DNA from: a virus | Direction: 5' to 3' (one strand) | DNA length: 21,276 nucleotides | Virus record (IMG/VR): IMGVR_UViG_3300037319_000024 | Coordinates: 1 to 21,276 of that record | Shown here: piece by piece, positions 1 through 21,276 of the stretch | Layout of the letters: each line of letters starts with the position of its first letter | Position numbering within the stretch: position 1 is the stretch's first letter | The notes under the pieces: generated by a model | The model's database searches: none | Seen by the model: only the letters and a program-made list of their open reading frames with translations | Told to the model about the DNA's origin: nothing | Made by a program: the position numbers and the translations under genes

Positions 1-632
1 GGCGTCGATAGCACACCTAAATTACCCAAGAACTCAGACAGGACTACAGGTTCTGGCATAGCTACGCCAAAGAACTCTACAGGCAAGGCTGGCTCTTCTT
101 TGTAGTTGTGTGTGAACGGTACGCGTAGGACACGGACCACGTCTGCAGTGACCGAAGGGTCAGCGAGAAGGTCGTTATCCACACAGGCTTTCTTCAGTCG
201 CCCCGCTGCGTCAACCCACTCCACTGCCGAAACTGCTTCAGCCAAGGGCCAGTAGACATGTACGCCTCGGCCGCTGTTAACCATAAGAGGTTTAGGCAGG
301 GATAGTTCTTTACAGAAGGAACGTAGTGCGTCTACCGCCAGCTTCTGCGAAGGGTATTCCTTCAACGGGCCACAGTCCAAGTCGATGAATAGGGACTTCA
401 GCTCGTGTGCGTTTGGGCCTTTGCGCCCTGCGTCTTTCGTCGCCTCTTTGAATGTGCTCAAAGCGAAGTATACGTCAAACCCGTCTGCATCAAACTTCTG
501 AGATGCACGTTCAACTTCTTCTAGGGTGTCGTAAAACTTCTGTATGCGAGTGTTGTCTGCTTTGCGAGCGGCGAATACGCAGTAGTGTCCTGTACTACTA
601 AGTAAGCCCCCCAAAAAATCTAATGTGTTCAT
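1..632 (-). CDS. Archaeo-eukaryotic-type primase (AEP/PrimPol), C-terminus cut by window edge
   Basis: I translated this frame directly: it opens with ATG at 632 and stays open for 210 codons to base 1. It carries the AEP primase signature in order: LFIDLDCG at residues 81-88, with the DLD metal-binding motif at 84-86; SGRGVHVYW at 120-128, with the motif II histidine at 125; and RVLRVPFTHNYK at 167-178, matching the R-x-P-x-T-x-N-x-K motif of phage and plasmid bifunctional primases. By family knowledge it makes primers for phage DNA replication and may also polymerise DNA. A helicase domain could follow beyond the window; this cannot be seen. GGGAG lies 8 bases before the ATG. It is the last gene of the leftward cluster visible here and follows a hairpin-containing gap after the probable ssDNA-binding protein gene. 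Confidence 0.87.
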   Translation of the reverse strand, partial: MNTLDFLGGLLSSTGHYCVFAARKADNTRIQKFYDTLEEVERASQKFDADGFDVYFALSTFKEATKDAGRKGPNAHELKSLFIDLDCGPLKEYPSQKLAVDALRSFCKELSLPKPLMVNSGRGVHVYWPLAEAVSAVEWVDAAGRLKKACVDNDLLADPSVTADVVRVLRVPFTHNYKEEPALPVEFFGVAMPEPVVLSEFLGNLGVLST

Positions 633-653
633 TGCTGCTACTCCCAAAAATAT

Positions 654-693
654 GTCGTGGCGGGCTCTGAAAGGGTAACAAACCCGCCACGAC
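654..693 (-). terminator. 11-bp perfect stem-loop, leaky terminator or attenuator
   Basis: Arms 654-664 (GTCGTGGCGGG) and 683-693 are perfect inverted repeats with an 18-base loop. On the leftward transcript the stem is followed by ATATTTTT and then by the primase ribosome binding site. This fits a partial rho-independent terminator or an RNA processing/translation-control hairpin. The loop contains GGGT and the 3' arm begins with CCC, so a small competing hairpin is possible. The gap 633-724 holds nothing else that I can see. Confidence 0.6.
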
Positions 694-724
694 TACCTAT
701 CGTTTACGTTAGAAGACTGACCCC

Positions 725-1603
725 TCAGTCGTCCCAATCGTCCACGATAGATGATAGATCGACCTCGGCGGCAGAGGGAACAGCAACCTCTTTCTTCTTG
801 GCGACCTTCGTAGGCTCAGGCACAGCGTCGAGATCAATCTCGTCATCTGCAACTGGACCATCACGCTTAACTGAAACCTTATCGGTTTGGGACACAGTCA
901 ACGTAATTGCTTTGATAGCGTCGTCGCTATCTTTCATAGACACAGCCTGCTGTAGTTCTTCCTCAGTCAACGGACGGGATGGCTTGAAGAACAGTTTCGG
1001 TGTGTCGCTGTTTTCGTCAAAGTACATATGCGTTACCACAGCGATAGAAGGCGTCTTGTGCGCTCTAAGATACTTGGCGTACGCTTGCATGCCCATCTTG
1101 CCGTCCTTGGCTTCGCCAAAGATAGAAGTAGCTGGCAGCTGCAGCTGGTACACAGTGTCTAGTTTTCCCGGAAGTAGAACTGCGATGCGCTGGTTGAAGC
1201 GGCATGCACGGCTCTCGCCTTGACCCGAACCCTTAATGTTCTGTGGGCAATCCATGCAGCGAGACGCTTGACGTGTATCTGCAGGTACTTCCTTAGCAGG
1301 GGCCTGTGTATCAGGGGACCAGCATGCGGGTGGAGCAGGGTTCTCAGGATCGTAGGCACCTGAGTAGAACGTACGGGACAGCTTCGCTGCGTTAACTACG
1401 ATGACTTCTAGTACGCCGTCACTTTTGACGTTGACCTGCTCACCACTGACCATCTCACGAAAACGTCCACCACGTAGACTGATACGGTTTGACCCACCGC
1501 CACCGCCGCCACCGGAAAGGTTATCGTCTGCTTCTTGTAGTGATTTGAACAAGTCGCTGCTCACTAGGGAATTACCTTCCCCAAACAATGCTAAATCTGA
1601 CAT
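725..1603 (-). CDS. Probable single-stranded DNA-binding protein
   Basis: This 292-residue protein has three features that suggest an ssDNA-binding protein. It has a strongly acidic tail ending DLSSIVDDWDD, like the tails of T7 gp2.5, T4 gp32 and bacterial SSB that recruit replication partners. It has a cysteine cluster at C94, C116, C119 and C134 that could bind zinc, as gp32 does. It also sits between the primase and the helicase/polymerase genes. A seven-glycine run (31-37) follows the N-terminal segment, and a KKK patch (269-271) precedes the tail. The start has GGAGA 6-7 bases upstream, placed inside the end of the HTH gene. The assignment rests on tail, cysteines and context rather than on a recognised OB-fold sequence; an unrelated replication accessory protein is the alternative. 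Confidence 0.6.
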   Translation of the reverse strand: MSDLALFGEGNSLVSSDLFKSLQEADDNLSGGGGGGGSNRISLRGGRFREMVSGEQVNVKSDGVLEVIVVNAAKLSRTFYSGAYDPENPAPPACWSPDTQAPAKEVPADTRQASRCMDCPQNIKGSGQGESRACRFNQRIAVLLPGKLDTVYQLQLPATSIFGEAKDGKMGMQAYAKYLRAHKTPSIAVVTHMYFDENSDTPKLFFKPSRPLTEEELQQAVSMKDSDDAIKAITLTVSQTDKVSVKRDGPVADDEIDLDAVPEPTKVAKKKEVAVPSAAEVDLSSIVDDWDD

Positions 1604-1604
1604 A

Positions 1605-1835
1605 TTATTCTCCGTCGTTTTTTGTTGTAGAGGTACTTACTTGCGCCTCTTTTGGTGTAGCAGTCAAGGCTGCTTCGACATCGTCCATCCGAAAACGGTA
1701 GACTTCGCCAATTCTGATGTAGGTATCGGCAGGGATTTGTCCTGAGTGTACCCACTTGCGAACGGTGGATACGGACACTCGGAAGTATTCCGCCACCTTG
1801 CTAATATTCGCGTACGGTGTTTCGATCTTAGTCAT
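1605..1835 (-). CDS. Excisionase/MerR-type helix-turn-helix DNA-binding protein (HTH_17)
   Basis: The 76-residue protein has a classic HTH_17 layout: NISKVAEYFRVSVSTVRKWVHSG (residues 10-32), then a wing-like YRFRMDDVEAAL. The family includes phage excisionases and small transcription regulators. The start overlaps the stop of the upstream gene as ATGA (1832-1835), so it is translationally coupled. The ribosome binding site of the following ssDNA-binding protein gene lies in its last codons. The Ser/Thr-rich tail after residue 60 looks unstructured. With no integrase in the window, I favour a regulator or DNA-architecture role over excision. It is a candidate binder of the local palindromes. 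Confidence 0.8.
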   Translation of the reverse strand: MTKIETPYANISKVAEYFRVSVSTVRKWVHSGQIPADTYIRIGEVYRFRMDDVEAALTATPKEAQVSTSTTKNDGE

Positions 1836-2221
1836 TTTTTCCTCACAGAAATTGTGTACTCAGAGTCCACATTGAGGCCCGGAGGTAGTTGGTCTGGGTT
1901 CTCCTCAAGGTACTGACGTACATGGGTTTGGTTCAAACGCTTCTCGAAAAACTCTGGCAGTTCATGCTCCATGATAAAGGAGTGCATAGATTCCCAGTCG
2001 CTCGTCCAGTAACGCTGTTTAACGCTGCGGTAGAACAATCCAGATGCAGTGCGAACACTGTCAACCTCATGTTCCTTGCAGTAGTCGAGCAAGGCGGACT
2101 TAACCTTGTCTTGCTTTTCCCGAAGTTCGCCTTCTTCTTCTTTGTACTTGGCACTTAACTCCAAACGCTTGTCACGTATCTTAACGTACGCGCTGACGAG
2201 CTTATCGACTGATACAGTCAT
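1832..2221 (-). CDS. Phage protein with N-terminal coiled coil, function unknown
   Basis: I place the start at ATG 2221 rather than 2227 because GGAG lies 7 bases before 2221, whereas it would be almost in contact with 2227. The 129-residue product begins with a charged helical segment (about residues 8-50, rich in K, E and R) of coiled-coil type. A compact C-terminal part follows (RTASGLFYRSVKQRYWTSDW, then a region ending YTISVRKK). The layout recalls small phage proteins of the Gp157/Gam-like kind that lie beside recombination genes, but I do not see a diagnostic motif. It is the first gene downstream of a candidate internal promoter. Confidence 0.75.
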   Translation of the reverse strand: MTVSVDKLVSAYVKIRDKRLELSAKYKEEEGELREKQDKVKSALLDYCKEHEVDSVRTASGLFYRSVKQRYWTSDWESMHSFIMEHELPEFFEKRLNQTHVRQYLEENPDQLPPGLNVDSEYTISVRKK

Positions 2222-2244
2222 ATCCATTCTCCGTTTTCTCGTTG

Positions 2245-2257
2245 TATAACTGTTATA
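2245..2257. promoter_or_regulatory. Palindrome TATAACTGTTATA overlapping a -10 box
   Basis: Six-base arms TATAAC/GTTATA around one central base form a perfect inverted repeat. The element coincides with the -10 box of the candidate internal promoter at 2252-2281, which is where a repressor operator would be expected. No second copy was noticed in the window. Confidence 0.4.
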
Positions 2258-2281
2258 TGGTTACTTATAGTAGTTAGTCAA
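2252..2281 (-). promoter_or_regulatory. Candidate internal leftward promoter for the 131-aa/HTH/SSB/primase genes
   Basis: On the minus strand a -35 box TTGACT (2276-2281) and a -10 box TATAAC (2252-2257) are separated by 18 bases. This is a fair sigma70 match in one of the few gaps of the cluster. The -35 lies across the helicase stop codon and inside a degenerate copy (2270-2284) of the dispersed palindrome. It could give the ssDNA-binding protein and primase extra expression. Confidence 0.5.
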
Positions 2282-3809
2282 GCGTTTCTTTGTATAAATC
2301 TATCATAGCGGAGTGTATGTTGATACGCTCGTCCAGCATTTTGTATATGCGTTTCTCTGCTTTGGAGCCTGCGATCTGGATTACCGTACATTTATGCTTC
2401 TGACCGGCACGGTGGATACGTGCGTTGGCTTGTAGGTATGTCTCCAGAGAAGAGGTTGGGCCCCACCACACAATCGTGTTGGCTGCAGTGAGGGTTACGC
2501 CGTGCGCCGCAGACTGCGGTTGGATCACTAGCACTCTAGGATCGGCTTCGTTTTGGAACTGCGCAAATATCTCTGTGCGTTTAGATGCAGGTACGTCTCC
2601 ACGTATAACCTCGGTCGTGATACCATCTTTGCGTAGCTTCCTCGTCAGCATGTCGATAGTGTGCCGAAACGGTACGAACACCAGAACTTTCTGGCTGCTC
2701 TCGTCGATAGTCTCTTTCAGTGCTTGGTAACGGTTCTTGATGTCGAACTCTATGGAGTCGCCGTCGTCGGTGTATACCGCCCCCGCACTTATTTGCAGTA
2801 GCTTGTTCATGTTGATCGCGGCGTTCACGGAAGTCACAGATTCACCGGCTACTTGCATGAGCATCTGCTTCTTCAACGTGTTGTAATACTTCTTCTGCTG
2901 CGCGGTCATTTCGACGAAGCGTTTGGTGTACACCATGTCGGGCAGGTCGAGACATTCTTCCTTCGTAAACCTAATCGCGGGCTGCAGTGCGAGGTGGACT
3001 GTATCCTTGGCGGTCTCTTTGGGTTTGTAGGTGAAGTGCGTAACTTTCTGCATCACCATGTCCCTCCATGCCCCGTAGAACCTCGGGACAGACAGCGGGT
3101 TGACCAACTTAGCCAAGCCATAAGCATCGACAGGGCTTTGTGCAGCGGGCGTACCCGTCATCATCCATAGCCAATCATCTTCTTTGATTAACTTGTTGAG
3201 GGTCTTCCATCGTTTCGTCTGCGCGTTCTTATAGTGGGTAGCTTCATCAACGATGAATAGATCAAACCCTCCTGCGGCAATCTCGTCTTGGACAACTTCT
3301 ACGCCGTCATAGTTGATGATTACGAACTCGGCACCGGAGTTGATGATCTTCTTGCGTTTCGCTTTGTCGCCGTGCGCAACGTCAACCGTGCGGTGCATTG
3401 CAAAGGAGAACAAGTCGTTGCGCCATGCGCTATCCATGATCGACAGGGGGCAGATAACCAGCACCCGTTTGACCTTGCCGATTTTTATCAGGTAGTCCGC
3501 TGCCCAGATAGAGGACGCAGTTTTACCCGTACCCTGTTCGTTAAAACAGAACGACTTCTTGTTGAGTGTAAGGAACGACGCGGTGTCCTTCTGGTGCTCG
3601 AACGGCTTATGCTGCCCCGTCCATCGGTACCGTTTTGTGATTGGTGACGGGGCAGTTATGTTTAACGACCTAAGCGATAGGACTTCGTCGAGCCCCCACT
3701 TAACTAGAACCTTGTTCATAGGTAGTTCCTTGCTATTGGGGATCATTGTTGTGATCTGCTTTGGGTTACGCACCCGCAGCATTATTGCTTTATCCTGCAA
3801 AATTTTCAT
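2274..3809 (-). CDS. SNF2-type superfamily 2 DNA helicase/ATPase
   Basis: The 511-residue protein has the full SF2/SNF2 motif series. Walker A is EQGTGKT (91-97). Motif Ia lies around VLVICPLSIM (117-125), the DEAH-box is VDEATHYKN (187-195) and motif III is TGTP (218-221). In the second RecA-like domain VIRGDVPASKR is followed by QSAAHGVTLTAANTIVWW and the arginine-finger motif QANARIHRAGQ. These phage proteins use ATP to translocate on duplex DNA and act in replication, repair or recombination. The start has GGAGAAC 3-6 bases upstream. Length is typical for short phage SNF2 helicases without extra domains. It sits between the nuclease genes and the small regulator genes. Confidence 0.92.
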   Translation of the reverse strand: MKILQDKAIMLRVRNPKQITTMIPNSKELPMNKVLVKWGLDEVLSLRSLNITAPSPITKRYRWTGQHKPFEHQKDTASFLTLNKKSFCFNEQGTGKTASSIWAADYLIKIGKVKRVLVICPLSIMDSAWRNDLFSFAMHRTVDVAHGDKAKRKKIINSGAEFVIINYDGVEVVQDEIAAGGFDLFIVDEATHYKNAQTKRWKTLNKLIKEDDWLWMMTGTPAAQSPVDAYGLAKLVNPLSVPRFYGAWRDMVMQKVTHFTYKPKETAKDTVHLALQPAIRFTKEECLDLPDMVYTKRFVEMTAQQKKYYNTLKKQMLMQVAGESVTSVNAAINMNKLLQISAGAVYTDDGDSIEFDIKNRYQALKETIDESSQKVLVFVPFRHTIDMLTRKLRKDGITTEVIRGDVPASKRTEIFAQFQNEADPRVLVIQPQSAAHGVTLTAANTIVWWGPTSSLETYLQANARIHRAGQKHKCTVIQIAGSKAEKRIYKMLDERINIHSAMIDLYKETLD

Positions 3810-3822
3810 ATTGTTCTCCGTA

Positions 3823-3837
3823 GTAGTGGGTCACTAC
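3823..3837. repeat. Dispersed palindrome copy 1 (GTAGTGGGTCACTAC)
   Basis: Lies between the helicase start and the end of the HNH-like gene. In the leftward reading it supplies tandem stops TAG-TGA that end the HNH-like frame. Middle five bases are GGGTC. Confidence 0.85.
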
Positions 3838-4121
3838 CGTTTTTTCTTGGGGCTGCTCAAAGCACCACCAGCGGCTCGGTTCTTGTTACGGCTCTGAACG
3901 GTTACTCCGTCCTTATTGCTGCCGCCCTTACTCAACGCTTTCTTGTGAGCGATGTCTTTACCTTCGCGCTTGTCGGCTTTGCCGTTCTTGTTGGCATCCT
4001 TACCGTCCTTGTCCATTGCGCGACGTGCACGTTGGCGTTCCATGCGATTCTCATGTTCGCCTCGTGCTTTTTGTTGCTCGTACTCTTTCTTGTACGGGCG
4101 GGGTTTGTTTACATATGGCAT
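3834..4121 (-). CDS. Small basic HNH-like protein
   Basis: I use ATG 4121, which overlaps the stop of the upstream nuclease gene as TGATG and has GGAG 7 bases away; a longer in-frame start at 4196 would run far into that gene. The 95-residue product is very basic. Its C-terminal half, KDIAHKKALSKGG (55-67) then VQSRNKNRAAGG (75-86), follows the spacing of an HNH endonuclease core (D/H-I-x-H-x-x-P-L-S-x-G-G ... S-x-x-x-N). The usual zinc-binding CxxC pairs are absent, and the central part is a Lys/Asp/Asn-rich repeat-like stretch (37-55). It may be a minimal nuclease or a degenerate one that binds DNA only. The stop is provided by a dispersed palindrome. Confidence 0.7.
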   Translation of the reverse strand: MPYVNKPRPYKKEYEQQKARGEHENRMERQRARRAMDKDGKDANKNGKADKREGKDIAHKKALSKGGSNKDGVTVQSRNKNRAAGGALSSPKKKR

Positions 4122-4798
4122 CAGTTTGCTCCATTGTGGGGGCACTCGACCACTTGGCAATAGCGTTTGCATAGGCCCGAAGGTTTCGGGTTCCATACAT
4201 CCACTTCGAATGCTTTCTCCATCCTAGCATAATTAGCCAGCCATTTGCTCCATAAAGATTGCTGCAGGTCGGCTCCGTATTCGGCTTTGACTAGGCTTTT
4301 TGCGATGACGAACAACAACCCTGCATGTAGCTTGGTGACTTCGGGGTAGTGCTTGAAGATAGCCAGTGCCATCAACTCAAGTTGTCCTTTGTCCGCGTAC
4401 TTAGCAGACTTGCCCGTCTTGTAGTCGATTATCCAGCCCACTCCAGTATCTTTGTCTATGATTGCAAGATCGACGATCCCACGAAACCATACGTCTTTAG
4501 CAAAGAAACTGCAGGGTTCTAGGTCCGCGGTCAGACCCAGCTTCTGCTCGACAATCTTCTCACCCTGCTTATTGTTCAGGGAGTCTAGTGTTGGTTTGAT
4601 AAAGGCGAACTGCGCAGGGAGGGGAGTACCCTCTCCGATATAATCCTCACACGCCTTATGGAACTCGGTACCGTAGAGCATGGCAGTAGACTCTTTGTAC
4701 GGGTACTGCTTCAGAACCTTCTCATGGTAGAACTGTTTGGGGCACTGCTCAAAGGCTTTGATCCGGCTAAAAGACCATGGCGCTGCTTTAGGTGTCAT
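4121..4798 (-). CDS. PD-(D/E)XK nuclease of the Cas4/RecB type
   Basis: The 225-residue protein shows the RecB/Cas4 nuclease series: GTEFHKACEDY with H47, FRGIVDLAII with D110, WIIDYKTGK with D125 and K127, and the QLELMALAIF motif with Q139. One cysteine near the N-terminus (C19) and three near the C-terminus (C210, C214, C219) match the four-cysteine iron-sulfur arrangement of Cas4/AddB-type nucleases. Such phage enzymes act as exonucleases in recombination or end processing. The start overlaps the polymerase stop as ATGA. There are no CRISPR genes or array nearby, so a Cas4-like recombination exonuclease is the likely role. Confidence 0.88.
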   Translation of the reverse strand: MTPKAAPWSFSRIKAFEQCPKQFYHEKVLKQYPYKESTAMLYGTEFHKACEDYIGEGTPLPAQFAFIKPTLDSLNNKQGEKIVEQKLGLTADLEPCSFFAKDVWFRGIVDLAIIDKDTGVGWIIDYKTGKSAKYADKGQLELMALAIFKHYPEVTKLHAGLLFVIAKSLVKAEYGADLQQSLWSKWLANYARMEKAFEVDVWNPKPSGLCKRYCQVVECPHNGAN

Positions 4799-6621
4799 TC
4801 ACAATCTCCATATGATTTGCCCGTGCCACTCTCGCAATCGACGGGTAGGCCCTCGGCCCAGTCAGGTGTCCAACGCATGCAAGTCTCTACAAACGCTCGG
4901 GCTTCGGGTACCTCGGCGTCGGGAACACAGCATAGAATACTGTCGTGCACCGTCAACACTACTTGGTATTTCTTACCTATACGTAGCATCTGTTCACCTA
5001 TGATGCAACGGGCTATAGCTTGGCACACGTTCTCGATGATTTTACCGCCATACAAACGAGAGCGCATACGTCTGGTTTTGTATGTGTACTCGAACCCTTT
5101 GTCAGACTTTTCCCCACGCAACTCAGGGTAAAAGATACTCAGGCCATTCGGTACTATGAGTGCGGTGTTTTCGGCATCGACCGTGATGACCCCCTTCTTA
5201 CCAAACGACATGGCGCGACCCTCGGCCAAATTCTTCATCATGTTGTTGGCATCTCTCCAGACCGTATTGATCTTGAAGTTGGACTCTCGGTAGATAGAGA
5301 TAATCCGCTTCGCTTCCACCTCGGACACTGAGAACCCAAAGGACTGTAGCTGTAGGCCGAACTTCTCCCAACCCATGCCATAGCCAGCACCTAGAATAGT
5401 CGTCTTACCCACGAACCGCTGGTCTTTATTAACGTCCTCTACGGCTACGTTGTAGATGCTCGACGCCATGTACTTGTATACGTCCTCACCTCTGGTGAAC
5501 TGATCCACAAGATCGTCCTGCCCAGCGAACCATGCCAATACTCGTGCCTCAATTTGGGAGGAGTCGGCTTCGACAATGGTGTGCCCCTCGGGGGCAATGA
5601 TAGCTCTCTTCAGCTTCTTACCATTTTGCCCACGACTAGGCAGGTTTTGCAGGTTGATCTTATCCATGCCTCCCCACCGACCTGTATGCGCTGCGTAGTA
5701 TTTGATCGGCCCCGGGAGTAACCCACGTTTAGATATGCCTATGAACCTCTCCGTACGTGTTTCCTCTAGGGTGGACTTGTTCCCTAGACGTGCTGCTACC
5801 AGCGTCTGTACACGGTCGTCCTCGTGCTCTTGTAACGCCTTGAACTCTGTATCAGTTTTGGCAAACGCGAACGTCTCCTTGCCTGTTGTGGCACTAATCT
5901 TCATGGGGGGCACCACGCCAAGCTCCAGTAGCATACCGGCGAACTTGGGGTTGGACATCAGGTCTTTCTTGTCCTCTACCCCTGCTTCCATGAGCAACTT
6001 GTCCTTGCGGTCACGTGTGTCTTCGAGGTGCTGCTCCAATAGGCCAATGTCCAGATCAAGCACAGGGTGGATGAACATGCTCAATGTTGCATGGATTAGC
6101 TTCAACTCTTGTCGTGGGAACTTAGCCCCCATGATCTTGAACAGTTGATACGTCAACTCTACATCTTGGATGCAATACTCCCCGTATTTCTTGGCCTCTT
6201 CTGCAGTGAAATCGGCGGGGCGTTTACCCTTAGCGGCGAGTACCTCAAACCCCTTCTTGCCAATACCGTACCGTTCAGACAAGGCTCTAAGGGACGCAGG
6301 TTGGTCCACTCCGTGCAAAGCTCTACCCATGCACATCGTATCGAACCACACCTTTGGTTTGACACCGTACAGCCAGCTTAGGATAGCCCCGTCGAACATT
6401 GTATTCTGCGCAACGATACCTGCATTAGAGAAGTCGATGCGCTCCAGCAGTGCTTTTATCTGGTCTGGGTCATTCGTGTACTTCGTAGACTTGTCGTTCT
6501 TCTTGACGGCGAGTCCGATAACTTCGAAGCGCGGATCACGTACATAAGCCTCTGTTGTCATCTTACTCAGGGAGAACTCCTGATCGTAATAGGTCTCGAA
6601 ATCTAGGGTGTATATGTCCAT
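4795..6621 (-). CDS. polA: Family A DNA polymerase with 3'-5' exonuclease domain
   Basis: The 608-residue replicative polymerase has an N-terminal DnaQ-like proofreading domain: DFE at 7-9 (Exo I), NTMFD at 73-77 (Exo II) and YCIQD at 149-153 (Exo III). The polymerase domain follows with TGRWGG (313-318), motif A DSSQIEAR (353-360), motif B with R402, K406 and Y414, and motif C HDS (559-561). The E. coli Phe762 position is Leu410. There is no 5' nuclease domain, as is normal for phage replicases, and none of the DnaJ-type zinc insertion reported in phage HMO-2011. The start overlaps the stop of the HTH gene as TAATG. It copies the phage genome with the helicase, primase and ssDNA-binding protein encoded downstream. 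Confidence 0.96.
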   Translation of the reverse strand: MDIYTLDFETYYDQEFSLSKMTTEAYVRDPRFEVIGLAVKKNDKSTKYTNDPDQIKALLERIDFSNAGIVAQNTMFDGAILSWLYGVKPKVWFDTMCMGRALHGVDQPASLRALSERYGIGKKGFEVLAAKGKRPADFTAEEAKKYGEYCIQDVELTYQLFKIMGAKFPRQELKLIHATLSMFIHPVLDLDIGLLEQHLEDTRDRKDKLLMEAGVEDKKDLMSNPKFAGMLLELGVVPPMKISATTGKETFAFAKTDTEFKALQEHEDDRVQTLVAARLGNKSTLEETRTERFIGISKRGLLPGPIKYYAAHTGRWGGMDKINLQNLPSRGQNGKKLKRAIIAPEGHTIVEADSSQIEARVLAWFAGQDDLVDQFTRGEDVYKYMASSIYNVAVEDVNKDQRFVGKTTILGAGYGMGWEKFGLQLQSFGFSVSEVEAKRIISIYRESNFKINTVWRDANNMMKNLAEGRAMSFGKKGVITVDAENTALIVPNGLSIFYPELRGEKSDKGFEYTYKTRRMRSRLYGGKIIENVCQAIARCIIGEQMLRIGKKYQVVLTVHDSILCCVPDAEVPEARAFVETCMRWTPDWAEGLPVDCESGTGKSYGDCE

Positions 6622-7046
6622 TACTCGGCCACCTTCACGCAGCTCTCTTCTGCGTAGTACGCATCTATCGCAGCTTCGACCATATACTCCGCGAAGGAGC
6701 CAAACCCACCAGACGTCATGCGTTTAACTATTCCGAAGTATACCTCCTCAGTCATACCGCTCGTAATGTGTTTCTTTAAGCCACCAACTCTAAATGCAGG
6801 GTTGTTCATTATGAGCGTCATGCGTTCTTCACTGGTGTACTGCTTACGCCCAGCAACCACATCACCGCGCTTCTTCGCCCTGTGGATTACGCCTGTTACT
6901 CTTTGGTATGGTATGGATAGCGCATGTGATATTTCTATTAGGCGCTGCCCAGCACGGTATAGCCGTATTATCTCTATACTTTGCAGTGATAGGGCTCGGC
7001 CCTTGCGCTTACTTGTGTGTTGAGTGCCCCATGTTGATTTCACCAT
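6621..7046 (-). CDS. HTH DNA-binding protein, paralogue of the gene at 11119-11472
   Basis: I place the start at ATG 7046, which overlaps the upstream stop as TAATG and has GGGGAG about 8 bases upstream. The 141-residue product has a basic N-terminus, then a helix-turn-helix (about 22-57, containing IIRLYRAGQRLIEISHAL). A C-terminal part ends FGSFAEYMVEAAIDAYYAEE. The same two-part layout, with shared EIS-x-A-x6-V and AEYxxExxxDAY patterns, appears in the gene at 11119-11472. The C-terminal part resembles a ribbon-helix-helix or dimerisation segment, which is an inference. It may regulate the phage early region or act on the dispersed palindromes. Confidence 0.75.
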   Translation of the reverse strand: MVKSTWGTQHTSKRKGRALSLQSIEIIRLYRAGQRLIEISHALSIPYQRVTGVIHRAKKRGDVVAGRKQYTSEERMTLIMNNPAFRVGGLKKHITSGMTEEVYFGIVKRMTSGGFGSFAEYMVEAAIDAYYAEESCVKVAE

Positions 7047-7201
7047 TATTTCTCTCCCCGCATCCATTTTATGTCTTTGAGTAACGCCATCTTGTCGCGG
7101 GTCACGGCTTCCAACTTCTGCGTTAGACGGGCGACCTCGGTCCGCTGCTTGGCTATTTTAGTCCGCAGCCGTGCATTTTCCTGTTCGAGAAGTTTCACCA
7201 T
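7046..7201 (-). CDS. Short coiled-coil protein
   Basis: The product is 51 residues from ATG 7201, chosen because GAGG lies 8 bases upstream; a GTG at 7234 would add 11 residues but has no clear ribosome binding site and would overlap the upstream gene by 40 bases. Nearly the whole protein is a heptad-like helix (LLEQENARLRTKIAKQRT and onward), ending WMRGEK. Such leucine-zipper-like phage proteins usually dimerise or bind a partner. No function can be read from sequence. Confidence 0.65.
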   Translation of the reverse strand: MVKLLEQENARLRTKIAKQRTEVARLTQKLEAVTRDKMALLKDIKWMRGEK

Positions 7202-7413
7202 GTCAGGGGCCTCGACTTTGGACGTATTGTCCACCTAGATGCCGTGTCTGTTTTGATGCACTGGGCCATAGAGTCTGGGTACTCGGCCAAAATAGTTGGG
7301 TATATATCGTCCATTGCATCGGCGCAGGTCGGCTGGTCCCGAAACGCTATTTGGGAAACGTAAACGTCGCCCTCGAACGCGTACGTCAACACGAGTAAAT
7401 GCCAAAAAATCAT
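7195..7413 (-). CDS. Small protein with hydrophobic N-terminus, unknown
   Basis: The start at 7413 overlaps the DUF3310 gene stop as ATGA and has AAGGAG upstream, so translation is well supported. The 72-residue product starts with a hydrophobic stretch (MIFWHLLVLTYAF) that could be a weak signal peptide or membrane anchor. It continues with two cysteines (in QPTCADAM and AQCIKTD) and a basic end. A periplasmic or membrane-associated phage protein with one disulfide is possible but unproven. The last 7 bases overlap the coiled-coil gene. Confidence 0.6.
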   Translation of the reverse strand: MIFWHLLVLTYAFEGDVYVSQIAFRDQPTCADAMDDIYPTILAEYPDSMAQCIKTDTASRWTIRPKSRPLTW

Positions 7414-7793
7414 TGCTGCATCTCCTTCAGTTTAGCGATGTAGTGTTTGCCCTTACCTGCATCGTCGCTGTCCTTCTTGCCTTGGCGTAGGGCATACTTG
7501 ATGATGCTGGCTTTTAGGAACCCGATAAACTCCTCGGGGGTGAGCACAGCTTCCATTACGTCCCATGGCTGCAGGAACATGTCTTTGTAGTGAGAGCCCC
7601 CCACCTGCGTAGAGTTCGCGCTTGCAACGTCGACACTAAAGCGCCAATTTTCAGATGATATGCGGGCGAATATGTCGTGTACAAACTGGCGGGGGTACCC
7701 CAGCTCTAAAACTACTTCTTCGATAGTCGCTTGGCGGTTATCCACGAGGTATTGCCACACGTGGGTTTCTCTTTCGTTGAATGAGATGGTCAT
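7410..7793 (-). CDS. DUF3310 protein (T7 gp1.7-like) with N-terminal winged-helix-like region
   Basis: Residues 64-127 match DUF3310, the family of the T7 gp1.7 nucleotide kinase. They include VGGSHYKDM (64-72), LQPWDVMEAV (75-84), FIGFLKASIIKYALRQGKKD (89-108) and GKGKHYIAKLKEM. These proteins act on nucleotide pools or phage DNA synthesis; whether this one has kinase activity is not known. Residues 1-60 are an extra domain with a helix-turn-helix look (TIEEVVLELGYPRQFVHDI, 23-41). The start overlaps the upstream stop as ATGA with AAGGA nearby. Confidence 0.85.
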   Translation of the reverse strand: MTISFNERETHVWQYLVDNRQATIEEVVLELGYPRQFVHDIFARISSENWRFSVDVASANSTQVGGSHYKDMFLQPWDVMEAVLTPEEFIGFLKASIIKYALRQGKKDSDDAGKGKHYIAKLKEMQQ

Positions 7794-7984
7794 ATTTTGT
7801 ATCCTTCTTTCCTGCGGTTGCTCACAAATTGTGTCAGGTCGTCCTTGGCATGTTGGTATCGCTGATTAACGGAAGGGGATGCGTCCTCGCTCCTGTTAAT
7901 CGCTTGGTGCTGCCAGAAATCTGCCTGCTGTCTCAGGAATCGTAGCTCTGCTTCGAGGGCGGGAGTCAGTTTGTCGTCGTGCAT
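7790..7984 (-). CDS. Small helical protein, unknown
   Basis: The product is 64 residues from ATG 7984, which overlaps the upstream stop as TAATG; the longer frame to 8056 lies inside that gene. The sequence is charged and helical (LEAELRFLRQQADFWQHQAI), with a second helix around YQHAKDDLTQFVSNRRK. It could be a small DNA- or protein-binding helical hairpin. I see no family motif. Its last codons carry the ribosome binding site of the DUF3310 gene. Confidence 0.65.
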   Translation of the reverse strand: MHDDKLTPALEAELRFLRQQADFWQHQAINRSEDASPSVNQRYQHAKDDLTQFVSNRRKEGYKI

Positions 7985-8502
7985 TAGGCTGAGAACCACG
8001 CAGCGTCTGGGGCCCATAGAACATGAGACGCCTTCTCCTGAGTTCCTCGGGCCCACACTTGTGCCTTGGCAACTTCCCCTGTCATGTGCATACGGCTCAA
8101 GGTCTTCTGCATGTGTAGGTCGGCCTCACCTAGCGCAGTGGCCAGCGCGGGTGCTGTTTGCGGGAACGCATTATTCTCGACGTCGAAGTAGTCGATGATC
8201 CGGTCTTCTAGCTTGGCTACCTCCACACGTGGCGTCGGCGCTGCAGCGGGCGTTTCAGTCATACGTGCGGCGTCGGCTACAGATGCCCCTACAGCTTTCC
8301 ACGGGGTTTCTGGACGGTTGCCAGCGAAGTTAGGGAGCATGGTTAGCTCCCGCGTCTGGTCTTCTTCGATGCCGTGTTTGCGGGCAACCCTTGCAGCGAT
8401 GAACACTTGTTCTCCGGTAGATACGCGGATGCCAAAGGTTGTAAGGGTTTCCAGCTGTGTTTCGATGTACACTGGTTCGGTAATCATAGTGTTGGCAGTC
8501 AT
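7984..8502 (-). CDS. Protein with cold-shock/OB-like N-terminus and winged-helix-like C-terminus
   Basis: This 172-residue protein has an N-terminal beta-rich region (TFGIRVSTGEQVFIAARVAR, 23-42), which looks like a small barrel. An Ala/Pro-rich linker (about 75-95) follows. The C-terminal region (from VEVAKLEDRIIDYFDVENN to the end) has the helix-helix-wing rhythm of a winged helix, with ALATALGEADLHMQKTLSRM as the putative recognition part. A DNA- or RNA-binding regulator is the most natural reading, but no named family is certain. The start has AAGGA upstream. Confidence 0.7.
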   Translation of the reverse strand: MTANTMITEPVYIETQLETLTTFGIRVSTGEQVFIAARVARKHGIEEDQTRELTMLPNFAGNRPETPWKAVGASVADAARMTETPAAAPTPRVEVAKLEDRIIDYFDVENNAFPQTAPALATALGEADLHMQKTLSRMHMTGEVAKAQVWARGTQEKASHVLWAPDAAWFSA

Positions 8503-8530
8503 AGTAATAGTCCTTCGGGGCTGGGTGTGT

Positions 8531-8830
8531 TTATATATTTGTCCACGCGGAGAGCACTTCTTCAGTGTCGTGCATGTTCGTTTCGTTTACGATCCAATCA
8601 AATCCTCCTGCGGTCTTGATGTCTTCCAAGTTCTTCTGCTGCAGTGCGGTAGTCTTACCCTTCCCCGCCTTACATTCGATACCGAAGAACAATCCTTTGT
8701 AGCATGCAACTATGTCAGGTACGCCGCTGCGCCCAAAACCACCCGTAACGGGGTAGAAGTAGTAGGCCCCCATCTTCTTCAGGTAGTTAGTCACTACTTT
8801 TTTGACCTTAGCTTCGGGTGTCATCGCCAT
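8531..8830 (-). CDS. VRR-NUC domain nuclease
   Basis: From ATG 8830 (GGAGAAAT upstream; the longer frame to 8896 is not preferred) the 99-residue protein is a stand-alone VRR-NUC domain. GVPDIVACYKG (36-46) has the catalytic D39, GIECKAGKGKTT (50-61) has E52 and K54, and LQQKNL follows. By family knowledge these are structure-specific PD-(D/E)XK nucleases that cleave branched DNA such as Holliday junctions, useful for resolving phage replication intermediates. A copy of the dispersed palindrome lies inside the gene and encodes VVTNY at 12-16. Confidence 0.93.
   Translation of the reverse strand: MAMTPEAKVKKVVTNYLKKMGAYYFYPVTGGFGRSGVPDIVACYKGLFFGIECKAGKGKTTALQQKNLEDIKTAGGFDWIVNETNMHDTEEVLSAWTNI
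8783..8797. repeat. Dispersed palindrome copy 2 (GTAGTTAGTCACTAC)
   Basis: Inside the VRR-NUC gene, read as VVTNY in the coding phase. Middle five bases are TAGTC. Confidence 0.75.
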
Positions 8831-8878
8831 TATATTTCTCCGTTTGTCGTAGTAACTGGTTTCTGTAATTGTGTATGA

Positions 8879-8892
8879 GGGGCCGTAGCCCC
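8879..8892 (-). other. Short hairpin with UACG tetraloop
   Basis: On the leftward transcript GGGGC and GCCCC enclose UACG closed by a C-G pair, one of the very stable UNCG tetraloops. It lies in the 85-base gap before the VRR-NUC gene, next to a palindrome copy. There is no U-tract after it, so RNA stabilisation, processing or translation control is more likely than termination. Confidence 0.5.
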
Positions 8893-8897
8893 CCACG

Positions 8898-8912
8898 GTA
8901 GTGACTCACTAC
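8898..8912. repeat. Dispersed palindrome copy 3 (GTAGTGACTCACTAC, perfect arms)
   Basis: Intergenic, 3 bases beyond the stop of the small gene 8916-9182 and just ahead of the tetraloop hairpin. The centre GACTC is a GANTC site. Confidence 0.9.
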
Positions 8913-8915
8913 CTA

Positions 8916-9182
8916 TTATAGGTGTACCCAATACGTTGATGCGTCGATCCTTCGACCTACACCTTCCACCGGTTCAATCGGCGGGGTGGGGTCTATCATC
9001 ATTAGGGTAGCAACACGCTCTTGTACCCAAAGGGGTGCCTGTTGTATACTATCGTATAGTCCTAGAGCTGACGTGTCAACGCTTAGGAGCTCAAAAGCCA
9101 TTATTTCTACCTCATTCGTAGTGGGATGTACTGTCACGCGGTACGTGATGTCATTGCTTGCGCTCACAGGGTTACTGCTCAC
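8916..9182 (-). CDS. Small unknown phage protein
   Basis: The frame ends at 8916. Two starts are possible: GTG 9182, overlapping the upstream gene by 11 bases without a visible ribosome binding site (88 residues), or ATG 9101 with GAGG 8 bases upstream (61 residues). I list the longer form because ITYRVTVHPTTNEVEIMAFE reads like a natural beta hairpin, but the shorter one has the better initiation signal. The rest is helical with a Pro-rich turn (IDPTPPIEPVEG). No function is recognised. Confidence 0.55.
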   Translation of the reverse strand: MSSNPVSASNDITYRVTVHPTTNEVEIMAFELLSVDTSALGLYDSIQQAPLWVQERVATLMMIDPTPPIEPVEGVGRRIDASTYWVHL

Positions 9183-10047
9183 TCAAGTAGAACACATTGT
9201 CGGCTATCTTGAGTCCAACACCTGCAACGTAATGGCCTTCTTCGACCATAGACAGCACCGAGATACCCCCTAATATACTTTCGGGTAGTTCCTCCTGTGC
9301 GTAGTCAAACGAGGTACTCCAATCCACGCCGTAAAGACTTCGATCATTGTCCACGTTATTGAACCCACGGAAACGTGTACTGTCGCCAACTGTGTAAGCC
9401 TCGACAAACGTATGCTTTCTATCCGTAAGTTGTTTACTGTCGGCCAACTCCTCCAGTGCAGAATACGATGCGCGGAGGTCAGCTTCCAACTCCTTGTTGA
9501 TGAACTTATGGCCTGAGTTGAGCATGGTCTGCAGTTCGACCTGTAACGCACTAGGGGTACGCATGCGGTATGTGCTAGAGGGGAACAGGTTAAACTCCCC
9601 AGTGTTTACCACTTTGCTGTATGCCAATGTAGCCGCGGCCTTCACCGTAGACAGCTTGTCGTAGAACCCTGATTGCGCTTGTCCTATCACCTGACGCGCC
9701 GTCAACGGACGTAGGTACTTCATCGCGTTCTTGACACCCTTGGCTCGATGCAGGGTGCTAGATATGTATCTCCTTTCACCGTGCTGGTACTTGCTGTTCT
9801 GTATATTCGGTGAGAATACAGAGTACCGTTTCCCACCGTCACGATTGCTGTGGTCCGCATAGCATATCCAACCCATGATGTATGTGTCTTGTGGTCGGTA
9901 CACGTACATGGATGAATCGCACCTGCGAGCCGTGTGCAGCCCACGAACAGCAGCTTTGAGGTCATTTGCCATATCCAGCACCCCGAAATTCTCATTGCCT
10001 AGATTCTCGTTGGCTTTGATGCTCTGTACTAATTCTAAGTGTAGCAT
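9172..10047 (-). CDS. Conserved-type phage protein of unknown function
   Basis: This 291-residue, Tyr- and Ser-rich soluble protein has no signal or membrane segment. The N-terminal half (MYVYRPQDTYIMGWICYAD, around 47-65) looks beta-rich; residues about 180-225 are helical and charged. I do not recognise a family. It overlaps its upstream partner as TAATG, with GGGAGG upstream, so the two are made together and may form a complex or share a process. It has no catalytic motif that I can name. Confidence 0.75.
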   Translation of the reverse strand: MLHLELVQSIKANENLGNENFGVLDMANDLKAAVRGLHTARRCDSSMYVYRPQDTYIMGWICYADHSNRDGGKRYSVFSPNIQNSKYQHGERRYISSTLHRAKGVKNAMKYLRPLTARQVIGQAQSGFYDKLSTVKAAATLAYSKVVNTGEFNLFPSSTYRMRTPSALQVELQTMLNSGHKFINKELEADLRASYSALEELADSKQLTDRKHTFVEAYTVGDSTRFRGFNNVDNDRSLYGVDWSTSFDYAQEELPESILGGISVLSMVEEGHYVAGVGLKIADNVFYLSEQ

Positions 10048-11096
10048 TATTTATTTCCTCCCTTAACAAATCCTAGTTGGTTGTTGATGAATGTGTTGAA
10101 ACGTACCCGCACAAGGGACAAGTCCTGCTTAGTTTGTACTGTTTTCGTGTAGTATTCCGTGTTCAGACCCCACGTCTGGTCAGTGCAGTTCCCTGCAAAC
10201 ACTACCCAGAACGCTAGTCGCAAGTCGTGTCCGCCATCGCGCACGATGGCACGTGCCATAGAAGCCCGCCCAATGTGCGATTGGCTGAAAGTAAGGATAT
10301 GAAGTTCAGCCTCGCGCGCGCGCCGATAGTCCTCGTCCTCTAGTGGTAGTAGGGGTGACACGGCCATACCCCACTCAAAGAACTTATTGATGTCGTCCTT
10401 GAACTTGGCTTTAGCTTCTTTGTCCACATAAGGTTTCCGCGGTTCCTGCAGGCCGGTGCCTTCGACGTGCTGCCATTCGCTGTTGTCCTTGCGGCGAAAC
10501 ACAACCGCAGAGTTATCGTCGCGGAGCCTAATAAACTTAACTATCTTACTCATCCAATTACTAGAGGGCTTGACTTGGTACGCCTCGTACACCCGTCGCG
10601 GCGTGGTGCGTACTTTAGCTAGGTAGTGGGTAGTCGTAGGACCATTACCCTGATACTGACCCACGTCCCTCACCGTAAGGCGTTGGGTACCCGCCTGTGT
10701 AGTGAAGAGCATATACGCGGGGGTGTGGCGGCTTAGAAAAGCGTTGTGGGCTTCGTGAACACCCGGCCCCCACCCATTACGGATGGTTACTTGGTCTGTG
10801 CCGTCACGAAGTCTACGCCACACGACGGGTGCGTACTTCTCCAGCGTCTTGTTTACAGCGGGAACATTATAGAGCACGTACCCATAATCGGGGTACACAC
10901 TATCACCGAATGTAAATCCGAAGGTTAGTGCGTAGCAGTTGGCGCTGATCTTAACGATGCGTTCGTACTTACGACTGCGATCCCCGATAGGGCGTATGTC
11001 TTTGCCTACGTTGCCTCTACCACGCACGGGCGCGATGTTATTGTAGTGAGCCACTACCTCGGCGAAAGTAGAGTAGTTTGAAAATGTTAGTGCCAT
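10047..11096 (-). CDS. Conserved-type phage protein of unknown function (related in layout to 14639-15388)
   Basis: The protein has 349 residues with a basic N-terminal segment (RPIGDRSRKYERIVKI, 35-50). A DGT-x-x-VTIRNGWG-type stretch, then HEAHNAFLSRHTP, resembles a segment common in phage proteins where D-G and T...F.P elements follow short beta strands. The gene at 14639-15388 shows a similar order (RRIKGKANSK, HHTEVVIW, STDAFASAFMP). It could be a nucleic-acid-binding early protein, but that is only an inference. The palindrome at 11043-11057 encodes VVAHY (14-18). The start has AGGAGA upstream. Confidence 0.75.
   Translation of the reverse strand: MALTFSNYSTFAEVVAHYNNIAPVRGRGNVGKDIRPIGDRSRKYERIVKISANCYALTFGFTFGDSVYPDYGYVLYNVPAVNKTLEKYAPVVWRRLRDGTDQVTIRNGWGPGVHEAHNAFLSRHTPAYMLFTTQAGTQRLTVRDVGQYQGNGPTTTHYLAKVRTTPRRVYEAYQVKPSSNWMSKIVKFIRLRDDNSAVVFRRKDNSEWQHVEGTGLQEPRKPYVDKEAKAKFKDDINKFFEWGMAVSPLLPLEDEDYRRAREAELHILTFSQSHIGRASMARAIVRDGGHDLRLAFWVVFAGNCTDQTWGLNTEYYTKTVQTKQDLSLVRVRFNTFINNQLGFVKGGNK
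11043..11057. repeat. Dispersed palindrome copy 4 (GTAGTGAGCCACTAC)
   Basis: Inside the 5' end of the 349-residue protein gene, about 40 bases after its start codon, read as VVAHY. Identical to copies 5 and 6. Middle bases GAGCC. Confidence 0.85.
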
Positions 11097-11118
11097 TGGC
11101 TAGTCTCCTGTTGCTTGA

Positions 11119-11472
11119 TTAAGTAGTCTGGGTTTCTTCGTACGCATCCAATACTATTTCGGCCACGTACTCTGCGACAGTTCCGCATCCGCATTTCTCT
11201 GCCTCGTCAAATAGCCACTGCGCTTGGTCCACTGACAGCGCGGCTTTTACCTCCTTGAACGAACCCCAAGTCAGCGGCGACTTGCGGAACACTGCGTCCA
11301 AAGTCTTGACCCGAGGTGTGCAGTCACCGCTTTTTCGCCCTCTGCATATGGTCATAATGACAGACTTTTGTTCGACACCCGTATGTGCTGAAATCTCACC
11401 TGCCGAATGTCCTTCGTTGGCCATCGCCCAGATAGTTCTCGTCGCGGGGTGTAGTTTGCGGTTATCGGTCAT
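11119..11472 (-). CDS. HTH DNA-binding protein, paralogue of the gene at 6621-7046
   Basis: The 117-residue protein has an N-terminal helix-turn-helix (TRTIWAMANEGHSAGEISAH, 12-31, then VEQKSVIMTICRGRKSGD). Its C-terminal part ends CGTVAEYVAEIVLDAYEE. Layout and the EIS/AEY/DAY landmarks match the protein at 6621-7046, so the two are paralogues that have diverged strongly. The start has GGGGAGAA upstream. A phage regulator, possibly binding the dispersed palindromes as a dimer, is a testable idea. Confidence 0.75.
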   Translation of the reverse strand: MTDNRKLHPATRTIWAMANEGHSAGEISAHTGVEQKSVIMTICRGRKSGDCTPRVKTLDAVFRKSPLTWGSFKEVKAALSVDQAQWLFDEAEKCGCGTVAEYVAEIVLDAYEETQTT

Positions 11473-11489
11473 TCCGGTTCTCCCCTTGT

Positions 11490-11711
11490 TCAGCTTTTGA
11501 AATGCGATTGCGAAATCACAGCCTTTAGCGCCACAACCTCTGCAACCATGCGCTGCGAAACCTTGAATTGCTCAACAGTACCATCGCGCTCATATTCAGC
11601 GTCAATAAAACCCATTGCTGCAATGGCACTCTCTAATGCGTCGATTTGGCCAAGCACCCGATTGTGAGCGCGACCATCTTCTAAAAATGCAATATATTCA
11701 TCTGTCGTCAT
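11490..11711 (-). CDS. Small helical protein, unknown
   Basis: The 73-residue product starts at ATG 11711 after AGGAGAAACCGAA, a good ribosome binding site. It is mostly helical: a first helix around TTDEYIAFLEDGRAHNRVLG, a second around QIDALESAIAAMG and a third VSQRMVAEVVALKAVI. It may form a small helical bundle. This is the last gene of the small-gene accessory block. No family is recognised. Confidence 0.6.
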   Translation of the reverse strand: MTTDEYIAFLEDGRAHNRVLGQIDALESAIAAMGFIDAEYERDGTVEQFKVSQRMVAEVVALKAVISQSHFKS

Positions 11712-11773
11712 TTCGGTTTCTCCTATTTATGTTGTGCGGTTTATCCGTGTTCATCCCAACCGTGCTTATTTTC

Positions 11774-11965
11774 CTAATGCGGCTTGTCTTTCAGTGGGTG
11801 GCGTGAGGCTCTAAGGCCCGCCACATAACCCGCGTTAAATGGGTCATAATGCCATCCAGAGCCGTCAATCCAATGCGCCAGAGATATGAGGAAATCGGCT
11901 ATTCTAGCCCGCAGCTCAGATGCAAGCATCCCTTCGCGGTCTATCCTGTCGTTGTGGTTAATCAT
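11774..11965 (-). CDS. Small protein sharing its N-terminus with the gene at 12146-12262
   Basis: I use ATG 11965, with AGGAGA upstream; the frame opens further but inside the neighbouring gene. The 63-residue protein begins MINHNDRIDREGM, encoded by DNA that is 33/34 identical to the start of the gene at 12146-12262. Its C-terminal part (HWIDGSGWHYDPFNAGYVAG) is unique. It ends with TAG; ten more codons follow in frame before the next stop. The function is unknown. Confidence 0.6.
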   Translation of the reverse strand: MINHNDRIDREGMLASELRARIADFLISLAHWIDGSGWHYDPFNAGYVAGLRASRHPLKDKPH

Positions 11966-11968
11966 TTT
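11935..11968. repeat. Direct repeat copy A (34 bases, gene start)
   Basis: 33 of 34 bases match 12231-12264. Beyond a 15-base insertion (11920-11934) the similarity continues at 11906-11919. It covers a ribosome-binding/start region and the first codons, marking a partial gene duplication. Confidence 0.9.
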
Positions 11969-11975
11969 GTCTCTC

Positions 11976-12158
11976 CTATTGTGAACAGTTTTTAACAATC
12001 GTGTAGACTTCACCACGCCACTCAACATAGCGGACCCGAAGATCACCGACGACCTCGCCATCAAGGTCTTGACCCATCTTTGAGGCAAGCCAAAGCCGTA
12101 TCGGTGAAACACCCAAAGACCGGATACTGGCACGGCATCTTATTCCTACGTCGAGCAT
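11976..12158 (-). CDS. Small unknown protein
   Basis: The ATG at 12158 has CGAGG 9 bases upstream and lies 13 bases inside the end of the preceding gene. The 60-residue product ends in a beta-rich segment (DLRVRYVEWRGEVYTIVKN), which reads like a small barrel. The first 30 residues are less protein-like (SIRSLGVSPIRLWLASK). Another frame is open over the same DNA but lacks a start codon. Stop at 11976 and the next ribosome binding site are adjacent. Confidence 0.5.
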   Translation of the reverse strand: MLDVGIRCRASIRSLGVSPIRLWLASKMGQDLDGEVVGDLRVRYVEWRGEVYTIVKNCSQ

Positions 12159-12262
12159 CGTTCAGTGCCTCGTATTGTGTATAAGTCCACGTTAGCCTCC
12201 TTTAAATTTTGTGCTTTAGCCCGCATCTCATCGCGGTCTATTCTGTCGTTGTGGTTAATCAT
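12146..12262 (-). CDS. 38-residue protein, probable truncated duplicate of 11774-11965 type
   Basis: The short frame starts at ATG 12262 with GGGGAGAAG upstream and overlaps the previous gene by 8 bases. It begins MINHNDRIDRDEMRAKA, a near copy of the start of the protein at 11774-11965 but lacking five codons. It then continues into unrelated sequence ending GTERCST. It is either a very small gene or the remnant left by a partial duplication. A strong internal AAAGGAGG at 12194-12201 suggests translation signals are kept. Confidence 0.45.
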   Translation of the reverse strand: MINHNDRIDRDEMRAKAQNLKEANVDLYTIRGTERCST

Positions 12263-12264
12263 TT
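12231..12264. repeat. Direct repeat copy B (34 bases, gene start)
   Basis: Partner of 11935-11968, with one mismatch. Upstream similarity continues immediately at 12217-12230 without the 15-base insertion seen in copy A. Confidence 0.9.
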
Positions 12265-12584
12265 GCTTCTCCCCTAAACGCTGCCATAATTTGCGCGACG
12301 TGGTGCGCTTGGGCTGCGGCTTTGGCAGTGTTGTCATCATCATAGGAGCCTATGAAAGAACCACGGCAGATAAGCCCCACCATACCAGACGTTGTATCTG
12401 TTAGATGATAATTTTTTTCCCCACTGCTACGACACATGCACATGTTCGCATACCAAACCAACGGCACCACCATGTCAGGCAACGCTGTGATGATTTCGTC
12501 GGCCGTATACTGTGCATCTGAACGGTTCCAAGGATAACCCATCTCCATCAAAACAATTTGTGCAATCTCATCCCTCATACTCAT
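12255..12584 (-). CDS. Small unknown phage protein
   Basis: The start ATG 12584 overlaps the upstream stop as ATGA. The 109-residue protein begins with MRDEIAQIVLMEMGYPW, a helix. YTADEIITALPDMVVPLVWY and a cysteine pair in NMCMCRSS follow. An alanine-rich helix (AKAAAQAHHVAQIMAAFRG) closes it. The opening pattern (IAQ-I..., TADEIITAL) resembles small phage proteins found in accessory regions of temperate alphaproteobacterial phages. No enzymatic motif is visible. Confidence 0.65.
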   Translation of the reverse strand: MSMRDEIAQIVLMEMGYPWNRSDAQYTADEIITALPDMVVPLVWYANMCMCRSSGEKNYHLTDTTSGMVGLICRGSFIGSYDDDNTAKAAAQAHHVAQIMAAFRGEAND

Positions 12585-12757
12585 AACATGTAACGCCCTA
12601 TCCATTCACGTAACTCTTCAACGGTCGTCGCTTCCGACAGAGTACGCTTCTTCTGATCTATGAACGTCTCGTGTCCCTTATCAGCCCGCTCATATTTTAG
12701 CTGCTCGACACTTAGCACGTGGCCGAACGGGGTTTCTGGTACTGTGATCTTGGTCAT
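12581..12757 (-). CDS. Small unknown protein
   Basis: From ATG 12757 the product is 58 residues (MTKITVPETPFGHVLSVEQL ...), ending in a helix (VEELREWIGRYML). The frame opens to 12820, but that lies inside the upstream gene. The ribosome binding site is weak (AGAAAGATAG), so coupling to the preceding gene, whose stop is at 12759, is likely. The function is unknown. Confidence 0.55.
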   Translation of the reverse strand: MTKITVPETPFGHVLSVEQLKYERADKGHETFIDQKKRTLSEATTVEELREWIGRYML

Positions 12758-12758
12758 T

Positions 12759-13001
12759 CTATCTATCTTTCTGTAAAGCGTTTCTCGCCATTGTTTCGAT
12801 CTGGTCGCCCGATAATTCACTGCCCCTGCTTGCTAGAAACGCCAGAGCAGTAGACATTGCATCTCTCTGCCGAACAAGTTCACGCGCTATGTCAATAATC
12901 TCGCCGTATCCAGACCCGCTAATTCCGCGCCCGTCTGCAACATAATTGATAATCGGGTTGCATATTTTCTGCTCAACGGTCTTTTTACTTGTGTCAGTCA
13001 T
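12759..13001 (-). CDS. Small helical protein, unknown
   Basis: The 80-residue protein overlaps its upstream gene by 8 bases. It has a flexible GRGISGSGYGE turn (25-35), then two helices (IIDIARELVRQRDAMSTALA and ELSGDQIETMARNALQ). Small phage helical proteins of this sort are common in accessory regions. Function cannot be assigned. The start follows GAGAGTGAAAACC, a moderate ribosome binding site. Confidence 0.6.
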   Translation of the reverse strand: MTDTSKKTVEQKICNPIINYVADGRGISGSGYGEIIDIARELVRQRDAMSTALAFLASRGSELSGDQIETMARNALQKDR

Positions 13002-13320
13002 CGGTTTTCACTCTCTTTTGTGCGGGGTGGTGGACAGAAATGTATCCGTCAGGCAATTCTTTGGGGCAGCGGTAAAAAACGCTAATCACTACGCGGTCTT
13101 TATCAAACACAACCCAGTATTCAGGGAGCATCTCAACTTCCGTAAGTTGGTTGGTTGACAAGGTAGCGGTTCCGTCGGCTCTCCAACCGCCAATGTGCCA
13201 TTCACCTGAACGGCCTTGGGTAGCACCATGTACAGGTTTAGCACCTCCCCCATCGGTAGAATAAATACGCACCGGATTGCCTGCGGCGTTTTCGTAGGTT
13301 TTGTTAGTATCAACGATCAT
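12994..13320 (-). CDS. Small beta-rich phage protein
   Basis: The 108-residue protein overlaps the upstream stop as ATGA (13317-13320). It begins NKTYENAAGNPVRIY, then VHGATQGRSGEWHIGGWRADG and LTEVEMLPEYWVVF. The order 'name-the-value, G-x-x-G-x-W, ... D/N-L-x-E-V' is shared with the N-terminal part of the protein at 14158-14598 (GKQYQTRSGRAVTI ... QWTSEGRNN ... KDLIEV). I infer that the two share a small beta-barrel domain that recurs in phage accessory genes. Its function is unknown. Confidence 0.65.
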   Translation of the reverse strand: MIVDTNKTYENAAGNPVRIYSTDGGGAKPVHGATQGRSGEWHIGGWRADGTATLSTNQLTEVEMLPEYWVVFDKDRVVISVFYRCPKELPDGYISVHHPAQKRVKTDD

Positions 13321-13508
13321 CGGTCTGATCCTTTTGTCGGGGCGTCTACGATAACCAGCCGAGGCTCGTGGCGTACTTCGACCTCAGTGATCGGCACCCA
13401 ATCTCCGACACCGTTCAAAACCTGAATTTCATAACCGTCTGGCGTATCACCCTCGCCCTTACCTATTATCGTGTGTTGAACGACACGTATGCTCTTCGAT
13501 AAGTCCAT
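13317..13508 (-). CDS. Small beta-rich protein, unknown
   Basis: The 63-residue protein starts at ATG 13508 with AAGGAGAAAACTA upstream. The sequence is beta-rich (IRVVQHTIIG, GYEIQVLNGVGDWVPITEVEV, PRLVIVDA) and hydrophobic enough for a stable small barrel. Its upstream 20 bases are identical to those of the next gene to the right (13695-13714). The function is unknown. Confidence 0.6.
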   Translation of the reverse strand: MDLSKSIRVVQHTIIGKGEGDTPDGYEIQVLNGVGDWVPITEVEVRHEPRLVIVDAPTKGSDR

Positions 13509-13525
13509 TAGTTTTCTCCTTGGTT
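13506..13525. repeat. Repeated gene-boundary sequence, copy 1
   Basis: Twenty bases covering start codon and ribosome binding site (minus-strand reading AACCAAGGAGAAAACTAATG) are identical at 13695-13714; the core CTCCTTGGTT recurs at 14606-14615. Confidence 0.85.
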
Positions 13526-13535
13526 AGAGTTACGA

Positions 13536-13697
13536 TTACATGTTCTTTAGAGCGAACAGTGCATTGCGAGTTGGAGTGTCTTCTATTTTGCTAAGAGCAT
13601 CCGCAAACTCAGCTTCCCAACATCTTTTGCGGTGGGCCCAGATGCCTTCTTCAGGGTCTCGTTCCACGAGTTGAGTTGTTCTTACTGGGAATTTCAT
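13536..13697 (-). CDS. 53-residue protein of unknown function
   Basis: This short gene is found by direct translation: ATG 13697, stop TAA at 13536, with AAGGAGAAAACTA as ribosome binding site. The product (MKFPVRTTQLVERDPEEGIW ... TPTRNALFALKNM) is charged and helical in its second half (KRCWEAEFADALSKI). It fills the otherwise empty space between two clear genes, and the upstream leader is identical to that of the following gene; both support it being real. No family is recognised. Confidence 0.65.
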   Translation of the reverse strand: MKFPVRTTQLVERDPEEGIWAHRKRCWEAEFADALSKIEDTPTRNALFALKNM

Positions 13698-13714
13698 TAG
13701 TTTTCTCCTTGGTT
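13695..13714. repeat. Repeated gene-boundary sequence, copy 2
   Basis: Identical to 13506-13525; see that entry. The flanking bases then differ, so the identity is confined to the start/ribosome-binding segment. Confidence 0.85.
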
Positions 13715-13724
13715 TGTTTTTAGG

Positions 13725-13937
13725 TTAAAATCCGTCCCAGCCGTGTGAGCGCATGAAGTCGAACACCTTTTCCCATCGTTCGTCTTTATCTAGGTCCATG
13801 AAATACTTAAACTGGGTAGCTTCCTCAGCTTTCGCCTCGTTTTGTTCTGCCTCCTCCTGTTGAAGGTGTTCGCTGCACATGCCAAGACTCCCGTTGTTGT
13901 GGCTCTCTCCGCACACGTCGCAATATCTCCTACTCAT
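13725..13937 (-). CDS. Small zinc-finger-like protein
   Basis: The 70-residue protein has C6, C9, C21 and H24 (YCDVCGESH ... MCSEHL), a likely single zinc site. A Glu-rich helix (about 26-42) and a C-terminal segment ending SHGWDGF follow. The start overlaps the upstream stop as ATGA. It may be a protein- or nucleic-acid-binding adaptor; nothing more specific can be seen. Confidence 0.65.
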   Translation of the reverse strand: MSRRYCDVCGESHNNGSLGMCSEHLQQEEAEQNEAKAEEATQFKYFMDLDKDERWEKVFDFMRSHGWDGF

Positions 13938-14161
13938 ATCGCCACCCCTTCCATACGAGAAGCAACGGTATCGGCGCTCTGCTCTACCTGCAACATTGCA
14001 CCTTCATCTCCGTTGTCGGTGGATAGCTCGACGTGGCAACCACCACCATCCTTGAAAAGAATAGGGTAAATAGCTACGACATGGTCCTTGGCAACGTAAA
14101 TCTTGCGATGTGGTGTGCCATTGAGGGTCTGTGTCACTGTGAACATACGGTTCTTAATCAT
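13934..14161 (-). CDS. Small beta-rich protein, unknown
   Basis: The start ATG 14161 overlaps the upstream stop as ATGA; a GTG 15 bases earlier is less likely. The 75-residue protein reads as strands and turns (MFTVTQTLNGTPHRKIYVAK, then DHVVAIYPILFKDGGGCHVEL). This VVAI...GGGCHVELSTDNG pattern recalls small barrels such as LytTR/FlbD-like folds, but the match is loose. The function is unknown. Confidence 0.6.
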   Translation of the reverse strand: MIKNRMFTVTQTLNGTPHRKIYVAKDHVVAIYPILFKDGGGCHVELSTDNGDEGAMLQVEQSADTVASRMEGVAI

Positions 14162-14598
14162 TGTGTTGGCTTCCACGTTCTAAAGTCTGGTTGTCCGTCT
14201 GCATTGATCTCAACAGTGCCAGAAATGCGGGTCGGTGCAATGCGGTAGGCGTAGCCATCAAGCAAGCTATTCTTGCTCTTAACTATAGGTGTCCATCCGT
14301 CGTGCAAAACGCTAAATGTTTCCAAATCCCTCCCCTCACGCTGCGCCAGCAACAACGCGCCTTTGTCCGCGTCGCACATGTCCTTGAATACAGGAGGGGC
14401 CGTGCCTTGGACCTCGATCAAGTCCTTGGGATCGTTTATATACGTGTTGTTGCGGCCCTCGCTGGTCCATTGCTCAAAGCCCGCGCGGCCCGCTATGATG
14501 CCAATGATGGGGAAGTCCCCTGCAAGGTCGCGTCGGGTGATCGTAACTGCCCGACCAGAGCGGGTTTGATACTGTTTGCCTTTAGTAATTAAGGTCAT
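14158..14598 (-). CDS. Two-domain phage accessory protein of unknown function
   Basis: The 146-residue protein starts at ATG 14598 after AAGGAGAT. The N-terminal part (KGKQYQTRSGRAVTITRRDL ... DLIEV) is a beta-rich domain similar in layout to the protein at 12994-13320. The C-terminal part (DKGALLLAQREGRDLETFSV ... DGYAYRIAP) matches a recurrent phage element: a helix followed by strands and a final AYRI-P. The two-part design is seen in many phage accessory proteins without a known role. It is the right-most gene of the small-gene block. Confidence 0.65.
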   Translation of the reverse strand: MTLITKGKQYQTRSGRAVTITRRDLAGDFPIIGIIAGRAGFEQWTSEGRNNTYINDPKDLIEVQGTAPPVFKDMCDADKGALLLAQREGRDLETFSVLHDGWTPIVKSKNSLLDGYAYRIAPTRISGTVEINADGQPDFRTWKPTQ

Positions 14599-14616
14599 GT
14601 AATATCTCCTTGGTTG

Positions 14617-14634
14617 TTTTTAGGGAATACCCTA
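14617..14634. promoter_or_regulatory. Inverted repeat TTTAGGG-AATA-CCCTAAA at edge of the small-gene block
   Basis: Seven-base perfect arms with a four-base loop sit in the gap between the 249-residue gene and the small-gene block. The minus-strand transcript has no U-tract after it, so an operator or RNA hairpin is more likely than a terminator. The nearest promoter-like sequence (GTGACA with TATTCC) is too weak to call. Confidence 0.45.
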
Positions 14635-14638
14635 AATT

Positions 14639-15388
14639 TTACTTGCGTGTCACTTGCCAGCCAGACGAATTGTATACAGGCAACATTTTCGCTGTCTTCG
14701 TGTCGTGGACCGTGATCCAGTTACAGTCATATATGCTGTTACGTATATAATCGGGGCATCCTTGTTGGGACACCATCATACGGTGCCACTGGTCAGAATC
14801 AGACATAAGCTCTTGCATTATAACCCACGACAGATACTCGCGGCGGTAGGTCGGCGGCAGATCGTCCCGCACCATAGGCCACATTGCACCGTACCATTCG
14901 CGGTACTCTGTGTATCGTGTTGTGGCGAGAACCTTCTTGGCGGCCTTGCGGTTGATTACATCCTTCGTGAACACCGCGTCAGTCTTGACAACTTTACCCC
15001 GCACCGTAGCGCTGTTGTATATCGGGTGCGCAGTGCAATCCTCGTCGCGGTAATGGCCAAGTATAATCTGGCTGCCCTGCTTAGATAACGATGCGTTACT
15101 CGGCATGAACGCAGACGCAAACGCGTCGGTTGAACGAGAAGAATAAGAGTTTATCGTATAGCTGTTGTTGCGGTGCCAGATTACTACTTCGGTGTGGTGG
15201 TAGCGGAACACCACGTCACCTTTCAAGTCTATGCTCACCCCCATCTGCTTACTGTTTGCCTTACCTTTGATACGACGTTCCTCACCGTACTCACCCGTCA
15301 CGAGGCAAGACTTGTAAAAGTCCACCGCGTCGGCGTGTGAGTTGATGTTGCGTATAGCTGCTGTGCTCATATTTACTGAAAAAGACAT
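14639..15388 (-). CDS. Conserved-type phage protein of unknown function
   Basis: The 249-residue soluble protein has a basic stretch (RRIKGKANSK, 38-47), then HHTEVVIWHRNNS and RSTDAFASAFMPS, an order also seen in the 349-residue protein at 10047-11096. The C-terminal half is rich in Trp, Tyr and Met (TEYREWYGAMWPMVRDDL). Segments of the HTxVV...T...F.P kind recur in phage early proteins. The start follows GAGGAGGAATAAGACT, a strong ribosome binding site. No catalytic motif can be named. Confidence 0.75.
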   Translation of the reverse strand: MSFSVNMSTAAIRNINSHADAVDFYKSCLVTGEYGEERRIKGKANSKQMGVSIDLKGDVVFRYHHTEVVIWHRNNSYTINSYSSRSTDAFASAFMPSNASLSKQGSQIILGHYRDEDCTAHPIYNSATVRGKVVKTDAVFTKDVINRKAAKKVLATTRYTEYREWYGAMWPMVRDDLPPTYRREYLSWVIMQELMSDSDQWHRMMVSQQGCPDYIRNSIYDCNWITVHDTKTAKMLPVYNSSGWQVTRK

Positions 15389-15392
15389 AGTC

Positions 15393-15563
15393 TTATTCCT
15401 CCTCGGGTTCTATTTGGCCGTTGCCGCCGCAGTTCTCACACTCGGCCCAGTAATCCTCATAATAGCCATGCGGGTTTGAGTTAGACATTGGCACTGCACG
15501 TTCGTACTCTAAGTCTCCTTCACCGTCACATTCTGGACACGTCGTGCTCTTCGTCAGGGTCAT
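15393..15563 (-). CDS. DnaJ-like zinc-finger protein
   Basis: From ATG 15563, overlapping the upstream stop as ATGA with GGAGGT upstream, the 56-residue protein has two DnaJ-type repeats: CPECDGEG (9-16) and CENCGGNG (42-49). C9, C12, C42 and C45 could bind one zinc. In DnaJ this cysteine-rich fold binds unfolded protein; in phage, small stand-alone versions are frequent and of unknown role. The end is acidic (EPEEE). It lies next to the MoxR-VWA module, so a chaperone adaptor is possible. Confidence 0.75.
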   Translation of the reverse strand: MTLTKSTTCPECDGEGDLEYERAVPMSNSNPHGYYEDYWAECENCGGNGQIEPEEE

Positions 15564-15952
15564 AGTTCTACCTCCACTTTTACGGTTACGCGTATGCGGT
15601 CCCATAGTTTTTCGATAAGGACACCGTCGTCGTCGCTGTCGTCGCTTTCTTCTATGTCTTCTGTTTCCTCGCCCACACGCACGAACCTGTACGCTATCTG
15701 CATGTCCCGTTCCTCCTTGAAGGTGTCGGCCAGAGCCATCATGTGTTCTAGCCCCTGCACATCGTCGTAGCTTTCATACCACTTCACATAATCCCCGTGA
15801 TAATACAGGATGTTGTCTTCCTTCCGTTCCCACACCTTTAACAGGTCATACTTTTGCACCTGCGGGTTGATAGCGTAGACCGCCAAGACTTCCTCTAAGT
15901 CAGCCTCGCTACTGAACGCGACACCGATATGCACTTCACTCCTGTACCCCAT
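15560..15952 (-). CDS. Phage protein with MGYRSEV start, unknown
   Basis: The 130-residue protein begins MGYRSEVHIGVAFSSEADL, a start seen in a widespread group of unassigned phage proteins. The middle is alpha/beta (YYHGDYVKWYESYDDVQGLE) and a strongly acidic stretch (about 96-109, EETEDIEESDDSDDDG) precedes a beta end (RIRVTVKVEVEL). It overlaps the DnaJ-like gene as ATGA and starts 2 bases after the VWA gene. Possible DNA mimicry by the acidic stretch is speculative. Confidence 0.7.
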   Translation of the reverse strand: MGYRSEVHIGVAFSSEADLEEVLAVYAINPQVQKYDLLKVWERKEDNILYYHGDYVKWYESYDDVQGLEHMMALADTFKEERDMQIAYRFVRVGEETEDIEESDDSDDDGVLIEKLWDRIRVTVKVEVEL

Positions 15953-15953
15953 C

Positions 15954-17207
15954 TCACATCTCCCTTGATTTGATGTTCACAGTCACGCCCACGTCGGGCT
16001 TGGCACCTAGATTGTCCATGATGCACCACAACACAGGCATGCCCCATTGACCCCAGCCACCGTATAGGTGCCCATCTGTCAGCACGATTGCCGCTTGCGC
16101 GTTGATGTTGTTATCCCGAATGTAATCGGTAACGCAGGTAACGTCTGTGCCGCCGCCGCCTTCTGGTTTGGTAGACTGCGCAAGGTCATCGAGTTCGTGC
16201 TTGTCGTACTTCTCGTCACGACATACCGCGGTGTCCCAATACAATAGACGTACGCCGTCGGGGTGTACCGTATCACATATCTCTTTGACCTCGGTGAGGA
16301 ACGCAGACAGTTCTCGCTGTCCGATCGAGCCTGACGTGTCGATTGCCAATACCAGTTCCCCGACTTGCTCACTGATACCGCTTGGCATGTATAGGCCAGA
16401 GGACAAGTACCTGCGGTTGGGGCGGCGGTATGTAGAGTAGTCGCTACCTGCACACGTGGACGTGACAAACTCTCGTAGGGTCTCGCGCCAGTTGATCTGC
16501 GGCTGGAGTAGTTCGTGTAGGTCGCGATCACCGCCGCTACCCATCTTACCTGCAGCAAGTGCGCCTTGGCGTATTGCCTCGTCGAGTTCTCGTGCGAGTC
16601 CCCGTTGTTCCTCGGCGGTGAGTTCCTGTGCACCATCCCAATCGTGTTCATCGAACGGCTGCTGTCCGTTCTGTAGTGAGCCACTACCCTGTCCGCTACC
16701 ACCACCTTCGCCGTCTTCGCCGTCACCCTGCTCAGAACCTTGATTGTCTTGGTCTTCACGCAGCAAGTAGTACACCTGTGCGCTGTCCATGCCAGCATAC
16801 TTGGTGTCGTAACATCCCCCTTCGAGTACGCCTGTCATAGTTGCGAAGCGATCCGCATTGTCGGCCACAATTTTGTGGTTGATAACGTAGTCACACGCCA
16901 TGTTCGCAAGATGTGCGTCCTGCTTGTATAGGTGTTGCCACGTAGTCAGGTGCCGGAACAGTTTGTGATACACCTCATGCAACACCAAGAACCTTAACTC
17001 GGCGTCGTTGAGTTGGTCTACAAACTCACGTCCGTACATCTCGTCGCAACCATTGGTACACGCGGTCGGTACGTTGGGGTCATCCACCACGTTGCGGTCC
17101 CCGATCATCAGTACCCCTGCGAGTGCCGTGTATTTCGGGTTCCCCATGATGGAGACAACGGCTTTCGTTAGCCGCTGCTCCTCGGTTAGTCGGTTTCGTA
17201 GTAACAT
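15954..17207 (-). CDS. Metallopeptidase-like/VWA-like protein (DUF2201 type), partner of MoxR ATPase
   Basis: The 417-residue protein has two domains. The N-terminal part has LHEVYHKLFRH with HEVYH at 77-81 and H86, then NMACDYVINH (102-111), as in the DUF2201 putative metallopeptidase domain. The C-terminal part is a VWA-like domain with the MIDAS motif DTSGS (290-294), GGGTD (351-355) and LTDGH (376-380). They are joined by an acidic, Gly/Ser/Gln-rich linker (151-185), within which a palindrome copy encodes GSGSL (174-178). By family knowledge such VWA proteins work with MoxR-type AAA+ ATPases in metal insertion or protein remodelling. The phage-side target is unknown. GGAGGAAC precedes the start. 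Confidence 0.9.
   Translation of the reverse strand: MLLRNRLTEEQRLTKAVVSIMGNPKYTALAGVLMIGDRNVVDDPNVPTACTNGCDEMYGREFVDQLNDAELRFLVLHEVYHKLFRHLTTWQHLYKQDAHLANMACDYVINHKIVADNADRFATMTGVLEGGCYDTKYAGMDSAQVYYLLREDQDNQGSEQGDGEDGEGGGSGQGSGSLQNGQQPFDEHDWDGAQELTAEEQRGLARELDEAIRQGALAAGKMGSGGDRDLHELLQPQINWRETLREFVTSTCAGSDYSTYRRPNRRYLSSGLYMPSGISEQVGELVLAIDTSGSIGQRELSAFLTEVKEICDTVHPDGVRLLYWDTAVCRDEKYDKHELDDLAQSTKPEGGGGTDVTCVTDYIRDNNINAQAAIVLTDGHLYGGWGQWGMPVLWCIMDNLGAKPDVGVTVNIKSREM
16673..16687. repeat. Dispersed palindrome copy 5 (GTAGTGAGCCACTAC)
   Basis: Inside the linker region of the VWA gene, read as GSGSL. Identical to copies 4 and 6. Confidence 0.88.
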
Positions 17208-17208
17208 C

Positions 17209-17520
17209 TTAGTTCCTCCACCACATCATCTGCTTCCACCACGTAGGTTTCGGCTTGTATTGTGGGGCTCTACCCAAGTTAAACGCAACGGAACCAACGT
17301 CGACGTCGGCGGGTGCGTCGTCTTCGTACACCGGAAGATCAATAGGTAGTGAGCCACTACCCTTCTTGGTCAAGTTCAATGCGAAGCTGCGGTTGTAGAT
17401 ACGGGTCACGGGTACGTCCATGATAGTAGAAATAATGTTCGGCCTTACGTTAGCCTCCCGCAGTTCTATAAGTCTCGCGTCCAATTCCTTGGTCCATTTG
17501 ATATTTTTACGTTTAGCCAT
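17209..17520 (-). CDS. Myb/GcrA-like HTH protein
   Basis: From ATG 17520 (AGGAGAAGACTA upstream; the frame opens to 17565 inside the previous gene) the product is 103 residues. The N-terminus (IKWTKELDARLIELREANVR, 7-26, then IISTIMDVPVTRIYNRSFAL) has the W-T-x-E-x-D...L...R...I spacing of Myb/SANT and GcrA-type DNA-binding domains. Next comes KKGSGSLP, where GSGSL (54-58) is encoded by a palindrome copy, then an acidic stretch and an aromatic end (TWWKQMMWWRN). It probably binds DNA and may link the module to transcription. Its tail could contact the VWA protein, a guess. Confidence 0.7.
   Translation of the reverse strand: MAKRKNIKWTKELDARLIELREANVRPNIISTIMDVPVTRIYNRSFALNLTKKGSGSLPIDLPVYEDDAPADVDVGSVAFNLGRAPQYKPKPTWWKQMMWWRN
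17346..17360. repeat. Dispersed palindrome copy 6 (GTAGTGAGCCACTAC)
   Basis: Inside the Myb/GcrA-like gene, read as GSGSL directly after the DNA-binding domain. Identical to copies 4 and 5. Confidence 0.88.
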
Positions 17521-17680
17521 TAGTCTTCTCCTCGTTTGCTGTGACAACTTCTGCGCTGCTTGCACCCACTGTGCTTTTGAAATCTACCTTGGCATGTTTC
17601 ATTGCCTCGGCTACGTTCTGGGCATCCACGCGCATCACGCGCTCGACCAGTCCTTCAACGGTTACATAATAGGTTTTCAT
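17513..17680 (-). CDS. Small unknown protein
   Basis: ATG 17680 is chosen because GGAGGAG lies 8 bases upstream and it overlaps the upstream stop as ATGA. The 55-residue protein starts MKTYYVTVEGLVERVMRVDA and continues NVAEAMKHAKVDF, a beta-beta-alpha layout typical of small phage proteins that begin with 'YxVxxxG...R.xVxAxxxxEA'. The tail (VGASSAEVVTANEEKTNG) is flexible. Function is unknown. Confidence 0.65.
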   Translation of the reverse strand: MKTYYVTVEGLVERVMRVDAQNVAEAMKHAKVDFKSTVGASSAEVVTANEEKTNG

Positions 17681-17856
17681 GTTATCGGCTCCTCCAGTTT
17701 GCCTAGCCACATGGCCATTTTATGAGCTTCCCTTGCGTCGGCATGGCTGCACTGTTTGGCTTTCATGTAACGGTCGATCCAATCATATCTGTCCCAACGG
17801 GGCTGTGCCGCCCGCGTTGCCTCTTTTATCCACCTGATGTCTTCGGCGTAGGCCAT
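17677..17856 (-). CDS. Small helical protein, unknown
   Basis: ATG 17856 overlaps the MoxR gene stop as TGATG (an in-frame GTG just before is also possible). The 59-residue protein is helical and Trp-rich (IRWIKEATRAAQPRWDRYDW), followed by DAREAHKMAMWLGKLEE. It lies between the ATPase and VWA genes, so it may be a small adaptor of that module. No family is recognised. Confidence 0.6.
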   Translation of the reverse strand: MAYAEDIRWIKEATRAAQPRWDRYDWIDRYMKAKQCSHADAREAHKMAMWLGKLEEPIT

Positions 17857-18950
17857 CACACCTTATCCGCTGTGTAGAGGTGTGTGTTCTTCATTGCCCA
17901 AGCGGTGAACTTCTTGTTGGTCATCACCATAGACTGCTTGGAATACTTCGGTGCTCTAACGCCGTTAGCGAACATGGCCTGTGCCTCAGTGTCGAGCCTC
18001 GGCAGGTAGTCCATCCACGCACTGAGCCATCCAGACTCCAGTGATGCGAGTGTCCGATACACCACCATACATACAGCTGCGGCGCTGGTCGGAACCTTGG
18101 CGTTCATCGGATCATCCTTGATAGACTGTAAGCTAGGCAGTTGGTCAGATAGTGCGACGAACGCCATCAAGTCCATTGCCCCACGATCACCGATTGTACC
18201 CATCAGGGCGGCGGTCAGTGTCACATCGTCGAAGTGTTCCCGTGTCTTGAGTATATCCGACGCTGCTTCGAGTGAGCGAGGTGTAACAAACGCAGCGCGT
18301 TGCTGCTTGGGGTGGAAGATGTAGGGGTTCTCGTTAGGGTCTTTGACGTCCTCGAACGATGCCATCAGGTGCGGGTTGTCTTTGACCCAGCCTAGCAAGC
18401 TGTGGTCTACCGCGTTGTTGATACCCCACTCGATCCAATCCATGTGGTCGGTCTTCTTGATCTGCACCACGGTCATACGGTTACGTGCGTGAGGTGGGAT
18501 CATATCACCCACACCTTCGGAACCCTTGTTCGTTGTCGCGAAGACAACACTGTCAGGGTGTAGTGTGTAACTACCAATTTTGCGTTCTAATATGAGACAA
18601 GTCAGGGCGGTCTTCACTGCGGGGTTCGCCTTACCAAACTCGTCGAGCATCAGAATGACGGGCCCCTCCAAGTGCATACCTAGTTCTTCGTGGGGGATCA
18701 TACGCACACAGCCGTCGCGTTCGATCGACTGCATGGACGGGATCATAATGTCGCCAAGGTCTTTGGTGGTCGCGTCGAAGTACACCTTCCTATGTGTGGG
18801 CAATTCGGCTCCCAGCATGTGTATCATGGACGACTTGCCGTTACCCATGTCACCTTGGGCGAGGATGGTACGTTTACTGCCCACCGCTTTGATTAGCGAT
18901 ACACATTGGTCGAGGCTCAGTGCGTACATTGCCTGTGCTTGATTGGTCAT
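17856..18950 (-). CDS. MoxR-type AAA+ ATPase
   Basis: The 364-residue protein has Walker A GDMGNGKSS (33-41), Walker B VILMLDEFGKA (98-108), sensor 1 ATTN (138-141), an arginine-finger region PPHARNRM (152-159) and a sensor-2-like TPRSLE further on. The pattern is that of MoxR/CobS-like AAA+ proteins, hexameric chaperones that act with VWA proteins. The VWA/metallopeptidase partner lies downstream at 15954-17207 and a DUF3150-like protein upstream, so a complete module is present. It is not accompanied by cobalamin genes, so phage-specific protein remodelling is likelier than cobalt chelation. The start follows CTGGAGAACAAC. Confidence 0.92.
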   Translation of the reverse strand: MTNQAQAMYALSLDQCVSLIKAVGSKRTILAQGDMGNGKSSMIHMLGAELPTHRKVYFDATTKDLGDIMIPSMQSIERDGCVRMIPHEELGMHLEGPVILMLDEFGKANPAVKTALTCLILERKIGSYTLHPDSVVFATTNKGSEGVGDMIPPHARNRMTVVQIKKTDHMDWIEWGINNAVDHSLLGWVKDNPHLMASFEDVKDPNENPYIFHPKQQRAAFVTPRSLEAASDILKTREHFDDVTLTAALMGTIGDRGAMDLMAFVALSDQLPSLQSIKDDPMNAKVPTSAAAVCMVVYRTLASLESGWLSAWMDYLPRLDTEAQAMFANGVRAPKYSKQSMVMTNKKFTAWAMKNTHLYTADKV

Positions 18951-18972
18951 GTTGTTCTCCAGTAGTTGTTTT

Positions 18973-18987
18973 GTAGTGAGTCACTAC
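18973..18987. repeat. Dispersed palindrome copy 7 (GTAGTGAGTCACTAC, perfect arms)
   Basis: Between the MoxR gene and the 54-residue gene. It supplies the latter's tandem stops TAG-TGA. The centre GAGTC is a GANTC site. Confidence 0.92.
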
Positions 18988-19148
18988 AGTTCAGTTGTTT
19001 CCGCAAGAAAGATATTACATAGGCGCTCGACAGCTTGGTCGGGGGTCACGCTCATGCCCAGCTCTTTCGACATTACGACACGTACTTCGTGTACGAGCTG
19101 CGATGTAGTCTTGAGTGGCTTGGCCAATTCGTTGTTAAAGATACCCAT
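18984..19148 (-). CDS. Small protein upstream of the MoxR gene, unknown
   Basis: ATG 19148 has AAGGAGG 5 bases upstream. The 54-residue protein (MGIFNNELAKPLKTTSQLVH ...) ends in a helical segment (TPDQAVERLCNIFLAETTEL). The stop is inside a palindrome copy. It lies between the DUF3150-like and MoxR genes; a small regulatory subunit is possible. No family is recognised. Confidence 0.65.
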   Translation of the reverse strand: MGIFNNELAKPLKTTSQLVHEVRVVMSKELGMSVTPDQAVERLCNIFLAETTEL

Positions 19149-19158
19149 GTTGTCCTCC

Positions 19159-20079
19159 TTACAGGTCCATTGTTGGTAGTGATTTGATCGCAGCATCTAC
19201 TGCGGCCTTGGTCGACGCACGGAACACATCGTCCGCACGTAACGCATCGGGGGTCACGCCAGACATCGCGGTCTCTAGGTTATTGGCCATCGCGGTCATC
19301 TGTGTAGAGTTACCCACGTTGCATACGCGCAACAGTTCGATCATGTCATTGACGTTGCCGACCAGTGTATCGCGGAAAACCTTGCGGTCTTCTTTGCTGC
19401 CATAGTCGAGCCGTTCGGACATGCTGTGCAGTGCCTTGTGTAGACGTTGCCACACGTCGTTCATCGCGTTGTTGAACTGCTTGCCGTAGAAGTCGGCGTA
19501 TGTATCACGCAGTTCACGCAGTGCGGTGTTGCCAATGTCCACTCGGAAGTCACCTGCATCTGGCAGCGGCATGAAGTTCATATGGAACGCAAACTTACGC
19601 ATGAGGCTCTCGGCGGTGGGGTAGTCTTCACGCAGGAACAAGTCACCCAGCTTGAGTTGTACGTCCACCACCTCGTCGTTGTACGATTTGAGGAAGTCAC
19701 CGACGAGCATCTCGAACTCGTTCTGCATGCGGGACATTGCGTAGGTGTATTTGCTGTGCTGCGCAGTTGGCAACAGACGCATACCTGAGTTGGACCACGG
19801 CATCGTCATGTTGATGTGCATGTTCCGTGTGGCTGTCACGTGCGTCTGTATCGCGCTCAGTGTATCGGAGTTGGCTAGGAGTTTCTTGTTGACGTTGGCC
19901 ACACCTTTGGCGGCGTGGTTGTCAGAGGTTACGGCTTCGGAGGCGCGTTTGTCTTTCTTGCGGCCAGCCCAGTTCGAGATACTTACCTCGACGAGCATAG
20001 CGGAGGACGACAGGGTTGGTGCTTCGGCTTGTAGTGAGTCACTACCTTGGTTCGGGATCATCTGAATTATAGTAGACAT
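19159..20079 (-). CDS. DUF3150-like protein of the MoxR-VWA module
   Basis: The 306-residue protein has VSISNWAGRKKDKRAS (32-47) near the N-terminus. A long, mostly helical body follows, with FEMLVGDFLKSYNDEVVDVQ and a FAFHMNFMPLPDAG segment. This order (a 'V-x-W-x-GR-K' start, helical bundle, then R/K-FxFxxxxxP) is what I associate with DUF3150 proteins that sit beside MoxR-type ATPases and VWA proteins in bacteria; the match is by recollection of the pattern. Residues 12-16 (GSDSL) come from a palindrome copy. The start follows AGGAGAATAAT. Its likely role is a scaffold or substrate adaptor for the ATPase. Confidence 0.65.
   Translation of the reverse strand: MSTIIQMIPNQGSDSLQAEAPTLSSSAMLVEVSISNWAGRKKDKRASEAVTSDNHAAKGVANVNKKLLANSDTLSAIQTHVTATRNMHINMTMPWSNSGMRLLPTAQHSKYTYAMSRMQNEFEMLVGDFLKSYNDEVVDVQLKLGDLFLREDYPTAESLMRKFAFHMNFMPLPDAGDFRVDIGNTALRELRDTYADFYGKQFNNAMNDVWQRLHKALHSMSERLDYGSKEDRKVFRDTLVGNVNDMIELLRVCNVGNSTQMTAMANNLETAMSGVTPDALRADDVFRASTKAAVDAAIKSLPTMDL
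20031..20045. repeat. Dispersed palindrome copy 8 (GTAGTGAGTCACTAC, perfect arms)
   Basis: Inside the 5' end of the DUF3150-like gene, about 35 bases after the start codon, read as GSDSL. The centre GAGTC is a GANTC site. Confidence 0.92.
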
Positions 20080-20100
20080 ATTATTCTCCTGTGTGTTTGT

Positions 20101-20349
20101 TCAGCCCAAAATCTTCTTGAGCGCCGTGTGGATGTTGTCGTCGTCGAGATACTCGTAGATGCCTCGGCCAAACCATTCCTCGCGGGTGGCGAGAGGTATT
20201 TGATAAAGCATGTTGAACCGGAAACTGCGGGAGCTATAACCGCAGAGCAGGTGCTTCCTAAACAGACCCGCGAAGGATAGGCCGTCCTTGAGCTGGATCG
20301 AGGCGATTGCGTTTTCCAACGCGTGAAAGTCACCGGCGGTCATCTTCAT
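20101..20349 (-). CDS. Small unknown phage protein
   Basis: ATG 20349 overlaps the upstream stop as ATGA and has AGGAGG 6 bases away. The 82-residue protein starts MKMTAGDFHALENAIASIQL and has a basic middle (RKHLLCGYSSRSFRFNMLYQ) and a helical end (DDDNIHTALKKILG). The design suggests a small helical nucleic-acid- or protein-binding early protein. I do not recognise a family. Confidence 0.7.
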   Translation of the reverse strand: MKMTAGDFHALENAIASIQLKDGLSFAGLFRKHLLCGYSSRSFRFNMLYQIPLATREEWFGRGIYEYLDDDNIHTALKKILG

Positions 20350-20564
20350 GTCATCCCTCCTGTGTATTTGTTGAGACCCTTGAGGTCGTTGGGATTGGTG
20401 ATGAGGGTCGCACCTTGCTTGTGGGCGATGGGTGCTACTGTCCAACCGGCTCGTTGTTGGACGGCGTATGTATCACCGCAGTCTAGGCAGAAGTTGTACC
20501 CGAGTTGTTTTCGGCGTGGGTCAAAGGACTGGCCGCATGAACGGCAGTGAGCTTTGATTGGCAT
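20346..20564 (-). CDS. Phage zinc-ribbon protein, first gene of the cluster
   Basis: The 72-residue protein has C7-x2-C10 and C26-x2-C29 (CRSCGQSFDPRRKQLGYNFCLDCG is one continuous ribbon from 7). TVAPIAHKQGATLITN and DLKGLNKYTGG follow. The 'CxxCG..F.PRR...GY..C..CG...A ... P.HK ... T...DL.GLN' layout recurs in early regions of tailed phages. A DNA- or RNA polymerase-binding role is plausible because it is the first gene made from the main promoter, but that is inference. The start follows AAAGGAGACCACC. Confidence 0.8.
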   Translation of the reverse strand: MPIKAHCRSCGQSFDPRRKQLGYNFCLDCGDTYAVQQRAGWTVAPIAHKQGATLITNPNDLKGLNKYTGGMT

Positions 20565-20587
20565 GGTGGTCTCCTTTGCGTGGTTGA

Positions 20588-20602
20588 GTAGTGAGTCACT
20601 AC
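20588..20602. repeat. Dispersed palindrome copy 9 (GTAGTGAGTCACTAC, perfect arms)
   Basis: In the 5' leader of the leftward operon, about 70-80 bases after the main promoter and 24 bases before the first gene. The centre GAGTC is a GANTC site. This is the position expected of an operator or roadblock. Confidence 0.92.
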
Positions 20603-20672
20603 AGTTGGGTGGTTGGTTGGTTGACTGGTCGGCAGGTGGGGCAGCAAGTGCTCTTCCTCACGACATATACCT

Positions 20673-20701
20673 ATAATAGCAGGGTTCTTCACCAATGTCA
20701 A
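20673..20701 (-). promoter_or_regulatory. Strong leftward sigma70-type promoter of the whole cluster
   Basis: On the minus strand a consensus -35 TTGACA (20696-20701) and a -10 TATTAT (20673-20678) are separated by exactly 17 bases, and TGC before the -10 gives an extended -10. Transcription should start near 20,665 and enter the zinc-ribbon gene at 20564 after a leader of about 100 bases. No other promoter of this quality was seen on the minus strand, so most of the 44 genes probably depend on it. Confidence 0.85.
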
Positions 20702-20715
20702 GTTTTCTGAGTAGT

Positions 20716-20790
20716 TATAGTGGTGTGTGGTGGGGCCTGATGTCGTGGGGTGGTGGCTGATGGTGCTCAGTGGTGTGGCGTGTGTTACGG
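20716..20790. other. GT-rich, strand-asymmetric block upstream of the promoter
   Basis: The plus strand is almost pure G and T (runs such as TGGTGTGTGGTGGGG and GTGGGGTGGTGG) with few A or C. It lies between the main promoter and the iterons. A smaller TTGG-repeat stretch lies at 20604-20625. Such asymmetry can favour unpaired DNA, G-quadruplex or R-loop formation near origins. There is no gene here. Confidence 0.6.
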
Positions 20791-20791
20791 G

Positions 20792-20941
20792 TAATGTTCT
20801 CGTGCTACGGTAAAGTTCTTTAAGTATGGTGGTGTATGGTGGGTGTTAATTGGCTAAGTGTTTGATTACAAACGAATGTTCTGCGTGTTTTGTAATGTTC
20901 CGTGCTAAGTCATTGATATTACAGCAATGTTCTAATGTTCC
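20792..20941 (-). repeat. Iteron array, left half (TAATGTTCC orientation)
   Basis: Five copies of the 9-base element in the TAATGTTC(C/T) orientation or with one change lie at 20792-20800, 20874-20882, 20893-20901, 20925-20932 and 20933-20941; the last two are adjacent. They are the reverse complement of the right-half copies. The rest of the stretch holds no gene. Confidence 0.8.
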
Positions 20942-20969
20942 TCGAATCCCAGACAAGCGAGGGTTTTTT
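20940..20969 (+). terminator. Weak rho-independent terminator-like element, rightward
   Basis: CCTCG (20940-20944) and CGAGG (20958-20962) can pair around a 13-base loop, followed by a run of six T (20964-20969). The stem is short and the loop long, so this is tentative. It would stop transcription moving rightward into the right iteron half. Confidence 0.35.
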
Positions 20970-21039
20970 GAAAAGTTTAAAGGAAGGGTGGTATCGCATT
21001 AGAGGGGGGGTCGCATACGTAGAGCTATTATTTTTTAAA

Positions 21040-21141
21040 GGAACATTAGGAACATTAGGAACATTATAACTTTTTCAATAACTTACAGAGGGTCCAAAAA
21101 GAACTTCTTCGGAACATTAGGAACATTGCTGTGGAACATTA
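21040..21141 (+). repeat. Iteron array, right half (GGAACATTA orientation)
   Basis: Three exact tandem copies lie at 21040-21048, 21049-21057 and 21058-21066. A further pair is at 21111-21119 and 21120-21128 (the last ends in G), and one more at 21133-21141. An AT-rich tract (TATTATTTTTTAAAG) precedes the tandem triplet. Tandem iterons beside AT-rich DNA are typical of replication origins and of arrays bound by an initiator or regulator. Confidence 0.88.
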
Positions 21142-21179
21142 CCCCCTTAATTGCGTGGGTACGCGTATTTTGTGTGTTT

Positions 21180-21194
21180 GTAGTGCCTCACTAC
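21180..21194. repeat. Dispersed palindrome copy 10 (GTAGTGCCTCACTAC)
   Basis: Intergenic, 12 bases before a possible rightward -35 box. Outer five-base arms are intact; the middle is GCCTC. Confidence 0.82.
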
Positions 21195-21206
21195 CAATTT
21201 AGGGGG

Positions 21207-21235
21207 TTGACCTGCGCCAAAACAGATAGTAAAAA
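21207..21235 (+). promoter_or_regulatory. Possible rightward promoter
   Basis: TTGACC (21207-21212) is followed after 17 bases by TAAAAA (21230-21235), a weak -10. If used, it would transcribe genes beyond the right edge, divergently from the main operon. The -35 is good but the -10 is poor, so confidence is limited. Confidence 0.35.
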
Positions 21236-21250
21236 ACACGTAGTGTTTTT
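21232..21250. other. AT-rich inverted repeat near the right edge
   Basis: AAAAACAC (21232-21239) and GTGTTTTT (21243-21250) are perfect 8-base arms around GTA. It could be an operator over the start of the possible rightward promoter or a short terminator hairpin. The remaining bases to 21276 show nothing else. Confidence 0.45.
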
Positions 21251-21276
21251 CACCAAGCACTTTTCACCCCTACATC

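Follow-up and report, generated by a model that had tools for sequence, protein, structure and literature searches.

A three-gene MoxR-VWA locus with a DUF3150-like protein in a marine phage and its relatives on plasmids

The RavA-ViaA, CbbQ-CbbO and midasin systems each combine an AAA+ ring with a MIDAS-containing VWA protein or domain, and their clients differ from any proposed here. To our knowledge, none of the three includes an HExxH domain or a DUF3150 protein. In phages, a MoxR-VWA pair was reported from jumbo phages in 2021, with a proposed role in virion assembly (Iyer et al. 2021, PMC7824862). The pair of the group 2.2 jumbo phages resembles that of the phage described below, consisting of a MoxR AAA+ ATPase and a VWA partner with an N-terminal metallopeptidase domain (PMC7824862), but it is found in jumbo genomes rather than genomes of about 60 kb, has a virion role only as a proposal, and was described without DUF3150. 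pCAR1 and its relatives also have MoxR and VWA genes (PMC2642839), and relatives of MoxR-VWA have been described in the SXT/R391 elements. Deletions in the SXT region that follows exo reduced transfer at most 10-fold (PMC2791158).

Here, we analysed a 21,276-nt stretch of marine phage DNA (IMGVR_UViG_3300037319_000024; hereafter, the window), for which a megablast search against phages found no near relative. An initial annotation had proposed a module of three genes, and all three (hereafter, the trio) were found to be intact open reading frames (ORFs) on the minus strand. Listed from the upstream end, the trio and its small neighbours are:

20346..20564, minus strand: 72-aa C4 zinc-ribbon protein, opening the run upstream of the gene for the DUF3150-like protein
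20101..20352, minus strand: 83-aa ORF between the zinc-ribbon and DUF3150-like genes
19159..20079, minus strand: DUF3150-like protein, 306 aa (PF11348 below cut-off; hhalign)
18984..19148, minus strand: 54-aa ORF between the DUF3150-like and ATPase genes, in some relatives only
17856..18950, minus strand: MoxR-like AAA+ ATPase, 364 aa (PHROG_1297; Walker A and B)
17677..17859, minus strand: small ORF downstream of the ATPase gene, in one relative, outside the conserved part
17513..17710, minus strand: small ORF in a minority of relatives, outside the conserved part
17209..17520, minus strand: 103-aa ORF, initially called Myb/GcrA-like, optional in relatives, outside the conserved part
15954..17207, minus strand: DUF2201-type metallopeptidase-VWA protein, 417 aa (Pfam, PHROG, HExxH and MIDAS)
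15393..15605, minus strand: 70-aa ORF, an optional downstream neighbour of the VWA gene, with zinc knuckles of the DnaJ type

The ATPase matched PHROG_1297 (ATPase) with E = 1.5e-45. Its best Pfam match, AAA, scored 13.9 bits against a cut-off of 21.2, and none of AAA_5, AAA_3 and AAA reached its cut-off; we therefore call the protein MoxR-like. It has the features of the MoxR type: Walker A (GDMGNGKS) and Walker B (LMLDE) motifs, a sensor-1 asparagine (N141), candidate arginine fingers (R156/R158), a candidate sensor-2 arginine (R225) and a VWA-protein gene nearby, the roles of R158 and R225 being set by motif position. Residues G36, G38, K39, D103, E104, N141, R158 and R225 were at least 97% invariant among 66 homologues, and the Walker residues have thus not been lost. 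The only PDB profile match was to the AAA region of midasin (1.5e-8). From its sequence, the protein is predicted to form a hexameric ring and to hydrolyse ATP. In 19 of 23 loci, its conservation exceeded that of the family-A DNA polymerase, which fits a core gene.

The VWA protein is a member of DUF2201, both domains of which scored above their curated cut-offs: DUF2201_N (PF13203) with E = 5e-28 and 98.9 bits (cut-off 23.2), and the DUF2201 VWA domain (PF09967) with E = 7e-16 and 59 bits (cut-off 26.4). Two metal sites could be located:

N-terminal part: putative zincin domain with HExxHxxxxH (H77, E78, H81 and H86), HEVYH being residues 77-81
C-terminal part: VWA domain with MIDAS (D290, S292, S294, T354 and D378), DTSGS being residues 290-294

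The HExxH motif was present in 62 of 62 homologues, and the metal-site residues, including the four of the zincin motif and those of the MIDAS, were at least 97% invariant. H86 is a candidate third zinc ligand, and the HExxH domain may be an active peptidase. Structure comparison recovered the VWA fold over approximately residues 276-417 (Z 11.7-13.1), with the midasin MIDAS domain as the top Foldseek match; no structural match to the N-terminal metallopeptidase domain was visible in the list for the full-length protein, which was filled by the VWA domain. In PHROGs, the protein matched PHROG_1314 (E = 1.5e-84), labelled HNH endonuclease, a label also carried in RefSeq by its homologue N4 gp25. 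No HNH match was found at E up to 1, and Pfam gave the DUF2201 domains instead, exposing a propagated misannotation.

The third protein matched PF11348 (DUF3150) with E = 8.9e-5 and 22.4 bits, below the curated cut-off of 24.9, and is therefore described as DUF3150-like. By hhalign, it aligned with its plasmid relatives (see below) at a probability of 100 (E = 9e-53), and with bona fide PF11348 members at 92.5 over residues 24-168, suggesting that any membership in the family is distant. The model (pLDDT 77.6) has a mixed N-terminal part and a helical C-terminal half. Foldseek returned nothing under E = 0.1, while the VIA-align matches were mainly to four-helix bundles, with Z up to 10. When genomes were scanned with the DUF3150 profile from phages, only two loci were obtained, one of them on a 63-kb contig.

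The order DUF3150-ATPase-VWA was kept in all 38 related viral loci that had room on both sides, bearing out the proposed module and its co-occurrence in related phages; the arrangement is not due to chance. The placement of the trio with replication genes was likewise upheld. In a 59.6-kb relative, the trio lies on the plus strand with polymerase, primase and SNF2-sized genes, opposite the terminase, portal and tail genes on the minus strand. (A phrog_2 search found no terminase; the terminase is phrog_38.) The small intervening genes had been suggested as new subunits, but they come and go among relatives, in several of which the gap between the ATPase and VWA genes is only 13-29 nt, and they are thus unlikely to be subunits. 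The 103-aa ORF had no Pfam match, and the 83-aa ORF was detected in 0 of 80 relatives. The DnaJ-like zinc finger noted downstream is present by motif, as two CxxCxGxG-like knuckles, in part of the relatives. More often conserved is the zinc-ribbon ORF, found at the same position in most relatives with enough flank; it gave only weak zinc-ribbon and DksA-like matches in Pfam and PHROGs, and is best described as a frequent neighbour.

A VWA partner had been thought unusual for such ATPases in phages. On the contrary, the pair is common, as already described for jumbo phages (PMC7824862): the ATPase occurs in at least 433 phage records and the VWA protein in at least 628, N4 gp24/gp25 included, and the two genes were together in all phages read but one. 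In N4 and other Schitoviridae, the homologous ATPase and DUF2201 genes lie side by side, but DUF3150 was not found. Profile searches of the stretches fetched detected no DUF3150 in N4, PA5oct, phage G, phiFa, CRP-7, RG-2014 or RHph, where a diverged or distant copy is possible. It is this third gene that makes the present locus stand out from the common pair. Rhizobium phage RHph_TM3_14A has a single run of ATPase, VWA, PolA, RecB-like exonuclease and SNF2 genes.

The full trio was also found in the cyanobacterial (Synechococcus) phage MinM2 and on Burkholderiales/Rhodovastum plasmids. There, as here, the three homologous genes are adjacent or within a few kb, but in the order ATPase-DUF3150-VWA. 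One plasmid trio adjoins PRTRC and T4SS genes, and no virion genes were seen in the plasmid stretches read. The IncC plasmid pNDM10505 has the order ATPase, hypothetical, ssb, bet, exo, DUF3150 and HExxH/VWA. Its counterparts of the window's three proteins are a MoxR/CbbQ ATPase, a PF11348 DUF3150 protein and a protein with HExxH and VWA, but its sequences are distant, its VWA protein is CobT-like, and ssb-bet-exo is interposed. With hhalign values of 92.5% for DUF3150, 92.4% for the ATPase and 23% for the VWA protein, the IncC/chromosomal version appears only distantly related to the phage trio. In two chromosomal DUF3150 loci, a YqaJ exonuclease gene adjoins that of the ATPase. With regard to a single origin of the trio, the trees, weakly supported at their deep nodes, required DUF3150 to have been gained or lost 2-3 times.

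We tentatively propose, at somewhat less than even confidence, that mobile elements use the three products of the trio together as a MoxR-VWA remodelling machine in genome replication or recombination. The computed basis is formed by the gene identities, the intact active-site residues, the strict co-occurrence in the phage clade, the plasmid trio and the placement with replication and recombination genes; the hexamer, docking, adaptor role, proteolysis and substrate are inferred. The ATPase would assemble as an AAA+ hexamer, to which the VWA protein would dock through its MIDAS face, by analogy with RavA-ViaA, CbbQ-CbbO or midasin, with the DUF3150-like protein as a possible adaptor for the ring or for the substrate. 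Driven by ATP hydrolysis, the machine would dismantle a protein complex located at or close to the element's DNA, and the HExxH domain may clip this complex. The substrate might be a host replication or defence protein, and the machine might also see use in counter-defence. In favour of the proposal are the 38 conserved trio loci, the ATPase conservation, the strand split of the 59.6-kb relative, the RHph_TM3_14A run, the plasmid trios, the ssb-bet-exo genes of pNDM10505, the YqaJ neighbours and the midasin matches of both the ATPase and the VWA protein. Against it stand the distance of the IncC/chromosomal version, the limited loss of SXT transfer (PMC2791158), and the pairs of N4, phage G, PA5oct and RHph; most pair-bearing phages read have no detectable DUF3150, indicating that the need for the third gene is not universal.

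A further point against it, the MoxR-like ATPase detected in virions of the Staphylococcus jumbo phage UFV_DC4 and discussed among its co-packaged proteins, would favour instead a virion-assembly chaperone and processing protease, in which structural proteins owe their folding or maturation to the ATPase-VWA pair and their cleavage to the HExxH domain; the authors state, however, that co-packaging needs confirmation (PMC10638138). Such a role was proposed for jumbo phages by Iyer et al. (PMC7824862), and is consistent with the binding of the ATV MoxR protein p618, which is found in virions, to the VWA protein p892 (PMC4124505), and with the ESI-MS/MS note on the PA5oct ATPase. Nevertheless, plasmids make no virions, and the trio lies with replication genes on the strand opposite the virion genes, which suggests a job in DNA handling or protection of the element, not in particle building. 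The plasmid relatives thus argue against a purely virion role, and we consider this explanation unlikely.

We are equally doubtful that the machine serves counter-defence or host take-over by disassembling or cleaving a defence or stress complex with which the host attacks phage or conjugative DNA on entry. This would fit genes common to phages and conjugative plasmids, their placement with replication-type genes, and the SXT/IncC genes after exo, which are conserved yet nearly dispensable for laboratory transfer (PMC2791158). However, Pfam and PHROGs searches gave no known anti-defence homologue, the very high ATPase conservation would be expected of a core function more than of a gene in an arms race, and a paper on anti-defence in plasmid leading regions does not mention MoxR/VWA. 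Maturation of a metalloenzyme, another suggested job, was weakened. CbbQ_C ATPases and CobT-like VWA proteins at plasmid and chromosomal DUF3150 loci would suit a CobS/CobT-like chelatase chaperone inserting a metallocofactor into a phage metalloenzyme, but the window's proteins had no CbbQ_C or CobT match in Pfam, and the annotated genes around the trio include neither a candidate client nor the large subunit of a chelatase, making this highly improbable.

To return to the remodelling machine, a bolder and rather speculative extension is that DUF3150, the MoxR-like ATPase and the HExxH-VWA protein constitute one machine of phages, conjugative plasmids and integrative and conjugative elements (ICEs), which strips or cleaves proteins, including host defence proteins, off recombination and replication intermediates. 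If true, this would account for unknown core genes in N4-like phages and in the IncC/SXT elements. Unexplained MoxR-VWA pairs occur widely in phages and conjugative elements, and E. coli K-12, as host of N4 and of R391, offers a route to a direct test. The presence of the same trio on phages and on plasmids narrows the range of its possible functions and points away from a purely virion-assembly role.

The virus record, which consists entirely of the 21,276-base window, is probably a fragment. The three main genes are intact open reading frames at the positions assigned in the initial annotation, which had also correctly placed them near replication genes, since polymerase, exonuclease, SNF2 helicase and primase-like genes lie in the same minus-strand run:

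3–647, minus: primase-like
2274–3809, minus: SNF2 helicase
4121–4798, minus: PD-(D/E)XK exonuclease
4795–6621, minus: family-A DNA polymerase
15954–17207, minus: DUF2201 metallopeptidase-VWA protein (DUF2201_N, 5e-28; DUF2201 VWA, 7e-16)
17856–18950, minus: MoxR-like ATPase (PHROG_1297 ATPase, 1.5e-45; no Pfam AAA family reached its cut-off)
19159–20079, minus: DUF3150-like protein (PF11348, 8.9e-5, slightly below cut-off)

Smaller genes separate the trio region (DUF3150, ATPase, VWA) from the polymerase, and the trio region is transcribed first. Upstream of the run, 20565–21276 lacks an obvious gene and carries repeated GGAACATTA-type motifs; it is possibly a control region or origin.

Viral contigs were scanned with the ATPase, and the best 80 loci (69–91% identity) were taken. 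In 38 of these the contig extends >1.5 kb beyond the ATPase on its upstream side and >3.5 kb on its downstream side, and all 38 have the order DUF3150–ATPase–VWA. The intergenic gaps in these 38 loci varied from 7 to 253 nt (DUF3150–ATPase) and from 13 to 690 nt (ATPase–VWA), and the small genes are therefore optional. Where ATPase and DNA polymerase could be paired (23 loci), the ATPase was the better conserved of the two in 19; it was also better conserved than the VWA protein in 72/72 loci and than the DUF3150 protein in 68/68. The HExxH motif was present in all 62 VWA homologues, including those of N4 and a Thermus phage, and the Walker A pattern in 64 of 66 ATPase homologues; the Walker, HExxH and MIDAS alignment columns were ≥97% invariant. 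Thus, neither the lack of co-occurrence nor the loss of Walker or MIDAS residues that the initial annotation had named as evidence against the module was found.

A 15-base palindrome, GTAGTGANTCACTAC, occurs at 11 sites in the window with ≤2 mismatches (3823, 8783, 8898, 11043, 16673, 17346, 18560, 18973, 20031, 20588 and 21180; 0.08 expected), within genes as well as between them, and in 53 of the best 80 related loci. A 59.6-kb related contig has five sites, all of them on the replication side; its structural region has none. This distribution resembles that of dispersed operator/stoperator sites. The same contig encodes a tryptophan-halogenase-like protein near the tail genes (stretch L104, 6948–8153) and a 2203-residue protein with a DarB-like antirestriction match (stretch L103, 6594–13205).

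The expectation that cyanophage CobS-like ATPases usually lack such a partner fails for this ATPase family, which is what the survey covered, rather than the CobS genes of T4-like cyanophages. By tblastn, the VWA protein matched at least 628 phage records and the ATPase at least 433, and the two genes are close together in N4 (gp24, gp25), PA5oct, Bacillus phage G, Thermus phiFa, Roseobacter CRP-7 and Delftia RG-2014. Judged by polymerase, the closest phage with an annotation is Rhizobium phage RHph_TM3_14A, where the pair is in one run with the polymerase, a RecB-like exonuclease and an SNF2 helicase. Because of these hundreds of records, and because Iyer et al. (2021) reported the pair from jumbo phages, proposing a virion-assembly role (PMC7824862), the pair was already known. 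PHROG_1314, the family matched by the window's VWA protein, is labelled HNH endonuclease, and in RefSeq N4 gp25, phage G gp576 and other proteins bear this label too. By Pfam, the window protein (15954–17207) and N4 gp25 (N4 stretch L089, 3165–4307) lack an HNH domain and instead have a metallopeptidase domain and a VWA domain.

The DUF3150-like protein was found in only three phage records (MinM2, Pag-Yong1 and Pra-JY27, each 65,014 bp), and the existing annotation of MinM2 names the trio MoxR ATPase, DUF3150 and VWA-like. It was found in 44 plasmid records, mostly from Burkholderiales, and in 5/5 plasmids examined the ATPase and VWA genes adjoin the DUF3150-like gene or lie within a few kilobases. 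Profiles of the phage and plasmid proteins matched over almost their full length (probability 100). In pMSMB608, a PRTRC cassette gene (PRTRC ThiF; plasmid stretch L093, 1–625) and type IV secretion genes are near the trio.

A bona fide PF11348 protein has relatives in 1,168 plasmid records, of which 978 are classed as conjugative. IncC plasmid pNDM10505 has the order AAA_5/CbbQ_C ATPase, hypothetical, ssb, bet, exo, DUF3150, VWA, the last with its own HExxH motif. Chromosomal DUF3150 was above cut-off in 8 of 398 sampled Pseudomonadota genomes; where examined, CbbQ_C-type ATPase and/or CobT-like VWA genes were nearby, with a YqaJ exonuclease at two loci. These IncC and chromosomal proteins are only distantly related to the phage trio (hhalign: DUF3150, 92.5%; ATPase, 92.4%; VWA, 23%). 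The MoxR and VWA genes of pCAR1 belong to a block conserved in R478, Rts1, SXT and R391 (PMC2642839), and SXT deletions of bet, exo, s067, s068 and s070 reduced transfer by ≤10-fold (PMC2791158); from gene order, s068 and s070 would be the DUF3150 and VWA genes.

The ATPase and VWA trees unite the window, the other viral contigs and two metagenome-assembled-genome contigs in one clade with good support, while the links between this clade, the plasmids and MinM2 have weak support and long branches. The trees require two to three gains or losses of DUF3150.

Midasin was the only match of the ATPase to PDB profiles (1.5e-8), and its MIDAS domain ranked first in a Foldseek search with the VWA model. 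The model matches the VWA fold (Z = 11.7–13.1, RMSD 2.4–3.6 Å over 134–164 residues), a likeness that is not specific to midasin. An ATPase ring that, with its MIDAS partner, would pull a protein complex apart is the natural model. Since no clear structural match was found for the DUF3150-like model (pLDDT 77.6), an adaptor role for this protein is a guess based on linkage of the genes.

One virion proteome is reported to include a MoxR-like ATPase (PMC10638138), and tail development in ATV is thought to involve a MoxR-VWA pair (PMC4124505), which would fit a role in virion assembly. However, the trio is carried on plasmids and lies with replication and recombination genes, and the virion genes of the 59.6-kb relative are on the opposite strand, making virion assembly the less favoured reading. 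This genomic context, shared by phages and IncC, and the carriage on plasmids speak rather for a role in DNA metabolism or in protecting the incoming element. The trio is a variant of the phage MoxR-VWA (metallopeptidase) type, of uncertain function. It is real and conserved, and its ATPase-VWA core is ordinary; the new part is the DUF3150 third gene and its distribution on plasmids.

Follow-up and report, generated by a model that had tools for sequence, protein, structure and literature searches.

Opposed sets of a two-part repeat form a probable replication origin in uncultured phages encoding a primase-DUF927 helicase

The window, that is the whole stretch of DNA analysed here, is a 21,276-base phage contig from IMG/VR; its minus strand holds nearly all plausible genes, and its right end carries an array of short repeats in a region free of genes. 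The genes that matter for the array are the following:

3..647, minus strand: N-terminal ~210 residues of a PrimPol-DUF927 primase-helicase, the proposed initiator (the contig ends inside the gene)
1605-1835: small HTH_17/MerR-like protein
2274..3809, minus strand: SNF2-type helicase, replication module
4795..6621, minus strand: family A DNA polymerase (PolA), replication module

Additionally, a conserved early cassette of DUF3150, MoxR-type ATPase and VWA/DUF2201 metallopeptidase-like genes occupies 15954-20079, and Rfam and tRNA searches of the window returned nothing. The heptamer GAACATT occurs 15 times in the 21,276-base window and 11 of these copies fall within 20793-21140, five of them in the AATGTTC orientation on the left (20793, 20875, 20894, 20926, 20934) and six in the GAACATT orientation on the right (21041, 21050, 21059, 21112, 21121, 21134). 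The switch of orientation between left and right, claimed by an earlier sequence-only reading, holds without exception. That reading had also counted about eleven copies of a 9-base element, which is correct for the seven-base core, whereas the strict 9-mer GGAACATTA is present in the array as seven exact copies and two more with one mismatch. Across the whole window, 14 matches to the 9-mer were found at ≤1 mismatch compared with 3.9 expected, and none of 100 shuffles reached 14. The array comprises these features:

20792..20800, minus strand: outermost left iteron, TAATGTTCT on the plus strand
20855..20881, plus strand: bipartite unit A, TAAGTGTTTG-N10-AATGTTC, two mismatches to the family consensus
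20893..20901, minus strand: iteron, TAATGTTCC on the plus strand
20906..20941, plus strand: bipartite unit B, TAAGTCATTG-N10-AATGTTC (unit 20906-20932), then a tandem TAATGTTCC
20942..21025, no strand: central spacer between the two sets, with the block TACGTAYGCGACCCCCC..TAATGCGAT (on minus)
21026..21039, no strand: AT-only tract TATTATTTTTTAAA, candidate melting site
21040..21066, plus strand: perfect tandem triplet, GGAACATTA three times with a 9-bp period
21059..21085, minus strand: bipartite unit C, TAAGTTATTG-N10-AATGTTC, contiguous with the triplet
21111..21141, plus strand: right outer iterons GGAACATTA, GGAACATTG and GGAACATTA, starting at 21111, 21120 and 21133

Comparison of relatives showed that the heptamer is half of a larger element, the sequence-only reading having overlooked the other half-site, TAAGTYATTG, which shares its strand with AATGTTC. 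The repeats of that reading are real, but the 9-mer that it took as the element is only part of a bipartite site, which consists of TAAGTYATTG, ten bases and AATGTTC; one or two further copies of the latter often come next at a period of about 9 bp. The start-to-start distance of the half-sites is 20 in 42 of 44 units, about two helix turns, and both halves could share one face of the DNA. At ≤3 mismatches the window contains three units against 0.03 expected per shuffled window. Among 183 distinct units (≤2 mismatches) the half-sites hardly vary and the ten intervening bases are AT-rich, although these units were collected with the TAAGTYATTG/AATGTTC pattern and the half-site conservation is partly a product of that choice. 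The triplet lies beside an AT-rich tract, as had been described; the two adjoin and each is unique, the triplet being the only one of its kind in the window and the tract its sole AT-only run of ≥12 bp. The tract lies at the inner edge of one of the two opposed sets, and its shortness (14 bp) counts against an origin. In closer relatives an AT-rich tract likewise abuts the triplet, and much of the spacer block recurs.

The same opposed array is present in viral contigs related to the window through PolA and DUF3150. A less biased test was a search of 2.9 million viral contigs in IMG/VR with the 27-bp unit alone, which yielded at least 119 stretches. Among 79 newly fetched loci examined, the unit lay among ≥4 heptamers in 71, mostly in (-..+..) order, and 76 carry TerL, TerS, DUF3150, MoxR or VWA homologues of the window's phage family. 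The (-..+..) order was perfect in 81 of 114 distinct arrays, when about five would be expected with random orientation, and perfectly opposite in only two; one or two sites were out of order in 33, a point against the origin interpretation. In divergent members the layout is largely kept and the heptamer has changed (AATGTTA in G008, AAAGTTC in G007). As the heptamer varies, the strict window 9-mer undercounts the candidate origins of relatives. Absence of the array from close relatives with the same replication genes had been named as evidence against an origin; these relatives retain it.

In the relatives of about 60 kb the array stands between the packaging operon and the early operon. In the relatives mapped, one side of it holds TerS/TerL and a gene for a protein of ~180-200 aa transcribed toward the array, and the other side holds the early operon, in the order DUF3150, MoxR ATPase, VWA metallopeptidase, PolA, RecB-like nuclease, SNF2 helicase, HTH protein and 938-aa primase-helicase. 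terS and terL lie about 1.3-3.9 kb from the array in the genomes mapped, and repeat sites near terS are used for packaging by other phages, so we considered whether the array could be a pac or cosB-like site bound by the small terminase. If so, it would be expected in phages that share the terminase, and this is not what was found. The HTVC023P/HTVC027P-type pelagiphages and DSL-LC04 resemble the family in TerL (~46% identical) and genome size (~57-62 kb), with a DUF927 primase homologue undetected, and no unit or comparable array was seen in 25 kb around TerL in HTVC027P, DSL-LC04 and 023Pt, whose TerL is 46% identical and in which no DUF927 primase homologue was detectable, although a diverged site could escape such a search. 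Conversely, the Pseudomonas phage Rollin (OR577172) combines the replication module with an iteron array, and no match to the TerL, DUF3150, MoxR or VWA proteins of the window family was detectable in it. With both comparisons pointing away from the terminase, a role in packaging appears very improbable.

Rollin resembles the family in PolA (31% identity), SNF2 (38%) and primase-DUF927 (29-30%), and its intergenic array has a 9-bp triplet adjoining a tract of 96% AT. It differs in its heptamer, TTGCATA, in the absence of a recognisable TAAGTYATTG half and in a site order (+++---+-) that is not a simple mirror, part of the Rollin intergenic sequence being read as N. In the Rhizobium phage RHph_TM3_14A, whose primase is 25% identical, no array was present in the 41.9 of 60.9 kb read, a result that limits the generality of these findings. 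Similarly, none was found in the parts read of KPP25 and MinM2. A nucleotide search against named phages gave no match, and our literature search found no phage paper with DUF3150 and none describing the array. With respect to the host, the sole PolA match in bacterial genomes was an uninformative one of 26% in a Bacteroidetes MAG.

The candidate initiator is the 938-aa primase-helicase of the relatives, which contains DUF927, a helicase domain fused to primases (PMC5862659) and the family of Cch and SaPIbov1 Rep (PMC7581432). A DUF927 protein is encoded by all 15 large contigs searched, the window itself holding only the N-terminal primase part. Profile searches matched the protein to SaPIbov1 Rep (8tch, E 1e-19) and SCCmec Cch (5dgk, 3e-15), and the predicted model of residues 366-930 matched the folds of 8tch (Z 24.8) and 5dgk (Z 27.8), the alignment to 8tch extending through residue 927; the N-terminus matched the S-2L PrimPol domain (Z 19.6). 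As the rmsd is high (11-12 Å over long alignments), these fold matches hold at the level of domains. The predicted structure is usable for the N-terminal primase and for some of the helicase, and weak at about 300-375 and 640-660. The mixed prediction confidence of the C-terminal part, together with the presence of candidate HTH proteins, leaves room for a different initiator, a small HTH protein or a host factor that would recruit the primase-helicase to the origin in the manner of lambda O or plasmid Rep. We regard this as rather unlikely, considering that the helicase belongs with SaPI Rep and Cch in type, for which recognition of the origin by the C-terminal domain has been reported (SaPI Rep, on the iterons and apparently as two hexamers) or has been shown in the analogous Cch2 (PMC7581432).

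In this regard, the closest known systems are the PICI/SaPI replicons (SaPIbov1 rep-ori; E. coli PICI, PMC6092414; SCCmec Cch2 ori, PMC7581432), which likewise pair a DUF927-family initiator helicase with a primase and have short iterons in two sets, here 11 heptamers and three bipartite units. PICI origins have been reported always to have two iteron sets flanking an AT-rich region, and by analogy initiator loading from both sides may fit that arrangement (PMC6092414). The present system differs in belonging to a whole phage of ~60 kb with its own PolA and with the primase fused to the helicase, in its bipartite 27-bp unit with tandem 9-mers, and in the location of the array at the start of the early operon, at the opposite end from the primase gene, whereas the SaPI origin lies just downstream of rep (PMC7581432). 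Because the array is not next to rep and the binding is one that we infer, we do not class it as a PICI/SaPI origin, though it would work alike. Satellite phage P4 similarly has primase and helicase fused in one protein, alpha, and its ori and crr contain short iterons of either orientation, but alpha has been described with a different primase fold and helicase family, and the sequence and layout of the iterons differ.

Three features on the flanks of the array bear on transcription:

20588..20602, no strand: dispersed palindrome GTAGTGAGTCACTAC, flanking the array on the early-gene side
20673..20701, minus strand: sigma-70-like promoter TTGACA-17-TATTAT, directed into the early operon, its -10 preceded by TG
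21180..21194, no strand: dispersed palindrome GTAGTGCCTCACTAC, flanking the array on the other side

The adjoining promoter of the sequence-only reading is borne out as a promoter-like site, which lies some 90 bp past the left iteron. Relatives have a TTGACA promoter at the equivalent place, but the match in the window by itself is within chance, 1.4 such TTGACA-17-TATTAT-like sites being expected. Furthermore, the phage encodes HTH proteins and the array lies near the boundary of oppositely transcribed gene blocks. All this would agree with a regulator, for example the HTH_17/MerR-like protein or the initiator, that acts through the opposed sites as a repressor or activator of the early operon, with no need for an origin. 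Such a role is unlikely in our view, as the sites, which flank a conserved spacer and AT tract, extend over 350 bp, more than one promoter needs, as Rollin ties the layout of iterons plus AT tract to the replication module, and as the family apparently has a separate candidate regulator site in its dispersed, genome-specific palindromes. In the window this palindrome, GTAGTGNNNCACTAC (15 bp), is present in nine copies (3823, 8898, 11043, 16673, 17346, 18973, 20031, 20588 and 21180), both between genes and apparently within coding sequence, where its translation is GSDSL or GSGSL. In several relatives another palindrome, with TTAGTG, TTATAC, TATGGG or TCGGGC arms, is present in 7-11 copies, mostly around the array and within the early region. 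The palindromes appear to resemble a set of operators whose specificity changes between phages.

GC skew had been suggested as a check on the origin. The cumulative minimum does lie 1.2-2.7 kb from the array; however, in a gene-wise fit of 460 ORFs the replichore term was -0.012±0.008 against 0.038±0.009 for transcription, leaving no replichore effect once transcription direction had been fitted. As transcription direction explains the skew, it provides no independent support for an origin, and we rejected the placing of a bidirectional origin by strand composition, the switch in skew not being independent of transcription.

A replication origin, as the sequence-only reading proposed, is the best-supported interpretation, with the array kept in relatives that have the same replication genes, even though GC skew adds nothing to it. 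The same layout in more than 100 related phage sequences makes the region most likely the site at which copying by the phage primase-helicase starts, and we infer that it is probably an origin recognised by the PrimPol-DUF927 protein of the phage itself, from binding and two-set loading to the start of replication. The region would then serve a lytic-type phage of ~60 kb, with a fused initiator predicted to comprise an AEP primase domain, a DUF927 SaPIbov1-Rep-like helicase and a C-terminal region. This protein would recognise TAAGTYATTGA-N9-AATGTTC and the further tandem TAATGTTCC in two sets of opposite direction; helicase rings would form on each set, open the AT tract beside the triplet and travel away from each other, with the primase domain priming synthesis and the phage PolA extending it. 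The chances seem even that this is an undescribed class of origin, in phages for which the phage collection searched contains no close cultured relative. In this class, a two-part site spanning two helical turns (TAAGTYATTGA plus AATGTTC) and arranged in opposed sets would be read by a fused PrimPol-DUF927 initiator, SaPI-type initiation would support an entire phage that has its own PolA, and the heptamer would turn over (AATGTTC, AATGTTA, AAAGTTC, perhaps TTGCATA) with the layout kept. This interpretation provides a sequence signature for the candidate origin of a large group of uncultured metagenome phages, names a candidate initiator protein and would connect the way in which staphylococcal islands start replication (SaPI Rep, SCCmec Cch) with the copying of entire phage genomes. 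Moreover, more than 100 natural arrays and variant heptamers would allow the specificity of initiator sites and the loading of double rings to be analysed with a phage protein that is self-contained.

Two observations concern the terminase side of the array. One tested member (G005) of the ~180-200-aa proteins encoded beside it (e.g. G002:C1:31745-32275) had no Pfam match, and these proteins diverge rapidly among relatives. In addition, L014, L018, L020, L040, L038, L059 and L088 share a conserved stretch, CCAGTTCTCTAAGCAGC..GCG, beyond the array toward the terminase genes; it was not seen in the window, the contig of which stops at that point.
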